Of a DNA stretch of 64,000 bases, positions 1 through 64,000 are shown piece by piece. Numbering within the stretch: position 1 is the stretch's first letter; each line of letters begins with the position of its first letter. The position numbers and the translations under genes were made by a program. The stretch lies in NCBI RefSeq assembly GCF_000507245.1, contig NC_023035.1:2085501-2149500 (forward strand). The letters are read 5' to 3'. The notes beneath the pieces were generated by a model that saw only the letters and a list, made by a program, of their open reading frames with translations, had not been told where the DNA came from and did no database searches. Source of the DNA: Salinispira pacifica. Its GTDB lineage: Bacteria > Spirochaetota > Spirochaetia > DSM-27196 > Salinispiraceae.

Positions 1-646
1 GGTAGGTAAAAAACGAATCGGCCATGCAGTCGGCATGCTCGCAGTATGCGGTGAGAGGGAACACATCCGTGGCGGTATCCAGAAGAAGACGGGCGCTGGA
101 GTTGAAAATATCTTTCCTGAAATTCAGAATGAGTGTGGGAAATACAAACACCAGACCCCGCTCGATGCTGGCCTTTTTGGTTACATAGGCGATCCGCTCG
201 TCGTAAAAGCTGGCCTCATCCAGAATCCAGGTGCCCGCCTCGGGATTATCCATGAGAACCTTCTCCAGACCGAAGGAATCGGAGATCCGGGCGATATTCT
301 CCCCCAGCCTCTCGAATCCGCCCCGGTAGGCCAGAGCATCCTCGGGATAGTCGCTGAAACGCTGAAGATCCAGGATGGAGCGGATGAAAAACACATTCCG
401 CCGGTCCGCGCCCTGGGTGACGGTGCTTTTGGCAAACTCTTTCGATTTGTTCAGGGCAACCCGGGCATCACGCCAGATCCGTGCGGAGTACTCGGTCTTC
501 CCCGATCCCATGGGACCGATCACCAGAATTCGCCGGGAAGGTTTCGTGAAATCGAAATGATTTATGGCATGGTGTATTTGCACATTCGGAAGTCCCAGAC
601 TCTTGAAAAACTCGCTGGCATCCGAAGAATGGCTGCTTGTTAGCAT
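1..646 (-). CDS. Thymidine-kinase-like P-loop protein (3' end outside window)
   Basis: Partial gene: the ATG is at 646 and the reading frame stays open through base 1, so the C-terminus is missing. The visible 215 residues show a Walker A motif GPMGSGKT at about residues 38-45, a Walker B-like LDEASFYDE, and near the end DVFPLTAY, two cysteines and FTYR. This is the layout of type II thymidine kinases, where the lasso and zinc-binding region follows the DEaqF motif. Those enzymes phosphorylate thymidine to dTMP with ATP in the salvage pathway. Classical members start almost directly with the P-loop (GPMFSGKS/T). Here about 37 residues precede it and the middle part is long and divergent, so substrate specificity is uncertain. 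It is not clearly in an operon with the methyltransferase, whose stop codon lies 43 bases upstream. Confidence 0.6.
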   Translation of the reverse strand, partial: MLTSSHSSDASEFFKSLGLPNVQIHHAINHFDFTKPSRRILVIGPMGSGKTEYSARIWRDARVALNKSKEFAKSTVTQGADRRNVFFIRSILDLQRFSDYPEDALAYRGGFERLGENIARISDSFGLEKVLMDNPEAGTWILDEASFYDERIAYVTKKASIERGLVFVFPTLILNFRKDIFNSSARLLLDTATDVFPLTAYCEHADCMADSFFTY

Positions 647-689
647 CACGTTAAGAAACCCCTGTAATTGCCGTTCAATCTACACAGTT

Positions 690-1457
690 TTATGCGGTTC
701 TGTAAACATGAATATCCCAGAAATCCATATCACTGCGGAACCCGTGAAGAGTTTCAAGAATTTCGCCCCCGGACTCCCGGATTTCCCCGGCCAGTTCCCC
801 GGGCTGAAAGCAGTGCAGCGTAAAGGTATTGTGAAGATCATCAGCGTCGGATGTTTCAGCCTGGAAATACCAGTCCACCTGAATTGTGTCCTCCTCCAGC
901 ATGCGGCTCTGTTCGAACACCTCAAACCTGTTTCCCCGGGAATCACTGCACTCCCCCATGGTCACCGGGGTGTTGAGAGAATCCTCATAGCCCCGGGAAG
1001 TCAGGACTGCGCACACTGCCAGACCGCCTGTACCCATGTGCCGGGAAATAGAATCATACACGTTCCTGCGATCCTCCCGGCTGAGAATGTGACTGAGACT
1101 GTTGGCCATGAGAAGAATGAGATCGTAGTGTTCGCCCAGGCGGAAGTCTCTCATATCAGTCTGATACAAGGCGGCATCGGGAACCAGACTCCGGGCCAGC
1201 TCAAGCATCCGGGGCGAGATATCCAGACCGCTGAGTCGGGTGCTGGATCCACGGTAGGCCAGCCCTTTGAGAATCCGGGCCTCACCGCAGGCCAACTCAA
1301 GTATCCGGGGATTCCGGGAGGGGAATCTGCTGGAAATTAACCGGGAAAGCCAGGTTATATCAACTTCATAGCGTTCAAACAGGGAACGGTACAGCTGTGC
1401 CTGCTCATAAATAAAAGCGGATTTGATATCAGGTTGATTATCGCCGTCAGCGTTCAT
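690..1457 (-). CDS. Class I SAM-dependent methyltransferase
   Basis: 255 residues. Motif I is ILELACGEARIL (about residues 51-62), followed by the acidic motif II GLDISPRMLELAR and a motif IV region YDLILLMANSLSHIL. This is the Rossmann-type fold of SAM-dependent methyltransferases acting on small molecules or undefined substrates. The C-terminal half has beta-strand-rich segments (DTIQVDWYFQAE, HCFQPGELAGEIRESGGEI) typical of the DUF-type small-molecule methyltransferases. The substrate cannot be read from the sequence. Its ATG shares one base (TAATG) with the stop codon of the upstream YqfO-like gene, so the two are probably translationally coupled. Confidence 0.8.
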   Translation of the reverse strand: MNADGDNQPDIKSAFIYEQAQLYRSLFERYEVDITWLSRLISSRFPSRNPRILELACGEARILKGLAYRGSSTRLSGLDISPRMLELARSLVPDAALYQTDMRDFRLGEHYDLILLMANSLSHILSREDRRNVYDSISRHMGTGGLAVCAVLTSRGYEDSLNTPVTMGECSDSRGNRFEVFEQSRMLEEDTIQVDWYFQAETSDADDLHNTFTLHCFQPGELAGEIRESGGEILETLHGFRSDMDFWDIHVYRTA

Positions 1458-1870
1458 TAGGAGCTTCTTTCGGCGGGAGATTCTTTCATTGAAGGCTGCT
1501 CTGCGGCGTCTGTACTATGGGGGTCTGCTCCGTGGGATTTTGTGAGGGGAAACTGCGTGGCGGGATCCTCCAGCCGAATAATCCCGAAAGCTGGTTCCTC
1601 ATAGGGATGGGTTCGGCGCAGGGCCTGAACAGCCCGGGCCGCATGCTTCTCTTCGCAGATCATCTCCACTCTGAACTCCCTCACCCTGCGCAGGGAAAAG
1701 CGCCTGCCGATTGCCGGTTGCGCCCCCTCACCGGGAAGAAACTGGCCCCGGCCGGCGGTCTCCCAGCAGGCCATGCTGTACTCCCCCTGCCGGCCGGCTC
1801 CAGCGGCGAACATGGCTTCCTTCACCGCTTCTTTCCATGGTTTGGGCACGAAGAAATAGATCAGCAGCAT
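1457..1870 (-). CDS. YqfO/NIF3-type PII-like domain protein
   Basis: 137 residues. It matches the small stand-alone version of the PII/CutA-like insert found in YqfO (NIF3) proteins: an N-terminal strand LLIYFFVPKPWKEAVKEAMFAAGAG, then GEYSMACWETAGRGQFLPGEGAQPAIG, then RVEMICEEKHAARAVQAL and the HPYEEPAFGI signature. The biochemical role of stand-alone members is unknown. The last 30 residues look disordered. The gene lies just 3 bases downstream of the M18 aminopeptidase and overlaps the methyltransferase start by one base, so the three genes likely form a transcription unit. Confidence 0.75.
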   Translation of the reverse strand: MLLIYFFVPKPWKEAVKEAMFAAGAGRQGEYSMACWETAGRGQFLPGEGAQPAIGRRFSLRRVREFRVEMICEEKHAARAVQALRRTHPYEEPAFGIIRLEDPATQFPLTKSHGADPHSTDAAEQPSMKESPAERSS

Positions 1871-1873
1871 GGC

Positions 1874-3214
1874 TCAGTCCAGACTCTTCACTGAATCCCG
1901 GAAAAAGCTGAACAGCAGACGCTGACTGTCCATCTGATCCTCAAGGCCGGCTGTTTCCCGGGCACTGTGCATGGCAAGCATGGGAATCCCGATATCCACA
2001 GTTGGAATATCCGAAAGGCTCATGGAGATAGTTCCGATGGTGGATCCGGAAGGAACATCCGCCCGGTTCACCATTTCCTGGAGGGGAAGCTTCTCCCGGT
2101 TCATCAGGTCGATGAATCTGGATGCCACCAGGGCGTCGGTACCGTATTTGTAGGCTGCGCTGCGCTTCAATGCGACACCCCGGTTCAGCTCCGGTCGGAA
2201 CATGGGATCGTGCTTATCGGCATAATTGGGGTGCAGGGCATGGGCGGCGTCCACGGATATCTGGAAGCTGTTCTGCCGGGCGATGATCCGCTCTTCCTCT
2301 GAAAGTCCGGCTGCCAGCAGATAACGGGTGAACAGCGATTCAAACATCCGTCCGGCGGCACCGCTGCGGGTTCTGCTGCCGATCTCTTCCGAATTGTAGA
2401 GGCAGAGAACCGCATCCCGGGACTGTGCGGAAGGATCCAGTTCTATAAAGGCCGAAAGGGCGGCGTGACTTGCCGCAAGGTTATCGATCCGGCCGGATGT
2501 AAACAGCGAGTCCCCCCCTTCCGAAATAAAGTAATGTCCCTGTTCTGCGGGAACGAGGAAGGTTTCCACATCCAGAATGGCGTCTTTTTCCAGACTGTGT
2601 TCCTGAGCCAGAAGATCCTTCACATCCTCAGAGGGTGAAGAGCTGTTCTGAAGAATCAGGGCCCGCAATTCAGTCTGGGGATTATAGCTTAAGGATTTAT
2701 TGATCTCCCGGTTCATATGGATGGCAACGTTGGGAATAATGGCGGCGCTCTGTTCCAGAACAAAATTCCGGGCTTCAAGCCCGTGTTTCCCCTGAAACAC
2801 ATAGCGTCCCGCCAGCTTCAGATCCCGGTCCAGCCAGGTGGCGTAGACGGGGCCGCCGTACACCTCAATGCCTGCGGTAAGACGGCCTGAGTTTGACTGA
2901 AACGCGCTTCCCTTGAGCTTGAGCAAAGGGCTGTCCAGATGGGTGCCCGCCACCGATACGCCCTGCCAGGGCGTAAAACTTCCGGTTGAGAAGGCCATGA
3001 CGGCGGACCCGTCCCGAACCACATAGTATTTCCTGCCCTTTTCCAGTTTCCAGGGTTCGCCTTCCTCCAGACGAACGGCACCGGCCTCTTCCAGCAAGAG
3101 GGCGCTGTATTCCGCCGCATGAAAAGCGGTGGGGCTTGAATCGATGTAGGTGGAAAGTGCGCTGCTCAGCTTCCGCAGCTCATCGGTGGTGTAGCGTGGT
3201 GTATAATCAGACAT
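1874..3214 (-). CDS. M18 family aminopeptidase
   Basis: Zinc-dependent aminopeptidase of family M18 (aspartyl aminopeptidase/ApeB type), which trims N-terminal residues from cytosolic peptides. Metal-binding and catalytic motifs are visible: GTHLDSPLLKLK near residue 92, the glutamate pair in NSEEIGSRTRSGAAG, and the C-terminal histidine in AMHSARETAG. At about 446 residues the length suits the family. An in-frame start exists at 3253, but the ATG at 3214 is preferred because AAGGAG lies eight bases upstream and the family homology begins near there. It heads a likely three-gene unit (M18, YqfO-like, methyltransferase). Upstream lies a GC-rich tandem repeat rather than another gene. Confidence 0.9.
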   Translation of the reverse strand: MSDYTPRYTTDELRKLSSALSTYIDSSPTAFHAAEYSALLLEEAGAVRLEEGEPWKLEKGRKYYVVRDGSAVMAFSTGSFTPWQGVSVAGTHLDSPLLKLKGSAFQSNSGRLTAGIEVYGGPVYATWLDRDLKLAGRYVFQGKHGLEARNFVLEQSAAIIPNVAIHMNREINKSLSYNPQTELRALILQNSSSPSEDVKDLLAQEHSLEKDAILDVETFLVPAEQGHYFISEGGDSLFTSGRIDNLAASHAALSAFIELDPSAQSRDAVLCLYNSEEIGSRTRSGAAGRMFESLFTRYLLAAGLSEEERIIARQNSFQISVDAAHALHPNYADKHDPMFRPELNRGVALKRSAAYKYGTDALVASRFIDLMNREKLPLQEMVNRADVPSGSTIGTISMSLSDIPTVDIGIPMLAMHSARETAGLEDQMDSQRLLFSFFRDSVKSLD

Positions 3215-3290
3215 ATTGAAAACTCCTTCGTGTGCATTCGTGTCGGTTCGCATAGTATTGGGCCGATTCGGGAGCAGTCCGCGGCCTCTG

Positions 3291-3362
3291 CGGGCTGACC
3301 CCGGTCGGCCCCGGGCAGGCCCCGGCTGACCCCGGGCTGGCCCGGCTGACCCCGGGCTGGCC
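3291..3362. repeat. GC-rich tandem repeat, 20-bp unit
   Basis: Two exact adjacent copies of a 20-bp unit (3321-3340 and 3341-3360) containing GCTGACCCCGGG, preceded by about 30 bases of degenerate copies. It lies in the gap between the rRNA methyltransferase and the aminopeptidase. The repeat can fold into strong GC hairpins on either strand. A related core, CCCGGGTCAGC on the opposite strand, recurs twice at 7155-7180. Confidence 0.8.
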
Positions 3363-3401
3363 AGGCAACTTCAAATCAGCACAATACTGAAAATCTGCAG
3401 A

Positions 3402-4889
3402 TCAATACAGGGAATACGAGTAGAGTCCCGCATTCAGCTGGCCGTTTTTCAGATTCAGTTTGGTGTCGGGTCTCAGACCCACATGCTTCAGGGCATCTCT
3501 GTTTGCAGAGAATATGTGCACCTTGTATCCCTTCCAGTGTCTCTTCATGCTGTCGCCCAGCCGGGAATAAAAATCCCTGGCATCATCCACCTGCAGGCGC
3601 ATATCGTAGGGCGGATTCAGGATCATCATCCTCGTGGCGGCTGTGGCTGAGGGTTCCCCTGGCTCTCTGTTTTGGGACCCGGCGTTCTTTTCAGCCTGTT
3701 CCCGGCTCCCGGGAAGATCCAGACTCTCGTGCAGGCTGTGAAAATCCGACTGATAAAACTCGATATATTCTTCAACGCCGGCTCTGGATGCGTTTCGCCT
3801 GGCTATCTGTATAGCCCGGGGGTCCAGGTCCGATGCAATAATCCGCCAAGGTGATGAGCTCCCCCCGGATGTGTTTGGACCGCTTTGGGTCTGGGCAGAT
3901 GAACCTCCACCCCGGTTTTCAGCCGCAGAAGATGAAGATACCGAGGGCGAGGGACGCTTCCGGGATGCGGAAATGAGTTGTTCGCCCACATCCGGCCAGC
4001 GGTAACACATGAAGTCCCGTCCGGCTGCCGCTTTTTTCTTTACAAGGATGGCTCCGGATGCTTTTTTGTGCCCGGGTTTGGGGCGCCCGGATTCCGGATC
4101 GGTTGAAGTCGGGTCGGCTGGTTTCGGATCTGGCTGTTTCAGATCTGGCTGTTTCGGATCTGTCAGTTCCGGATCCGGACGGGCGGCTCCGGTACGGTTT
4201 TCACCTGCCTTGCCCTGGACAGCATGGGGCGGGATGCCCAGGTCTTTCAGATAGCGGGCGGCTTCAATGCTGAAGGTGCCGCTGCCGCACATGGGATCGA
4301 CCAGGATTCCCGGTCCCTTGCGGGGATAAAATCCGGAGAGTCTCAGGATGCCCCAGGCCAGAGCCTCGTTCAGGGGGGCTCCGGTATGATCTTTTCTGTA
4401 GCCCCGCTGACTCAGGGGCGTGCCGGCTGCATCCCGCAGCAGGAGAGCGTCGTTTTTCTGAAAGAGAACGGTAAAGCTGATATCCGGATTGTTCCGGTCC
4501 ACCGACGGGCGCCGGCCTTCCGGGGTGCGCAGGCTGTCAACGATTATATCTTTGGTTTTCAGGGTGATATATCGCAGGGAGGCGGGTGCCTTCCCACCGC
4601 TTTCCAGGGCTTGTATGGCAAAATTCTGGCTGATCTTCAGATACTTTTTCCAGCTGATTTTTTTCAGCCCGGCATAGAGTCTGCCCTCGCTGTCATGGGG
4701 AAGCCGGGATATCACATGAAACACCCGCAGGGCGGAACGCAGCTGGTTCAGAGCGTTCAGCAGCATCTGTGTATCACCCTGGAAACTCACCGCCTGCCGG
4801 CCGGGAGATATCTGATCCGCTCCCAGCTCTTTCAATTCAGCGGTGAGCAATTCTTCCATGCCCGGCAGGCAGCTTGCAGAAAATTTCAA
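3402..4889 (-). CDS. rlmL: THUMP-domain 23S rRNA (guanine-N2) methyltransferase, RlmL-like
   Basis: 495 residues. An N-terminal ferredoxin-like/THUMP region (about 1-150, FSASCLPGMEELLTAELKELGA) is followed by a Rossmann methyltransferase domain with VDPMCGSGTFSIEAA (motif I, about 198-211), IIASDLDPRAI, and the catalytic ILNPPYDMRL (about 424-432). This is COG0116, which makes m2G in 23S rRNA; the C-terminal RlmK half of E. coli RlmL is absent, as in many bacteria. The methyltransferase domain is interrupted by low-complexity inserts: about 231-290 (Pro/Asp/Lys repeats), about 312-346 (Ser-rich) and about 393-420. The first insert comes from a 15-bp DNA repeat. The inserts fall between motifs, so the enzyme is probably intact. 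Confidence 0.85.
   Translation of the reverse strand: MKFSASCLPGMEELLTAELKELGADQISPGRQAVSFQGDTQMLLNALNQLRSALRVFHVISRLPHDSEGRLYAGLKKISWKKYLKISQNFAIQALESGGKAPASLRYITLKTKDIIVDSLRTPEGRRPSVDRNNPDISFTVLFQKNDALLLRDAAGTPLSQRGYRKDHTGAPLNEALAWGILRLSGFYPRKGPGILVDPMCGSGTFSIEAARYLKDLGIPPHAVQGKAGENRTGAARPDPELTDPKQPDLKQPDPKPADPTSTDPESGRPKPGHKKASGAILVKKKAAAGRDFMCYRWPDVGEQLISASRKRPSPSVSSSSAAENRGGGSSAQTQSGPNTSGGSSSPWRIIASDLDPRAIQIARRNASRAGVEEYIEFYQSDFHSLHESLDLPGSREQAEKNAGSQNREPGEPSATAATRMMILNPPYDMRLQVDDARDFYSRLGDSMKRHWKGYKVHIFSANRDALKHVGLRPDTKLNLKNGQLNAGLYSYSLY
4114..4173. repeat. 15-bp in-frame tandem repeat inside rlmL
   Basis: Four imperfect 15-bp units starting at 4114, 4129, 4144 and 4159 (consensus TCTGGCTGTTTCGGA). 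They encode the pentapeptide-type D-P-K-Q-P repeats on the minus strand within the rRNA methyltransferase. The 15-bp period preserves the frame, consistent with replication slippage tolerated in a surface insert. Confidence 0.75.
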
Positions 4890-5900
4890 TTACACACCTC
4901 TGCTTTGCAGGAGATAGATAAAATATCCTGCGTAGCTGATGAGAAACAGAACTCCGCTCCAGCGCTCCAGCTTCCGCCGCCACAGCAGAACAAGAAACAG
5001 CAGCAGACTGATAAGAATCATCGCCAGGATGTCCACGGTGAACCCGGCGGCATAGATGCTTAAAGGAGTCACCAGAGAAGTGGCACCCAGCACCATGAGA
5101 CTGTTGAATATATTGCTGCCCACGATGTTCCCCACGGAAATATCCATCTGCTTTTTACTTGCGGCGATCACGCTGGTTACCAGTTCCGGCAGGCTAGTTC
5201 CGAATGCCACAATGGTTATTCCGATAAAACGGTCACTTGCTCCAAAGAGGTTCCGTGCCATCCAGGAGGCTCCGTCAATGAGAAAATCCGAGCCGAAGCC
5301 TAATGCGGCGATCCCCCCTGCTATCTCCAGAAGCATGATGGGCACCGGACGGTTTACGTCCTCTTCGGATATCTCATCCATCTCCACCAGTTCGGATACT
5401 TCATCCTCATGCTGCCTGCTGTACATGTAGAGAAAGAGAACATATGCAACCAGAGCCGCGATCATCAGAAGCCCTTCTATCCGGAAAATCCGTCCTTCCC
5501 CGGGAGCCAGGGTTTCCCAGAACATGGGAAGTGCGGCGGCGAACAGAATGAGATAACTGAAAAACATGAGGGGAATATCTCTGAAGACGATCCCCTGGCC
5601 CACAGGTATGGTCACGATTATTGAAGAGATCCCCAGGATCAGGGCGATATTGATGATATTGCTGCCCACCACATTTCCCAGGCTGATCTCCGTATATCCT
5701 TGGAGGGCGGAGAAGAGGCTGACAAACAGTTCCGGGGCACTGGTTCCGAACGCCACCACCGTGAGTCCCACAACGATGGGTGCAACCTTGAAATGGAGGG
5801 CCATTCCTCCTGCACCCTTCACCAGATAGTTCCCGCCGAAATACAGCAGCACAAGCCCGGCGAGAACGGCCCCACTGTTGAGTAGTATATCTATTGCCAT
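4890..5900 (-). CDS. Calcium/sodium antiporter, CaCA family (YrbG-like)
   Basis: 336-residue integral membrane protein with about ten hydrophobic segments. It carries the two inverted alpha-repeats of K+-independent Na+/Ca2+ exchangers: FGTSAPELFVSLFSA with GNVVGSNIINIALILG in the first half, and FGTSLPELVTSVIAA with GNIVGSNIFNSLMVLG in the second. The glutamates in SAPE and SLPE bind the ions. A charged cytoplasmic loop (about 165-185, EDEVSELVEMDEISEEDV) separates the halves. It probably exports Ca2+ using the Na+ gradient. The 70-residue gene upstream ends six bases before its ATG, suggesting co-transcription. Confidence 0.92.
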   Translation of the reverse strand: MAIDILLNSGAVLAGLVLLYFGGNYLVKGAGGMALHFKVAPIVVGLTVVAFGTSAPELFVSLFSALQGYTEISLGNVVGSNIINIALILGISSIIVTIPVGQGIVFRDIPLMFFSYLILFAAALPMFWETLAPGEGRIFRIEGLLMIAALVAYVLFLYMYSRQHEDEVSELVEMDEISEEDVNRPVPIMLLEIAGGIAALGFGSDFLIDGASWMARNLFGASDRFIGITIVAFGTSLPELVTSVIAASKKQMDISVGNIVGSNIFNSLMVLGATSLVTPLSIYAAGFTVDILAMILISLLLFLVLLWRRKLERWSGVLFLISYAGYFIYLLQSRGV

Positions 5901-5906
5901 ATGGAT

Positions 5907-6119
5907 TTACTCCGGCCGCTGAAGCAGTTCGAAAATCTGGGAACGGTTCAGCATCCGTTCCTCGATTATCTCGTGGCGCTTAATATCAACCGGTTCTTCA
6001 ATGCCTTCCGTCTGGCAGTAGTTCAGCGCATCGAAGACTGACGTGAAGGTGTCGATGCTGATCAGTTCACCCATCTTCTTGTAGGTGAGTACGTATTTCA
6101 CAGAGCTGTTTGATCCCAT
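5907..6119 (-). CDS. Small conserved-looking hypothetical protein
   Basis: 70 residues, not recognised. Sequence features: N-terminal VKYVLTYKKMGELISIDTFTSVFDALNYC, then an acidic middle and RHEIIEERMLNRSQIFELLQ at the end. It has no signal peptide, membrane segment or clear motif, and is predicted soluble with alpha/beta content. It lies six bases upstream of the Na+/Ca2+ exchanger in the same direction, so the two are probably one transcript. A role connected to the exchanger is possible but unsupported. Confidence 0.55.
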   Translation of the reverse strand: MGSNSSVKYVLTYKKMGELISIDTFTSVFDALNYCQTEGIEEPVDIKRHEIIEERMLNRSQIFELLQRPE

Positions 6120-6201
6120 AGCTGTATTATACTCATTCAGGCGGATTTGTCATCCTGTTATGTTTGTCATCCTGTTACTTCTGATATCGGCGGATGGGCC
6201 T

Positions 6202-7008
6202 TCAGCCCGGAGCAGCAGTGCCGTCAGTTTTTTCTGATGTGATATCGAAGTAGACACCGTGGCGCAATATTGCCAGCATCGCATCCAGGTCCTGGAGAAA
6301 GCCGGACCTGAAGGCCAGCAGGTCGGTAAGAATTTCGTGGGCGACATCTTTCTGGGGGGTGTCTTTCTGTGGGATATCTTCCTGTGGGACAGATTGCTGG
6401 AGGGCGGCTTTACTGGAGGCAGAGGGATGCTGATCCGGGACAAAATCATGCTGTCCGGAAAGGCGTTGTTTAACATCAGTCAGGATCATTGCTGTGATCC
6501 GCCGGATCTGCTCCCGGTTTATGTTGAGTGTGTTTTGGGTGATATTATCAAACATAAGCTGCCGGATTTTTGCTGCTTTCACGGCGTGTTCCCGTGCAAA
6601 TTCCGCCGCCATGTCCTGATTCCCCGGGTCATCGATCGTCATGAGAAGTCGGAAGGCTGCCGGTTCCTGGATGAACAGATCCAGGTAGACTTCGCCCAGC
6701 CAACGCAGACGCTGGAGAAAATCCGCAGGTCTGGTTGAAAGCTTCCGGTGGCAAACAGAGAGCAGAGTGACTGTGGAGTGTTTGATCAGATAAAGATAGA
6801 GACCCTTTTTGCTTCCGAACATGTTGAAGAGGGTGCCTTTGGACAGCCCGGAGTTATGCATAATTCTGTTGGTGGAGGTGTTGGTGAAACCGTGTTGTAG
6901 AAACTCCTGGATGGCGATTGTGAGAAGCTGGAGGAGTTTCTTTCTGCCCAGCGCAGAGGTGTAGCGGGGGATCTCAAGACCGTGAAGAAATTCGGGTGAG
7001 AGATTCAT
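6202..7008 (-). CDS. TetR family transcriptional repressor
   Basis: 268 residues. The helix-turn-helix is at about 22-66 (KKLLQLLTIAIQEFLQHGFTNTSTNRI, then LSKGTLFNMFGSKKGLYLYLIKH), followed by an all-helical ligand domain. The C-terminal third contains a pentapeptide repeat (PQEDI, PQKDT, PQKDV) from a 15-bp DNA repeat. The promoter upstream (TTGACC, 17 bp, TAATAT) overlaps a perfect 6-bp-arm inverted repeat, as expected for autorepression, and places the transcription start at or next to the ATG. A divergent ABC-F gene starts 213 bp away and could share the control region. The ligand is unknown. Confidence 0.85.
   Translation of the reverse strand: MNLSPEFLHGLEIPRYTSALGRKKLLQLLTIAIQEFLQHGFTNTSTNRIMHNSGLSKGTLFNMFGSKKGLYLYLIKHSTVTLLSVCHRKLSTRPADFLQRLRWLGEVYLDLFIQEPAAFRLLMTIDDPGNQDMAAEFAREHAVKAAKIRQLMFDNITQNTLNINREQIRRITAMILTDVKQRLSGQHDFVPDQHPSASSKAALQQSVPQEDIPQKDTPQKDVAHEILTDLLAFRSGFLQDLDAMLAILRHGVYFDITSEKTDGTAAPG
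6343..6402. repeat. 15-bp in-frame repeat inside the TetR gene
   Basis: Four imperfect 15-bp units beginning at 6343, 6358, 6373 and 6388, encoding the pentapeptide repeat of the TetR C-terminal region. Period and behaviour resemble the repeat in rlmL at 4114. Confidence 0.65.
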
Positions 7009-7014
7009 AAGAGC

Positions 7015-7043
7015 ATATTACCGTAATGTGACCAGGTGGTCAA
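7015..7043 (-). promoter_or_regulatory. TetR gene promoter with operator; probably leaderless
   Basis: On the minus strand, TTGACC (7043-7038), a 17-bp spacer and TAATAT (7020-7015) form a near-consensus sigma70 promoter. The inverted repeat TGACCA-GG-TGGTCA (7029-7042) covers the -35 box and part of the spacer. The -10 box ends six bases before the ATG at 7008, so the mRNA should begin at or within a base or two of the start codon, and there is no room for a Shine-Dalgarno sequence. Confidence 0.75.
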
Positions 7044-7154
7044 ACTATCCGGGGGTGCTTTTTTTTGATATGCTCGATCTGGCCGGCCACCTCCACATTT
7101 CGCAAAGCTTCAGATCTCATTCCTCCCTCCCCCCCCACACACCCCTGCCCCACC

Positions 7155-7180
7155 ATCCCGGGTCAGCATCCCGGGTCAGC
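7155..7180. repeat. 13-bp direct tandem repeat
   Basis: ATCCCGGGTCAGC occurs twice in tandem (7155-7167 and 7168-7180) upstream of the ABC-F gene. The core CCCGGGTCAGC resembles the reverse complement of the repeat at 3321-3360. Confidence 0.7.
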
Positions 7181-7221
7181 GATATTCACAACGCCCAGGC
7201 TATGATATAACTGGCCTCACT

Positions 7222-9147
7222 ATGGCATTGATTAGTCTGAAAAACATACATGTACGTTACTCCGACGAAGCCCTTTTTGAGGATGTAACCCTGCATATTC
7301 AGCCGGGAGATAAAATCGGGTTGCTGGGCAGAAACGGCAGCGGGAAAACAACCCTTCTGAAACTGATCGCCGGCGATATCCAGCCGGACCGGGGCTCTGT
7401 TTCCGTTCAAAAGGAAGTGAGGATCGCCCGGCTCATGCAGGATGCGGTGGGTGATTTCCAGGGCAGCACCCGGGAATTCTGTTTTTCCCCCCGCGGAAAG
7501 GCCCTCCTCCCCTCCAACGGCGCCTTGGGTAAAGAACTGTCCGGAAGCAAAGCTCATCAGAAAGAGCATCCGAAAGAGCATCAGTATGAAGAGTTTTCCC
7601 TGGAGCTGGACAAGAATTTCACCCGCCTCTCGGTGGATCCTGACGCGGAATACTCTCTGTTGTCCGGCGGGGAGAAGCGCCGGGTGCACCTGGCAATGGC
7701 CCTGGCCTGCCTTCCGGATGTATTGCTTCTGGATGAACCCACCAACCACCTTGATATCTCCACAATCCAATGGCTGGAGCGGCATCTTTCCATGAGCAAT
7801 ATCTCGCTGGTGATGGTGACCCATGACCGCCGCTTTGCCGCAAATGTGACAAACCGTATCAGCGAACTGGATCGGGGAGAGCTTTACAGCTTTGACTGCG
7901 GCTACGATGAGTTTTTGCGCCGCAGGGCAAGCCTTGCAGCCGCCCAGGACAGGGCCCGGGAGGCCTTCGACAAGAAGCTGGCGGATGAGGAGGCATGGCT
8001 GCGCAAAGGCATCAAGGCCCGTCGCACCCGCAACGAAGGCAGGGTAAAGGCACTGCAGGCCATGCGTGAAGAACATCGCAAACGCAGGAATAAAACCGGC
8101 CAGGTGCGGTTCGGCCTTGAAGAAGCCCGGCGCTCAGGGGATCTGGTTGCAGAGATGGAAGAAGTACAATTCAGCTATCCTTCCCGGCAAAATGATCCCG
8201 GCGATCAGAACAACAGTGAAACGGCTCCGATCATATCCTCATTTACCGCATCCATGTTACGGGGGGATCGAATCGGCATCGTGGGGGAAAACGGCGCCGG
8301 CAAAACCACCCTGGCCCGGCTCATAACCGGCGATCTGCAACCCGATTCAGGGAAAATACGCCTGGGCGAAGGTCTGGCGATTCTGTACTTCGACCAGTTA
8401 AGGAACCAGCTTGAGCCCTCAAAAACCATCCGGGAAAATATCGCCGGAGACGACGATGCCGTGGTGATTAATGGAAAGTCCAGGCATATCAACGCATATC
8501 TGAATGACTTCCTTTTCGATCCGGGGGATGCCAACAAGCCGGTGCACATCCTCTCAGGGGGTGAAAAAAACCGGCTCCTGTTTGCCAAATTGTTTCTTCA
8601 GCCCGCCAATGTTCTGGTCCTGGATGAGCCCACCAACGACCTGGACATGGAAACCCTGGAACTGCTGGAGGATCTGCTGGCGGATTTCAACGGCACGGTG
8701 ATTATCATCAGTCATGACCGGGAGTTCCTGGACAACTGTGTGAGCGATCTGCTGATATTCACGGCTCCGGGTACCATAGAAAGTTTTGTGGGAAGCTACA
8801 GCGAGTGGGAACAGCGGCAGAAATCCGCAGAGAATGGCACACGGGAAAATGGAACCCAATCAGCCGGCAAAGCCAAAACCTCCGGCGAATCGGGCAGGAA
8901 ACCCAAGACCCCAAGCAAAAAACTGAGCTACCGGGAAAAGCAGGAACTGGAATCGCTGCCTGAAACCATATCGGCCATGGAAACCCGAATTGCCGAAATT
9001 GAACAATCCCTTGCCGACCCTCTGCTGTATCAGGGTGATGAAGCCGGGGAGAAAACCCGCATCTTAAGCACGGAGCTTCAGGAATTGAATATCACTCTGG
9101 AAAATGCATATGAACGATGGGATGTTCTGGAGCAGAAACAGGGCTGA
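7222..9147 (+). CDS. ABC-F family ATPase (Uup-like)
   Basis: 641 residues, soluble, with two ABC ATPase domains and no membrane segment. Domain 1: Walker A GLLGRNGSGKTTLLK (about 34-48), signature LLSGGEKRR, Walker B LLLDEPTNHLD. Domain 2: Walker A GIVGENGAGKTTLAR, signature ILSGGEKNR, Walker B LVLDEPTNDLD. The DEPTNHLD sequence and the charged linker between the domains (ARRTRNEGRVKALQAMREEHRKRR) mark the ABC-F class; the C-terminal coiled coil (about 575-638) is as in Uup. ABC-F proteins act on ribosomes (translation factors or antibiotic protection) and Uup also influences DNA metabolism. The gene stands alone, divergent from the TetR repressor. Confidence 0.92.
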   Translation: MALISLKNIHVRYSDEALFEDVTLHIQPGDKIGLLGRNGSGKTTLLKLIAGDIQPDRGSVSVQKEVRIARLMQDAVGDFQGSTREFCFSPRGKALLPSNGALGKELSGSKAHQKEHPKEHQYEEFSLELDKNFTRLSVDPDAEYSLLSGGEKRRVHLAMALACLPDVLLLDEPTNHLDISTIQWLERHLSMSNISLVMVTHDRRFAANVTNRISELDRGELYSFDCGYDEFLRRRASLAAAQDRAREAFDKKLADEEAWLRKGIKARRTRNEGRVKALQAMREEHRKRRNKTGQVRFGLEEARRSGDLVAEMEEVQFSYPSRQNDPGDQNNSETAPIISSFTASMLRGDRIGIVGENGAGKTTLARLITGDLQPDSGKIRLGEGLAILYFDQLRNQLEPSKTIRENIAGDDDAVVINGKSRHINAYLNDFLFDPGDANKPVHILSGGEKNRLLFAKLFLQPANVLVLDEPTNDLDMETLELLEDLLADFNGTVIIISHDREFLDNCVSDLLIFTAPGTIESFVGSYSEWEQRQKSAENGTRENGTQSAGKAKTSGESGRKPKTPSKKLSYREKQELESLPETISAMETRIAEIEQSLADPLLYQGDEAGEKTRILSTELQELNITLENAYERWDVLEQKQG

Positions 9148-9153
9148 CAAACC

Positions 9154-9226
9154 GCCGCCGGCAGTCGATTGCCGCAGGTTTGCCCCGCGGCGGCGCAATC
9201 TGCCGCCGCCGGCCTTCGACTGCCGC
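9154..9226. repeat. 22-bp direct repeat between convergent genes
   Basis: Two 22-bp copies, 9154-9175 and 9205-9226, differ at three positions (core GCCGCCGGC..TCGA.TGCCGC). They fill the gap between the ABC-F gene and the convergent cardiolipin synthase gene. The intervening GC-rich sequence can pair with both, so it may serve as a bidirectional transcription barrier, although no U-tract is present. Confidence 0.7.
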
Positions 9227-9237
9227 CCGGTACACCC

Positions 9238-10701
9238 CTACATTATGGGGGAAAAGATACGCAGAATGCTGTTTCGCAGCTTGATGAACGGAGACTGGCT
9301 GGTAAGGCTGGCATGGGTCACTTCTTCGCAGAATGCCAGGTCCCTGCGGAACTGGTCCACCAGCTGTCGGGACAGATCTTCGTCATAGATCACTGCGTTG
9401 GCTTCAAAATTGATATGGAAGCTGCGCATATCCATATTGCAGCTGCCTACGCTGCATATTTTTGAGTCAGCAACCACGGTTTTGCTGTGGAGAAATCCCC
9501 TGCGGTAGAGATACAGCTTCACCCCCGCATCAACCAGTCCGGGAAAGTATGTGTGGGCGGCCCAGAAGGGAGGGTGCTTGTCGGGAATACCGGTCATCAT
9601 GAGATGGACGTTCACTCCGCTCAGGGCGGCAGACTGGAGGGCATGGAGAATGCCCTGGCTAGGGATGAAATAGGGGCTCTGTATCCAGATATCAGTATTT
9701 GCATTGGTGATCATCAGAAAGAACAATTGCTCAATGGATGACCAGCGGGAATCCGGACCGCTGAATGCTATCTGAACCGGGGTCTGGCGTTCGCCGGGGT
9801 GAAAGGCCGGAAAGAGTTTGCCGTCCAGAACCTGCTCGTTCCCGCTGGACGCCCAGTCGATGAGAAACAGCGCCTGAAGCATCATCACCGAATCCCCGGT
9901 AATCCGCAGCGCGGTATCCCGCCATTGTTCGAATTTGCTGCCCCCGTCAATATATTCTTTCCCCACATTGATGCCGCCGGTATAGGCTTTCCGGCCGTCG
10001 ATCACCACCACCTTCCGGTGGTTCCGGTAATTGATTTTCAGGCGGGCGGGAGCCAGGTTGAGGTCCAGAAAATAGGAAAAGCGGATGCCCGCCTCTTTCA
10101 GCTCCCGGCGGTAGGCGTAGGATATTTTGCCGAATGAACCCAGGCCGTCGAATATCAGCTTCACATCCACACCGTTTCGGGCCCGTTCAATGAGAATTTC
10201 CTTCAGCTCCTCACCCAGCTCATCGGAACGCCAGATGTAAAACTCCATGTGTATGGTTTCCCTGGCCCTCTTCAGATCGTGGAACATGGAGGCAAAGGCA
10301 TCTTTCCCGTTGTGAAAAAACCGGATGCGGTTGTTCAGTGTGATAATAGAGTTGTTTCCCGAAAGGAGCATGCGCATGAGTTTGGTCATGTCGCTGTAGG
10401 ACTCGGATTCGTGGGTCTCGATGAGCCGGGAAATAAAATCCTGCTGGCGCTGGAGCACCGGCTGCAAAAAGGACCCGAAAATATCTTCGGGTTTCTGCTG
10501 AACGATTTTCCGCTTCTTCCAGTTGATTCCCAGCAGGACGTAAAAAAGCACCCCGATCCATTTGAACAGGAAGATCACAAGAAGCCATGCAATGGTGGTT
10601 TCACTGCTTTTGGTATCATCCAGGATGATAACCATGGATGTGAACAGGGTCACTCCAAGGCTGATAAGGGAAAGCAGTTGAAAGGGATCGCTTATACTCA
10701 T
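9238..10701 (-). CDS. cls: Cardiolipin synthase (phospholipase D superfamily)
   Basis: 487 residues from the ATG at 10701; an in-frame TTG at 10740 is less likely. Two N-terminal membrane helices (LLSLISLGVTLFTSMVIIL, and AWLLVIFLFKWIGVLFYVLLG) anchor the protein, followed by two HKD motifs: HRKVVVIDGRKAYTGGINVG and HSKTVVADSKICSVGSCN. This is the bacterial ClsA-type enzyme, which condenses two phosphatidylglycerols to cardiolipin at the inner membrane. It is transcribed divergently from fadH with about 90 bp between the starts. No clear Shine-Dalgarno sequence precedes the chosen ATG. Confidence 0.9.
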   Translation of the reverse strand: MSISDPFQLLSLISLGVTLFTSMVIILDDTKSSETTIAWLLVIFLFKWIGVLFYVLLGINWKKRKIVQQKPEDIFGSFLQPVLQRQQDFISRLIETHESESYSDMTKLMRMLLSGNNSIITLNNRIRFFHNGKDAFASMFHDLKRARETIHMEFYIWRSDELGEELKEILIERARNGVDVKLIFDGLGSFGKISYAYRRELKEAGIRFSYFLDLNLAPARLKINYRNHRKVVVIDGRKAYTGGINVGKEYIDGGSKFEQWRDTALRITGDSVMMLQALFLIDWASSGNEQVLDGKLFPAFHPGERQTPVQIAFSGPDSRWSSIEQLFFLMITNANTDIWIQSPYFIPSQGILHALQSAALSGVNVHLMMTGIPDKHPPFWAAHTYFPGLVDAGVKLYLYRRGFLHSKTVVADSKICSVGSCNMDMRSFHINFEANAVIYDEDLSRQLVDQFRRDLAFCEEVTHASLTSQSPFIKLRNSILRIFSPIM

Positions 10702-10790
10702 ATGTGTATGGATAGTACAACCATATGGATTCAAACACAATAATTGCGTTATCGCCGCAACAGGATATAATGGGCATCAGGAAACACATT

Positions 10791-12839
10791 ATGAAAACAC
10801 AATCCTACACCCATGCCTTCTCCGCCCTGGATCTTGGGTTCACCTCCATCCCCAACCGGATTCTCATGGGATCCATGCATACCGGCCTGGAAGAGAAGCC
10901 CGGCGGCTTCTCCAGACTTGCGGAATATTACCGGGAACGGGCGGAGGGCGGCGCCGGGATGATCGTCACCGGCGGCATCGCTCCGGACATACGGGGCTGG
11001 ACCAAACCTTTCGCCGCCCGGATGAGCAGCTTCATTCATGTGCTGAAGCACAGGAAGATTACCCGGACGGTGCACCGCTACCCCACGAAAATCTGCATGC
11101 AGATTCTTCACACCGGCCGATACGGCTACCATCCCTTCACCGTATCGGCGGAAAAGCGCAAAGCGCCCATCAACCCGTTCACCCCACGAGCCATGACCCC
11201 AGCCATGATCCGCAGGAGCATCCGTCATTTCGCCCGGGCAGCCTCCCTTGCACAGCGGGCAGGCTATGACGGAGTGGAGATCATGGGGTCCGAAGGCTAT
11301 CTGATCAATCAGTTTCTTTCTGCACGGACCAATCAGCGGGAAGATAAATGGGGGGGCAGCCTTGAAAACCGGATGCGGCTGGCCCTGGAAATTGTGAAGG
11401 CCGTCCGGGAAAAGGTGGGAAGGAAATTCATCATCATATTCCGTATATCCCTGCTGGAACTGGTTGAGAAGGGCAATCAGTTTGATGAGAGCCTGATACT
11501 GGCCGGAAAGCTTGCGGATGCCGGAGTGAACATTCTCAACACCGGCATCGGGTGGCATGAATCCCGGGTTCCCACCATCGGGGGAATGGTCCCCAGGGGC
11601 GTATTCACCAGGGTTACCGCAGAGCTGAAAGACCGCTTGGAAATACCTGTGGTGGCAACCAACAGAATCAACCGCATGGCGGACGCCGAATCCATTCTGG
11701 CATCCGGGGAAGCGGATATGGTTTCCATGGCCCGCCCCTTCCTCGCCGATCCGGAGATAGTACAAAAGGCCCGGGAAAACCGGGAAGAAACCACCAATAT
11801 CTGCATCGCCTGCAACCAGGCCTGTCTGGACCATGTGTTCCTGAACCGCAGCGCAAGCTGCCTGGTGAACCCCCGGGCGGGCCAAGAAACCCGCATTCCC
11901 CGGCCGGAAGACAACAGGGCGAAACATCCTCTGCGGATCGGGGTGGCCGGGGCCGGTCCGGCAGGCCTCTCCTTTGCCATTCATGCAGCAGCCCGGGGTC
12001 ACCGGGTGGAACTGTTCGAAAAGGAACAAGATATCGGCGGCCACTTCACCCTGGCGGCCAGAATTCCCGGCAAGTCGGAGTTTCTCTCAAGCATTGCGTA
12101 CTACCGGAACATGCTGGAGGTTCACAGGGTGACCGTGCATCTGTCCCGTCCCTTCACCCCCGGGGACGCAGCCCGGTTTGACAAAGTGGCGGTGTGTACC
12201 GGAATCAAACCCCGGAAGCCGGATATTCCCGGTGCGGACCTTCCCCATGTTCTGGGGTACCGGGAAGCTCTCAGCGGAGATTTCACCCCTTCGGGGAGAG
12301 TCGCCATAATTGGGGCCGGGGGCATCGCAGTGGACACGGCAAACTATCTTCTCCAGCCCAATTTCCGGGGAGTCTCCATGACCGATGAGGAGTTTTTTAC
12401 CCATTGGGGAATTGATCCCCTGTCATCGGTTCCCGGCGGTCTGACCATGAACCCTGCCGCTCCGGAATCCGGTCCGCTCCGGGGCCGTATCACCATGATG
12501 CGCCGCTCCAATGCAAAGCCCGGTGCGGGACTTGGAAAAACCACCGGCTGGATCCACCGTCTGGAGCTGAAAAAGGGAGAGGTTGAGTTTATCCCGTCTG
12601 TGCAGTACCGCAGCATTGACCCCCGGGGCGTCAGTATTACCGACGGGGAAGGACGGGAGCGGAGAATAGAGGCGGAAACAGTGATCGTGTGCGCAGGACA
12701 GGTTCCTGATAACGGCCTTTCACGGGAGCTGGATTCCGCAGGCATTTCCCACCTCCTTATCGGCGGGGCCAGGGAAGCCGATGAGGTGGATGCCAAGCGC
12801 GCCATAGATGAGGCGGTTCGCCATGCGGCCCGGATCTGA
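10791..12839 (+). CDS. fadH: 2,4-dienoyl-CoA reductase (NADPH), FadH-like
   Basis: About 682 residues from the ATG at 10791 (MKTQSYTHAFSALDLGF), which aligns with the E. coli FadH start; upstream in-frame ATGs at 10725 and 10770 exist. An N-terminal FMN TIM barrel of the old-yellow-enzyme type (NRILMGSMHTGLEE; GYDGVEIMGSEGYLINQFLS) is followed by a 4Fe-4S cysteine cluster (CIACNQACLD...CLVNPRAG, about 340-365). Then come FAD (GVAGAGPAGLSFAIHAAARGH) and NADPH (VAIIGAGGIAVDTA) binding domains. The enzyme reduces 2,4-dienoyl-CoA during beta-oxidation of unsaturated fatty acids, or a related enoate. The gene end overlaps the AlkC-like gene by 32 bases. Confidence 0.92.
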   Translation: MKTQSYTHAFSALDLGFTSIPNRILMGSMHTGLEEKPGGFSRLAEYYRERAEGGAGMIVTGGIAPDIRGWTKPFAARMSSFIHVLKHRKITRTVHRYPTKICMQILHTGRYGYHPFTVSAEKRKAPINPFTPRAMTPAMIRRSIRHFARAASLAQRAGYDGVEIMGSEGYLINQFLSARTNQREDKWGGSLENRMRLALEIVKAVREKVGRKFIIIFRISLLELVEKGNQFDESLILAGKLADAGVNILNTGIGWHESRVPTIGGMVPRGVFTRVTAELKDRLEIPVVATNRINRMADAESILASGEADMVSMARPFLADPEIVQKARENREETTNICIACNQACLDHVFLNRSASCLVNPRAGQETRIPRPEDNRAKHPLRIGVAGAGPAGLSFAIHAAARGHRVELFEKEQDIGGHFTLAARIPGKSEFLSSIAYYRNMLEVHRVTVHLSRPFTPGDAARFDKVAVCTGIKPRKPDIPGADLPHVLGYREALSGDFTPSGRVAIIGAGGIAVDTANYLLQPNFRGVSMTDEEFFTHWGIDPLSSVPGGLTMNPAAPESGPLRGRITMMRRSNAKPGAGLGKTTGWIHRLELKKGEVEFIPSVQYRSIDPRGVSITDGEGRERRIEAETVIVCAGQVPDNGLSRELDSAGISHLLIGGAREADEVDAKRAIDEAVRHAARI

Positions 12840-14028
12840 CGCCCCTGCCCGGCCCAACAGCCTTACCAGGGAAACCCTGAACTCCGAAAGCATTGCCAGG
12901 ATTGCCGCACAGATCAAAGAGACCTGGCCGGAATTTCCCGCATCCCGGTTCCGGCTGGAAGCAAACCGGGGATTGGAATCCCTGAATTTCATGGATCGCG
13001 CCCAGCAGATCAGAGACTGCTTGATCCGCCGGCTGCCCGGGAATTTCCGGGAAGCCGCAGCAATTTTATCTTCATCTGTGGGTCCCCCTGCAATGGAGGA
13101 CGCAATTCAGGGAGTGGAAGGGTTTTACATCCTGCCCATGAGCATGTACATCTCCCGCATGGGACTGAACGATCCCGACGCCGCTCTGCCCGCCCTCTAC
13201 GAAATGACCCGGCGGTTCACAGCAGAGTTCGATATCCGGCCCTTTCTCATACGGCATGAACAACAGACCCTGGGCTTTCTCATGCATATTACCGACGATG
13301 CCAGTCCCTTCGCCCGAAGGCTGGCCAGCGAGGGAACCCGCCCCCGCCTTCCCCTGGCTCCCCGCCTCCGCAGGTATATTGATGATCCCTCACCCCTGAT
13401 CCCCATCCTGGAGAGGCTCCACGACGATCCCAATGAGATGGTGCGCCGGTCGGTGGCCAACAACGTAAATGATATCAGCAAAGATAACCCCCGGATGGCA
13501 CTGGAGCTCATGCAGGCCTGGACATCCCGGGCTTCCGCCGGTGGTGAGGCCCGGGACGAAAGGACCGATTCAACCGAAAAAGGAAGTGCTTCCCGTCCGC
13601 CATGGGTGGTGCGCCACGGCGTCCGCAGCCTCGTAAAGTCGGCGAATCCACAGGCGCTGGAGCTGTTGGGCTATTCGGGTGCCCGGCTCCGGGTTGCAGG
13701 CTTCACCCTGGCGCCGGAGGAAGTGGAGCTGGGGGATGCCCTGGAGATGAACATCCGCATCGAGTCCGCCGCGCACTATGATCAAAAACTCTTAATCCAG
13801 TATATCCATCGTCATCCCAATGCCAGGGGAGGATACGGCGAACGAAGTTTCTTCCTGAAGCGGACAAATCTGGAAGCTCAAACCGTGCTGAATGTCCGGA
13901 AACTTCACCGGTTCCGGGCTTCTGTCAACAGACGCTACTATCCGGGACAGCACAGCATGATTATCCGGGTGAACGGCCGCCGCCTTGGGGAAGCACCCTT
14001 CCGGTTCAAGTCCGCTTCAAGTGAGTGA
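12808..14028 (+). CDS. AlkC-like DNA alkylation repair glycosylase with Ig-like domain
   Basis: 406 residues. The central HEAT-repeat region (about 80-290) has features of AlkC/AlkD 3-methyladenine glycosylases: GFYILPMSMYISRMGLN, FLIRHEQQTLGFL, DPNEMVRRSVANNVNDISKDNP, and WVVRHGVRSLVKSANP near the end. Residues about 300-405 form a beta-rich tail (LAPEEVELGDALEMNIRIES...PGQHSMIIRVNGRRLGEAPFRF), matching the Ig-like domain of the AlkC branch. The role would be excision of N3-methylated purines from DNA. The start overlaps the end of fadH by 32 bases; ATGs at 12808 and 12823 are both possible and neither has a clear ribosome-binding site. Coupling to fadH translation is likely. Confidence 0.8.
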   Translation: MRRFAMRPGSDAPARPNSLTRETLNSESIARIAAQIKETWPEFPASRFRLEANRGLESLNFMDRAQQIRDCLIRRLPGNFREAAAILSSSVGPPAMEDAIQGVEGFYILPMSMYISRMGLNDPDAALPALYEMTRRFTAEFDIRPFLIRHEQQTLGFLMHITDDASPFARRLASEGTRPRLPLAPRLRRYIDDPSPLIPILERLHDDPNEMVRRSVANNVNDISKDNPRMALELMQAWTSRASAGGEARDERTDSTEKGSASRPPWVVRHGVRSLVKSANPQALELLGYSGARLRVAGFTLAPEEVELGDALEMNIRIESAAHYDQKLLIQYIHRHPNARGGYGERSFFLKRTNLEAQTVLNVRKLHRFRASVNRRYYPGQHSMIIRVNGRRLGEAPFRFKSASSE

Positions 14029-14033
14029 GGCCC

Positions 14034-14825
14034 TTACTGCTTCCAGTGCAAATGGGGATATGTTGAAAGAAACAGAAGCCTGTAGCTTCGGTAATTGGTG
14101 ATAATGGTGGCTATGGCTGAAGATGCGATGATTCCGAAAAATATGAGAATCTGATATCCGGCAGCCTCCAGGGGACTCGCACCGGCCACCATCATCCCCG
14201 CCATTGCCCCGGGAATGTGAACTATCCCCAGGGTCTTCAGGGAATCGATCCGGGGAACCAGAGCGGTCTTCATGCTCATCTGCATGGGTATGCGCATGGC
14301 ACTGCGGAAATCCATACCGTCCAGCATCAATGCCTCCACCATCTCCTGCTGGGAGGAAAAATCGCTGAGCGTCCGGCTGAACAGCAGGGCAATGCTTCGG
14401 CTTGCATTCCCCACAAGCATCCCGAAGATGGGGATGGCTATATTGGCCTGGTTCTCCAGACCTCCGCTGAGCAGAAATACCCCGATAATGCTCACCGTAC
14501 TCATGCTCATTGCAAGAAGACTGGTGACAAACGCCCCGGGAATTTCCCGGCCCCGTTCCCAGGACACCCTGGCGCCCATGAGTATCATCACCAGAATAAT
14601 CAGCAGTTTCAGAGACCAGTGTCCGGCGAAAATCGGCAGCAGAAGCAATGCGATAAACAGCAGCTGGACCACCGCCCGCAGGGAAACCTTCACCAGTTCC
14701 CCGTGAAGCTCCAGCTTCATCCCCATGGATATGATCACCGGGACAAGCAATATGAGATAGGCGATGATCCACTGGTCCCACTGCATGCCTGAGTTTTCGA
14801 TGAACGCCAAAAAAGATTCCCACAT
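14034..14825 (-). CDS. UPF0014 family membrane protein (FetB-like)
   Basis: About 263 residues from the ATG at 14825, chosen because AGGAGG lies seven bases upstream; an ORF start at 14939 has no such support. Six to seven hydrophobic helices and the conserved RAVVQLLFIALLL, MILMGARVSWERGREIP, GMLVGNASRSIALLFSR and GIVHIPGAMAGMMVAGASPLEAAGYQI segments identify the UPF0014/FetB family. In E. coli FetB pairs with the ATPase FetA to export iron under oxidative stress. No FetA-type ATPase is adjacent here, so the partner must be elsewhere or absent. The gene ends five bases from the convergent AlkC-like gene. Confidence 0.85.
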   Translation of the reverse strand: MWESFLAFIENSGMQWDQWIIAYLILLVPVIISMGMKLELHGELVKVSLRAVVQLLFIALLLLPIFAGHWSLKLLIILVMILMGARVSWERGREIPGAFVTSLLAMSMSTVSIIGVFLLSGGLENQANIAIPIFGMLVGNASRSIALLFSRTLSDFSSQQEMVEALMLDGMDFRSAMRIPMQMSMKTALVPRIDSLKTLGIVHIPGAMAGMMVAGASPLEAAGYQILIFFGIIASSAIATIITNYRSYRLLFLSTYPHLHWKQ

Positions 14826-14941
14826 TGCCGGCCTCCTCGCTGCGCCGTCAGAACTTCGTTGCCCCCAATATTCCCGGAATCCGAACAGAACCCCGGTAAC
14901 CCGTCCAAACTCCCCGGCCCAGTCAGATCCTGAATTCATGC

Positions 14942-14970
14942 TTGTAAGCCTGGAGCATAATCAATATTAT
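14942..14970 (+). promoter_or_regulatory. dapL promoter, near-leaderless
   Basis: TTGTAA (14942-14947), a 17-bp spacer and TATTAT (14965-14970) form a sigma70-type promoter. The -10 box ends seven bases before the ATG at 14978. Transcription would therefore begin at that ATG, or about nine bases before the alternative in-frame ATG at 14987. No Shine-Dalgarno sequence is visible. Confidence 0.65.
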
Positions 14971-14977
14971 CAGAGAC

Positions 14978-16207
14978 ATGATTACAATGAACACACACTA
15001 TAAGAAACTTCAGTCCTCATATCTGTTCTCAAAGATCGGGAAAAAGGTGGGAGACTTTCAGGCTGCCAACCCGGATCAGCGGGTGATAAAACTGGGAATC
15101 GGCGATGTGACCCACGCCCTGAGCGAAAGCATTCTCAGCGCTTTTCACAAGGGAGTGGACGACCAGGGAAGTGATGAAAGCTTTCACGGCTACGGTCCCG
15201 AGCAGGGCTACGCCTTCCTCCGGGATAAGATTGCCGAATATGATTACCGGCGCAACGGTTGTGATATTTCCCCGGATGAAATTTTTGTCTCAGACGGTGC
15301 CAAATGCGACACCGGAAACATCCAGGAGCTGTTCTCCCAGGATATCAGCATCGGAGTCCCCGACCCAGTATATCCTGTGTATGTTGATACCAATGTGATG
15401 GCCGGGCGCACCGGCGAGTTTGTCGACGGCCGATACGAAGGGCTGCACTACCTGGAAGGCAACGAGTCCAACGGCTTCGTCCCCTCACCCCCGGATCAGC
15501 ATATCGATCTGATATATCTCTGCTTCCCCAATAATCCGACCGGAACAGTTGCAACCAGGGAACAGCTGGCAGAGTGGGTGGCGTATGCCCGCCGTGAGAA
15601 GAGCCTGATCCTGTTCGATGCGGCATATGTTGAATTTATCCGGGATGAGAGCATCCCCAAATCCATCTACGAAATTCCCGGAGCCCGGGAGGTTGCCGTG
15701 GAGTTCAGAAGCTACTCCAAGACCGCCGGCTTCACCGGAACCCGCTGTGCGTACACGGTGATTCCCTCGGAGTGTATGGTGTATGACGAAGACGGTTCTC
15801 CCCATTCCCTGAAGGATCTGTGGCTGCGCAGACAAAGCACCAAATTCAACGGGGTAAGCTATCCGGTGCAGAAGGCTGCCGAAGCCATCTATACCGAAAA
15901 AGGCCGGCAGGAAGTGAGGGCCTTGAGTGATTATTATCTTGAAAATGCCAAGCTGATCAGAAATAAAATGACCGGACTGGGTTTCACCGTATACGGCGGG
16001 GAGAACAGCCCCTATGTATGGGTGAAGGCCGGAGAATCCAGCTGGGAGCTGTTTGATGAACTGCTGGAAAAAGCTGCGGTTGTCACCACCCCCGGGGCGG
16101 GATTCGGCAGCTGCGGCGAAGGATTCATCCGGATTTCCAGCTTCAATCACCGGGATCAGGTAGAGGAAGCCCTGGAGAGAATCGCCGACGCCTTCGCATC
16201 CCGCTGA
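14978..16207 (+). CDS. dapL: LL-diaminopimelate aminotransferase
   Basis: 409 residues, a PLP-dependent class I/II aminotransferase that converts tetrahydrodipicolinate directly to LL-diaminopimelate, bypassing the acylated DapC/DapD/DapE route for lysine and peptidoglycan. Visible signatures: YLFSKIGKKVGDFQAANPDQ at the N-terminus, KLGIGDVTHALS, FPNNPTGTVATREQL, and the PLP lysine in RSYSKTAGFTGTRCAYTVIP. The family is typical of plants, Chlamydiae, spirochaetes and some Firmicutes. The start could be 14978 or 14987; the promoter position fits a leaderless mRNA. Confidence 0.95.
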   Translation: MITMNTHYKKLQSSYLFSKIGKKVGDFQAANPDQRVIKLGIGDVTHALSESILSAFHKGVDDQGSDESFHGYGPEQGYAFLRDKIAEYDYRRNGCDISPDEIFVSDGAKCDTGNIQELFSQDISIGVPDPVYPVYVDTNVMAGRTGEFVDGRYEGLHYLEGNESNGFVPSPPDQHIDLIYLCFPNNPTGTVATREQLAEWVAYARREKSLILFDAAYVEFIRDESIPKSIYEIPGAREVAVEFRSYSKTAGFTGTRCAYTVIPSECMVYDEDGSPHSLKDLWLRRQSTKFNGVSYPVQKAAEAIYTEKGRQEVRALSDYYLENAKLIRNKMTGLGFTVYGGENSPYVWVKAGESSWELFDELLEKAAVVTTPGAGFGSCGEGFIRISSFNHRDQVEEALERIADAFASR

Positions 16208-16224
16208 TCCGGAACCCGGGGGGG

Positions 16225-16247
16225 GGCCGGGGAGTTAATCCCCGGCC
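16225..16247. terminator. GC-rich hairpin between convergent genes
   Basis: Perfect 8-bp stem GGCCGGGG/CCCCGGCC with a 7-base loop, overlapping the stop codon of the minus-strand kinase and lying 18 bases after dapL. There is no U-tract, so it may be a weak bidirectional terminator or an mRNA-end stabiliser. Confidence 0.5.
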
Positions 16248-18679
16248 CGGCGTTTCAGCTCCGGCTCAAGATACGTCTTCACCCGCTGCAGGGCCTGTTC
16301 CATGGCAGGCATGAATTTCAGCGCCGCTTCCATATCTTCTTCCTCACAGGCTTTTTCCACTTTTTCAGCCGCATTTCCCAGTTCTTTCATGCTGAGATTC
16401 CTGCTGCTTCCCTTTATTCCGTGACTGAGAATCTGGGCATCCCTGAAATTATCATTCTCCAGATACTCATGGATCTGAACGGTCTGCTGTGTGCTTCGCT
16501 CCAGAAACTGTCTGAGAATTCTGACAACCGCTTCCTCGTTGTTCATGAAGGTTTTCACCGCCGCAGCAAAATCTATCAGATTCCGCTCTTCATCCGTGCT
16601 GTTCCATCGGGCAGAAGCACTCTCTACCCCGGCGGACTCGGGAACCGGCTCCGGATCAGGCTTCGGCGTCGGATCAGGCTCCTGAACCGGTTCCCGGGCC
16701 GATTTCGCTTCCGCTTCCGCTTCCGGTTCGGGATCAGGCTTGGCCTGAGTTTTCCTTCCCTGCCAGCGATTCATAATACTCACAAGGTCGTCTCTGCTGA
16801 AGGGTTTTGACATGTAGTCATCCATGCCCGCCTTCAGGCATTTTTCTTTCTCTCCCATCAGGGCATTGGCAGTGACGGCAATAATGGGTTCATCGGCTCC
16901 CTTGTTCCGCAGTTCTGATGCGGCGCTATAGCCGTCCATTTCCGGCATCTGCAGATCCATAAAGATCAGGTCATACTTTCCCGGGGCGTATGCTTCAACG
17001 ATTTCCCGGCCGTTGTTTGCCACAACCACCTGGTGCCCCAGCTTATCCAGAATGGTTTTAAACAGCTGCTGGTTCACAAAGTGGTCTTCCGCCAGGAGGA
17101 TGCTCAGGGCTTCGCCCCCCAGCTCCTCAAGCCCAACGGGCTCTTCATCTTCCACTTCCGACAGATCCAGGCTGGTATCCAGGGCGAGGTTCAGCTGTTC
17201 GCTCAGCTGTTTGGTCTTCAGAGGTTTGGTCAGATATCCGTCGAACCAGTTGAGAAGTTTCATTTTGGCATCCGCCTGCATGGTTCCCGGAGGGCGGATG
17301 AGAAAGAGTCTGCTGCTGTTGATTGCCTTGTCGGAGTTCACTTCACTTGCGAACTGCCAGCCGTCCATGTCTTCCAGCTGCAGGTCAACCAGCACCACAG
17401 GCTCTCGTCCGCTCTCCATGGGTGTGCGGCGTAAATGCTCAAGCCCTTCTCTGCCCGAGCTGCAATGGGAAACCCCTGCGGCATGGGGACGAAGCAGACC
17501 GCTTAAGAACTCCGCGGAGGGTCGGTATCTATCCACCACCAGCACCTCCCGGTCTTCAAGGATGCTCAAGTCCCGGGTGATCTCCCCCAGGGTCCGGGAA
17601 CTGACGGAGGGAACCTTCAGGGTGAACCAGAATGTGGTTCCCCTGTCCTCGTCGCTGGTGAAGCCGATCTTCCCGCCCATGAGCTGCACCAGATTTTTGC
17701 TGATGGAAAGTCCCAGGCCGGTCCCCCCGTACTTCCGGGTGGTTGTGGCGTCCACCTGCTGGAACGAGGAGAACAGGACGCTCTGCTTTTCCCGGGGTAT
17801 TCCGATTCCCGTGTCCCGCACCTCTGTGCGGAACCGGATATATTCATCATCCTGCTCTATCAGCTTGAGATGAAGGCTCACATGGCCTTCATGGGTGAAC
17901 TTCATGGCATTGCTGAGAAGGTTCACCAGAATCTGGCGCATCCGGGTGGGGTCGCCGCCCACCATTTCCGGCATCCGCGGATCAATATCCAGCAGGATTC
18001 CCAGCCCCCGTTTGTACAGCTCCAGACTGAGCATGTCCAGAACCGAGCCATAAAGGTCCACTATATTGTAATGGATGTTTTCTATATGAAGTTTGCCGGC
18101 CTCGATTTTTGAAAAATCCAGAATGTCATTGATGAGCCCCAGGAGGGCTTCGGCTGAGAAACGGATTTGAGCGGCGTATTCTGACTGCTCCTGGTCCAGA
18201 CTGGTGTCCAGAAGCAGTTCTGACATTCCTCTGACTGTGTGAATGGGGGTGCGGATTTCATGACTCATGTTGGCCAGAAACAGGCTCTTGGACCTGGTTG
18301 CTTCCTCGGCGGCCTGTTTGTCACGTTCAAGGGTTTCCGTTTCCCGGATCTGCTGATCTGCGGCGATAAACGATGCATGCACTGCGCCGTTTTCAAGACG
18401 GGAGGCCGAGAGAAACCACCACTTATCCGCCACCTTGCCGGGTATGGATATTCTGCAGGGGATCACTCCCGTGCTCCCGGGGGTATCCAGCAGCCGTTTC
18501 AGTTCCTGCTGATACTGCATATCATTCCGGGGGACCACGATATCCGGGAGATGCTTCCCCTCAAGATCCTCCAGCCCTTCGGCGTACAGGGCGGCAAAGC
18601 TCTGATTCCACTGCATCACCCTGGCGCTGCCGGACAGAAGAAGCTGGGGTACCGGTGAGGAGAACACGTAATCTCGCAA
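16235..18679 (-). CDS. Hybrid sensor histidine kinase (PAS-HisKA-HATPase-REC-REC-HPt)
   Basis: 814 residues, no membrane segment, so probably cytosolic. Order: PAS-like sensor (about 5-125), short coiled coil, HisKA with the phospho-accepting histidine in [14 protein letters not shown], HATPase_c ([34 protein letters not shown]), a first degenerate REC ([27 protein letters not shown]), and a full REC ([28 protein letters not shown]). A Pro/Glu/Asp-rich linker (about 645-690) leads to a C-terminal HPt ([13 protein letters not shown]). This is a self-contained phosphorelay. The start is TTG, supported by GGAGG six bases upstream. The gene lies 27 bp downstream of the two-REC regulator, its likely partner. 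Confidence 0.93.
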
Positions 18680-18706
18680 TGAAGGCCTCCGTGAGCTGCA
18701 GTATGC

Positions 18707-19966
18707 TTAAAAATTCAGCTGAAATACTTCAAGGGCTTTCTTGAACACCATATCCGGCTGTATGGGCTTAACCAGATAACTTTTCACCCCCATCTGCAGG
18801 GCCTGAATGACGGTTTCCCTCTTATTCACCGCAGAAAGAACAATAATGGGAAGCTGTATTTCACGATTCTTCAAGGCGGTGAGAACAGAAAAGCCGTCCA
18901 TCCGGGGCATGAGCAGATCAAGAAATACCATATCGAATTGTTTCACATCAGGGGAATTGATAAATTCCTCACCGTCGGAGAAGGTCTGAACATCCAGTTC
19001 AGTTTTTGAAAACGCCATGCGGATAAGTTCCTGGATTACCGGATCATCATCGACCACCGCCATTTTCAGCCCCGAAGCAATGGCGTCGAAATTCACTTGA
19101 GTGTCATTCTGTTCGCTCTGGAAGCGGAGGTTGATCCCGTTTGATCCTTCTTCAGCTCCCCTGCCCACCCGCAGAAAATCGTCGTGGACGTTTCCGTCCC
19201 TGTCCTTATAGCCTCCGGCCCTGTCTCCCAAAAGGGCATCCATGGCATCGGGCATGGATGAAAACACTTCCACTTCCGATATATCCGAACGTGAAGAGAC
19301 AAATTCCTTCACCAGATCATTATTGGTAAGAATCTTGAAATTGCGAAGCTTCAAATCAGTGGCGGAAATAATGCCGTCGATCAGGGAGCGGAGCTTTAGG
19401 GAGTCCCCCTCGCTTATCTCGATTCCCGACATCATCAATAACACCCTGGGGACCTGAATAGAATACAACCGGATCAGCTCATCCAGGCGGTAGCGGAGCA
19501 TCTCGATTTTTTCGCTGTTCAGGCCCCGGGCAACCTCAATGAACAGAATTTCCTCGTTGTAGTTTGCGTCGATGATGCAGGGAGTGTTATCCAGTTCAAT
19601 CTGTACTCCCAGAAGTTCGCTCAGCGCCTTGGCCAGGCTGTCGATTTTTATGGGTTTGGTGATGAATTTTTTAATTCCGAACTTGCTGAGTTCAAGGATC
19701 ACTTCCCGGGAGATCTTTGCCGATGCAAACAGAACAGGAGTATTCCGGGAGTTGGGATCACCGGCCTTTTTGGTCAGAAATTCCACGGCGCTCATTCTGC
19801 TGAGGTAGTAATCCATGATAATCAGATCCGGCTCATAACTTCTCAGTTTCGTATACCCTTCCAGACCATTTGCGGCCTGATCGGTATCGAATCCGAATTC
19901 CTCAAGTTTCCTGTTCAGAAACTCCCGGATCATCCGGGAATCGTCAATAATCAGAATTTTCTTCAA
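18707..19966 (-). CDS. Response regulator with two REC domains flanking a STAS-like domain
   Basis: 419 residues. REC1 (1-120): ILIIDDSRMIREFL, phospho-acceptor in LIIMDYYLSRM, KPIKIDSL. REC2 (about 297-415): MAVVDDDPVIQELI, MVFLDLLMPRMDG, VKPIQPDM. The middle (about 125-240) has alternating strands and helices, EILFIEVARGLNSEKIEMLRY, PRVLLMMSGIEISEGDSLKLRSLIDG, LRNFKILTNNDLVKEFV, resembling a STAS (anti-sigma antagonist) fold; this part is inference. No DNA-binding domain is present, so output is probably by protein interaction. The start codon is TTG with AGGAG six bases upstream. It is the first gene of a unit with the hybrid kinase. Confidence 0.85.
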   Translation of the reverse strand: MKKILIIDDSRMIREFLNRKLEEFGFDTDQAANGLEGYTKLRSYEPDLIIMDYYLSRMSAVEFLTKKAGDPNSRNTPVLFASAKISREVILELSKFGIKKFITKPIKIDSLAKALSELLGVQIELDNTPCIIDANYNEEILFIEVARGLNSEKIEMLRYRLDELIRLYSIQVPRVLLMMSGIEISEGDSLKLRSLIDGIISATDLKLRNFKILTNNDLVKEFVSSRSDISEVEVFSSMPDAMDALLGDRAGGYKDRDGNVHDDFLRVGRGAEEGSNGINLRFQSEQNDTQVNFDAIASGLKMAVVDDDPVIQELIRMAFSKTELDVQTFSDGEEFINSPDVKQFDMVFLDLLMPRMDGFSVLTALKNREIQLPIIVLSAVNKRETVIQALQMGVKSYLVKPIQPDMVFKKALEVFQLNF

Positions 19967-20296
19967 ACCCTTCTCCTGGAAGTGCCGGACTGGAGCGGAA
20001 ACCCCGCAGAGGCGTAATATCTCATATAACTATAGAAGTGAAAGGTCTCCATTTCAAGTCCGTTTTTTCAACCTGCATAGTTTTCGGTGTAAGGTGATTT
20101 AGTCTGTTACGGTACCCGCTTCAGCCGCCGGGCTGGTCCGCAGTTTTATGGAGTAAAATTCTCAACAGTGTAGACAGCGCTTTTCCAAACATTTTAGTAT
20201 GACAGCAGTCCGGCTGCCCCCGGGTCAGGAACTATACATATCCGGCCCACAGAAGCAGCAGCGGACAAACCGACCCCATGCCCCGGAGGAATCAGA
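19967..20296. other. 330-bp intergenic region between divergent genes
   Basis: No gene seen. It holds the minus-strand promoter at 20029-20057. For the phosphohexomutase there is a weaker plus-strand candidate, TAGACA (20171-20176), 18 bp, TAGTAT (20195-20200). A strong Shine-Dalgarno sequence (GGAGGAAT) lies directly before the ATG at 20297. Confidence 0.6.
20029..20057 (-). promoter_or_regulatory. Promoter of the two-component operon
   Basis: On the minus strand TTGAAA (20057-20052), a 17-bp spacer and TATAGT (20034-20029) give a near-consensus sigma70 promoter about 63 bp before the TTG start of the response regulator. Confidence 0.65.
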
Positions 20297-22195
20297 ATGA
20301 TCGACAACAGAAGCGGCCTCACAATCGGAGACAGCAGCATCATACCCCGCAGGCTGCAATCAGCTTCCGTATCTGCAGATGATATTTCCCGGACACTTGA
20401 GCCCATGATTCTTTCGGCTTCCGGCTGGCGGAAAGTTTTTGCAGCTTCCGGGGATGAGGAAGATCAGACAGAAGATATTTCAGAATCCGATATGGTGCTT
20501 GCAGGGCTGATCGGCCTGAGCCTGGGGGAGTATCTTCTGGATAAGGCCGGCAAAAGCGGCAAGGGTACCACAGTGGTTGTGGGCTGCGATTCCAGGCCAA
20601 CAGGCCCCCTTCTGGCCGACGCCCTGATGCGGGTATGCAGCTCCCTGGGCATCAAAATACGATATCTGTTTATATCCGCGGCTCCTGAAGTTATGTCATA
20701 TGCACGGGTCACTCCCCAGGTTGACGCCTTCGCATACATATCAGCCTCCCACAATCCCATAGGGCATAACGGCTTCAAATTCGGACTGAAAAGCGGAGGA
20801 GTATTACCCGCCGCTGACGTTGAAGACCTGATTCACCGCTTCCGGGAGCACTGTAAAGCCGAAAAAAGCATTTCCCGGATACAGGATATGCTTGCATCAT
20901 TTCCCGAAGAACGCATGAATACATTCTTCCGTGAAAGCGCAGATTGGAAAAACCAGGCCCTTGAAGCATATGCGGACTTCAGCACCCGGGTTATCTGCGA
21001 CAGCTCCGATGAGAACAGGATATCCCTGCGAATGGAGGAGATGAAAGCGGCGTTCAGCAAGGCGGATATTGCCGTTCTCGGCGAACTGAACGGAAGCGCC
21101 AGAACCCTCTCCATCGACAAGGCGTTCTTTGAAAATCTTGGGGTGAAGATGCGTCTTATTAATCATATTCCCCGGCAGATTACCCACCGGATTGTTCCCG
21201 AGGGGCGAAGTCTGAATCTCTGCAAAGAGGAGCTGGAAAAAGCCCACAGCAGCGATCCGGCATTTATCCTGGGCTACGTTCCCGACAACGACGGCGACCG
21301 GGGCAATATTGTGTATATGGCCGATGACGGCCGGGCCAGGATTCTGGAGGCTCAGCAGGTGTTCGCCCTGGTGGCTCTGGCCGAGTCCGCCTGGCTTGAA
21401 TACAGCGGTCAGCTTGCAGATACCGGTGCCCGGGCAGCCATTGCGGTAAACGGCCCCACTTCCATGCGCATTGACGAAATCGCTTCGGTGTTCGGTCTTG
21501 AATGTGTCAGGGCCGAAGTTGGCGAGGCCAATGTGGTGGGGCTTGCATCCCGGCTCAGAGAGGACGGCTACATTGTACGTCTCATGGGAGAAGGCTCAAA
21601 CGGGGGGAATATTACCCATCCGGCGGCGGTACGGGATCCTCTCAACAGCATCGGTTCGATTATCAAGCTTCTTTCTCTCCGTGGGGACGGCGACTCGGCG
21701 GGGTTGTTCGAACTGTGGTGCAAACGAAGAGGTATTGAATACAAAGCGGATTTTTCCCTGGAGGACGTTCTCTCTTCCCTTCCTGAATATGTGACCACCA
21801 GTGCATATGAGGACCGGGCTTTGATGAAAATTACCGGAACCGACCATGTACGGCTGAAGGCTGCCTATGAGGATATTTTCCTCACGGACTGGGAAAAGCG
21901 GAAAGACCGGCTGAAAGACAGCTGGGGAATCCATTCCTGGGAAGAGATCAACACCGAAGGCAGCCGGGAGACGACCGGTTTCGGGCCATCGTTCCGCAGC
22001 GGAAAACACAAGGGAGGCCTGAAAATTCTTTTCCGGGATTCCTCCGGCGCCCCCTCAGCCTGCATGTGGATGCGGGGATCCGGTACCGAGCCGGTGTACA
22101 GAGTACTTGTGGATGTGAAAGGTCCCCGGCACGTTCTTGAGCAGGAGTTGCTCGAGTGGCACAGAGATATGATCCGCAGGGCGGATTCCTTGTAA
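20297..22195 (+). CDS. Phosphohexomutase (phosphoglucomutase/phosphomannomutase family)
   Basis: 632 residues. The phosphoserine loop YISASHNPIGHNGFKFG (about 153-169), the metal-binding loop PDNDGDRGN (about 329-337), the sugar-binding GEGSNGGNIT and the C-terminal phosphate loop RGSGTEPVYRV mark an alpha-D-phosphohexomutase. These enzymes interconvert hexose 1- and 6-phosphates in glycogen, cell-envelope and central sugar metabolism. It is longer than the usual 450-580 residues: it has an N-terminal extension of about 60 residues and extra C-terminal segments, as in some spirochaete homologues. Start chosen by GGAGGAAT seven bases upstream. A terminator follows directly, so it is probably monocistronic. 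Confidence 0.88.
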   Translation: MIDNRSGLTIGDSSIIPRRLQSASVSADDISRTLEPMILSASGWRKVFAASGDEEDQTEDISESDMVLAGLIGLSLGEYLLDKAGKSGKGTTVVVGCDSRPTGPLLADALMRVCSSLGIKIRYLFISAAPEVMSYARVTPQVDAFAYISASHNPIGHNGFKFGLKSGGVLPAADVEDLIHRFREHCKAEKSISRIQDMLASFPEERMNTFFRESADWKNQALEAYADFSTRVICDSSDENRISLRMEEMKAAFSKADIAVLGELNGSARTLSIDKAFFENLGVKMRLINHIPRQITHRIVPEGRSLNLCKEELEKAHSSDPAFILGYVPDNDGDRGNIVYMADDGRARILEAQQVFALVALAESAWLEYSGQLADTGARAAIAVNGPTSMRIDEIASVFGLECVRAEVGEANVVGLASRLREDGYIVRLMGEGSNGGNITHPAAVRDPLNSIGSIIKLLSLRGDGDSAGLFELWCKRRGIEYKADFSLEDVLSSLPEYVTTSAYEDRALMKITGTDHVRLKAAYEDIFLTDWEKRKDRLKDSWGIHSWEEINTEGSRETTGFGPSFRSGKHKGGLKILFRDSSGAPSACMWMRGSGTEPVYRVLVDVKGPRHVLEQELLEWHRDMIRRADSL

Positions 22196-22222
22196 GCTCG
22201 GCCCGCCCACTCCCGGGTGAAG

Positions 22223-22248
22223 AATACCGGCTTTTTAGGTATTTTTTT
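22223..22248 (+). terminator. Rho-independent terminator after the phosphohexomutase
   Basis: Stem AATACC (22223-22228)/GGTATT (22238-22243) with a 9-base loop, running into a T-tract at 22242-22248. It separates the phosphohexomutase from the hydrogenase-maturation operon. Confidence 0.75.
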
Positions 22249-22551
22249 ATAGATATTTATTAGTCTATTGTAGCCAAAGTCTGAAAACTCCCCTACACTG
22301 TAACCGTACCCACTGAGGGCTGCCCATTGGGAGGTCCGAGGTGATCATGCCAGTACGGCATAAACCACAAATTGTAAGGTCTAAAGTAAGGGAGACTGCA
22401 CGATGAGATACCACTACACCTGCCTGCCCGGCTCACACTCGAGCGGCTCAGTGCCCCGCGGCTCCGGGCCTCCAGCCTCACGGCTGCACGGTTCAGAATT
22501 GCCCGCTTCCATATTCCCGGTATATCTGCATCTCCTGAACAGGGAGGACAT
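22249..22551 (+). promoter_or_regulatory. Long structured leader region upstream of hydG
   Basis: About 300 bp between the terminator and hydG without a convincing gene. It includes a perfect hairpin ATGCC-AGTAC-GGCAT (22347-22361), an adjacent CCCATTGGGAGG segment, and a stretch at 22430-22500 with irregularly repeated CGGCTC elements. Upstream of it is AT-rich DNA suitable for a promoter, but no box pair is clearly consensus. A long 5' leader may regulate hydG post-transcriptionally. I could not match it to a riboswitch class. hydG has its own strong ribosome-binding site (GGGAGG). Confidence 0.4.
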
Positions 22552-24069
22552 ATGGCAGATCAGAATCGCAGCGAATCCGGCGGGGGTAGAATCCGAACCT
22601 GGATAGATCAGGTTGTTCGGCAGGACGAAATTGATCCCTACCTGGAACAGGGCAAACCGTTTATCAATGAAGAACGCATCTGGAGGGAAATCGCCTCGGG
22701 AAGCAATCCCACCCCGGAACGGGTGCGGGATATTCTGAAGAAAAGTCTTGAAATACAAAGTCTCAGCCCCGAGGAAACCGCCGTCCTGCTGAATGTGAAG
22801 GACCGGCAACTTCTCCGGGAGATGGCCGACACCGCAGCCCGGGTGAAACAGAAAGTATACGACTCGCGAATTGTCACTTTCGCCCCTCTTTATCTGTCAA
22901 ATCACTGCGTGAACTCATGTCTCTATTGCGGTTTCCGTCAGGACAACGGCGGCATGAAACGGAGCAGACTCTCCATGGAGGAGATCCGGCGGGAGACCGA
23001 AGCTCTTGCTGGGAAATTCGGCCATAAACGGCTGATTGTGGTGTACGGCGAACATCCCGACTCGGATATCGATTTTATGGAAAAGAGCATCAACCAGATT
23101 TATCAGGTACGGGCGAAAACCCGCAAGGGGCACGGGAGCATACGCAGGGTGAACGTGAATGCAGCACCCATGAGTGTGGAAAAACTCCGACGGCTGAAGA
23201 ACGTGGGTGTGGGGACCTATCAGGTATTTCAGGAAAGCTATCATCCCGGAACCTACTCACAGGCTCATCCGCCGGGAACATTAAAAGGCAATTATCTGTG
23301 GCGGCTTTTCAGCATGCACCGGGCCATGGACGCAGGCATTGACGATGTGGGAATCGGCGCATTGTTCGGACTGTATGACTGGCGTTTCGAGGTGATGGGT
23401 CTGGTGCATCATGCACGGGATCTTGAACGGCGCTACAACGGCATCGGCCCCCATACCATCAGTTTTCCCCGGCTTGAGCAGGCGGACAATGCTCCATTCC
23501 TGAACGACATGAAATACCGGGTTTCCGATGAGGATTTCCTCAAAATCATCACCATTCTGCGGCTGGCAGTACCCTATACGGGGTTGATTATCACCGCCAG
23601 AGAGCCTGCTCATATCCGGGATAAAGCGGTAAAACTTGGAGTTACCCAGATGGATGCCTCGACCCGTATCGGGCTGGGTGCCTACAGCAGGGAGACCGAC
23701 GGTCAGGAGATTTCCAGTCAGCAGTTTATGCTGGGTGATACCCGCAGCCTTGAGGAGCTTATCGGCGACCTTGCGGATATGGGATGCATTACCAGCTTCT
23801 GCACCGCCGGCTACCGGATCGGCCGTACCGGAGAGCGGATCATGAAACTGCTCAGGGAATGTCATGAGGGGGATTTCTGCAGAATGAACGCCGTCATTAC
23901 GTTCCGGGAATGGCTTGATGACTTCGCATCCCCGGAAATCAAGGTCAGGGGAGAAGCTCTGATAGCCAGGGAACTGGCAGGAATCAACCGGGATCTGCCC
24001 AAATATCAGGGGAAATTCCGTCCCATGTATGATAGCACCTGCCGGGGCAAAAGAGATTTATACCTATGA
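22552..24069 (+). CDS. hydG: [FeFe]-hydrogenase maturase HydG (radical SAM tyrosine lyase)
   Basis: 505 residues. HydG cleaves tyrosine to make the CO and CN- ligands of the hydrogenase H-cluster. The radical SAM motif CX3CX2C is intact (C119, C123, C126), and FQESYHPGTYSQAHP, GALFGLYDWRFE and DASTRIGLGAYS are typical. Known HydGs carry a C-terminal CX2CX22C motif (SFCTACYR) that holds the auxiliary cluster where the Fe(CO)2CN synthon forms. Here it reads SFCTAGYR: C417 and C443 are present, but the second ligand is G420 (codon GGC at 23809-23811). An extra cysteine, C412, lies nearby. The enzyme may be altered or use another ligand. Start has GGGAGG five bases upstream. Its stop overlaps the hydE start by four bases. 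Confidence 0.92.
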   Translation: MADQNRSESGGGRIRTWIDQVVRQDEIDPYLEQGKPFINEERIWREIASGSNPTPERVRDILKKSLEIQSLSPEETAVLLNVKDRQLLREMADTAARVKQKVYDSRIVTFAPLYLSNHCVNSCLYCGFRQDNGGMKRSRLSMEEIRRETEALAGKFGHKRLIVVYGEHPDSDIDFMEKSINQIYQVRAKTRKGHGSIRRVNVNAAPMSVEKLRRLKNVGVGTYQVFQESYHPGTYSQAHPPGTLKGNYLWRLFSMHRAMDAGIDDVGIGALFGLYDWRFEVMGLVHHARDLERRYNGIGPHTISFPRLEQADNAPFLNDMKYRVSDEDFLKIITILRLAVPYTGLIITAREPAHIRDKAVKLGVTQMDASTRIGLGAYSRETDGQEISSQQFMLGDTRSLEELIGDLADMGCITSFCTAGYRIGRTGERIMKLLRECHEGDFCRMNAVITFREWLDDFASPEIKVRGEALIARELAGINRDLPKYQGKFRPMYDSTCRGKRDLYL

Positions 24070-25190
24070 GCTGCTCGATGCTTTCCCGGAAGGAAATTCT
24101 CGAAATTCTCTCTATCAGCCGTCCCGATGAGATGCAGGATCTGTCCAGGCGGGCGGGTCTGTGTCTGGAAGAACAGCTGGGCAGCCGGGTGTATTACCGG
24201 GGGCTGATCGAATACTCAAACATATGCTCCCGGGACTGTCTTTACTGCGGTATACGCCGTTCCGCCGGGGATATTCAACGCTACACCCTGGCTGAGGAAG
24301 AGATACTCAATGCGGCGGATTTCGCAGCCGGGAAGGGGTACGGATCTCTGACGCTTCAAAGCGGTGAATCGGCTTCAGAAGCTGCGGTCGATTTTGCGGC
24401 GAGCATTATCCGAAAAATTAAAAAGAGAACCGCAAGCAGCCTGCTTCCCCGGGGGCTGGGTATTACCCTCTGCATCGGCGAACAGACCGAGGCCTCTTAC
24501 CGGCGGCTGTTCGAGGCCGGCGCACACCGCTATCTGCTGAGAATCGAGAGCAGCAACCCGGCCATGTACCGCAGAATCCATCCCCGGGGAGACAGTCTGC
24601 AGGGGAGAATCGACTGCCTGCGAAATCTGAAAAAGATTGGATTTCAGACCGGAACCGGGGTTATGATCGGTCTTCCCGGACAAAGCATTGAGGATCTTGC
24701 GGATGATGTAGAATTCTTTTACCGGGAGAATGTGGATATGATCGGTATGGGCCCCTTTATTCCCCATTCGGGTACCCCTCTGGGCGCTTTTGGAAACTAT
24801 CCCGCGGCTGAAACCCGGCTGGAGCTGAGTCTGAAAATGATAGCAGCCGTCCGTCTGGCCATTCCCGATGTGAATATTGCATCCACAACCGCCCTTCAAG
24901 CCCTCCACCCCATGGGAAGAGAGATGGGTCTGAATTTCGGGGCAAACGTACTTATGCCCGTAATCACCCCCGGTGAAGTGAGGAAACAGTATCAGCTTTA
25001 TGACGGTAAACCCTGCCTGGATGACAGTCCCGAGGACTGTGCAAACTGTCTTATCAGCCGGGTGGGAAGCACGGGGAGAAGCATAGCTTTCAACAGCTGG
25101 GGAGACCCCCTGCATTTTTTTGCAGACAGACATACACACACAGGAGATGAACATGAAGGAGCATGGGATGCAGAACGAGAAACAGTTTGA
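24066..25190 (+). CDS. hydE: [FeFe]-hydrogenase maturase HydE (radical SAM)
   Basis: 374 residues. The radical SAM motif is CX3CX2C at C54, C58 and C61 (NICSRDCLYCGIRR). TLQSGESAS, RIESSNPAMYRRIHP, GTGVMIGLPGQSIEDLADD and MGPFIPHSGTPLG follow the HydE pattern. A second set of cysteines near the C-terminus (PCLDDSPEDCANC, CX7CX2C) matches the optional surface cluster known in Thermotoga HydE. HydE processes the HydG iron synthon and helps build the dithiomethylamine bridge. ATGA overlap with hydG and overlap with the next gene show tight operon packing. Confidence 0.94.
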   Translation: MSCSMLSRKEILEILSISRPDEMQDLSRRAGLCLEEQLGSRVYYRGLIEYSNICSRDCLYCGIRRSAGDIQRYTLAEEEILNAADFAAGKGYGSLTLQSGESASEAAVDFAASIIRKIKKRTASSLLPRGLGITLCIGEQTEASYRRLFEAGAHRYLLRIESSNPAMYRRIHPRGDSLQGRIDCLRNLKKIGFQTGTGVMIGLPGQSIEDLADDVEFFYRENVDMIGMGPFIPHSGTPLGAFGNYPAAETRLELSLKMIAAVRLAIPDVNIASTTALQALHPMGREMGLNFGANVLMPVITPGEVRKQYQLYDGKPCLDDSPEDCANCLISRVGSTGRSIAFNSWGDPLHFFADRHTHTGDEHEGAWDAERETV

Positions 25191-26970
25191 ACAGCTCAGG
25201 TACGGCTTTGTGGGAATTATTGTCTCCCGGCAGGAAGCAGGAGGCAGGATACAGGAAGTTATTTCCCGTCATTCTGATATTCTTCTGGGACGGCTGGGTC
25301 TGCCCCATCTGGATGATGACCGAGTCTCCGTCATCACCCTGATCATCCGCTCTGACACCGACCGGCTTGGAAGCCTCACCGGACAGCTGGGGAAAATCCC
25401 CGGCGTCACCGTCAAGTCGGGACTTGCACGGACTCCCGAGGCAGCTGCCGAGAGCACCCCCCGGAGAAACGAGATGCTCAGTAATTCCCATCCATTCCCT
25501 GCGGAGAGCGAAACCGCCGCAGCCTCCCTCACCTACCGCTTCTCGCCATATTCCATGCCCAGGGAACTGATTGAAGCCGGACTCGAGGTAAAACTGGCTG
25601 CGGCCCTGTGCAACGCAAGGCTCGGCTACCTGTCTCAGAACCAGCTGGACACAATCCAGAGCCGAATATCCCGTATCCGCAGTATGGAAAACGGGGAATT
25701 GAACAGCCTGTTCCCTCTGGATCCCTACCAGGGGGGAGCGGGGACCTCGTTCCATATGAATCTCAATGAAGCCATAGCCCTGGACAACGGACTGGACCCG
25801 TACCAGGTTGTTAATCTACATCAGTCAACCAACGATGTTCTGCCCACCGCATTGAAGCTGATGCTTATGCGCAATTTCATGAAGCTGGAAACCAACCTGG
25901 GGGATTTTCAGATGCTTCTTCAGGAAAAAGAGGAAGCGTACAGCGAGGTACTCATGACCGGACGAACCCAGCTCCGGGACGCTCAGGCGGTTAGTCTTGG
26001 GGGATTGTTTGCTTCCTGGGCTCAGGCTGTTGCAAGAGACCGCTGGCGAACTTTTAAAGCCCGGGAGCGGCTCAAGGAGATTAACATGGGAGGGACCGCA
26101 GTTGGTACCGGTGCCGGAGCTCCCCGCAGCTATGTGCTCAAGGCGGCATCCGTTTTGAGGGAAATCAGCGGACTTCCTGTGAGCAGAGCCGATGATCTAA
26201 TGGATGCAACTGCCAATTACGACTCGGTTGTGGAAGCCTTATCATCCCTGAATGTGCTGGCGGTGAATCTTGAGAAGATATGCTCGGATGTGAGGCTTCT
26301 GGCAAGCGGACCTGAAGGAGGAATGGGCGAACTTGAAATTCCCCGGCTCATCCGGGGAAGCAGCATAATGGCAGGAAAGATCAACCCTGTAATACCGGAA
26401 GCGGGAATGCAGATCTGTGAGAAGCTCAGAAGCAATCACCAGCTGATATCCCGGCTATCGGCTTCAGGGGAGCTGCAGCTCAATGCCTTCTGGCCCATGA
26501 TTGCTTACAGCAGCTGGGAAAGCCAGATGCTTTGCATCAATTTTATTCCCTCTCTTCATGAATACATTGGAATGATCACCCCGCGACGGGAAAAAATTGA
26601 AGAAAATCTCAAGGGAAGCGGAGCATACAATCTGATCCTGCTGCCGGTTATAGGCTACACCCATCTTGAGCGTCTTCTTCAGATCTGCCAAACACACAGC
26701 TGCACGCCCCCTGAACTGATAAAATCATGGAATATTCTCACTGAGGATGAGCAGCACAGGCTTTTCGGATCCCGGGCGCTTACCGGACTGGGATACGATG
26801 AAACGCTGTACGAGACAATAAGAACCCGCAAGTCCGCCCGGCTTTTCCGGTACATTGACCGTGAATACAGCTTTCAGCACCCCGGCTCACCCGGGGAAGC
26901 GTCTCCCGAACATCAAGATCAACATCAGCATGAACATTTGCAGCATCAGCAGGAGCTTAACGATGACTAA
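25168..26970 (+). CDS. TM1266-like regulator domain fused to aspartate ammonia-lyase
   Basis: 600 residues from the ATG at 25168 (AAGGAG six bases upstream); an ATG at 25153 has an almost equal site, and both overlap the end of hydE. Residues about 12-90 (YGFVGIIVSRQ...HSDILLGRLGLP...VSVITLIIRSDTDRLGSLTGQLGKIPGVTVKS) match the small ACT/NikR-like TM1266 family, putative regulators found with iron-only hydrogenases. Residues about 120-575 form an aspartase/fumarase superfamily enzyme: GGAGTSFHMNLNEAIA, TGRTQLRDAQ and the signature GSSIMAGKINPV. Aspartase (aspartate to fumarate plus ammonia) is often linked to hydEFG, and the lyase has been proposed to supply ammonia for the dithiomethylamine ligand. 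The tail is His/Gln-rich (HQDQHQHEHLQHQQ), possibly metal-binding. Confidence 0.85.
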   Translation: MQNEKQFEQLRYGFVGIIVSRQEAGGRIQEVISRHSDILLGRLGLPHLDDDRVSVITLIIRSDTDRLGSLTGQLGKIPGVTVKSGLARTPEAAAESTPRRNEMLSNSHPFPAESETAAASLTYRFSPYSMPRELIEAGLEVKLAAALCNARLGYLSQNQLDTIQSRISRIRSMENGELNSLFPLDPYQGGAGTSFHMNLNEAIALDNGLDPYQVVNLHQSTNDVLPTALKLMLMRNFMKLETNLGDFQMLLQEKEEAYSEVLMTGRTQLRDAQAVSLGGLFASWAQAVARDRWRTFKARERLKEINMGGTAVGTGAGAPRSYVLKAASVLREISGLPVSRADDLMDATANYDSVVEALSSLNVLAVNLEKICSDVRLLASGPEGGMGELEIPRLIRGSSIMAGKINPVIPEAGMQICEKLRSNHQLISRLSASGELQLNAFWPMIAYSSWESQMLCINFIPSLHEYIGMITPRREKIEENLKGSGAYNLILLPVIGYTHLERLLQICQTHSCTPPELIKSWNILTEDEQHRLFGSRALTGLGYDETLYETIRTRKSARLFRYIDREYSFQHPGSPGEASPEHQDQHQHEHLQHQQELNDD

Positions 26971-28210
26971 AACTCCACGGGGTCTTCGGCCCCACATTAT
27001 TGTCTGCGGCACGGTGAATTCAGGAAAATCCACGTTTCTCAACAGGTTCACAGGAAAGGATGTGTCCATTACATCTTCCAGCCGGGGAACTACCACCGAT
27101 CCGGTATATATAAATATGGAGCTGCTTCCTTTCGGGCCGGTAACCCTGGTGGACACTCCGGGCCTGGATGATGAGGGAGAACTGGGCCAGCAGCGGATTG
27201 AACGGGCCCGTCGGCTTATTGCCTCGGGAGATCAGCTGATTTTCCTCACCCGTCCGGATGCGTGGAACCGTTCAACTGTGAAGCTGATAAACGAATGCGC
27301 AAAATCGGTGCATAACCTCCAGCTGGTATTTACTCACCGGGATCTTCCCGAAGAATCCGCCATGGTGAATGAATTCATGAAACAGTTTGAAGCCCGGCAG
27401 GGTGACGCTGAGGGTCTCGCAGCAAATATCACCCCCCACCATATCAGCGGAACAACCGGGGCGGGTCTTGAAGCCTTGAGCCGGCAGCTCATCGCTGAAT
27501 TGGAAAAGGCGAAAAAACAGGAGCGCAGTCTCCTGCAGGATATGGTCCGGGAATACCAGCTGGTAATGATGGTTGTTCCCATCGACCTGGAAGCTCCCAA
27601 AGGACGGCTCATCCTCCCCCAGGTTCAGGCCATACGGGAAGTACTGGATGCGGACGGGGCAACCCTCACGGTGAAGGAGCGGGAGATTGACTGGGCCCTC
27701 TCACTTTTGAGACAGAAACCTGATCTTGCCGTCACCGACAGTCAGGCGGTGTTGAAGGCTGCAGGATCCATACCCGAGGATATCCCTTTAACCACCTTTT
27801 CCATACTGTTCAGCAGGCTGAAAGGGGATCTGAAGACATTTGTAGATGCATCAGATGTGATTGACGATCTGCAGGACGGTGACAGAATTCTCATTGCTGA
27901 AACATGCACCCATAAAACCATGTGCGACGATATCGGCAGGGTCAAGATCCCCCGCTGGCTGAGACAGTACAGCGGTAAAGACCTGGATATCAGAACTCTT
28001 GGAGGAGAGTTTCCGACTGATCTGGATAATTACCGGCTGATTATTCACTGCGGGGGCTGCATGATTACCCGGAAACGGATGCTTCAGCGCATGGGACTGG
28101 CCGCCCACTCCCGGGTGCCCATTACCAATTACGGAATCGCAATCAGCAAGCTTCATCATGTGCTTGAACGGGTTCTCCGTCCCTTCACAATGTCCGGTGA
28201 CGGGGCGTAA
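26963..28210 (+). CDS. hydF: [FeFe]-hydrogenase maturation GTPase HydF
   Basis: 415 residues from the ATG at 26963, chosen for AGGAG seven bases upstream; an in-frame ATG at 26855 lies inside the preceding gene. The N-terminal Ras-like GTPase has GTVNSGKST (about 16-24), SSRGTTTDP and VDTPGLDDEG. The C-terminal domain has the cluster motif CTHKTMC and, about 50 residues later, HCGGCMITR, the HydF CXH...HCX2C pattern. HydF is the scaffold that assembles and delivers the diiron subcluster to the hydrogenase. It is the last gene of the hydG-hydE-aspartase-hydF unit and overlaps the previous stop by eight bases. No hydrogenase structural gene lies in the window. Confidence 0.94.
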   Translation: MTKTPRGLRPHIIVCGTVNSGKSTFLNRFTGKDVSITSSSRGTTTDPVYINMELLPFGPVTLVDTPGLDDEGELGQQRIERARRLIASGDQLIFLTRPDAWNRSTVKLINECAKSVHNLQLVFTHRDLPEESAMVNEFMKQFEARQGDAEGLAANITPHHISGTTGAGLEALSRQLIAELEKAKKQERSLLQDMVREYQLVMMVVPIDLEAPKGRLILPQVQAIREVLDADGATLTVKEREIDWALSLLRQKPDLAVTDSQAVLKAAGSIPEDIPLTTFSILFSRLKGDLKTFVDASDVIDDLQDGDRILIAETCTHKTMCDDIGRVKIPRWLRQYSGKDLDIRTLGGEFPTDLDNYRLIIHCGGCMITRKRMLQRMGLAAHSRVPITNYGIAISKLHHVLERVLRPFTMSGDGA

Positions 28211-28284
28211 CTCACCATAACCCAATGTTTTCTCCAATAAAACGCGTTTGATCAGTGAAACCTGAATCATCTCTCATTTTTTTG

Positions 28285-28313
28285 TTGACAGATCCGCTTC
28301 CCGGGGTGAAAAT
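28285..28313 (+). promoter_or_regulatory. Promoter of the LIV/KASIII cluster
   Basis: TTGACA (28285-28290), a 17-bp spacer and GAAAAT (28308-28313): consensus -35 and a 4/6 -10. The expected start is at about 28320, within or just before the inverted repeat at 28323-28343. Confidence 0.7.
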
Positions 28314-28322
28314 CAAATAAAA

Positions 28323-28343
28323 TGAGAACCGATTCAGTTTTCA
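28323..28343. promoter_or_regulatory. Candidate operator: 7-bp-arm inverted repeat
   Basis: TGAGAAC (28323-28329), seven bases, GTTTTCA (28337-28343): a 21-bp inverted repeat with one mismatch. It sits at the expected transcription start, where a repressor would block initiation. The tandem-TetR gene at the end of the cluster is the obvious candidate ligand-responsive regulator. Confidence 0.55.
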
Positions 28344-28355
28344 CAGGAGGAGAGT

Positions 28356-29573
28356 ATGAATCACAAGTTCTTGCACGCGGCTCTCATTCTGATGCTTTTG
28401 GCAGGTGCAGTTTTTGCCGAAGGTTCATCGGAAGGAGATCCTATCAAATTCGGAGGCATCTGGCCTCTGGGAGACATCACCGGAGATCAGGGAAGCAAAG
28501 CGGCCCGGATCGCCATTGATGAGATCAACGAACAGGGCGGTCTTCTGGGACGTCCGGTTGAGCTGGTGGTAATCGACAGTGAGCTCAGCCCTGAAAAGGG
28601 TGCGGCTGCGGTTGAACGCCTGGCAACCATCGACCAGGTTGATTTCTTTGTGGGAGGTATGTCCAGCGGAGTACATCTTGGCCAGATCCCTGTCATGAAG
28701 ACCTACCAGAAAATCACCATGTGGACCGGTGCCGCCAGTCACCTGGCTGAAGAAGCGGTGGGTGAAAACCAGGACTGGTATTTCCACCTCCATCCCTGGG
28801 ACTACAACCAGGGCGCATCCTATGTGGAAGGCTGGAACGCCATCGCACAGGAATATCCGGAAATCTCCATTGACCGCTGGTTTCTGGCTTATGAAGAAGG
28901 TGCATTCGGAAGCGCATCATATTCTGCAACCCAGGCTCTGTTTTCCGATATGGAAATAGACGGTGAAGCCTTCCAGTCTGCTGCAGTGGGCGGCGGAGAC
29001 TACACCGCGGTTCTGGAACGGGCAAAAGCCTATGATCCCGATGTATTCATCTGGGCCGGATACGATGCCGACGCCCTGCCCCTCATGGAGCAGTCCAAGG
29101 CTATCGATTTTGCACCTCCCCTCTATGTGGGTGCACCTCCGGGATGGCCTGCATCCTTCGGCGAATCCAATCTTGCGGAAAACGTTACCCTTTACGGCAT
29201 GTGGGCCCCCAGCCTGAACGAAGTGAGCGATGTGAGCAAAACCTTCTATGACGGCTATATGAGCAAATACGACAGCGAACCCGCTACGTATTTTGCTCCC
29301 CTGAGCTACTCAGCCATCCATATTATTGCTGAAGCAGTTGAGCGGGCGGGCACTCTGGACAAGGAAGCGGTAATCGCCGAATTGCAGAAAACCCAGTACG
29401 AAAGTGCCCTGGGTGAAACCATCACTTTCAGCCCTTCCAACATTATCAGCAATCAGGGAATACGCCAGCAGAAGATTCTGCAATGGCAGAACGGACGCCA
29501 GGAAGTAATTTGGCCCTTCGAATTTGCCACATCCGAGCCGGTGTATCCATTTACACCCTGGAGCGAGCGCTAA
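28356..29573 (+). CDS. LIV-type ABC transporter substrate-binding protein
   Basis: 405 residues with a signal peptide (hydrophobic AALILMLLAGAVFA, cleavage near residue 21; no lipobox cysteine), hence periplasmic. Type I periplasmic-binding fold of the LivJ/LivK/amide-urea class: KFGGIWPLGDITGDQGSKAARIAIDEINEQGG, VERLATIDQVDFFVGGMSSG, AYDPDVFIWAGYDADALPLMEQ. This class binds branched-chain amino acids but also aromatic acids, short-chain carboxylates, amides and urea. The ligand cannot be read here; the neighbouring CoA-transferase, thiolase and dehydrogenase argue for a carboxylic acid rather than an amino acid. AGGAGGAG lies before the ATG. A strong hairpin follows the gene. Confidence 0.9.
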   Translation: MNHKFLHAALILMLLAGAVFAEGSSEGDPIKFGGIWPLGDITGDQGSKAARIAIDEINEQGGLLGRPVELVVIDSELSPEKGAAAVERLATIDQVDFFVGGMSSGVHLGQIPVMKTYQKITMWTGAASHLAEEAVGENQDWYFHLHPWDYNQGASYVEGWNAIAQEYPEISIDRWFLAYEEGAFGSASYSATQALFSDMEIDGEAFQSAAVGGGDYTAVLERAKAYDPDVFIWAGYDADALPLMEQSKAIDFAPPLYVGAPPGWPASFGESNLAENVTLYGMWAPSLNEVSDVSKTFYDGYMSKYDSEPATYFAPLSYSAIHIIAEAVERAGTLDKEAVIAELQKTQYESALGETITFSPSNIISNQGIRQQKILQWQNGRQEVIWPFEFATSEPVYPFTPWSER

Positions 29574-29583
29574 CACCTTGTAT

Positions 29584-29608
29584 CCCGGGCGGCGTACACC
29601 CGCCCGGG
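29584..29608 (+). terminator. Intercistronic hairpin after the binding-protein gene
   Basis: Perfect 9-bp stem CCCGGGCGG/CCGCCCGGG, 7-base loop, followed by only three T. Such hairpins between a binding protein and its permease genes typically protect the upstream mRNA and partly terminate, giving excess binding protein. Confidence 0.7.
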
Positions 29609-29662
29609 TTTCATCCACAGCTAAAGAACTGAATCTGTTCGATCGTATTTTGGAGTAACTTT

Positions 29663-30586
29663 ATGAGTACATCTAAAATTGTCAGGATAGCTGGATTTTC
29701 AGCGGGAGCCCTGTTCGTGATTATGCTCATCGTTCTGAAGCCCACAGCCCTGATCTACGGGATACAGCGTGCGGGGATATACGCGGCCATCGCGATACCC
29801 ATGGCACTGATTTTAGGGATTGTACATATCGTTAACCTGGCCCACGGCGAGATGATGATGGTTGCGGCATATCTGAGCTACTATCTTGCACGAACCTTCG
29901 GTCTGGATCCCCTGCTTTCGGCAATCCCCACGGGAATTATCATGTTCCTTTTCGGATTGATGATTTTCCGCACAACAATTCAACATACCTTAAAAGCACC
30001 CGAACTTAATCAGCTGATCCTCACCTTCGGGGTGGCAATGGTTCTCAGCCAGACAGTGAATCTCATTGCCACAAGCCAGCCCAGAAAACTGAGCCTGGAC
30101 TATGTAAGTGCCAGCGCAACTCTGGGTGACATCAGCTTTGGAATTTATGACTTCGTTTTTCCGGTGGTTGCAATCATATTCCTGATTGTGCTGCTGCTGT
30201 TTCTGAAACGCACCAAGCTGGGAAAAGCCGCCCTTGCGGTGGGACAGAATCCCAACGGTGCACAGATTGTGGGAATTAATGTTCAACTCACATACGCCCT
30301 GATTTTCGGAATAGCATCCATGCTCATAGGTATTTTCGGCGGCTTCTTTCTTACGAAGTTCTCGATTTTCCCCGCAGTGGGAGGCAGCTATACCATGAAA
30401 TCGTTCTGCCTTGTTGCCATGGCGGGAATCGGAAATCTTCCCATGGTGGCGGCGGCCAGCCTGCTCCTGGGTATTGCCGAGAGTTCCATAATGGCGGTTC
30501 CCCACGGTGCGCCCTGGGCACCGATGATTTTCTTCGTACTGATCGTGGTCGTTATTCTGGTACGGAGTTTCAGGAGGGCATCATGA
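29663..30586 (+). CDS. livH: LIV-type ABC transporter permease (LivH-like)
   Basis: 307 residues, eight or so transmembrane helices. It has the LivH features YGIQRAGIYAAIAIPMALILGIVHIVNLAHGEMMMVAAYL in the first third and the transmission-loop region LGKAALAVGQNPNGAQIVGINVQLTYALIFGIASMLIGIFGGF. It forms half of the membrane channel for the adjacent binding protein. Its end overlaps livM by four bases (ATGA). Confidence 0.92.
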   Translation: MSTSKIVRIAGFSAGALFVIMLIVLKPTALIYGIQRAGIYAAIAIPMALILGIVHIVNLAHGEMMMVAAYLSYYLARTFGLDPLLSAIPTGIIMFLFGLMIFRTTIQHTLKAPELNQLILTFGVAMVLSQTVNLIATSQPRKLSLDYVSASATLGDISFGIYDFVFPVVAIIFLIVLLLFLKRTKLGKAALAVGQNPNGAQIVGINVQLTYALIFGIASMLIGIFGGFFLTKFSIFPAVGGSYTMKSFCLVAMAGIGNLPMVAAASLLLGIAESSIMAVPHGAPWAPMIFFVLIVVVILVRSFRRAS

Positions 30587-31602
30587 GCAGCGCAGATCTG
30601 AAAGCCTTGCAAAAAGATAACGCATACAACAGAAATCTGGAAATCATCTTCATGGTGGTGGGGGCAATTCTTCTGCTGGCGCCCATGTTCGCCGGGCCCT
30701 ATGCCCGGATTATCGGTCGGTCGGTAATCACCTACATGATTCTGGCGGTAAGCTGGGACATGCTTGTACGTTCGGGACAGCTTTCCTTCGGTATAGCCGG
30801 ATTTTTCGGTCTGGGAGGATACGCCGCCACCGTGCTTGCAGCAAACTATAATATTCCCGGTATTGCAGCCATCATTCTCGGTGCACTGCTGTCAGGGGTT
30901 GTGGCCTACGGTTTGGGCCTGATCATTCTGCGCCTCCGGGGCATGTACTTTGCAATTACCACACTGGCGCTTGCGGAAATTTTCCGGATTATCATGCACA
31001 ACTGGACGCCGGTGACCGGAGGACCCAACGGAAAACTGGTTCCACAGGTGCTTTTCGCCGGGAACTCCTATCTTCAATACGGATTCATGGTTGTGATGGC
31101 AGTGCTGGTAATCGCATTGAGTGAATATATGAGACGGAGCAAAATTCACTATGCCCTCACTGCCATTCATGACAATGAAGTGGTGGCAAAATCCAACGGG
31201 ATAAATATCTACAAGAATCTTCTGTTTATATTTGCGGTTGTGTCGGCAATCCAGGCCCTTGCAGGGGGCGGTTATGCCCATCTGTTCGGTTTTGTCAGTC
31301 CGGAATCCAACTTCAATGCCAACTACACCCTCATACCCCTTGCTATTGCCCTGTTCGGCGGCATGTACTCCACCTGGGGTCCGGTTGTGGGTGCGGTAAT
31401 CCTGGGTGTGATGGGCGAGTTTCTGAAGCTCTACATCCCCTACGGCCATCTGGTGGTATACGGAATCATCATTATTCTGGTTCTGCTCTTTATGCCCCAG
31501 GGAGTAGTGGGAATTTTCAAAGCGAAGCTGTTCAAAAACACCAGCAACTACCCCAGCAAGGAAGAACTGGAACTGTCTGAGACCAAAGGAGAACCTGCAT
31601 GA
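30583..31602 (+). CDS. livM: LIV-type ABC transporter permease (LivM-like)
   Basis: 339 residues, about nine membrane helices. The typical segments VSWDMLVRSGQLSFGIAGFFGLGGYAATVLA, LRLRGMYFAITTLALAEIFRIIM and SPESNFNANYTLIPLAIALFGGMYSTWGPVVGAVILG identify LivM. It is the second pore-forming subunit. Its start overlaps livH and its end overlaps livG by four bases each, showing translational coupling through the transporter genes. Confidence 0.92.
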   Translation: MSSADLKALQKDNAYNRNLEIIFMVVGAILLLAPMFAGPYARIIGRSVITYMILAVSWDMLVRSGQLSFGIAGFFGLGGYAATVLAANYNIPGIAAIILGALLSGVVAYGLGLIILRLRGMYFAITTLALAEIFRIIMHNWTPVTGGPNGKLVPQVLFAGNSYLQYGFMVVMAVLVIALSEYMRRSKIHYALTAIHDNEVVAKSNGINIYKNLLFIFAVVSAIQALAGGGYAHLFGFVSPESNFNANYTLIPLAIALFGGMYSTWGPVVGAVILGVMGEFLKLYIPYGHLVVYGIIIILVLLFMPQGVVGIFKAKLFKNTSNYPSKEELELSETKGEPA

Positions 31603-32318
31603 GTGAACTGCGAACTGAAAACCTCACCATCTCCTTCGGGGGACTTGTGGCCGTGGACTCGGTGAACCTGAGCCTGAAAAGCGGGGAAATCCTGGGCATC
31701 ATCGGCCCCAACGGTGCCGGCAAAACCACCTTTATCAATCTTATTGCCGGTATTCACAACCCCACCCGGGGAACCGTGTATCTGGACGGGGAAGATATCA
31801 CCGGTAAGCCCGCTCACGACCGGGCGGCCATGGGTATCAGCAGAACCTTCCAGCTGATCAACCCTTTGAGAAACCTGACCCTTCTGGAAAATGTGATGAC
31901 CGGGTACCTCTTTGCTTCAAAAATGAACACCCACGATGCAAGGAATGCCGCTGCACGGTTGTGCCTGGACCTTGGGCTGGACAGACTGAACCGGCAGACC
32001 AGCAATCTGAATATTCTTGAAACCAAGAAGATGGAGATTGCCAAGGCTCTGGCCTGCAATCCGAAAATTCTGTTTCTGGATGAGGTGATGGCAGGTCTTA
32101 ACTCCACGGAGACCAAGGAAGCCATCCGGCTGATCAAGCATATCGCTGAACGGCAGAATCTTGCAGTAGGCGTGGTTGAGCATGTAATGGGGGTTATCAC
32201 CTCCCTTACCAACCGGGTGATCGTTCTGGATAACGGACAGCTCATTGCAGACGGTCCGTATACCGAGGTGAGCCGGAATGAGCGGGTAAAAACCGCATAC
32301 CTGGGAGGAGCAGTCTGA
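31599..32318 (+). CDS. livG: LIV-type ABC transporter ATPase (LivG-like)
   Basis: 239 residues. Walker A GIIGPNGAGKTTFINL (about 33-48), Q-loop GISRTFQLINPL, a divergent signature NLNILETKKMEIAKAL, Walker B KILFLDEVMAGLN and H-loop GVVEHVMG. The LNILETKK signature in place of LSGGQQ is a divergent but recognisable feature of some LivG proteins. It ends one base into livF (TGATG). Confidence 0.9.
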   Translation: MSELRTENLTISFGGLVAVDSVNLSLKSGEILGIIGPNGAGKTTFINLIAGIHNPTRGTVYLDGEDITGKPAHDRAAMGISRTFQLINPLRNLTLLENVMTGYLFASKMNTHDARNAAARLCLDLGLDRLNRQTSNLNILETKKMEIAKALACNPKILFLDEVMAGLNSTETKEAIRLIKHIAERQNLAVGVVEHVMGVITSLTNRVIVLDNGQLIADGPYTEVSRNERVKTAYLGGAV

Positions 32319-33019
32319 TGTTAAGTATAAAAAATGCAAAAGCAGCCTACGGAAAAATTCAGGTGCTTCACGGTCTCAGCCTGGATGTTGGCAGAGGCTC
32401 AGTGGGGCTGTTCGGCCCCAACGGTGCGGGAAAGACCACCCTGATCAATACTATTCTGGGTCTGGTGCCCCTCCAGTCGGGAAAAATCGTGTTCGATTTC
32501 AAGGATGTGACCACACGCCCCACCCATGAACGGGTTCGCCTGGGAATATCCGTAGTTCCCCAGGAGCGGGAGCTTTTTCCCTGGCTCAGCGTATACGAAA
32601 ATCTGGTAATCGGGGCTGAAAACACTCCTCTGGGTAGGGACGATATCCCTCAGACCCTGGAGGAAGTGTACGCCATCTTCCCCATTCTCAGGGAACGGCA
32701 TGGTCAGCTGGCTGGTACGCTCAGCGGAGGACAGCAGAGAATGCTTGCGGTTGGACGGGCTCTGATGGCACGGCCGAAGCTGCTCATTCTGGATGAACCC
32801 AGCCTGGGGCTCCAGCCGTCAATAGTCCATGAGCTGTTCAATATTCTCAAAGAGATGAAGGAACGTGTGGGGGTACTGATCACCGAGCAGAACGTCCGGG
32901 AAAGCCTCCGTGTTGTGGACAAAGGATACATCATCGAAAACGGACGGATCGTACTCAGCGGAAATGCCGATGAACTGGCCAGCAATCCGGAAGTTGAAAA
33001 AGCGTACCTTGGACTGTAG
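32318..33019 (+). CDS. livF: LIV-type ABC transporter ATPase (LivF-like)
   Basis: 233 residues. Walker A GLFGPNGAGKTTLINT (about 31-46), VVPQERELFPWLSVYENL, canonical signature GTLSGGQQRMLAVGRAL, Walker B LLILDEPSLGLQPSIV and H-loop residue replaced by Gln in LITEQNVRES, as is normal for LivF. It completes the five-component importer. The next gene starts nine bases later with a GGAG site. Confidence 0.93.
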   Translation: MLSIKNAKAAYGKIQVLHGLSLDVGRGSVGLFGPNGAGKTTLINTILGLVPLQSGKIVFDFKDVTTRPTHERVRLGISVVPQERELFPWLSVYENLVIGAENTPLGRDDIPQTLEEVYAIFPILRERHGQLAGTLSGGQQRMLAVGRALMARPKLLILDEPSLGLQPSIVHELFNILKEMKERVGVLITEQNVRESLRVVDKGYIIENGRIVLSGNADELASNPEVEKAYLGL

Positions 33020-33028
33020 GAGATAAAC

Positions 33029-34054
33029 ATGGCTCAGATCGGAATTTTGGGACTGGGAACATATACACCGGAAAAACACATGGATGCCGGCGATATTGCG
33101 GAAAAATCCGGAATTCCGGAAAACGTTATCCGGGAAAAATTCGGGGTGGACAGGAAACCGGTTCCCGGTCCCGGAGACACAACAAGCTTTATGGGCGTTC
33201 AGGCTGCCAGAGAAGCCATAAAAATGGCAGGAATCGATGCCGGTGATATAGATGTGGTGATCTGGAACGGCGGTCAGCACAAGGATTATTTGAACTGGCT
33301 CGCGGGACTTCATGTGGCCCGGGAAATCGGTGCAGACAATGCCTGGAGCTTCGACATGGAGGCCATGTGCGGTTCCATGATGGCAGGCATGGAAGTGGCC
33401 CGAAGCCTGATGATAGCCAACGAAGGCTATAAAACCGTTCTCCTTGTAAGCGGCTACCGAAACGGCGATATGGTGGATTACTCGGTGAAGGAGACTTCCT
33501 TCATGTTCGATATCGGCGCGGGAGGGGCCGCCATGGTTCTGGGCCGCAACTGCGGAAAGAACAGCATTATCGGGACTGCCTTCCGGGGCGACGGAAGTTT
33601 CTCCACCGACTGTGTGGTGAAAACCGGAGGCAGCAAAAACTGGCCTCCCCGGCCGGAAGATACTCACAACATGCACTTTGTCATAGACGATGTTGACAGT
33701 TTCAAGAAGAAACTCGGCGAACGCACCCTTCCCAATTTCTATCAGGTTATCAGGGAAAGTCTGGCAAAAGGGGACATGAGCGACAAGGACATCGACTACC
33801 TTGCCATTCTCCACTTCAAACGGAGTACCCACAATGCGGTGCTGGAAGAACTGGGAATTACAGAAAATCAGACCACCTATCTCAGCGACTACGGCCATGT
33901 GGGACAGAATGATCAGATCATCTCCATCCTGGAAGGGCTGAAAGCCGGAAAGATTACGGATGGAGACAATATTGTGATGGTGGGAGCAGGAATCGGATTT
34001 GTCTGGGCGGCGGCAACCGTTCGCTGGGGAACAGATACCGGGAACAACACATAA
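33029..34054 (+). CDS. KASIII-like (thiolase-superfamily) ketosynthase with Cys-His-His active site
   Basis: 341 residues, FabH/HMG-CoA-synthase fold (IGILGLGTYTPEKHMDAGDI; FDIGAGGAAMVLG). The acyl-accepting cysteine is C114 (DMEAMCGSMMAG). The usual His-Gln-Ala-Asn block is replaced by H262-F-K-R (LAILHFKRSTH), and the usual YGN asparagine by H290 (YGHVGQND). A conventional fatty-acid KASIII would have Cys-His-Asn, so this is not a housekeeping FabH. It may condense or cleave a non-ACP thioester, since the cluster has CoA-transferase and thiolase genes but no acyl carrier protein. Lies nine bases after livF. A 30-base hairpin follows. Confidence 0.8.
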   Translation: MAQIGILGLGTYTPEKHMDAGDIAEKSGIPENVIREKFGVDRKPVPGPGDTTSFMGVQAAREAIKMAGIDAGDIDVVIWNGGQHKDYLNWLAGLHVAREIGADNAWSFDMEAMCGSMMAGMEVARSLMIANEGYKTVLLVSGYRNGDMVDYSVKETSFMFDIGAGGAAMVLGRNCGKNSIIGTAFRGDGSFSTDCVVKTGGSKNWPPRPEDTHNMHFVIDDVDSFKKKLGERTLPNFYQVIRESLAKGDMSDKDIDYLAILHFKRSTHNAVLEELGITENQTTYLSDYGHVGQNDQIISILEGLKAGKITDGDNIVMVGAGIGFVWAAATVRWGTDTGNNT

Positions 34055-34062
34055 AATACAAA

Positions 34063-34092
34063 GCACCCGGAGCGGAAATCCGCCGCGGGTGC
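34063..34092 (+). terminator. Intercistronic hairpin between KASIII-like and fabG-like genes
   Basis: Two stacked stems: outer GCACCCG (34063-34069)/CGGGTGC (34086-34092), inner GCGGA/TCCGC. No U-tract, so an mRNA-processing or stabilising element is more likely than full termination. Confidence 0.6.
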
Positions 34093-34127
34093 GGAATAGA
34101 GAAAACATAATACGTAAGGAGTATCAC

Positions 34128-34865
34128 ATGAACCTTGATGGAAAGGTATGCATTATCACCGGGGGAGCCCGGGGAATCGGACGGAAAATTGTGGAAACCA
34201 TGGCGGAAGCAGGCGCAAAAGCGGTCTACGCCCTGGATATGGCTTTTGACGGCTTTGATGAGGTGACAAAGGCCCTCCCCAATGTGAAAAGCGAGAGTGC
34301 AGATGTAACCAAATCCGATGCGGTAAAAACCGTTGTGGAGAAGATCTGGGAGGCGGAGGGCCGGATCGATGTTCTGGTAAACAATGCCGGAATTACCCGG
34401 GATAATCTGATCCAGAAAATGTCTGATGATGACTGGAATGCGGTTATCAGTGTAAATCTCACCGGCGTGTTTAATCTTACCCGGGAGATCGGTCCCAGAA
34501 TGATGAATCAGGGCAGCGGCTCTATTATCAACATGGCGAGCATTGTGGGCGAAGTGGGCAATGTAGGACAGTCCAATTATGCGGCAACCAAAGGCGGAGT
34601 TATCTCCATGGCAAAAACCTGGGCCAAAGAATTTGCCCGGAAAGGCGCACAGGTACGGTCCAACGCCATTGCTCCGGGATTCATCCGTACTCCCATGACT
34701 GAAAAAATGCCCCAGAAAGTGCTGGACGCCATGGTGGGGAAAACCACTCTTGGAAGGATGGGCGAACCGGAAGATATTGCCAATGCGGCCCTCTTTCTGG
34801 CAAGCGATGCATCCTCCTTCATTACCGGACAGGTGCTCAGCGTGAACGGCGGACTTACCCTCTGA
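34128..34865 (+). CDS. 3-oxoacyl-ACP/3-hydroxyacyl-CoA reductase (FabG-like SDR)
   Basis: 245 residues, short-chain dehydrogenase. Cofactor loop TGGARGIGRKI (about 11-21), NNAGITRDNLIQKM, catalytic Ser in INMASIVGEVGNVGQ and YxxxK (YAATKGG), then the C-terminal FITGQVLSVNGGLTL. Start at 34128 from TAAGGAG eight bases upstream. In this setting it probably oxidises or reduces a 3-hydroxy/3-oxoacyl thioester rather than serving fatty-acid synthesis, as its neighbours are CoA-handling enzymes. It could be the 3-hydroxyacyl-CoA dehydrogenase step feeding the thiolase two genes on. Confidence 0.88.
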   Translation: MNLDGKVCIITGGARGIGRKIVETMAEAGAKAVYALDMAFDGFDEVTKALPNVKSESADVTKSDAVKTVVEKIWEAEGRIDVLVNNAGITRDNLIQKMSDDDWNAVISVNLTGVFNLTREIGPRMMNQGSGSIINMASIVGEVGNVGQSNYAATKGGVISMAKTWAKEFARKGAQVRSNAIAPGFIRTPMTEKMPQKVLDAMVGKTTLGRMGEPEDIANAALFLASDASSFITGQVLSVNGGLTL

Positions 34866-34886
34866 GCCCCGGCCAACAACAACAAT

Positions 34887-34915
34887 TTCAGCCCGGGCTT
34901 CGGCCCGGCGCTGAA
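34887..34915 (+). terminator. Intercistronic UUCG hairpin
   Basis: CCGGGC (34893-34898), TTCG tetraloop, GCCCGG (34903-34908), extended by outer TTCAGC/GCTGAA pairing. Exceptionally stable. No U-tract; it lies just before the ribosome-binding site of the CoA-transferase gene. Confidence 0.65.
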
Positions 34916-34934
34916 GCTACGAGGAAGGTATACT

Positions 34935-36254
34935 ATGGCTGAATGGAAACAGGCATACCAACAAAAACTGCGAAGCATGGAAGATGCAGTTCGTGCACTC
35001 CCGAAAAACGCAGCCATTATTATGGGCATGGCTTCCATGGAAAGTCAGGGATTCATGTCCCAAATTCACAAATTCTCGGACCATTTTGAACACCTCAGAG
35101 TGCTGTCCTGTCTGAATATGAATTCATACGATTTCTGTGAAGATCCCCGGTACGAGGGAACTTTCATGAATGAAAACTGGTTTTTCGGCCCCTCCAACCG
35201 GAAAGCAGCAAAGTTGGGATACAAATTGGTAGACTTCATCCCCAACAACCTGCATCAGGCGGGAACCAATAAATTGGCGGCTCTGAAAGAGGAAGGGGCT
35301 ACCATCGTGTACTGGGGGCCTGTAACTCCCATGCAGGAGAATAGCGGATTTTTCAATCTGGGTGTATCCAATGTCTATGAGGCCGAAGTCATAGATGCAG
35401 CAGATATGGTGATATTTGAGGTTAATCCACAGGTACCCTGGATCCACGGTGACACCCAGGTTCATATCTCCCAGGCTGATATGCTGGTGGAGTTTGAGTC
35501 TGAGATCCCCACAATTCCTGTTCTGGAACCGGGAGAAACCGAGAAGGAGATTGCAAAGCACATTGCAGACCTGATTGAGGACGGAAGCACCCTTCAGATC
35601 GGTATCGGTGGAATTCCCAACGCAGTGGCATCTTTGCTGGAGCATAAGAAAGATCTGGGGATTCACACCGAAATGTTTACCGAAAGCATGATCGATCTGT
35701 TTGAAAGCGGTGCGGTGACCAACGGGAAAAAGACCCTCTGGCCGGGTAAATTCGTATTCACCTTTGCTCTGGGTTCCAAACGGATGTATGAATGGCTCGA
35801 CAATAACCCCTCTGTGCTTGAACTCAGGGGCAGCTATGTTAACGATCCCTACGTGATCGCACAGAACGAAAAAATGATCAGCATTAATACTGCTATCACA
35901 ATAGACCTGACCGGTCAGGTGTGTTCCGAGAGTCTGGGCCCGGTACAGTATTCGGGAACCGGAGGACAGCTGGACACCCACCGGGGCGCTCAGAAGTCGA
36001 AAGGTGGAAAGGGGTTTATCGCCCTCCGCTCCACTGCGAAAAAGGGAACCATTTCCACCATCGTCCCCATGCTTCCTGCGGGATCTGCAGTTACGGTTCC
36101 AAGACAGGACCTGGACTGGGTGGCCACAGAGTTCGGCGCAGTCCATCTGCAGGGCCGCACATCAAGTGAACGGGCGGAGCTTCTCATTTCAATTGCTCAC
36201 CCCGACTTCCGGGAAGAGCTGGAGAAGGAAGCTGCAAAGCTGGGATACTTGTAA
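34935..36254 (+). CDS. Acetyl-CoA hydrolase/CoA-transferase family (Cat1/Cat2-like)
   Basis: 439 residues. The N-terminal half is of the acetyl-CoA hydrolase/transferase type; the second half carries LQIGIGGIPNAVAS, the likely catalytic glutamate in TEMFTESMIDLFESG, and the C-terminal YSGTGGQLDTHRGAQKSKGGKGFIAL and TEFGAVHLQGRTSSERAELLI. These are hallmarks of butyryl-CoA:acetate and 4-hydroxybutyrate CoA-transferases. It would activate an imported acid by moving CoA from acetyl-CoA, sparing ATP. The presence of EFGAV(H)LQG at the end and the intact glycine loop argue for a functional enzyme. GAGGAAGG lies before the ATG. Confidence 0.9.
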   Translation: MAEWKQAYQQKLRSMEDAVRALPKNAAIIMGMASMESQGFMSQIHKFSDHFEHLRVLSCLNMNSYDFCEDPRYEGTFMNENWFFGPSNRKAAKLGYKLVDFIPNNLHQAGTNKLAALKEEGATIVYWGPVTPMQENSGFFNLGVSNVYEAEVIDAADMVIFEVNPQVPWIHGDTQVHISQADMLVEFESEIPTIPVLEPGETEKEIAKHIADLIEDGSTLQIGIGGIPNAVASLLEHKKDLGIHTEMFTESMIDLFESGAVTNGKKTLWPGKFVFTFALGSKRMYEWLDNNPSVLELRGSYVNDPYVIAQNEKMISINTAITIDLTGQVCSESLGPVQYSGTGGQLDTHRGAQKSKGGKGFIALRSTAKKGTISTIVPMLPAGSAVTVPRQDLDWVATEFGAVHLQGRTSSERAELLISIAHPDFREELEKEAAKLGYL

Positions 36255-36326
36255 TACTGATATATTAATACTGATGTATGCGGCACGACGGCTACCTGTC
36301 CGCTGCCGCTTATTTAGGAGAAAACT

Positions 36327-37532
36327 ATGGAAAACGTATATATTGTCGCCGCCAAGCGTACCGCAATCGGCACCTTCGGCGGCAGCTTTAAAAAAACTCC
36401 GGCCACTCAGCTGGCGGCTGAGGCCATACGTGAGGTGATCAAGGATGCGGGGGTTCCTGCAGGAGATCTTGGAGAAGTGATTGTGGGAAATGTTCTCACC
36501 AACGGTCAGGGGATGGGACCTGGACGGCAGGCTTCAATCTATGCCGGGGTGCCGGATCATGTACCCGCCTACACGGTGAATATCCTCTGCGGCAGCGGCA
36601 TGAAAACCATAATGCTCGCTGCGGATAATATCAGACTGGGAGAACACGGCCTTGCGGTTGCGGCCGGAATGGAGAACATGAGCATGGCTCCCTTCACCGT
36701 ACCCTCTTCCGCCCGCTGGGGAAACAAGCTGGGTGCCATGCAGGTAGAGGACAGCCTGATCCAAGACGGACTCACCGATGTCTTTAATAACTACCACATG
36801 GGTGTTACCGCAGAAAATATCGTCCGGAAACATTCCATCAGCAGAGAAGAACAGGATGCATTTGCCGCGGAAAGTCAGCGTCGTGCCGGGGAAGCACGGG
36901 ATTCGGGGCGTTTCAAGGATGAAATTGTTCCGGTTGAAGTGAAAGACCGGCGGAAAACCGTAACGGTGGACACCGATGAGCACATCAGAACCGAAACCAC
37001 CGTGGAAAGTCTTGCGGGTCTGAAGCCCGCCTTCGAAAAAGAGGGTACGGTTACCGCAGGAAATGCCTCCGGGTTGAATGACGGAGGTTCGGCTGTTTTA
37101 CTGGCTTCCGAATCCGCAGTGAAGAAATACGGGCTGAAACCCATGGCTCAGCTCATTGCCACAAGCCAGGCTGCCCTTGATCCCTCCATTATGGGGCTCG
37201 CCCCTGCGCCGGCTGTCACAAAGGTGCTGGAAAAAGCAGGAATGTCTCTGAAAGAAATGGAGCTCATCGAGCTGAATGAGGCCTTTGCAGCCCAGAGCCT
37301 GGGCGTACTGAAGGAGCTCAGCGCCGATCATGAAGTGAGCATGGAATGGCTCAAAGAGCGAACCAATGTAAACGGCGGCGCCATCGCCCTTGGACATCCC
37401 CTTGGGGCAAGCGGAAACCGGATTACCGTCACTCTCCTTCATGAAATGAAAAAACGGGGGCTGAAATACGGTCTTGCCTCGCTGTGTATCGGCGGGGGAA
37501 TGGCAACTGCCCTCATTGTAAAGATGCTGTAA
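36327..37532 (+). CDS. Acetyl-CoA C-acyltransferase (thiolase)
   Basis: 401 residues. Nucleophilic cysteine in NILCGSGMKTIMLAA (about C89), NVNGGAIALGHPLGASGNRI with the catalytic histidine, and the second catalytic cysteine in LASLCIGGGMATALIV. Biosynthetic/degradative thiolase II family, which cleaves 3-oxoacyl-CoA (for example acetoacetyl-CoA) to acetyl-CoA or runs in reverse. With FabG-like and CoA-transferase neighbours it makes a short beta-oxidation end segment. GGAG lies seven bases before the ATG. Confidence 0.95.
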   Translation: MENVYIVAAKRTAIGTFGGSFKKTPATQLAAEAIREVIKDAGVPAGDLGEVIVGNVLTNGQGMGPGRQASIYAGVPDHVPAYTVNILCGSGMKTIMLAADNIRLGEHGLAVAAGMENMSMAPFTVPSSARWGNKLGAMQVEDSLIQDGLTDVFNNYHMGVTAENIVRKHSISREEQDAFAAESQRRAGEARDSGRFKDEIVPVEVKDRRKTVTVDTDEHIRTETTVESLAGLKPAFEKEGTVTAGNASGLNDGGSAVLLASESAVKKYGLKPMAQLIATSQAALDPSIMGLAPAPAVTKVLEKAGMSLKEMELIELNEAFAAQSLGVLKELSADHEVSMEWLKERTNVNGGAIALGHPLGASGNRITVTLLHEMKKRGLKYGLASLCIGGGMATALIVKML

Positions 37533-37537
37533 TTACC

Positions 37538-37585
37538 GTCCGGGTATTGCTCACATGCGAGTGCCGTACCGAGGGATACCCGGAC
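37538..37585 (+). terminator. Large intercistronic inverted repeat
   Basis: Perfect 10-bp arms GTCCGGGTAT (37538-37547) and ATACCCGGAC (37576-37585) enclose 28 bases. It directly follows the thiolase stop codon; there is no U-tract. Third or fourth such structure in this cluster. Confidence 0.65.
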
Positions 37586-37605
37586 CAGGACAGGAGAATA
37601 TCAAC

Positions 37606-38400
37606 ATGGAAAACCAAGCTTTGCTGAAATCCAGAACCATTACCATACTGGGAACACCAATTCGGGTACGCATCAGCGGCTCCTCTGTGAAGAACCCCCT
37701 ACCCCCCCTGATACTTATTCACGGAAATACCGGGAGCGGACGCTGGTTTGAAAAAGTGCTGGGAAAATATCCCGGCCTTACCCTGGCTCCGGATCTGCCC
37801 AACTTCGGTGAATCCGGCCATATAGAAGAATGGAGCGTTCCCGACTATTCACGGTGGCTTGGTTTTATTGCCGATTATTTTGACTGTGATTCCTTTATTC
37901 TTCTGGGACACAGTTTCGGCGGGGCGGTGGCAATGGATTTTGCCACCGCCCACCCTGAAAGGGTGGACAGACTTTTCCTGGTGGATTCTTCGCCGGTTGG
38001 CGGGCTTGTCACCCCCGGGGAACATTATCCGGTGATCGAGCAGTATAAAACAAACCGGGATCTGCTGGCCCAGGCACTGAGGGCGGTAGTCCCCACGTTG
38101 AAGGACGAAACCCTGTTTCAGAAACTTGTGGATGATGCAGCAGCCATGAAACCCGAAAGTTTTACCGGTCACGCCGACACGTTGGCAAAGGCGGATTATC
38201 GGGATGCTGCTTCACAATACAAAGGGCCGGTGCATGTGTTATACGGCGAACATGATGTTCTTATCGACGATCAGAAAGCCGAAGAAACTGCAAAAGCATT
38301 CTCCGCCACCCTTGATAAAATTTACGGATGCGGCCACAGTCCTATGGTTGAATTACCGGATAAATTCTGGAACATTGTAGCGGGCTATTTACAGATCTGA
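37606..38400 (+). CDS. Alpha/beta hydrolase
   Basis: 264 residues from the ATG at 37606 (AGGAG nine bases upstream; 37555 is a less likely start). Oxyanion loop ILIHGNTGSGRWFE, nucleophile elbow LLGHSFGGAVAMDFA (Ser about 107), acid in YGEHDVLIDDQ and His in GCGHSPMVELP complete the triad. No signal peptide, so cytosolic. In this cluster it may hydrolyse an ester or thioester, or split a C-C bond as the meta-cleavage hydrolases do; the sequence alone cannot decide. Confidence 0.85.
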   Translation: MENQALLKSRTITILGTPIRVRISGSSVKNPLPPLILIHGNTGSGRWFEKVLGKYPGLTLAPDLPNFGESGHIEEWSVPDYSRWLGFIADYFDCDSFILLGHSFGGAVAMDFATAHPERVDRLFLVDSSPVGGLVTPGEHYPVIEQYKTNRDLLAQALRAVVPTLKDETLFQKLVDDAAAMKPESFTGHADTLAKADYRDAASQYKGPVHVLYGEHDVLIDDQKAEETAKAFSATLDKIYGCGHSPMVELPDKFWNIVAGYLQI

Positions 38401-38431
38401 CCCGTCCAACGCTGCATCACGAGGTAAACGA

Positions 38432-39550
38432 ATGGCAAAAAACACCAAAATAAAATTACGGGACGCTGCATTAAACCTGTTCTCCAACCAATGGTTTGAA
38501 ACGGTCTCCATAGCTGAAATTTGCAGACAGGCAGCTGTCTCAAATGGTGTTTTTTACCGCTATTATCCCAATAAAGCAGCCCTGGTGAAGGACCTGCTGG
38601 ATGAATTCCTGGCACAGTTCAGAGATGAGCTTCTGGATGTGCGGGGCGATACCATTGAATTACGCCTTGAGAATCTCATCGCAACCATTTACCGGGCCGG
38701 TGAAGAGCACAGTAAGCAGGTTACCGTGTTCAGAGAGGGCCAATACCGCTTTCCTGAGTATGAGGAACAACTGCGGAGCATTTATATGCAGTGCTGCAAA
38801 CTGGTGTATGAGAGGGATGTGAGCGAGGCCGAGTACCTGTACATTATATCGGGTCTGCGTTTCTGCTCAACCCGGGCTCTCTATGACGGTGTACCCCGGG
38901 ATCCGGATCTCATCCGGAAATTCATACTGAATGGAATATTCTCCGACCTTGCCGAACACAAACCCAGTATCGAGATTCCGGAAAAGTTTGCGGAGGTGGA
39001 AGATTCGTATCCGGAAGACAGCAGGGAACGCCTTATCCAGACCGGAATGAAACTGATCGGCAGCAGAGGATATCACGATATCGGTGTGGCGGACATCGTC
39101 AGGGTATCAGGTCTTGCAGTTGGAACCTTCTACACCTATTTCGACAGCAAGGAACAGTTCTTCTCTATTATTATTGACCAGATCGGCAAGCAGACCAGAC
39201 ATTATCTGAGCCGTCAGGCAATGACCCATGGAAACCGTCTGGAGCAGGAGATCTACGGTGTCTGGCACTTCCTTTCCTTTTTCAATGTTCATACAGAATA
39301 TTACAGCATTGTACGGGAAGCGGAATTTGTGGGCAAACCATGGGTGAGGGAATACTATAACGCCTTCGAGGAAGGGTATATGCAGAATCTGACCCTTTTT
39401 CCCAGCGAGCAGCGTCGTATAGCTGCAAATTTCCTCATGGGACTTTCCCATTATGTGGGCATCGAAGCCCTTCTCAATAAACGAATTATTAATATCCCCG
39501 GTTTTATTTCCGAACTTTCAAATCTTTTATGCAAAGGAGTCGACTCATGA
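38432..39550 (+). CDS. Regulator with two TetR-type DNA-binding domains
   Basis: 372 residues. HTH 1 (about 5-55): LRDAALNLFSNQWFETVSIAEICRQAAVSNGVFYRYYPNKAALVKDLL. HTH 2 (about 200-250): RERLIQTGMKLIGSRGYHDIGVADIVRVSGLAVGTFYTYFDSKEQFFSII. Each is followed by a helical segment, so the protein looks like two TetR units in tandem; a single TetR protein is about 200 residues. Normal TetR repressors dimerise to bind a palindrome; this one might do so within one chain. It overlaps the following KASIII-like start (ATGA). The inverted repeat at 28323 is a plausible target. Confidence 0.85.
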   Translation: MAKNTKIKLRDAALNLFSNQWFETVSIAEICRQAAVSNGVFYRYYPNKAALVKDLLDEFLAQFRDELLDVRGDTIELRLENLIATIYRAGEEHSKQVTVFREGQYRFPEYEEQLRSIYMQCCKLVYERDVSEAEYLYIISGLRFCSTRALYDGVPRDPDLIRKFILNGIFSDLAEHKPSIEIPEKFAEVEDSYPEDSRERLIQTGMKLIGSRGYHDIGVADIVRVSGLAVGTFYTYFDSKEQFFSIIIDQIGKQTRHYLSRQAMTHGNRLEQEIYGVWHFLSFFNVHTEYYSIVREAEFVGKPWVREYYNAFEEGYMQNLTLFPSEQRRIAANFLMGLSHYVGIEALLNKRIINIPGFISELSNLLCKGVDS

Positions 39551-40545
39551 AAATAGTATCCACCGGACTGTACGCGCCGGGCGAAGCAATTGACAATAAC
39601 GAACTTATGAAACTGGCACACATAGAATTTGATGCATCACGCACCGAAGAAAAGCTGGGCATCCGTCAGAGACACATAGCACATTTGAGGGGTATGGATG
39701 AAACCTCGGCGGATTTCGCCGAGAAGGCCGCCCGGGAAGCAATCAAAGAATCCGGGATAGACCCCGAAGAGATCGGTCTGTTTATTGTGGCCAGCGACAC
39801 CCCGGAATACATCTCCCCTGCAACCAGCATGATTGTTCAGGGACGGATCCAGGGCGGACAGCGCTATACCGGCACCTACGATGTAAATGCAAGCTGTTCA
39901 AGTTTTGTCGCTGCATTCAACAACGCCAGCGCATTGCTGAAAGCCGACCCGGAAATCCGTTATGCCTGTGTTATCGGCCTGTATAATATGCCTGCTTTTG
40001 TTCGGGAAAAGGACGTATTCGGATATTCCATTTTTGCCGACGGCGCCGCTGCCTTTATTCTGGAGAATACCGGTGAAACCGATGACCGCTACCTTGGAGG
40101 GAAGCTACTCTCCGACGGAACCCAGTGGAATTATGTGGGGGTATATTCCGGAGGCACCCGGCAGCCGGTGACCAAAGAGCGGCTGGATTCCGGAGAATAC
40201 GGCCTCCAGCTGCTCCAGCGTCTTCCCGGCGACAGGAACGTGAAGCTTTGGCCTGAGGTGGTGGATGCTCTCCTGAAGAAAGTTTCCCTGGAACGAAACG
40301 ACATAGATCATTTCCTGTTTACCCAGATCAACCGTTCGGTAATCCACCAGGTAATGGAAATTCTGGGTCAGGACCTGAGCAAAACCACCACGGTAATGGA
40401 CCGCTACGGCTACACCGGCAGTGCATGCATTCCCATGGCCTTTCATGAAGCAGTGAAAGAAGGGCGGATCAAGAGAGGGGACAGAGTCCTTGCAGTGGCT
40501 TCAGGCGCAGGTCTGGCGGTTGCGTCCTCCGCATTTATCTACTGA
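39547..40545 (+). CDS. Second KASIII-like protein, degenerate catalytic triad
   Basis: 332 residues from the ATG at 39547 (AAGGAG seven bases upstream, inside the end of the TetR gene; ATGA overlap). FabH-like: KIVSTGLYAPGEAIDNNEL, VASDTPEYISPATSMIVQGRI, cysteine C117 in DVNASCSSFVAAF. The catalytic His block reads LFTQINRSVI, with T259 where His is expected, and the YGN asparagine is Y289 (DRYGYTGSACIP). A triad Cys-Thr-Tyr should not decarboxylate malonyl thioesters, so it likely performs acyl transfer, a different condensation, or partners the first KASIII-like protein. Last gene of the cluster. Confidence 0.8.
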   Translation: MKIVSTGLYAPGEAIDNNELMKLAHIEFDASRTEEKLGIRQRHIAHLRGMDETSADFAEKAAREAIKESGIDPEEIGLFIVASDTPEYISPATSMIVQGRIQGGQRYTGTYDVNASCSSFVAAFNNASALLKADPEIRYACVIGLYNMPAFVREKDVFGYSIFADGAAAFILENTGETDDRYLGGKLLSDGTQWNYVGVYSGGTRQPVTKERLDSGEYGLQLLQRLPGDRNVKLWPEVVDALLKKVSLERNDIDHFLFTQINRSVIHQVMEILGQDLSKTTTVMDRYGYTGSACIPMAFHEAVKEGRIKRGDRVLAVASGAGLAVASSAFIY

Positions 40546-40616
40546 CCTGCATGTATCTACTGATCAGCATTCATCAGCTGAACAATAGTCCAACCGAAGG
40601 ATTTTTGTGAGGGCGG

Positions 40617-41552
40617 CTAATCGGCGATCCGGTAGCCGCCGTCATGGTCTTCACAAATAATAAAACCTTCCCGTTCAAGTTCCCGGAGACTGGACTCTAT
40701 TCTTTCCCTGCCGTGTCCGTATGTGCCAAGATGTGTAGAAACGTGGGATATTATGCCTTCCTGAAGGGTCGGACCGTTTTCGTTCAGGAAGTGGAGTATT
40801 CCCGAGCGCAGCTGACGCAGAGAACCTTCAAAGGGGCTCTGTCGGGTGTAGTGGGCACTTCTCCGGTTGGCATTGCCCTGCTTTCTCTTCAGCTCCACCC
40901 CGAAGTCCATGAGAGCCCAGTACCAAACCCTGGGATTCTCCCTGAACAGGGTTTGCTCAATTACGGGCATAATTTCCCGGTCATGAACCTTGTTATCCGA
41001 ACCGGGGTGTGATTCTGCAAAACCGGAGGCTGGTTCCTTTAAACCATATGTGTTCCCCGGAGGGCCGGCGGCCCCGCCATCCTGTTCCTGAAAAAACTCA
41101 TGAATCATCACCCTGCGGATATTGGTCTCAATAAACACAACAGGAAGGTTAAAGGCAAAGGCGCTGATGGAACCTGCGGTGTTGGGCCCGATTCCCGGCA
41201 GCTTCCTTAACTCGTCGGGATCGGCGGGAAGGCGGCCGGCATAATCCCGGCACAGCATTCGTGCGGCCTCCCGCATGAACTTGGCCCGTCGGTTGTAGCC
41301 CAGCCCCTTCCAGTTGGACAGCAGTTCCGGCAACGGCGCCTCCGCAAGAGACCGGAAATCCGGGTACAGCTTGAGGAATTTTTCATAGTACTCTTTGACC
41401 CTGGCTACCTGGGTCTGCTGAAGCATCAGTTCTGAGAGAAAGATGCTGTAGGGGGAAGTATCCTCACGCCAGGGCATTTGCCTGCCCTGCTCATGGTAAA
41501 GTTCCAGAATACGGTTTTGAAAATCCTGGATCTCGCTATTTTGTAATTCCAT
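40617..41552 (-). CDS. mutY: MutY-like adenine glycosylase lacking the Fe-S cluster
   Basis: 311 residues. HhH-GPD glycosylase: catalytic E41 in FLSELMLQQTQVARV, LSNWKGLGYNRRA, LPGIGPNTAGSI hairpin. The position of the catalytic Asp (E. coli PILDGNVKRV) is E142 (FIETNIRRV). After MDFGVELKRKQGNANRR, the four cysteines of the usual C-terminal 4Fe-4S loop are absent. In place of the NUDIX-like domain of classical MutY, the last 90 residues look like a winged helix (LQEGIISHVSTHLGTYGHGRERIESSLRELEREGFI). Fe-S-free MutY relatives are known in several bacteria. An acidic/Gly insert lies at about 153-195. Function is probably A:8-oxoG repair, but this is an inference. Confidence 0.8.
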   Translation of the reverse strand: MELQNSEIQDFQNRILELYHEQGRQMPWREDTSPYSIFLSELMLQQTQVARVKEYYEKFLKLYPDFRSLAEAPLPELLSNWKGLGYNRRAKFMREAARMLCRDYAGRLPADPDELRKLPGIGPNTAGSISAFAFNLPVVFIETNIRRVMIHEFFQEQDGGAAGPPGNTYGLKEPASGFAESHPGSDNKVHDREIMPVIEQTLFRENPRVWYWALMDFGVELKRKQGNANRRSAHYTRQSPFEGSLRQLRSGILHFLNENGPTLQEGIISHVSTHLGTYGHGRERIESSLRELEREGFIICEDHDGGYRIAD

Positions 41553-41591
41553 TGTCGGTTATTCCATGGTTGTCCGGTGCATCCGGAGAAA

Positions 41592-42329
41592 TTATCCAGC
41601 GGCCTGCAGCAGTCCCGCCTCTTCAAGCTGCTCCAAAAGAAGCCGGGCCGAGAAATCTTTCATTCCTCCGGGAAACAGCACATGAGCGCCTGAAAACAGC
41701 TGCTCCAACTCCCCGGGGATGTGGTGGGGCACACCCACTACAGTCATCCCGGCCCGCAGTCCCGCCTCCACCCCGTACTGACTGTCCTCAATAACCAGGC
41801 AGTTTTCTGCGGGTACGCCCAGCAGGGATGCGGTATGCTGAAACAGCATGGGATGAGGCTTGCTTTCCGAAACTGAATCGCCGGAACAGCGCAGATCAAA
41901 GAGTCCGGTTTCACCGATGCACTCCAGGGTGGTATCGATAATTGCCGGACTGGATGCGGAAGCGATGGCCCTGGGCAGACCGCGGCGTTTCATTTCCCGG
42001 GCGAAGGCAACCATTTCAGGGTACGCTCTGGATTCTGTGGCGGCGATTTTCAGAAACTCCCGGTTTTTCTCTTCCAGCAGATCCTGGAAGCTCCCTCGAA
42101 GCCCCTTGTGGGCCATGAGCTCCCGCACAAAGGCCGCACCGCCCTTCCCCACAATATGGACCCATTCATCCGGGGTGAGTTCGATTCCCTTTCTCCTCAG
42201 CCAGCTCTTGTCCGCTTCATGCCACAGGGGTTCGGAATCCACAAGGGTGCCGTCCATATCGAACAGTACCGCCTGAATCGGTTCGGCGGACGTTTTTCGG
42301 TTTTTCAGATTTTCGGAAACGATGTGCAT
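41592..42329 (-). CDS. HAD-family phosphatase (beta-phosphoglucomutase-like subfamily)
   Basis: About 245 residues from the ATG at 42329; a GTG at 42335 is also possible and an in-frame start at 42407 lies inside trpS. HAD motif I AVLFDMDGTLVDSEP with the nucleophilic Asp, cap region with GGAAFVRELMAHKG, motif II PRAIASASSPAI, motif III lysine in SESKPHPMLF and motif IV LVIEDSQYGVEAGLRAGM. Sugar-phosphate phosphatase or mutase; the motif pattern resembles 2-deoxyglucose-6-phosphatase and beta-phosphoglucomutase. It follows trpS by eight bases and is probably co-transcribed. Confidence 0.88.
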   Translation of the reverse strand: MHIVSENLKNRKTSAEPIQAVLFDMDGTLVDSEPLWHEADKSWLRRKGIELTPDEWVHIVGKGGAAFVRELMAHKGLRGSFQDLLEEKNREFLKIAATESRAYPEMVAFAREMKRRGLPRAIASASSPAIIDTTLECIGETGLFDLRCSGDSVSESKPHPMLFQHTASLLGVPAENCLVIEDSQYGVEAGLRAGMTVVGVPHHIPGELEQLFSGAHVLFPGGMKDFSARLLLEQLEEAGLLQAAG

Positions 42330-42337
42330 CTCCACTT

Positions 42338-43402
42338 TTACGGGGTATCCTTCTGTTTTTCCTGATTTTTCCGGTACTTTTCCGCTTTCCGGCTGATGCG
42401 GTTCCAAGCGCCGGTGAGCCCCATGGCTTTCCGGGTATCGAGAATGGTCTGACGGCCGATTTCCCGCATTTTCATGGTGCCGTTATAGATCACCTCATCC
42501 ACATAGCCGGTCATGGATTCATATTTTTCCCTGCGCTCACGCATGGGTTCCATGAATGCATTCAGGGCCTTGGCGAGTTTTTCTTTCACCTCAACGTCCC
42601 CCACAGTTCCTTTGCGGTAGCGTTCTTTCAGATCATCAACCTCGGCAGTGTCAGGATTGAAAATATCATGATACATAAACACCGGATTTCCTTCCACTTT
42701 TCCGGGGATATCCGCCCGAACTCTGTTGGGATCGGTAAACATGCCCTTCACCCGCTTCTCCACGGTTTTTGCATCATCCGAGAGCAGGATGGCATTGTTC
42801 AGACTCTTGGACATCTTTCCCTGACCGTCTGTCCCCACCAGTGTGGCGGTACCCACAATCGGATCGGGCACAGGGAACACTTCCCCGTAATGATGGTTGA
42901 AGCGCCGGGCTATCTCCCGGGTCAGCTCCACATGAGCTTCATTATCTTTTCCCACCGGAACAACATGAGCACGGGGCAGGAGGATGTCAGCACTCTGGAG
43001 AACGGGATACCCCAGCAGTCCGAAGGGCATTTCATTGAGATGAGCGTCTCTGGCCATATCCTTCAGGCTTGGAAGACGCTCAAGTCGGGGCACTGTCACC
43101 ATCATTTCAAAAAGCAGGTTCAGCTCATATATTTCAGGCAGCGCGGACTGCATGTATATGGTAACCTTCCTGGGATCAATACCGCAGGCAAGGTAGTCAA
43201 GCACGATGTTTCGGGCATTTTCGCTGATCTGGTCGATGGCTTCCTTGCTGGGTTTGGTGGTGAGCATGTGAAGGTCGGCTACAAAAATATAGGAATCGTA
43301 CTGTTCCTGCAGCTTCACCCGGTTTTGTATTGAACCCACATAATGTCCCAGATGCAGTTTGCCGGTGGGCCTGTCTCCCGTGAGAAGACGTTTCTTTTCC
43401 AT
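42338..43402 (-). CDS. trpS: Tryptophanyl-tRNA synthetase
   Basis: 354 residues, class I aminoacyl-tRNA synthetase. HIGH-like motif [14 protein letters not shown] (about 17-30), the tryptophan-binding region [29 protein letters not shown] and the KMSKS motif [13 protein letters not shown] (about 193-205). Charges tRNA-Trp. Start supported by AGGAG seven bases before the ATG. The C-terminal [11 protein letters not shown] tail is a lysine-rich extension. Confidence 0.96.
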
Positions 43403-43423
43403 TTTGTTTCTCCTGATGATGTG

Positions 43424-44629
43424 TTATGCGTCTCCGGAAGTCTGATCTGCACTGTTCCGGTTGCTGGTATCCTGATTTGCACTTGCAATGTAACTTCCGG
43501 GGCCGTTTCCATTGTCATTCTGGTCCCCTGCGGCTTTTCTGGCCCGCCGGCGCTCGGCGGCTTTCATCCGGTTTGCCTTCAATCTGGCTTTCCGCTCCCC
43601 GAAGGTTCCGGTTCCCATGAGGATGCTGATGTACCTCATACTGGGCACATGTTCAAACACGATTTTCAGGCCCACAGTGAGGGGCACAGCCAGAAAGAGT
43701 CCGGCGATTCCCCATAAGTATCCCCATATAAGCATTGCCACCAGAATAATTACCGGCGACAGGTTCAGACTGTCTCCGAGCATTTTCGGATCGATAATAT
43801 TGCCGATAATGATCTGGGGGATAACCATTGCCAGAATGGCAAGAATAATCGGTTCATACTGAGGGAAGAACTGAATAATTGCAAACACCGATGTAATGGC
43901 GGAAATACTTATGGAACCGATGGTCGGGATGAAATTAAACAGAAAGGTAAGAACCGCCCAGACGAACGCAAAATCCACGCCGATGGCAGTGAAGCCGAAA
44001 AATACAATAATTGAGGTAAGCAGGCTGACAATAAACTTCACCATTAAATAGCGGCCGACCTGATGGGTAATATCGGCAAATATGCGGGCGATCCGCTCGG
44101 TTTCCTCATGCCGCACCGCATCCACCAGTTTTCTTCTAATGAAAGGTTTTTCCAGGAAAAGAAAGAGCATAAAAATGAGAACCAGCATGGTGTTTCCCAG
44201 GAAATTCACCAGGTTACCCGACACCTGCCCCACAATGCTGAAAATGGTTCCGCTGATTTCCAGCGTCTGGAAATAATCTCCCGGCAGATTCAGCGTACTT
44301 GCTATAAATCCGGTTACCTCGGTATATCTGTCCTGATATTTTCCGAAATTCCGGAGAATGCTCTGGATGCTCTCGTAGAGAATCAGCCCGATGAGAAAAC
44401 TTAATCCCACCAGCACGATTATCACCATAATCACTGCAATGATCCGGGGAATTTTGATTTTCACCAGCACTTCCACCAGAGGATTCAGTACGAAGGAGAG
44501 GAGAAACGCCACAACAAAGGGTATGAGCACCGGTCCTGCGAGTTTCAGAAAGCCCATGATCAGAAAGGTTACAATGACGCCCAGGAGGGCGAGGACAGAA
44601 CGCATGAATTTGGGTGAGAGCTTTTCCAT
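43424..44629 (-). CDS. AI-2E family transporter (PerM/YhhT-like)
   Basis: 401 residues, seven to eight membrane helices: FMRSVLALLGVIVTFLIMGFLKLAGPVLIPFVVAFLLSFVLNP at the start, and the family hallmark near the end (FNFIPTIGSISI; PQIIIGNIIDPKMLGDSLNLSP; WGYLWGIAGLFLAVPLTVGLKI). Members have been linked to autoinducer-2 export and to Na+/H+ antiport; the substrate cannot be assigned. The last 70 residues are cytoplasmic, first Arg/Lys-rich and then Asn/Ser/Gly-rich. No Shine-Dalgarno sequence is evident. Upstream is a 22-bp tandem repeat. Confidence 0.9.
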   Translation of the reverse strand: MEKLSPKFMRSVLALLGVIVTFLIMGFLKLAGPVLIPFVVAFLLSFVLNPLVEVLVKIKIPRIIAVIMVIIVLVGLSFLIGLILYESIQSILRNFGKYQDRYTEVTGFIASTLNLPGDYFQTLEISGTIFSIVGQVSGNLVNFLGNTMLVLIFMLFLFLEKPFIRRKLVDAVRHEETERIARIFADITHQVGRYLMVKFIVSLLTSIIVFFGFTAIGVDFAFVWAVLTFLFNFIPTIGSISISAITSVFAIIQFFPQYEPIILAILAMVIPQIIIGNIIDPKMLGDSLNLSPVIILVAMLIWGYLWGIAGLFLAVPLTVGLKIVFEHVPSMRYISILMGTGTFGERKARLKANRMKAAERRRARKAAGDQNDNGNGPGSYIASANQDTSNRNSADQTSGDA

Positions 44630-44648
44630 AGAGGCTAAAATAACACAT

Positions 44649-44672
44649 AATAAGCCGGGATGTCAGCTTATT
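44649..44672. repeat. Inverted repeat upstream of the AI-2E-type gene
   Basis: AATAAGC (44649-44655)/GCTTATT (44666-44672), perfect 7-bp arms around ten bases, lying 20 bases before the ATG on the minus strand. It could be a protein-binding site or leader hairpin. Confidence 0.5.
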
Positions 44673-44675
44673 CTG

Positions 44676-44741
44676 TACTGCTCCATTATTTATTCGGTGC
44701 TGCTCCATCACTTATTATATGCTGCTCCGTTTATTTGAAGC
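44676..44741. repeat. 22-bp tandem repeat, three copies, between divergent genes
   Basis: Three imperfect copies starting at 44676, 44698 and 44720, each beginning T(A/G)CTGCTCC(A/G)T followed by an AT-rich half. The 22-bp period (two helical turns) places each copy on the same face of the DNA, in the shared control region of the AI-2E-type and hemolysin III genes. It could be a set of regulator sites or a slippage product. Confidence 0.7.
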
Positions 44742-44848
44742 TGCAAACGATTCGGACTACCGGCGGCAGTATACCAATATTGTGCTGACAACGGATGCAA
44801 TTTTCAGTAGTATATAGCCGACCCAAATTCCGGCAGAGGATATCACAG

Positions 44849-45559
44849 GTGAAATCAGAATCAGGCATACAGCGGCTGTTCAGTGAGAAGTTGTGCCCCG
44901 ATGAGATCAAGCATGACGGCAATTCAGCAATTGAAGAAATTCTTAACAGCTTGCTTCATGCCATAGGAGCCGGCATGTCCATTGCCGGACTGGTAGTGCT
45001 TCTTTTACTAAGTGCAAACAATCCCAGCCCCTGGAAGTACACGGCATTTTCAGTGTACGGCAGCAGCCAGATTATTCTCTACCTCTCATCCGCACTTCTG
45101 CATGCATCGGCTCCCTTCCCCCTTCTTCAGAGACATTTCTCACGGCTGGATCATGCATCAATTTATTTACTCATAGCCGGAACCTACACACCCATAACCC
45201 TGGTGATTCTCAGAACACCCCTGGGTTGGACCCTGTTCGGAATTGTCTGGGGGCTTTCAATATTCGGGTTCATAATGAAAATGTGGGTGGTGAAGAAGCC
45301 CAATATTGTCATAGACAGTCTCTATATTCCCCTGGGCTGGATGATCCTGATGGCCATAGGTCCTCTTGCCCGAACTGCACCTCCGGGTTTTCTGCTGTGG
45401 GCAATCATCGGAGGTGTCACCTACTCCCTGGGCTTCATTTTCTACGCCTGGAAAAAACTGCCCTACTCCCATGTGATCTGGCATCTCTTCGTGCTGGCGG
45501 GCAGCATAGCCTTTTATCTGGGGTTCGCAATTTACATCGCACCTGTGGCAATGCATTGA
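44849..45559 (+). CDS. Hemolysin III family membrane protein
   Basis: About 236 residues from a GTG at 44849 (GAGG nine bases upstream); an ATG at 44795 has no ribosome-binding site. Seven hydrophobic helices with the family motifs EILNSLLHAIGAGMS, SSALLHASAP, LDHASIYLLIAGTYTPI, LYIPLGWMILMAIGPL and the final HVIWHLFVLAGS. The conserved His residues are those of the PAQR/hemolysin III (YqfA) superfamily, where they bind zinc. Bacterial members affect membrane lipid homeostasis; the haemolysin name is historical. Confidence 0.88.
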   Translation: MKSESGIQRLFSEKLCPDEIKHDGNSAIEEILNSLLHAIGAGMSIAGLVVLLLLSANNPSPWKYTAFSVYGSSQIILYLSSALLHASAPFPLLQRHFSRLDHASIYLLIAGTYTPITLVILRTPLGWTLFGIVWGLSIFGFIMKMWVVKKPNIVIDSLYIPLGWMILMAIGPLARTAPPGFLLWAIIGGVTYSLGFIFYAWKKLPYSHVIWHLFVLAGSIAFYLGFAIYIAPVAMH

Positions 45560-45639
45560 TGACTTCAATGCAAGACAGGGGCAGACTCTTTGCATAATTT
45601 TTTCATTGCCGAAATACACAAGCTGGAGAAAAATACGAC

Positions 45640-46473
45640 ATGAATAATCCAAAAAATGAAGATCAATTATACAGAAATATCAGAGCGTACAATTTCCGCC
45701 CGGTATTTCCTCTCCGGAAGGGTCAGGTTCCGGCAATCCGCCTCTTCCGATCCGGTGAGCTGAGCAGACTGCATGCTCCAAGCCATGCCGCCCTGGAAAA
45801 CCTGGGAGTAACTACGGTCATCGATTTTCGCAGTGAATTCGAACGGCGAAGAGCCCCGGACAAGCTTCCCCAGGGGATAGAGTACCATCATATTCCCATA
45901 GATGCCGGTGGAGAAGAAGTACACGGTACCATGCAGGACCTGCTCAAAGGAAATGGAGATCTGGATCCTGCGGAATATATGTATAGCCTGGGCAAGCGGC
46001 TCATCGATCAGGCCGGCGAACAGTACTCCCGTTTCTTCAGCATTCTCACCGGAATCATGGAGGAGTCACACGGCCATTCTTCTCAAGGCTCCCTGGCAGA
46101 CCGTGGGGTGATTTTTCATTGTACGGCCGGAAAAGACAGAACAGGTCTGGCAAGCGCAATTCTCCAGCTGTTGTCCGGAATGTCCAGGGAGGAAGTATTG
46201 CAGGAGTACCTTGTTTCCAACATCCACAACAGGGCTTTGATCAGAAAAATATTCACCCGCATTCGTATCGGCAGTTTCTTCCGGGCCGATCCGGAGGTGC
46301 TCAGACCATTGCTGGAGGTAAGGCCCGAATACCTTCTCCCTGTGCTTGATTATCTGGATGAAAGATGGGGAAGCGTCGAGAACTTTCTTCTGGCGGATGA
46401 CGGACTGAAACTTGAGCCCGCAGCTGTGAAGCTTCTTTCCCGGCTGCAGCCTGCTGCCGCTGTTGACAATTGA
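45640..46473 (+). CDS. Tyrosine-protein phosphatase (PTP family)
   Basis: 277 residues. The P-loop HCTAGKDRTGLASAILQ (CX5R, about 165-181) follows VTTVIDFRSEFERRRAPDKL and NFRPVFPLRKGQVPAIRLFRSGELS, the pattern of the bacterial Tyr/Ser phosphatase group related to Mycobacterium PtpB and lipid phosphatases. The C-terminal region RPLLEVRPEYLLPVLDYLDERWGSVENFL is the conserved family tail. No signal peptide. It could act on phosphotyrosine, phosphoserine or phosphoinositides; the substrate is unknown. The gene stands alone between hemolysin III and a chemoreceptor. Confidence 0.87.
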   Translation: MNNPKNEDQLYRNIRAYNFRPVFPLRKGQVPAIRLFRSGELSRLHAPSHAALENLGVTTVIDFRSEFERRRAPDKLPQGIEYHHIPIDAGGEEVHGTMQDLLKGNGDLDPAEYMYSLGKRLIDQAGEQYSRFFSILTGIMEESHGHSSQGSLADRGVIFHCTAGKDRTGLASAILQLLSGMSREEVLQEYLVSNIHNRALIRKIFTRIRIGSFFRADPEVLRPLLEVRPEYLLPVLDYLDERWGSVENFLLADDGLKLEPAAVKLLSRLQPAAAVDN

Positions 46474-46553
46474 ATTGGCGCATGTTACAAATTCTTTCAC
46501 TTCAATAAGTTGCACTCTATAAACAGTATCATGTAAAAAAACCGGAGCCTCAT

Positions 46554-48404
46554 ATGAAAAAACAGGGAATCGCCCTCTATCTTAAAATTTCGTTCATGAT
46601 CGTGATCATGCTGATGATCGCATTCACCGTAATGACCTTCTTTCTTGAATCGGCCCTTAAACAGATTATTGTTAAGGAGAACCGGGAAGAATACGATTTC
46701 AGAATTCACCTGATCACCGCTAGGCTTGAAAACCGTAACTCCGCATTTCAGGCGGAAAAGCGGGATGTGTTAGCCAGTCAGCGCGCAAGCGCCGGTTCAT
46801 CGGCCTTTACGAGCGGCAGCATCGCAGCAATGGAAGAGCAACTCCTTGATCAAATGCAGGGCGAAGTTCTCCGGGAATTGAAGTATCAGTATTATCAGGG
46901 CAGTGCGGCGGAAGACCTGGATGTATACCCCTTCATTGTGGACAGGCAGGGAAATGTAGTGATGCACCCTACCTTGAGCAGGGGCAGCGCAGCTCTGAGT
47001 GAGATGCCGTTTATCCAGAAAGCAGTGGATCTGCAAAAGGGAGCCATTGAGTACAATCTGCGGGGAGAGGAGAAATGGTACACCTTCGATACCTATCAGC
47101 CCTTCGGCTGGACTATCGGATATGCCATGAAAACCGATGAATTGTACGCCTCGGTGAACGATTTCCGGATCATTGAAATCACCATCGCAGTGATTACCTT
47201 TCTTGCTGTGGGGCTGTTTACCACCCTTTTTATCCGTTCATCCCTTATGCCGGTGAGAAACGTCCATTCCAAAATGAGTGAAATTGCCCGGGGCGGCGGG
47301 GATCTGACCCAACGGATGGATGTATCCTCCAGGGATGAAATCGGCGCCCTCTCAGGCGAATTTAATGAGTTTTTGAATTCACTGGGAAGCATCATCTCCG
47401 ACATAAAACACGTATCCCGCCGGACACTGGATATTCGAAACGATCTCAGCAGTAACACCCAGCAGACAGCAACGGCAATCCAGCAGATTTCCCGGGTTAT
47501 CGATACCATTCAGGAAAAAATGGAACGGCTCGGGAGCAATCTGGCCACCTCTGTACGGCATGTGCGGGAAATCAGTGATGCCGCCAGGGTAAATGATGAT
47601 ATCAGCAGATCCCAGTCCGAACTGGTGAATGAATCGGTGGCTGCAGTAAATCAGATGTTTGCTTCAATTGAACGGGTGTCTCAGGTTGTGCAGGAACATG
47701 CCGTTCAAAGCCGCGAACTTGTAACTACTGCCCGGGAAGGCGGTGGAAAGATACAGTCCATGGATGAATCCTTCCGCAAGGGTGTGAGTTCAAATATCGA
47801 CCACATCAGGGATTTTGTGGGGGTCATCGGAAAGATATCAGCCCAAATAAACATGCTGAGCATGAACGCTGCAATTGAGGCCGCCCATGCTGGTGAACGG
47901 GGAAGAGGCTTTGCGGTTGTGGCGGAAGAAATACGCCGACTTGCGGAGGAAACCTCACAGTATGCTGGGAAAATCGGCGGTACCATTAAAGAGGTGGTGG
48001 GCTCAATCAGTCAGACTGATGAGGAACTCAAGGAAGTACATCAGGCTTTTGGCAGAATAGATTCCAGAGTTCAGCAGGTGTCCGGTGCTTTCGAAGAGAT
48101 TGAATCAAATACCCAACAGTTGAATCTTGGCGGTCAGGAAATTCTCCAAGCCATGGAAGAACTGTCAACGGTTGCAGTTAACCTCCGGGAGCAGTCCTCC
48201 GACGTGAATCAGAAAAGCAGCAGCATTATGCAAAATATGGAAGATGTTGAAGGCTTTTCCCGGGAGGTGTCCAACGGCATCGGAGAAATCAGTTCCGGGG
48301 CAGTCCAGATCGGCCAGGCAATGAGCCATGTTGAACGCCTTACCCGGGATATGGGCAGTTCATCCGAGTCGCTGAACGGCAGAATCCAGGAGTTCAAGAC
48401 ATGA
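46554..48404 (+). CDS. Methyl-accepting chemotaxis protein with Cache sensor
   Basis: 616 residues. TM1 at about 9-31, a periplasmic sensor (about 32-200) with the Cache pattern [14 protein letters not shown] and [11 protein letters not shown]2 at about 205-227 ([19 protein letters not shown]), HAMP ([26 protein letters not shown]), then a long signalling domain with the hairpin tip [35 protein letters not shown]. Cache-domain receptors usually sense small organic acids or amino acids. It signals to CheA. No CheR-tethering pentapeptide at the C-terminus. A plausible promoter (TTCACT, 16 bp, TATAAA) lies about 35 bp upstream. Confidence 0.93.
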
Positions 48405-49011
48405 GTTCTGCGGATGTGATGCACTGAACCCCGGCATCCTTTAGTTTGCTTACCGCCGCTTCACCGTCTCCGGGCTTCAGATTCACAGCTCTGCTGGCGT
48501 CTTCAATGAGATAGGTGGTGTACCCGAGCCGCCGGGCATCAAGGGCGGTAAACATGACGCACACATCCAGAGCAAGACCGGCAATGTACAGGGTATCCAC
48601 ACCGGTCTCCTGCAGGTGCTCATGGAGGCCCGAAGAGGTTTGATGATCATTGTCAAAAAAACCGCTGTAGCTGTCCACACTCTGTTCCATACCTTTACGA
48701 AAGTTCTTTTGAACCGGGTCAAGGTTGAGGCCGGGAATAAAATTGGCACCCTCGCTGTGCTGTACACAATGCACCGGCCAGAGAATCTGATCCTTGCCAT
48801 TCAGCCGGATCACTTCGCCGGGTTCCTTGTCCGGATGATTAGCGGCAAAGCTCATGTGATCTTCAGGATGCCAGTCCTGGGTGGTAAAGATGTGATCGAA
48901 TCGGGACATAATCCTGTTAACCACCGGAACAACTTCATCCCCTCCGGGAACCGCTAGGGAACCTCCGGGTGCAAAATCATTCTGCAGATCCACCAATATC
49001 AGCGCATTCAT
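48394..49011 (-). CDS. pncA: Nicotinamidase
   Basis: 205 residues, isochorismatase-like hydrolase. Catalytic Asp in [18 protein letters not shown] (D8), metal-binding [10 protein letters not shown], lysine in [18 protein letters not shown] and the nucleophilic cysteine in [17 protein letters not shown]. Deamidates nicotinamide to nicotinate for NAD salvage. It lies downstream of pncB in the same direction, so nicotinamide released in the cell can be recycled by the two enzymes in sequence. Its last codons overlap the chemoreceptor gene on the other strand by 11 bases. Confidence 0.94.
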
Positions 49012-49101
49012 ACTATTCCTCCTGGTATTATTCGGGCGGGAGTCCGCCGCTGCCGTTCTTTGTAAGCCGGGATGACCGGTCTCATTTCAGCAGTTCTCAT
49101 T

Positions 49102-50571
49102 TCAGCCGCTCTCCCTTGCATCCATAATCATATCCTGTCTCAAGTTGTGAAGCCGGGTCTCATTCCCTGCAGGGTAGCTGTGAGGGTTTACCAGCCGGGT
49201 TACCGCAGGGTGAAAACCTTTCAGCTGGGCTGCAGTATAGTCCCGGATCTCAGAGAGGGGTTTCCGCCGGTATTGAACAGCTCCGTCACGAAACATGGGG
49301 CGCAGCAGATCCTGGTAACTGTATTCATCACCGAATCTTTTCCATCGTGTGGAATCCATGGGATCGACAATAACCCCGGGGTGGTCAACCCCAAGGGAGA
49401 GATCGTATATGGCATCTCCCCGGAAAATTCCATCCTTGCTGTACCGCCGTATTTGATGCACCCCCGGGGTACTGCTCTTGATTGACTGTTCCGAAACTTT
49501 CAGACGGGGACTCCACTCCGTAATTGCAGGCTCACCGTGCATATCCCGCACTGCACTCAGCTTATAAATTCCGTCCAAAGCCGGCTGATCGTATGCGGTA
49601 ATCAACCGTGTGCCCACACCCCAAATATCAATTTGAGCCCCCTCCTCCTTCAGGCTGGAGATCAGATACTCGTCGAGATTGTTGCTTGCCACAATTTTGG
49701 CATTCCTGAAACCTGCTTCATCCAGCATCCGCCGGGCCTCCCAGCTGAGATAGGTCAGATCCCCGGAATCCAGACGGATTCCAGCCAGATCATGGCCGGC
49801 CTCCCGAAGACGCTTTCCCGCTTCAATGGCGTTGTGAACTCCTGATTCAGTGGAATAGGTATCCACCAGGAGAAGTGAGTTTCCCGGCATTACATCCACG
49901 TATGTTTTGAACGATTCAAGCTCATCGGAAAATGACATTACCCAGCTGTGGGCAATGGTACCTTTCACCGGTATACCGTAATGTTTTCCTGCAAGCACAT
50001 TCGAGGTTGCGGCACAGCCTCCGATGTATGCAGCCCGGCTGGCACCAAGTCCCCCGTTGCGCCCCTGGGCCCGGCGAAGGCCGAACTCCAGAACAGGATC
50101 GCCATGGGCTGCCCGCACGATCCGGCTTGCCTTGGTGGCTATGAGAGTTGGAAAGTTGATAAAATTCAGCAGAGGGGTTTCCAGCAGCATGCACTGCAGC
50201 AGGGGACCCTGAACCCGAAGTATGGGTTCAAAGGGAAAAACCGGCGTCCCTTCGGCGACGGCATCTATGCTGCACTCAAGCTTCATCTCTGCAAGATATT
50301 GGATGAAGTCCCTATGAAAGAGGCGCTTACCCTCTCCGTCCTTCAACGAAGCGATATACTCCAGATCAGTCCGGGAGAAATGATAGGAACTGAGAAAGTC
50401 ACCTGCCTCATCAATTCCCGCAGCAATGCAGTACTGTCCGCCGAAAGGCGCCTTCCGGAAAAACAGATGGAATGTTCCTTCCATTGAACTGCGTCCCGAT
50501 TTCCACAGACCGTACGCCATGGTGAGTTGATACAGATCGGTGAGCAGGGGTCCGTTTTCAATATCTGCCAT
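49102..50571 (-). CDS. pncB: Nicotinate phosphoribosyltransferase
   Basis: About 489 residues from the ATG at 50571 (MADIENGPLLTDLYQLTM), the usual family start; in-frame starts at 50589 and 50646 exist and none has a strong ribosome-binding site. Family blocks: FRKAPFGGQYCIAAGIDEAGDFL, FPFEPILRVQGPLLQCMLLET, EFGLRRAQGRNGGLGASRAAYIGG and IRLDSGDLTYLSWEARRMLDEAG. Makes nicotinate mononucleotide from nicotinate and PRPP. It is first in the pncB-pncA unit. Confidence 0.93.
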   Translation of the reverse strand: MADIENGPLLTDLYQLTMAYGLWKSGRSSMEGTFHLFFRKAPFGGQYCIAAGIDEAGDFLSSYHFSRTDLEYIASLKDGEGKRLFHRDFIQYLAEMKLECSIDAVAEGTPVFPFEPILRVQGPLLQCMLLETPLLNFINFPTLIATKASRIVRAAHGDPVLEFGLRRAQGRNGGLGASRAAYIGGCAATSNVLAGKHYGIPVKGTIAHSWVMSFSDELESFKTYVDVMPGNSLLLVDTYSTESGVHNAIEAGKRLREAGHDLAGIRLDSGDLTYLSWEARRMLDEAGFRNAKIVASNNLDEYLISSLKEEGAQIDIWGVGTRLITAYDQPALDGIYKLSAVRDMHGEPAITEWSPRLKVSEQSIKSSTPGVHQIRRYSKDGIFRGDAIYDLSLGVDHPGVIVDPMDSTRWKRFGDEYSYQDLLRPMFRDGAVQYRRKPLSEIRDYTAAQLKGFHPAVTRLVNPHSYPAGNETRLHNLRQDMIMDARESG

Positions 50572-50742
50572 AATGTTTTCAGATCTCATAACAGGTTTAA
50601 AGTACTCTTTCCCCCCTGCCGAGACAAATTTGAAGCACAGGCACATATATTCTTGACCTTGTTACTTGCATTAGTTAGGTTTTAGATATAGCCTTTGTGT
50701 GTGGGGTACTTATAGCAGTTGATACAGGCTGCGGGGGGCATT

Positions 50743-51456
50743 ATGAGAGATTCAAGCAATCCCCCGGATCCACTTGAACTGATCCGGTGGGCGCACAATA
50801 CATTTAGCGATAAACTGATCATGACCACAAGTTTCGGGATTTATTCTGCGGTGATGCTGCACCTTGCTACCCGGGTGGTTCCGGATATTCCGGTTGTATG
50901 GATCGATACCGGCTATCTCCCCCCCGAAACCTACCTGTTCGCCGAAGAGCTGAGAAAACGTTTGTCCTTGAACCTTCATGTGTATCAGTCGGAGTTGAGC
51001 CCCGCACGAATGGAAACCCTCTACGGAAAGCTCCACGAATCCCGTGATCCTGAAGATCTTGACACCTATGACTACATCAGGAAAGTCCGGCCCATGACCC
51101 GGGCATTGGATGCGCTGGGAGGCGAAGCCTGGATTGCCGGTCTCAGGAGTGAACAGACCGGTGCACGGAAACAGCTGAAACCGGTGGACAAACAGAACGG
51201 CACAGTGAAAATCCATCCTATTTTGCACTGGACCCGCACAGACCTGCTCAGTTATCTGGACGCCCACTCCCTATCCGCCCATCCCCTTCATCAGGAAGGC
51301 TATGAAAGCGTTGGGGATGCACATTCATCAAGACCCATGACAGCACAAGATCAACATCCCAGAGAAACCAGATTTCACGGGGTGAAGCAGGAATGCGGTC
51401 TGCATCTGGATCTTGATCAGGGACAAAACCGGGCGTTTAATTCCAGCCGTTTATAG
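50743..51456 (+). CDS. cysH: Phosphoadenosine phosphosulfate reductase family protein
   Basis: 237 residues from the ATG at 50743 (GGGGGG just upstream; a TTG at 50719 also exists). ATP-pyrophosphatase-type fold: MTTSFGIYSAVMLHLATRV P-loop, VWIDTGYLPPETYLFAEEL, and WIAGLRSEQTGARKQL. The C-terminal catalytic ECGLH is present near residue 220. The paired cysteines of APS reductases are absent, so it is the thioredoxin-dependent PAPS type, reducing PAPS to sulfite. No other sulfate-assimilation gene is near, and no regulator is evident. Confidence 0.9.
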   Translation: MRDSSNPPDPLELIRWAHNTFSDKLIMTTSFGIYSAVMLHLATRVVPDIPVVWIDTGYLPPETYLFAEELRKRLSLNLHVYQSELSPARMETLYGKLHESRDPEDLDTYDYIRKVRPMTRALDALGGEAWIAGLRSEQTGARKQLKPVDKQNGTVKIHPILHWTRTDLLSYLDAHSLSAHPLHQEGYESVGDAHSSRPMTAQDQHPRETRFHGVKQECGLHLDLDQGQNRAFNSSRL

Positions 51457-51797
51457 ATCGCAATTGCTGTGTTTCATACAATCTCCCTGCTGTTGACACA
51501 GCGTCACGGCGTAAGCTACTGTTAACCAGCATCAAAGAATTATTCAGGTTCTATTATCAGGAGGTTGCATGTTACCCATTGTCCGAGAGCCCCGGTTTCT
51601 TTTTGAATCACTGGCTGCAGCGGAATAACTTCACAAAGTAAGTAGCATCGTTATAATTCACGTCGGAATGTAATTTTCCGGCATCTGAATTCAGGGATCT
51701 GAATCCCTCCTGCCCTTCTTTCTAGTATTCCTCTGCCTGCTGATCAGTACCGGTCATTGCCGGTCGCGGCTTATCCTTTAAGAGGAAGACATTACCA
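51457..51797 (+). other. 341-bp region between cysH and rsgA, with a 19-codon ORF and a hairpin
   Basis: Contains TTGACA (51493-51498), 18 bp, TACTGT (51517-51522) as a possible promoter, then a 19-residue ORF, a hairpin AGGGAT-CTGA-ATCCCT (51693-51708) and pyrimidine-rich sequence. No larger gene seen. Confidence 0.5.
51569..51628 (+). CDS. Possible 19-residue leader peptide
   Basis: ATG at 51569 preceded by a perfect AGGAGG at six to seven bases and by a promoter candidate about 50 bp upstream; 19 codons to TAA. The peptide begins MLPIVREPRFLF and is not recognised. The strong ribosome-binding site is the only real argument. It could be a leader peptide controlling rsgA, or a chance ORF. 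Confidence 0.35.
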   Translation: MLPIVREPRFLFESLAAAE

Positions 51798-52898
51798 ATG
51801 AACACAACAAATTTGGAGTCCATCGGCTGGAACAGTCACTGGAACCGAAAATATCTCGAAACATGCAAAACCAACGTACAAGGAAAAGATTGTATACCGG
51901 CACGAATCACCGGCAGACACCATGACCTGTTCACCGTTCAGAGCGAAGATAGAGAATTCCTCTGTAATCCTGCGGGCAGGCTGAGACAGGGGCGTACATG
52001 GCCTGCTGTGGGAGACTGGGTGATTCTGCAGCTCCCGGACGATAACTCAAACGGAGTTATCCACACTGTTCTGGAACGAAGGAGCAGCTTCCAGCGCAGC
52101 GCATCGGGAAAACGGAGCTCTCTACAGATAATCGCAGCAAATATCGACCTGGTGCTCATCATATCCGGCATGGATGGCGATTTTAATCTCAGACGCATAG
52201 AACGGTACATGACCCTGGCCTGGGATTCCGGGGCGTCCCCCGTACTCATACTCAATAAAGAAGATCTGGTTGAGCATCCCGATGATTACGTCCACGAGGC
52301 GGAGTTGTACACGCCGGGAGCACCAATTTTTCACATATCTGCTAAAAACGGCAGCGGTGTGGATGCTTTGAGAAGTCATTTCACACAAGGGCAGACTGCA
52401 GTATTGGTGGGCTCATCCGGCTCAGGAAAATCCACGTTGCTGAATGCATTGCTGGGAGAGGATGTTCAGAAAACATCCTCTCTGCGCGAAAACGATCACC
52501 GCGGACGTCATACCACCACAAGCCGGCAGCTGTTTCCCCTTGCCGATTTCGGCGCAATAATCGATACCCCGGGTTTGAGAGAAGTGGGACTCAGCGTAGA
52601 CTCCTCTTCCATGGATACGAGCTTCTCAGATATTTCAGAGCTTGCCGGGTATTGCCGCTTTAAAGACTGCAGCCATGAGCACGAACCGGGATGCGCCGTC
52701 CTGGAAGCTGTGAGAGAAGAGAGAATTCTCCCTGACAGGTATGAAGCATATCTCAAACAGAAGAAAGAGCTGTTCTTCATGCAAAACCGGCAGGAGGCTC
52801 TCCGGAGAAAGCATGAATGGGAAAAGGAAATTGCACAGTATGTGAAAAAACAACGGAAAAAGGCCGGAAAAGGGAGGGATGCTGAAAATGGGTCGTAA
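51798..52898 (+). CDS. rsgA: Ribosome small-subunit GTPase RsgA
   Basis: 366 residues. N-terminal OB fold (about 30-95), then a circularly permuted GTPase: LVLIISGMDGDFNLRRIERYM, NKEDL (G4), ISAKNGSG (G5), then GSSGSGKSTLLNALLG (G1, about 210-225) and IDTPGLREVG (G3), with the zinc-binding C-terminal CRFKDCSHEHEPGCAV. RsgA checks 30S subunit maturation late in assembly. The C-terminal lysine/arginine-rich helix is usual. The stop overlaps the start of the RNHCP gene, so both are likely co-translated. Confidence 0.95.
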   Translation: MNTTNLESIGWNSHWNRKYLETCKTNVQGKDCIPARITGRHHDLFTVQSEDREFLCNPAGRLRQGRTWPAVGDWVILQLPDDNSNGVIHTVLERRSSFQRSASGKRSSLQIIAANIDLVLIISGMDGDFNLRRIERYMTLAWDSGASPVLILNKEDLVEHPDDYVHEAELYTPGAPIFHISAKNGSGVDALRSHFTQGQTAVLVGSSGSGKSTLLNALLGEDVQKTSSLRENDHRGRHTTTSRQLFPLADFGAIIDTPGLREVGLSVDSSSMDTSFSDISELAGYCRFKDCSHEHEPGCAVLEAVREERILPDRYEAYLKQKKELFFMQNRQEALRRKHEWEKEIAQYVKKQRKKAGKGRDAENGS

Positions 52899-53244
52899 GT
52901 ATGAACAAAAATACCAGTCAGTCAGCAGCGGCTTCGGCCCTTTCCGGTGCACACACTGCGGTACCGCGGTAATTCCACCTGCCTCCGGCTCCCGGCACCG
53001 CAATCATTGTCCTGCCTGCCTTCGCAGCCTCCACGTGGATCTGCTGCCCGGTGACCGGCGCAGCCGCTGCAGGGATATTATGCATCCCATTGCCCTCTGG
53101 GTAAAAGACGACGGAGAACTGTCGATTCTTCATCGATGCGAGAAATGCGGAACGGTGAAATCAAACCGGATTCTTCCCGACGACAGCGAGCCGTTAATCA
53201 GCGAACTAGCAGCACGTCCCGCTTTGGCGGTGGGCCTCGCATAG
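52888..53244 (+). CDS. RNHCP-domain zinc-binding protein
   Basis: 118 residues from the ATG at 52888; the in-frame ATG at 52879 sits directly on its GGGAGG, so the second is slightly better spaced. The family signature RNHCPACLRSLHVDL is exact. Further CXXC pairs (RCTHCG; HRCEKCG) should form zinc sites. The function of RNHCP proteins is not established; they are frequently next to rsgA, as here, which suggests a link to ribosomes or translation. The C-terminal 20 residues are hydrophobic/Ala-rich. Confidence 0.85.
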   Translation: MGRKYEQKYQSVSSGFGPFRCTHCGTAVIPPASGSRHRNHCPACLRSLHVDLLPGDRRSRCRDIMHPIALWVKDDGELSILHRCEKCGTVKSNRILPDDSEPLISELAARPALAVGLA

Positions 53245-53259
53245 TGAGGAGTGAGTCAT

Positions 53260-53297
53260 AAAAAAACGGGATGTCCGGACAAAAGCCCGGCATCCCG
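53260..53297 (-). terminator. Rho-independent terminator of the FMN lipoprotein gene
   Basis: Stem CGGGATG(T)CCGG (53267-53278) pairs with CCCGGCATCCCG (53286-53297), and the minus-strand transcript then runs into seven U (A at 53260-53266 on the plus strand). It also lies 22 bp after the convergent RNHCP gene and may end that transcript weakly. Confidence 0.85.
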
Positions 53298-53334
53298 CAT
53301 TCTTTCAAAAAGCCTTAGACATAGTTGAAGGTAC

Positions 53335-54123
53335 TTACTGCATTTTCAGCTGACCTACTGCTTTCTGAATTAGTCCGAAATAGTCATAGAAGTCGGAAGC
53401 GGTTGCTCCGGTTACAGCATCGGCTACAGACCATTTCCGCATGCCGTCGCTGTCTTCTTCGCTTGCCCGAACCATTTCAGCAGGAGAGAAACCAACGCCG
53501 CTTGTTTCAGCGAATTCTTCAATGGCTTCCATGTTGCCCATCCAGCCGAGACCGAAGTTCCAGTACTCGGAACCGCGCTTGAACAGACCGCCGTAGTTGG
53601 TTGTCTCAACCGCTTCACCCTGTCCGCCGAACTCTTTGAACACTTTGAAACCGCCGGCTGCAATGTTGTCATAGTATGCTTCCATGGTGGAATGATTCCG
53701 CAGAATCGCTTTTTCAAGCACGGTGTTGCCCGCAGCTTCACCGTTTTCATCGGCAGCCACATAGACAAGAGCCGTGCCTACAGTTGTTCCGGTATACATG
53801 GTTCCGGCATATTCAACCCATTTGGCAACACGAACCTCAGAACCGCGCTGAATGTAAAATACGGTGTTATCTTCAGTCCAGCCGTCTTCACCCACTGTCA
53901 CAACAGCCAGTGAATGAGGAAGAAATGCTTCATCCAGGGTTACCTCCAGGCGGCCTTCCGCATCTGTTGTAACCACAGCCTGTCCCACGTATCCGCCGTG
54001 AGTATATGCATATGCTTCAACAGCCTGATTCGGTGCAAAACCGGTGGGTGCTTCAGCGCTTGAACAGCCAATCAATGCGATTGCAATGAGAGCAATCACG
54101 AGTACGGATATGATTTTCTTCAT
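53335..54123 (-). CDS. FMN-binding lipoprotein with covalent flavin motif
   Basis: 262 residues from the ATG at 54123 (GAGG eight bases upstream). A lipoprotein signal, hydrophobic ISVLVIALIAIALIGC with lipobox cysteine C20, is followed by an FMN_bind domain. The C-terminal DAVTGAT (235-241) is the recognition motif of ApbE flavin transferase, which attaches FMN to the last Thr (T241). The protein would sit outside the cytoplasmic membrane and carry electrons by its flavin, as PplA-type lipoproteins do in extracellular electron transfer. No ApbE or NADH dehydrogenase partner is in the window. Upstream DNA is AT-rich and there is a perfect 7-bp hairpin in its leader. Confidence 0.85.
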   Translation of the reverse strand: MKKIISVLVIALIAIALIGCSSAEAPTGFAPNQAVEAYAYTHGGYVGQAVVTTDAEGRLEVTLDEAFLPHSLAVVTVGEDGWTEDNTVFYIQRGSEVRVAKWVEYAGTMYTGTTVGTALVYVAADENGEAAGNTVLEKAILRNHSTMEAYYDNIAAGGFKVFKEFGGQGEAVETTNYGGLFKRGSEYWNFGLGWMGNMEAIEEFAETSGVGFSPAEMVRASEEDSDGMRKWSVADAVTGATASDFYDYFGLIQKAVGQLKMQ

Positions 54124-54153
54124 AGTCGGTACCTCGTCTCCTAAAAGTTTCAA

Positions 54154-54171
54154 CCCGGATTAACATCCGGG
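54154..54171 (-). promoter_or_regulatory. Leader hairpin before the FMN lipoprotein gene
   Basis: Perfect CCCGGAT-TAAC-ATCCGGG stem-loop (54154-54171) about 30 bases before the ATG. It lies just upstream of the ribosome-binding site in an otherwise AT-rich leader, so it could stabilise the 5' end of the mRNA. Confidence 0.5.
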
Positions 54172-54410
54172 ATATGAGATAATAATATAATTTATTTCAC
54201 AATATATCCAGTACTTTCTTATTATTTATTCAAAACAGCTTTTTATGTGAATTTTTTTGTGATTAAACTCTATACAGTTTTTGAAATTGTTCAGCTGAAA
54301 CAATGCGAATCGAAAAGTGCTAGTGAGTAGTATATTCAACCGGTATAAAGAGAATTTTCAGGAGTTAAAAAAGAGATTTTTTCAGGGAAGGTTAAATACT
54401 GCTAAGTTAT
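54172..54410. other. AT-rich intergenic region
   Basis: Strikingly AT-rich compared with the rest of the window (runs of A/T between about 54180 and 54400). It carries several possible -10 elements for the minus-strand lipoprotein gene, such as TTGAAT with 17 bp to TGGATA. No gene is credible here; a 61-codon plus-strand frame at 54317 has no ribosome-binding site. Confidence 0.6.
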
Positions 54411-54432
54411 GCCGTCTGAGAATCCAGACGGC
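54411..54432 (-). terminator. Hairpin after the membrane chemoreceptor gene
   Basis: Perfect 8-bp stem GCCGTCTG-AGAATC-CAGACGGC, 22 bases after the chemoreceptor stop on the minus strand. There is no U-tract, so termination would be Rho-dependent or weak. Confidence 0.5.
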
Positions 54433-54453
54433 TGTAAAATGTACTGAAGATGC

Positions 54454-56076
54454 TCAGCCAAGGGACTCTTCGAGGACACGTATGTGCCGGGTGTTTTCCT
54501 GACCGATTTGTACAATTGATTCGCTTTCTTTCTCAATACTCTGTGCTGTGTCACCAATCTGATTCACTGATCCGGATATCTGCCGAACTGAATCGCTGAT
54601 ACTCTCAACACTCTTACTTCCTGCAGATATCTGAGAACTTACATTTGTCAGAGATTCATGGACAAGGTTGTTAACTTCTGCAAGGTTATTGGTTGTGTTC
54701 TGGATTTCATCGCTTCCCGCAGCCAGTTCCCTAAGTCCTGAAATCATCTCGCCCAGGGAATCGTGGACATCCTGTATTTTACTTGAGATTTTATGGAACT
54801 GACCTTCCATTTCACCAAATGCGCTCACAGCCTGATCAACTTCCGCCACATTGTCGGTCACACGGTTTTGTATCTGTGTGAGATTGTCACTGATCTCGCC
54901 GCTGAGCTTCCGAATTTCATGGGCAACAACCGCAAACCCCCTGCCTCTGTCGCCTGCATGGGCAGCCTCAATGGAAGCATTCATTGCCAGAAGATTGGTT
55001 CTTTCAGAGATATCCCGGATCACATGAATAACCTCCAGCATTTGTGCGGAAGCCTCCCGGGAGCTCTGGAAAGCGTTTGCTGTAGTTCCCATCCTGGCTG
55101 CCATTGCTTTTTCAGAAGAGATCAATTCTTCAAGTTGGGTCTTTTTATCGTTTGCCGAGTGGGAAAGCTGTTTAATAGAGGCCGTTATCTCGGCAATAAC
55201 GGATGATGTCTGCTCAACTGCCGATGATTGAGTGTGCATTTCACCGGCGACTGCTTTTTCCGCACTCTGAATGTTGGCGTAGGCAGCTCCAGTCTGATCT
55301 ATTTCTTCCTGGAGTCTTGAAATAGATGCCTGTATACTGATGATTTCAGAGTTTATACCACGAATAGAATCAAGCGAGCTTTGGGCGGACTGATCAAGTT
55401 TTTCCGATATATTTACCCCGTCCTTTACTGAACCAACCGCATTCGCAAGCAATCCAAATCTATTTTCAGATTCACTGTTAACTTCCATAAGACGTTTCAG
55501 TGTCTTTCTTGAGGAATAAACCACCATTACAATAAAGGCCAGCGCAAGCACTGTGAGTATTACCGGAGCTATGATTATGAAGCTGTAGTCGGATGAGGGT
55601 ATTCCGTTCTGCTGAGCATACGGGATTACCTTGGTGAATGCAGATACCAATAATCCGGCAATAATTGTAACCGAAATAACAGCAGCCTGCCGTGCAGAAT
55701 TAGAAAGCAGCGCCAATGCGGCAAGAGTGGGCAGAAAATAGGTTAATGACTCATTCACAGCTCTGATTGACGGGTCAATTCCCAATACCCCGACAGCATA
55801 GCCCATCACCACCGCCAGATAAATAATCATATCTGCTACCTGATTTGCTTTTCCCTTCAGGAGAAACGGCAGACCTCCAAAGAGAATCACGGCAAAAGCA
55901 AGTTCGAGAAATGCAGGAACAAGGTCCCCTTCCACAAGATTCAATACAAACCCGAAAACAAAAAGACTCCCGGTGAATAATTCAATCCAGAACAGGGATT
56001 GAGCACGATATACCATGACGAGAGATTGGCTGGAATAAATCTCCTCGATCTTATTACTTACTGATTTGATGAGCAT
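54454..56076 (-). CDS. Methyl-accepting chemotaxis protein with a six-helix membrane sensor
   Basis: 540 residues. Residues about 28-200 form six hydrophobic helices ([21 protein letters not shown] ... [25 protein letters not shown]) with very short loops and no periplasmic domain or HAMP. A signalling domain with the hairpin tip [35 protein letters not shown] follows. It therefore senses from within the membrane, for instance hydrophobic molecules, membrane potential or redox state, rather than a soluble periplasmic ligand. Its neighbour is an extracytoplasmic flavoprotein, so redox sensing is an attractive inference only. Confidence 0.9.
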
Positions 56077-56245
56077 TTACAAATTCCTTTTTTGAAATAT
56101 AATACATATTCAATTGCTTTAAGCGGCGTAACATACCATAAATCTCTTATAGATATCAAGATAGGAGCGCAGGCATCAGATTTCTACAGTTATTGACCGG
56201 TTCCGGAACTCTCGATGCTCAGTAACTCCCACCCCTATAAATTTC

Positions 56246-56275
56246 TTGACATTGTGGATACCATCAACCTACCAT
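56246..56275 (+). promoter_or_regulatory. Promoter of the PII/PtsN/Mrp operon
   Basis: TTGACA (56246-56251), 18-bp spacer, TACCAT (56270-56275), ending 16 bp before the PII-like ATG with GGAG in between. Confidence 0.6.
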
Positions 56276-56291
56276 TCCTACGGAGAGTATC

Positions 56292-56639
56292 ATGAAATTG
56301 CTGGTGTTTGTTCTGAATAAAGAAGAGTTTCTTGAAGATGTTCTGGAAGCCTATGTGGAGGCGGGTGTTGCCGGCGCTACTCTCCTGGATTCCGAAGGAA
56401 TGGGGCGGTTTCTCGCCTACGAGGTTCCACTGTTTGCCGGGTTCAAGGAGTTCATGAAGGGCAATAAACCCTACAATAAAACGATCATTTCAGTTATTAA
56501 AAATGATGATATTATCAGCCGGGTGAAAACCCTGGTGGACAAGGTGGTGGGCGGTCTGGAGAATCCCGGAACGGGCATTATGTTTACCATTCCTGTCGAC
56601 TGGGCCACCGGACTGGTTCCCGAGGACGAAGAGGTTTAG
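56292..56639 (+). CDS. PII-like signalling protein
   Basis: 115 residues. Ferredoxin-like PII fold by pattern: KLLVFVLNKEEFLEDVLEAYVEAGVAGATLLDSEGMG, then NKTIISVIKNDDIISRVKTLVDKVVGG and NPGTGIMFTIPVDWATGLV. The T-loop region is short and the sequence lacks the canonical GlnB uridylylation site, so it is a non-classical PII relative. PII-like proteins bind nucleotides and control partner membrane proteins. It is the first gene of a transcript that goes on to ptsN-like and ion-pump subunits, so it may report a nucleotide or ion status to that complex. Confidence 0.75.
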   Translation: MKLLVFVLNKEEFLEDVLEAYVEAGVAGATLLDSEGMGRFLAYEVPLFAGFKEFMKGNKPYNKTIISVIKNDDIISRVKTLVDKVVGGLENPGTGIMFTIPVDWATGLVPEDEEV

Positions 56640-56643
56640 GCGT

Positions 56644-57102
56644 ATGGGTGCACTGTGTAAAATGATTTCCCCGAAATGGATTCTCGTGGACGAGATTGTC
56701 TCAGATAAAAAGGAGTGTATCAGAAAGCTGATACATGCCCTGGAGGCAAGCGGTGACGTCCAGGATGCCGAAGGACTGCTGTCAGATATTATGGAACGGG
56801 AGGGGCTTTCCTCAACCGCCGTGGGTTCGGGCTGTGCCATTCCCCACGCCCACTCGGCTTCCATCACCGCTACCAGGGTGGCCGCCGCTCGCCTGCATGA
56901 ACCCATCGATTTCGGTTCCCAGGACGGGGATCAGGTTCAGCTGGTGTTTCTCATGGCGGGTCCCAAGAAAGACACGGGAATACACTTGAAAGTTCTGTCG
57001 AAGGTGGCCCGGCTCCTCCATGACCCGGCATACCGGAGCCGGTTTCTTGAGGCTTCAGATGCTGAATCCTTCTACGCCGTGCTCTGCCAGACGGAAACCT
57101 AG
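56644..57102 (+). CDS. PTS EIIA domain protein (PtsN/EIIA-Fru type)
   Basis: 152 residues. EIIA domain of the fructose/nitrogen class with the phospho-accepting histidine in VGSGCAIPHAHS (about H65) and QLVFLMAGPKKDTGIHLKVLSKVARLL. It lacks EIIB/EIIC partners, so it is regulatory rather than a sugar permease part. In enterobacteria PtsN controls potassium uptake and sensor kinases. Placed four bases after the PII-like gene and three bases before mrpE, it probably connects ion transport to phosphotransfer state. Confidence 0.88.
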   Translation: MGALCKMISPKWILVDEIVSDKKECIRKLIHALEASGDVQDAEGLLSDIMEREGLSSTAVGSGCAIPHAHSASITATRVAAARLHEPIDFGSQDGDQVQLVFLMAGPKKDTGIHLKVLSKVARLLHDPAYRSRFLEASDAESFYAVLCQTET

Positions 57103-57105
57103 TTC

Positions 57106-57618
57106 ATGAGAGCTGATCAGAGGTGGCGGCTCATCCGCTTTTTTATTACCAGTGCGGTTCTGTATCTCATTTGGCTCATATTCACTGCAAGTGTAGAACC
57201 TTTCTCCCTGATTGCCGGAGCACTGGGGTCGGTTTTTGTGGCAGCCCTCACCTACGATGAGTTTATTGCCTCCCACGAGGCGTCCCTCAACTCGTTTATG
57301 CCCAAACCTCTCATGCTGATACTCTATCTGCTGCTTCTGTTGTATGTACTCTATGTGTCCAGCTTCCAACTCCTTGCAGCGGTGTTCACCGGACGGATCA
57401 ATCCCAGAATTGTACACTTCCGCACACGTGTTAAATCGGATTTGGGCAGAATGGTTCTATCCAATTCAATCACCTTCACCCCGGGAACTATCACCATAGA
57501 TCTGAATGACGACCATTTGATTGTCCACTGGATTTTCTGCAACACTTCCAATTCCCGGGCCGCCGGGGAACAGGTGAAAGGCCGGCTGGAAAAGCTGCTC
57601 AGGAGGGTATGGCAGTGA
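57106..57618 (+). CDS. mrpE: Na+/H+ antiporter subunit E (MrpE/MbhA-like)
   Basis: 170 residues, MnhE family: FFITSAVLYLIWLIFTAS membrane helix, LILYLLLLLYVLYVSSFQLLAAVFTG, RINPRIVHFRTRVKSDLGRMVLSNSITFTPGTITIDLNDDHLIVHWI. One of the small hydrophobic subunits of Mrp-type cation/proton antiporters. Opens the membrane module; its stop overlaps the mrpF start by ten bases. Confidence 0.9.
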   Translation: MRADQRWRLIRFFITSAVLYLIWLIFTASVEPFSLIAGALGSVFVAALTYDEFIASHEASLNSFMPKPLMLILYLLLLLYVLYVSSFQLLAAVFTGRINPRIVHFRTRVKSDLGRMVLSNSITFTPGTITIDLNDDHLIVHWIFCNTSNSRAAGEQVKGRLEKLLRRVWQ

Positions 57619-57896
57619 GAGGGCTTATGCTTGAGCTGATGCAGTGGGTGCTGGCCGGTGCTTCAGCAGTGGTTTTCATCAGGCTGATCATCGGTCCAAC
57701 CGGAGCGGACCGCCTTGTGGCACTGAATATCCTTTCCGGCCTGGCCCTTGCCTTTCTGGTAACCCGGGGGGTGGCCCTGGGTCGGGCACTCTACCTTGAT
57801 GTGGCCCTTGTCTATGACATATTCGGATTTCTGGGATTTCTCGCCATCGCACGTTTTCTTAAAGACAAGATATCAGATGAGGATGGTCCGGCATAA
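57609..57896 (+). CDS. mrpF: Antiporter subunit F (MrpF/MbhB-like)
   Basis: 95 residues with three membrane helices: WVLAGASAVVFIRLIIGPTGADRLVALNILSGLALAFLV and DVALVYDIFGFLGFLAIARFL, the conserved GPT-DR and DVALVY blocks of MnhF/MrpF. Overlaps mrpE by ten bases and shares one base with mrpG (TAATG). Confidence 0.92.
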   Translation: MAVRGLMLELMQWVLAGASAVVFIRLIIGPTGADRLVALNILSGLALAFLVTRGVALGRALYLDVALVYDIFGFLGFLAIARFLKDKISDEDGPA

Positions 57897-58333
57897 TGGA
57901 ACTTCTACGGGAAATTCTGGCGGGTATCGCGTTCACTCTGGCGGGGATATTCACACTGGGGGGAATAATCGGTCTGTTCCGGTTCCCCGATGCCTACACC
58001 CGACTCCAGGCCGGTTCCCTGGCGGGAACCACCTCGGTAATATCGGTCTTTATCGGTGCACTCATACTGGCTCCCGACTGGGCGATCGCAGGGCGGATCG
58101 TAATTATTATTATATTTTTCCTGCTCTCTTCCCCCACCGGAGCTCACATTGTGGCCCGTTTCGCATGGAATTCCGATCTGCCTGCCTGGAAGCCCAGAGA
58201 TCAGAAACGCAGCGGACCGGAACGGAAAATGAAACCCCGGCGCAAACGGCGTCTAAGGAACATCATGCAGAAGCGTCTGCGGCGAAACCGCCGCCAGGGA
58301 CCTTCCGGGGACGCTCCGGAGGATATGGAATGA
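57896..58333 (+). CDS. mrpG: Antiporter subunit G (MrpG/MbhC-like)
   Basis: 145 residues. IAFTLAGIFTLGGIIGLFRFPDAYTRLQAGSLAGTTSVISVFIGALIL is the MnhG/MrpG core with the conserved RFPD-Y-R. The last about 45 residues are an Arg/Lys-rich tail (KPRDQKRSGPERKMKPRRKRR) not usual for the family. ATGA overlap with the next gene. Confidence 0.9.
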   Translation: MELLREILAGIAFTLAGIFTLGGIIGLFRFPDAYTRLQAGSLAGTTSVISVFIGALILAPDWAIAGRIVIIIIFFLLSSPTGAHIVARFAWNSDLPAWKPRDQKRSGPERKMKPRRKRRLRNIMQKRLRRNRRQGPSGDAPEDME

Positions 58334-58566
58334 TTATTCTGTTTCTTTCGGTTATTGCAATTCTTTCCGTCTATACCCTGCTTTCCCGGGATCTGCTGTA
58401 CGGGGTAATTGCCCTTTCGGGGATCAGTCTGGTTTCCGCACTTCTGTTTTACCTGCTGCAGGCTCCGGACGTTGCGATTACCGAGGCTGCTGTGGGCGCC
58501 GGTGTATCCACGGTAATTTTTGTCTGGGCCATAAAAGCCACGCAAAGGGGTGATGAGGATGAATAA
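58330..58566 (+). CDS. DUF4040/MbhD-like subunit
   Basis: 78 residues, three membrane helices, starting at the ATG overlapping the mrpG stop. IILFLSVIAILSVYTLLSRDLLYGVIALSGISLVSALLFYLLQAPDVAITEAAVGAGVSTVIFVWAI is the MbhD/DUF4040 unit, which in classical MrpA is the C-terminal part. It stands alone here as in archaeal Mbh hydrogenases. A longer frame reading through mrpG is spurious. Confidence 0.88.
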   Translation: MIILFLSVIAILSVYTLLSRDLLYGVIALSGISLVSALLFYLLQAPDVAITEAAVGAGVSTVIFVWAIKATQRGDEDE

Positions 58567-59383
58567 ATCCGAAGACAAAAGTCGCAGGAACGGTTCCTCC
58601 CGGGGCGCAGACATAGCCCGTTCATCCGGGGCTTCGGCAGCGGGGTTCTACATTCAGATTGCTCTTGCGGTGCTGGCTGCCGGTCTGCTCATTCTCCCCC
58701 TGATTCTCAGCGAACATCCATGGCCGGAAATCGCCCGGGATTTTCTTGAGAATAACGCCCGGCAGGAAACCGGAGCATTGAACACCGTAAGCTCAATTTA
58801 TCTGGGATACCGGGTCTTCGACACGCTGGGGGAAACCATCGTGCTTCTGGTGGCAGTGAGCGGTACTATCGGGATCATCGCCCACAGCGGGTCGGTTCTC
58901 GCCAAGGGCTTCGACCTGGAAGAACCCGGACCTTCAACCACCACCCATGGAGAAAACATCCACCCCAAAAGACTCCGCACCGCCCTTATTGAGGTGGTAA
59001 CCGGAAAGCTGGGACCAATCGTCCTGATTTTCGGCGTATACGTCATGCTCTACGGTCACCTCTCTCCCGGCGGCGGATTTCAGGGTGGCGTGGTTATCGC
59101 ATCGGGTATAGTGTTTCTTTCTCTGGGCGGCAGACGTGGTGCATCCACCCGCCTCACCGAGCCGGGAATTCTTGCAGGACTTGAGGCCGGAGCCTTTTGT
59201 GTCCTCATCCTGGCAGGTCTCACCGGAAGCGCAGTGGCCCAAGGATTTTTCTCCAACTTTATTTCCGGCATGGGACTTCCAGACGTTGCCTTTATCGTAT
59301 TTTTGAATACGGTTATCGGATTGAAAGTGGGTGCGGGGATCGGATTTATGAGCATTGCCATGCTGGGGAGGGTTCATGATTGA
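58559..59383 (+). CDS. MbhE-like/MrpB fusion subunit
   Basis: About 274 residues. The ATG at 58559 has AAGGGG at eight bases; starts at 58550 and 58553 are also possible. Residues about 70-105 (LNTVSSIYLGYRVFDTLGETIVLLVAVSGTIGI) match MbhE, and residues about 140-274 (TALIEVVTGKLGPIVLIFGVYVMLYGHLSPGGGFQGGVVIASG) match MnhB/MrpB. MbhE and MbhF are separate in archaeal Mbh, so this is a fusion of the two. A Ser/Arg-rich N-terminal tail precedes the first helix. Confidence 0.87.
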   Translation: MNKSEDKSRRNGSSRGADIARSSGASAAGFYIQIALAVLAAGLLILPLILSEHPWPEIARDFLENNARQETGALNTVSSIYLGYRVFDTLGETIVLLVAVSGTIGIIAHSGSVLAKGFDLEEPGPSTTTHGENIHPKRLRTALIEVVTGKLGPIVLIFGVYVMLYGHLSPGGGFQGGVVIASGIVFLSLGGRRGASTRLTEPGILAGLEAGAFCVLILAGLTGSAVAQGFFSNFISGMGLPDVAFIVFLNTVIGLKVGAGIGFMSIAMLGRVHD

Positions 59384-59723
59384 GAGAATATTGCTATCAG
59401 TGATCTTTCTCACCGGGTTCACCGCCATTATCGCCAACCGGAATATCATCAAAAAGATTTTCGGTCTTACCATCATCAACACCGCAGCAGTGCTCCTGTT
59501 TATTGTGGAGGGGGCGGGAATCGGAACGGAAGCCCCGATTCTGGGAGAGGGGATCAGCGCAATAGTAGACCCGGTTCCCCAGGCCCTCATGCTCACCGCA
59601 ATTGTAATCGGCGTGTGCATCAATGCATTGGCCCTGGCCCTGGCATACCGACTCTACAATGCCACGGGATCGTTCAACATCGACACTATATATCAACGGC
59701 TGAGCAGTGATGAGCACAATTAA
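59376..59723 (+). CDS. mrpC: Antiporter subunit C (MrpC/NuoK-like)
   Basis: 115 residues from the ATG at 59376 (GGGGAGGG upstream), overlapping the preceding gene by eight bases. Three membrane helices with IIKKIFGLTIINTAAVLLFIV, GEGISAIVDPVPQALMLTAIVIGVCINALALALAYRLY: the DP-PQAL-LTAIVI block typifies MnhC/MrpC, homologous to complex I NuoK. Forms part of the ion path. Confidence 0.92.
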   Translation: MIERILLSVIFLTGFTAIIANRNIIKKIFGLTIINTAAVLLFIVEGAGIGTEAPILGEGISAIVDPVPQALMLTAIVIGVCINALALALAYRLYNATGSFNIDTIYQRLSSDEHN

Positions 59724-61521
59724 TTCAGACATCGTATACACCCTCGTCGGGCTCCCCCTGCTTGGCTCAGCCCTTGCGCTCTTCTCCAAAGCGTTCTTTA
59801 AAGGGGCAAAGAACCGAATTCTGGAATACAGCGCTGCGTTTATCGGTCTTGCGCTGCCCTGGATTATGCTGATATATACCCTGCCGGATATTTTCAACGG
59901 AGGCGTCTACAGCGGAATCATCGGCGGCTGGAGCCCCCAGGTGGGCATACAGTTCCGTTTCGACGGTCTTGCATGGCTGGTGAACCTCATGGGTTTTACG
60001 GTTGCCGGAAGCGCATGGATTTACAGCCTGGGGAAAGGTCCCCGGGGGGCGGGGTTCACTTCCGTCTTTCTCATCCAGACCGCAGCCCTCGCCGCCACAT
60101 CCATGACCGCGGATATCTTTAACCTGTTCGTGTGTCTGGAGGTGATGGGTATCGCATCCTATGTGCTGGTTGCATCCAGTGAGAAACCCGGTGCCATGCT
60201 TGCTTCGTTTTCCTACCTGATGGTCAGCGCAACAGCCATGGTGTTTTTCCTCATCGGGATCTTCGGTCTCTACCGTCTTACCGGAAGTCTGGGCTATGAG
60301 AGCATCGCCGCCTCCCTGGCCGCCGTTCCGGATCACGGAGGAATTGGGGCAATCGTGTCGGTGAGCCTCATCGTGGGAGCGGTGGCTATTCGTGTGGCGA
60401 TTATGCCGGTATACGGCTGGCTGCCCGACGCCCATGCTCTGGCTCCCCACAGTATATCGGCGGTTCTCTCAGGTGTTCTGATCAAAACTCCCCTGTTCGC
60501 CCTCTCAAGGGTCATTTTGCTGATCCCCGCCGGGGCCCGGGCAGCAGAACTGATGGGCTATGCCGGTGCTCTCACCGCCCTGGTTGCGGTGATTATCGCC
60601 CTTTCCCAAAGCGATGTAAAGCGGCTGCTGGCCTACCACAGTGTAAGCCAAATCGGCTATGTGGTCGCCGCCTGGGGCGCAGCCCTGCATGCCGGTCCCG
60701 CCAGCCCCCAGGGGGCAGCCCTGATGACTGCGGCCTTTCTCCACGCCCTGTTTCATGCGCTGTTCAAGGGTCTTCTGTTCCTCACCGTGGGAAACCTCAG
60801 CGATGCCGCCGGTGAACGCAACGTGTACCGTCTCAAGGGGGGGGCATCCATTCTCCGGCGTGCCGGCGAACGCATCCCCGTTACGCTCATTGCCTTCATG
60901 TCCGCTGCACTTGCCATTACCGCAATTCCCCCCATGAACGGCTACGCCAGTAAAACGGCCCTTTCCTATGCACTGAAAGGCAGCTGGGAATACACGCTAT
61001 TGTTTGCCGCAGGGATCGGGACGGTGGCTTCATTCATAAAACTGGGAAGAAGCTTCTTCGGGAAAGCTTCCGGTGTTCCCTCTGGTATTCCTGGGGATAT
61101 TCCTTCCGTTGCTCCTTCCGGCGCACGTGCCGTCACCCCGGCCTCAAACCACAACGGCTCGGGGACCTCAGGTATCGCCGAAGCGGTAAGTCATGTGGTT
61201 CTCACTGCTGCGGTTATTTCAACGGGTGTTTTCGGCCCCGGTATGTACCGCTTCGTTCTCACCATGTTCTCCTCCGGAGCCGCAGCGGATTCAGGATACT
61301 CTCCGACGCGTGTCCCTGATCTGAATCTTTACAGTTGGAGTGCACTCCAAAACATGCTGATAATCCTGGCTTCAGGAATCGCCGTGTACCTTCTCAGCCA
61401 AACGACCATGGGGAAGCTCATATTGAAAAGAATACGTGAGCGGCAAAGGGGTTTTCACGGTCTGTTGACCTCCTTTACGCTGGGCACCCTGGCCCTGGCC
61501 GCATGGATGTACCTCGCATGA
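59710..61521 (+). CDS. mrpD: Antiporter subunit D (MrpD/MbhH/NuoN-like)
   Basis: About 603 residues, fourteen or so membrane helices. Proton-translocating core with VCLEVMGIASYVL (glutamate), YGWLPDAHALAPHSISAVLSGVLIKT and LLAYHSVSQIGYVV, then HALFHALFKGLLFL. It is the only antiporter-like large subunit in this operon. Residues about 455-490 are a Pro/Gly-rich loop (SGVPSGIPGDIPSVAPSG) between helices. Start at 59710 (ATG) or 59707. Its end overlaps the next kinase frame by four bases (ATGA). Confidence 0.93.
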   Translation: MSTINSDIVYTLVGLPLLGSALALFSKAFFKGAKNRILEYSAAFIGLALPWIMLIYTLPDIFNGGVYSGIIGGWSPQVGIQFRFDGLAWLVNLMGFTVAGSAWIYSLGKGPRGAGFTSVFLIQTAALAATSMTADIFNLFVCLEVMGIASYVLVASSEKPGAMLASFSYLMVSATAMVFFLIGIFGLYRLTGSLGYESIAASLAAVPDHGGIGAIVSVSLIVGAVAIRVAIMPVYGWLPDAHALAPHSISAVLSGVLIKTPLFALSRVILLIPAGARAAELMGYAGALTALVAVIIALSQSDVKRLLAYHSVSQIGYVVAAWGAALHAGPASPQGAALMTAAFLHALFHALFKGLLFLTVGNLSDAAGERNVYRLKGGASILRRAGERIPVTLIAFMSAALAITAIPPMNGYASKTALSYALKGSWEYTLLFAAGIGTVASFIKLGRSFFGKASGVPSGIPGDIPSVAPSGARAVTPASNHNGSGTSGIAEAVSHVVLTAAVISTGVFGPGMYRFVLTMFSSGAAADSGYSPTRVPDLNLYSWSALQNMLIILASGIAVYLLSQTTMGKLILKRIRERQRGFHGLLTSFTLGTLALAAWMYLA

Positions 61522-63536
61522 ACAGGTCGGGTGTTTTCCCCGGATCCAGAAAAATGCACTATACTGGGGACGGAATGAATCATCCTCGAATGGTACACGG
61601 AGAAATGCAAAGGAAACTCTCCAGAGATGGAACTCATTGGCCATCACCCGTTCGCATGGTCTTAACCTCTCTCATCTCCGCTCTCCTGTGCCTATTGCTC
61701 TCCCCCTATGGATTGAGTTTCAACATGGACAGCATCAGCGTTGACATTCCCTGGTCAATGGTTTTTCCGCTGATAACTGCCTTGGCGTGGGGCTGGAAGG
61801 GAGGCCTGCTCAGTGCTGTGTTCGGGGCGGCCTGGTTCCCATTCCTCCTGTGGCCTGCCAACGGAAATACCAATATTCTCACATCACTGGGGCTTCTTGC
61901 ACTGTTTACCTTGAGCGGATATGCATACCGGAATGTGAGCTTCCCGAAAAGAGATAAATCCGGATATATCAGACTGGCCATAACCGTTATTCCGCTGCTC
62001 TTAATCATTGCAGGTCTCTACATCTGGCTGTTCCCTCCGCTGCTGGCTGCCAATCCGCCTTTTTGGGATACCGGCGCACGGGGTTACGATCTGGGAATGT
62101 CGCCTTCTATTCTTCGGAGCATTTCAGCCAAATACGTCGCCAACGGACTGTTTGCTGTCATCATTGCTGAAACTTCTCTTCAGATCGCTGCGGTAAGAAA
62201 AGTCTACGGACTTCCTATACACAGATATCATCGGGAAAACGCCATCATTCTTCCGGGGAGCATGTCAGTGGCCCTCCTGGTCTGGCTCGTGTTCTTTCTG
62301 CTTGATCATCTGCTGATTGCTCCCGGGTATGACGGTCCCCGGATGTATATAGACCTCTCACTTATGATTATGCTCAGCGCCGGTATCTGTGTGGGGCGGG
62401 TAATAATGTACAATAACCGCATCAGGATGGAAGCTGAGGAGTCACGTAACCGTTTTCTGGCCAATATGAGTCATGAACTTCGAACACCTCTTAACGGCAT
62501 AACCGGTATGATTGATCTTCTTGACCGCAGCTTACGTGAGAAGGAGCCGAAACATCTCATTGCCCTCGCCCGGCGTTCCACCAACCATCTCAGCAATATG
62601 GTAGAGGATCTGCTCACCCTGTCCAGGATTCAGACCGGTAATTTCACCCTGAACCGGGAGGTTTTTGATCTGGATGCCCTGCTGAAAGAGCTTGCAGATA
62701 TTCAGCGTAATGATGCGCTCAAGGCGGGCATGGACCTGAACTACCGCAGGAATGTGGACTCCGCATATATCGATTCCGATCCCCAGAGAATCACCCAGAT
62801 TATTCTCAATCTTGTATCCAATGCCATTAAATATGCAGGAAGGGGTGAAATTCGTATCAGCCTGAATATTTCAGACGATATTTCAATTCGGGTATCGGAT
62901 CAGGGAGAAGGGATCCCGTCGGATCAGCTGGAACTTGCATTTCAGCCGTTCACACAGCTGGAGAATCCTTTTTCCAAATCCCACGGAGGAATGGGTGCGG
63001 GATTGAGCATATCAAGGTCCCTTGCGGAACTGCTGGACGGGAGCCTGCATGCAGAGTCCCGGCTTGGAAAGGGATCCACCTTCACCCTGAGCCTTCCCCT
63101 CTCCGTGCTGAAACCGAAGACTGAAAGGGATGCTTCCCCGCCGCCTGCAGAAATACAGGAGCGGGGATGCAGGGAACTGTATGTTGTGGTGGTGGATGAT
63201 GACTTCATCAACCGTCTGTACATGAAAAACACTCTTGTGGAGGGCGGATGCCGGGTGGAACAGGCGGTAAATGCCGAGCAGGCACTGAAGATTATTGAGA
63301 TGACCCCGCCGGATATGGTGCTCATGGATATCGGGCTGCCGGGAATGAGCGGAGAAGATGCAATCGAACTGATGCGAAAAGAAAAGCGCTATGCCGGCCT
63401 TCCTATAGTGGCAGTAACCGCCCATGCCCATGAGAAGGATGTCCGCCGTTTTATTCAGAAAGGCGCAGACAGCGTACTGGTGAAGCCTTATACAGCGGAC
63501 CAACTCCTGAAACTGGTGTATGAAGTGTGTACTTAG
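61518..63536 (+). CDS. Membrane-bound hybrid histidine kinase
   Basis: About 672 residues if the ATG at 61518 (overlapping mrpD) is used; a second ATG at 61575 with a purine-rich stretch (GGGGACGGA) is also plausible. The N-terminal region (about 45-310) is an eight-helix membrane sensor (SLISALLCLLLSPYGLSF ... MYIDLSLMIMLSAGICVGRVIMY). Then come HisKA with [15 protein letters not shown], HATPase_c (QRITQIILNLVSNAIKYA; GGMGAGLSISRSLA) and a C-terminal REC (VVVVDDDFINRLYM; VLMDIGLPGMSGED; VLVKPYTAD). Output must go to another protein. Its position directly after the ion-pump genes suggests it senses ions, osmolarity or membrane potential. Confidence 0.9.
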   Translation: MNRSGVFPGSRKMHYTGDGMNHPRMVHGEMQRKLSRDGTHWPSPVRMVLTSLISALLCLLLSPYGLSFNMDSISVDIPWSMVFPLITALAWGWKGGLLSAVFGAAWFPFLLWPANGNTNILTSLGLLALFTLSGYAYRNVSFPKRDKSGYIRLAITVIPLLLIIAGLYIWLFPPLLAANPPFWDTGARGYDLGMSPSILRSISAKYVANGLFAVIIAETSLQIAAVRKVYGLPIHRYHRENAIILPGSMSVALLVWLVFFLLDHLLIAPGYDGPRMYIDLSLMIMLSAGICVGRVIMYNNRIRMEAEESRNRFLANMSHELRTPLNGITGMIDLLDRSLREKEPKHLIALARRSTNHLSNMVEDLLTLSRIQTGNFTLNREVFDLDALLKELADIQRNDALKAGMDLNYRRNVDSAYIDSDPQRITQIILNLVSNAIKYAGRGEIRISLNISDDISIRVSDQGEGIPSDQLELAFQPFTQLENPFSKSHGGMGAGLSISRSLAELLDGSLHAESRLGKGSTFTLSLPLSVLKPKTERDASPPPAEIQERGCRELYVVVVDDDFINRLYMKNTLVEGGCRVEQAVNAEQALKIIEMTPPDMVLMDIGLPGMSGEDAIELMRKEKRYAGLPIVAVTAHAHEKDVRRFIQKGADSVLVKPYTADQLLKLVYEVCT

Positions 63537-64000
63537 CCTGCTATTTCCACAGGGATGCCGGCAGCTTCAAAATCAACATTCAGCTTCCGGATAAATTCCG
63601 GATCCGGGGCGGGGGTATCTTTCAGGGTATATCGTTTTCCCAGTTCAGCCCATTTGGCCTCCCCCATCTTGTGGAACGGGAGAAACTCAAACCGCTGCAG
63701 GTTGGGGATGGTAAGCAGCAGCTGTTTCAGAAACTCAAGATCCTCAGCTCCGTCGGTGAGGCCCGGGACAATTACATGGCGCACCCATAAATTCCTGTTC
63801 GTTTCAATGAGATAATCCAGGCTTTGCCGGATAACCGAAAGATTCACTCCGCACAGATCTTTATGAAGCTCGGGGTTGGCGGTTTTAATATCCAGCATCA
63901 CCAGGTCGGCTGCATCGAAGCAGGGAGAAATAACACTGAGACGGCCGTAACCCGATGTGTCCAGTGCGGTGTGAATCCCCTCATCCCGGGCCCTCAGCAG
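63533..64000 (-). CDS. pflA: Pyruvate formate-lyase activating enzyme (5' part outside window)
   Basis: The 155 C-terminal residues are visible and the frame is open to the window end. They start EGIHTALDTSGYGRL and contain DLVMLDIKTANPELHKDLCGVN, VRHVIVPGLTDGAEDLEFL, RFEFLPFHKMGEAKWAELGKRYTLKDTPAP. This is the family region of PflA, which uses radical SAM chemistry to install the glycyl radical of pyruvate formate-lyase. The iron-sulfur cysteines would lie upstream. It overlaps the kinase stop tail to tail by four bases. It supports a fermentative anaerobe. Confidence 0.93.
   Translation of the reverse strand: MLRARDEGIHTALDTSGYGRLSVISPCFDAADLVMLDIKTANPELHKDLCGVNLSVIRQSLDYLIETNRNLWVRHVIVPGLTDGAEDLEFLKQLLLTIPNLQRFEFLPFHKMGEAKWAELGKRYTLKDTPAPDPEFIRKLNVDFEAAGIPVEIAG

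Follow-up and report, generated by a model that had tools for sequence, protein, structure and literature searches.

The window, positions 2,085,501-2,149,500 (64,000 nucleotides) in the genome of the salt-lake spirochaete Salinispira pacifica (3,782,798 bp, single contig), contains the hydrogenase maturation genes hydG, hydE and hydF. Between hydE and hydF sits a gene in which a TM1266 domain and a lyase share one reading frame. The features of the locus are:

22552..24069, + strand: hydG (TIGR03955, 437 bits)
24066..25190, + strand: hydE (TIGR03956, 320 bits)
25168..26970, + strand: fused TM1266-lyase gene, a single frame of 600 aa from ATG 25168
25198..25419, + strand: TM1266 domain with an ACT/NikR-C-terminal fold (PF21699, TIGR03959, fold match 2NZC)
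25420..25473, + strand: linker, with a C6 tract at 25457-25462 (pLDDT 47-67)
25463..25476, + strand: GGAG at 25463-25466 and in-frame ATG 25474, the start position of the relatives' separate lyases
25507..26802, + strand: fumarase/aspartase-superfamily lyase domain (PF00206, NF008909; fold match to aspartase 3R6V)
26356..26391, + strand: catalytic SS loop GSSIMAGKINPV, from alignment to 1J3U and 1JSW, with invariant columns
26908..26967, + strand: C-terminal tail of 20 residues rich in His (5) and Gln (6)
26963..28210, + strand: hydF (TIGR03918, 462 bits), whose first 8 nt it shares with the fused gene

The three neighbours all passed their equivalog cut-offs as HydG, HydE and HydF. A promoter scan of 22100-28500 found no promoter-like site before 27861, and the number of sites was not above chance; this agrees with a single operon but proves nothing. 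Three genes of the genome matched the large-subunit family of [FeFe]-hydrogenases, and a glycine-cleavage H-protein (GcvH) is encoded as well. Downstream, the stretch 28356-36254 carries genes of a branched-chain-amino-acid-type ABC transporter (binding protein PF13458), followed by ketoacyl-synthase-like, short-chain-dehydrogenase-like and CoA-transferase-like frames.

The fused reading frame

The fused frame spans 627 codons from stop to stop. Its longest form runs uninterrupted on the + strand from TTG 25120 to the stop at 26970 and encodes 616 aa, and the probable starts are ATG 25147, 25153 or 25168, with AGGAG or GGAG upstream. The reading made earlier from the sequence alone (below, the sequence-only reading) had placed both parts in one frame at 25168-26970, and hmmscan and the frame coordinates confirm this; its start is one of the three likely ones. 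Its domain ranges (about 12-90 and 120-575) lie near those found here, about 11-84 for TM1266 and 114-545 for the lyase, counted from M25168. An AlphaFold model of the whole fusion had a mean pLDDT of 77. The linker is rich in Ala, Pro, Glu and Ser, as genuine interdomain linkers frequently are.

The tail formed by the last 20 residues is absent from the five closest relatives and was predicted in the fusion model with low confidence, as disorder would be. It is unique to S. pacifica, and its end overlaps the start of hydF by 8 nt. The suggestion that it may bind metal thus found no support and remains a guess.

The TM1266 domain

The N-terminal domain matched PF21699 (TM1266-like) with 68 bits against a cut-off of 27 (hmmscan, E 6.9e-19), over the whole of the model (1-74 of 74) and residues 27-100 of the 616-aa form. 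It also scored 70.4 bits against TIGR03959, above the cut-off of 60.8 for the TM1266 family, and its location with hydEFG is that of the family. As profile matches, this and the match of the lyase domain are far beyond chance. Modelled alone with 36 relatives, the domain was predicted very confidently (pLDDT 96.7). The top fold match of this model was TM1266 itself (2NZC, Z 15.1, rmsd 1.3, 77 residues), followed by the C-terminal domains of NikR (Z 12.6 to 10.9), while the ACT domains of RelA, acetohydroxyacid synthase and phosphoglycerate dehydrogenase matched with Z of about 10-12. The domain had been read from the sequence as TM1266-type and ACT-like, and PF21699, TIGR03959 and the ACT and NikR fold matches bear this out. 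A small-molecule site of the ACT kind would be the natural inference from the modelled fold.

Five residues are invariant among 37 TM1266 sequences (R33, G35, P37, G63 and G66), and S. pacifica keeps them all. A search of the 37 domains for conserved His or Cys found none, and the S. pacifica domain contains no Cys. We therefore rejected a reading of TM1266 as a NikR-type nickel sensor: the conserved ligands are absent from the 37 domains, and the fold alone is common. The S. pacifica domain does resemble the NikR C-terminal domain and the ACT domains of RelA, IlvN/acetohydroxyacid synthase and SerA in its fold (Z 10-12.6) and in the layout of a sensor tied to an effector. Unlike NikR, it lacks the conserved His/Cys and a NikR-type nickel site, and its effector is a lyase.

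The structure 2NZC was solved in 2006 under the title of an uncharacterised protein, and we found no functional role for TM1266 in the open-access literature searched. In Thermotoga neapolitana the expression of the TM1266 gene shifts together with that of hydE and hydG (PMC7039931). The S. pacifica domain is like the rest of the family in its scores over the curated cut-offs, its fold and its place in a hyd operon, but family members are usually small stand-alone proteins, and here TM1266 is the N-terminal domain of an enzyme.

The lyase domain

The second domain matched PF00206 (Lyase_1) with 214 bits against a cut-off of 27 (hmmscan, E 3.9e-63). Among the more specific models, aspartate ammonia-lyase was the best match and fumarase lower (358 against 245 bits). 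The NF008909 'aspartate ammonia-lyase' match, 358.5 bits over residues 138-561 of the 616-aa form, fell short of the cut-off of 510, and the TIGR00839 AspA equivalog score of 264.6 bits fell short of 681.2. The motifs of the fumarase/aspartase superfamily are present, namely the SS loop GSSxMxxKxNP, QSTND and GRT. In an alignment with 1J3U and 1JSW, the active-site positions T101, S140, T141, N142, T187, S318, S319, K324 and N326 of the Bacillus aspartase were all matched. At the equivalent of H188 the lyase shares Gln with E. coli AspA (1JSW); fumarases have His. The fold of the fusion model was closest to aspartases (3R6V, TM 0.83 by target length). The earlier assignment as an aspartase-like lyase is thus upheld by PF00206, NF008909 and the kept active-site residues. 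As far as motifs tell, the lyase probably acts like an aspartase, without reaching equivalog-level membership. The genome has no second aspartase-like gene; a fumarase (37%, GRTHLQD) and a single weak match to the superfamily are all that it has besides.

About 20 residues of the canonical N-terminus are missing from the lyase. The segment RxExDxLGExxVPxxAYYG is absent both from it and from the lyases of relatives in the same order; hyd-linked lyases of several other phyla retain it. The loop after GAGTS is shortened in the S. pacifica lyase (25474-26802).

In a tree of 87 lyases (window 25474-26967 and L050-L139), the S. pacifica lyase grouped with five hyd-linked lyases of the same order with support of 100/100, its exact position inside the group being unsure because its end branch is long (1.54). 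Rows lacking hyd neighbours numbered 63, and all but two fell in one clade of 61 (100/99) that contained no hyd-linked row; the stretches of the two exceptions, L066 and L080, may be too short to show hyd genes. The hyd label changed 3 times on the tree against 21 in shuffles. Lyases that adjoin hyd genes in many phyla fall outside the well-supported clade of housekeeping AspA and FumC. The tree suggests an old, dedicated hyd-linked lyase lineage.

Split genes in relatives

In five genomes of the same order (L054-L058) the genes follow one another as hydG-hydE-TM1266-lyase-hydF, within the limits of the contig or of the stretch retrieved, with TM1266 and the lyase as separate genes that overlap by 4, 4, 4 or 1 nt or lie 1 nt apart. 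The frame difference from TM1266 to the lyase is 2 in four of these relatives, 1 in the fifth and 0 in S. pacifica. The view that the fusion joins two normally separate hyd-linked genes is therefore sound. In a genome of the same family (L048), a lone TM1266 gene precedes hydG and the locus has no lyase.

The N-termini of the separate lyases, such as MNVLSDSHTHAAGAVYLLSPY, can be aligned with MLSNSHPFPAES...LTYRFSPY of S. pacifica. As the relatives' lyases begin there, ATG 25474 lies at the site of the old start codon. It follows the GGAG at a spacing of 7 nt, and a free lyase may also be made from it. The motif itself is weak evidence of use, since a share of the other internal ATGs nearby have one like it, and the position is the stronger argument. 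As the ancestral step of the joining, a one-base insertion would give a frame difference of 1 where most relatives have 2, and the loss of a stop by substitution, four linker codons each being one base from a stop, would explain the joining equally well.

Distribution of the fusion

The PF21699 search covered about 1,290 distinct genomes, roughly 340 of them bearing TM1266. Matches were found in 106/393 genomes of the home phylum, 209/398 of the phylum of a Clostridium, 97/199 of that of a Halanaerobiaceae genome (nearly all the same genomes as in the Clostridium-phylum set), 16/247 of that of a Desulfovibrionaceae genome, 8/198 of that of a Draconibacterium genome, and 14/61 of the relatives set. 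Among the matches listed from the roughly 1,290 genomes, a TM1266-lyase frame occurred in S. pacifica only, and we rejected the idea of a widespread architecture. A profile search of genome contigs showed no second fusion among the matches listed, and a plasmid search found ordinary aspartases only. Three other long TM1266 frames were discarded as lyase fusions: G766 (433 aa) and G505 (359 aa) are fusions with ABC ATPases, and G588 (330 aa) is a long frame, read from stop to stop, with a weak match at its end.

The fusion is a real, lineage-specific joining of two old hyd-operon neighbours; the parts are ordinary and the joining is new.

Proposed role of the fusion in H-cluster assembly

The aspA gene occurs in clusters together with hyd genes, in most cases close to hydF, and E. 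coli AspA with 15N-aspartate labels the nitrogen of dithiomethylamine (DTMA) in vitro (Pagnier et al. 2024, PMC11736057); TM1266 goes unmentioned in that paper. The S. pacifica lyase is like the hyd-operon AspA described there in its place beside hydF, its catalytic motifs and the proposed supply of ammonium. It differs in lying behind TM1266, in lacking the canonical N-terminal segment and in its long branch. The sequence-only reading was right to link the gene to H-cluster assembly.

The explanation that we favour for the whole, and hold at an even chance, is that two old neighbours have fused into an ammonium donor that is dedicated to the hyd system and carries a sensor. Beside HydF, the lyase half would deaminate aspartate, yielding fumarate and ammonium. 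This ammonium would enter aminomethyl-lipoyl-H-protein and so become the DTMA nitrogen that bridges the H-cluster of [FeFe]-hydrogenase. The TM1266 half would be a ligand-sensing domain of the ACT/NikR type, tied to each lyase chain, which on a small-molecule signal would adjust lyase activity or dock the lyase to the maturation machinery. Aspartate is the putative substrate of the fused lyase, which misses the AspA equivalog cut-off and lacks the canonical N-terminal residues. Ligand sensing by the TM1266 half, and through it control in cis, are likewise inferred. Regulation of the lyase in cis is plausible and a fair hypothesis, about as probable as its opposite. As a natural hint, so far from one species, the fusion suggests that TM1266 and the lyase work together.

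The limitation to one species and the surviving start codon with its GGAG count against this explanation. With the old start kept inside the frame, the fusion may not be the sole product. Moreover, one genome with TM1266 (G423) has no lyase-superfamily match at all, and two others (G048 and G505) have weak ones (24-26%), which argues that the general job of TM1266 is not lyase control. Most likely TM1266 serves maturation more broadly and the fusion reveals one partner. The feedback control that the sequence-only reading had proposed stays a hypothesis, the fusion being confined to one species in the sample, with a possible internal start, and TM1266 occurring in a genome without an aspartase.

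These observations would fit a recent and nearly neutral joining, in which the lyase is translated mainly from 25474 and TM1266 keeps a role of its own with no control in cis. The in-frame ATG with its GGAG lies exactly where the relatives' lyases start, the fusion is limited to one species, a single inserted base would split the frame, and TM1266 survives where the lyase is missing. However, a comparable motif precedes about 16% of the internal ATGs in nearby genes (25/158), both domains are intact with the family-invariant residues kept, and the linker has the composition of true interdomain linkers. We regard this joining without consequence as possible but rather doubtful.

The lyase may alternatively not be an aspartase, acting instead on another fumarate-type substrate that maturation or fermentation needs; TM1266 would then sense the pathway concerned. 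The missed AspA cut-offs, the absent canonical N-terminus, the shortened loop after GAGTS, and the separate clade with its long branch all fit such an enzyme, but every aspartase catalytic residue is kept, Gln stands at H188 as in E. coli AspA, and aspartate ammonia-lyase outscores fumarase as the family match. This makes another substrate improbable.

An error of sequencing or assembly at the C6 tract is more improbable still, for although one base inserted in 25420-25473 would end TM1266 at about 25482 and leave two genes overlapping by about 10 nt, much as relatives carry separate overlapping genes, it would give a frame difference of 1 where 4/5 relatives show 2, C/G runs of at least 6 number 25 in the window so that the tract is not unusual, and the genome of strain L21-RPul-D2T (CP006939.1) was sequenced on three platforms, with PacBio at 365x and checks by Illumina and 454 (PMC4511686). 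The sequence-only reading had named separate genes in relatives, together with a local frameshift or a mis-joined start, as what would overturn it. The relatives' genes are indeed separate, but a mis-joined start is excluded because a single open frame runs through both domains and the linker, and a sequencing error is unlikely.

TM1266 adjoins hydrogenase maturation genes across phyla, and the type of lyase to which it is fused can supply the nitrogen of the H-cluster bridge in vitro. The ammonium donor with a tied sensor can be placed in a wider, tentative picture, which we think rather unlikely, in which TM1266, as a portable sensor of the ACT/NikR-like kind, governs how H-cluster precursors are supplied by acting on the proteins that provide them. 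In Salinispira the provider would be the aspartase that donates the nitrogen; in some Clostridia it would be the ATPase of an importer of the FecCD type, for iron complexes. If this is true, the fusions are the first functional handle on a family that is uncharacterised and accompanies hydrogenase maturation genes in many phyla. The S. pacifica fusion is one protein in which it can be measured directly what TM1266 does to an activity that is easy to assay.

Other fusions offer analogies. Two spirochaetes of the same order have a cNMP-binding domain (PF00027) at the N-terminus of an ordinary aspartase (L167:4483-6450, - strand; L168:4364-6433, + strand), and the hyd loci of these spirochaetes (L049 and L161) are without a hyd-linked lyase. 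These proteins too have a small-molecule-binding N-terminal domain on an aspartase; they differ in that the sensor domain is another, the enzyme an ordinary AspA and the gene outside the hyd operon. By analogy, they and the TM1266-ATPase fusions support the reading of a sensor tied to a donor, and the two TM1266-ATPase fusions, being independent, support that of a portable sensor module. In those two Clostridia TM1266 is the C-terminal domain of an ABC ATPase of the FecE type (L154:5769-7067 and L155:7225-8301, both - strand). The neighbouring genes encode a FecCD permease, HydE, HydF, a NifH-like protein and two NifD/K-like proteins, with FeoB in L154; a cluster of nitrogenase-like genes sits here inside a locus for hyd maturation.
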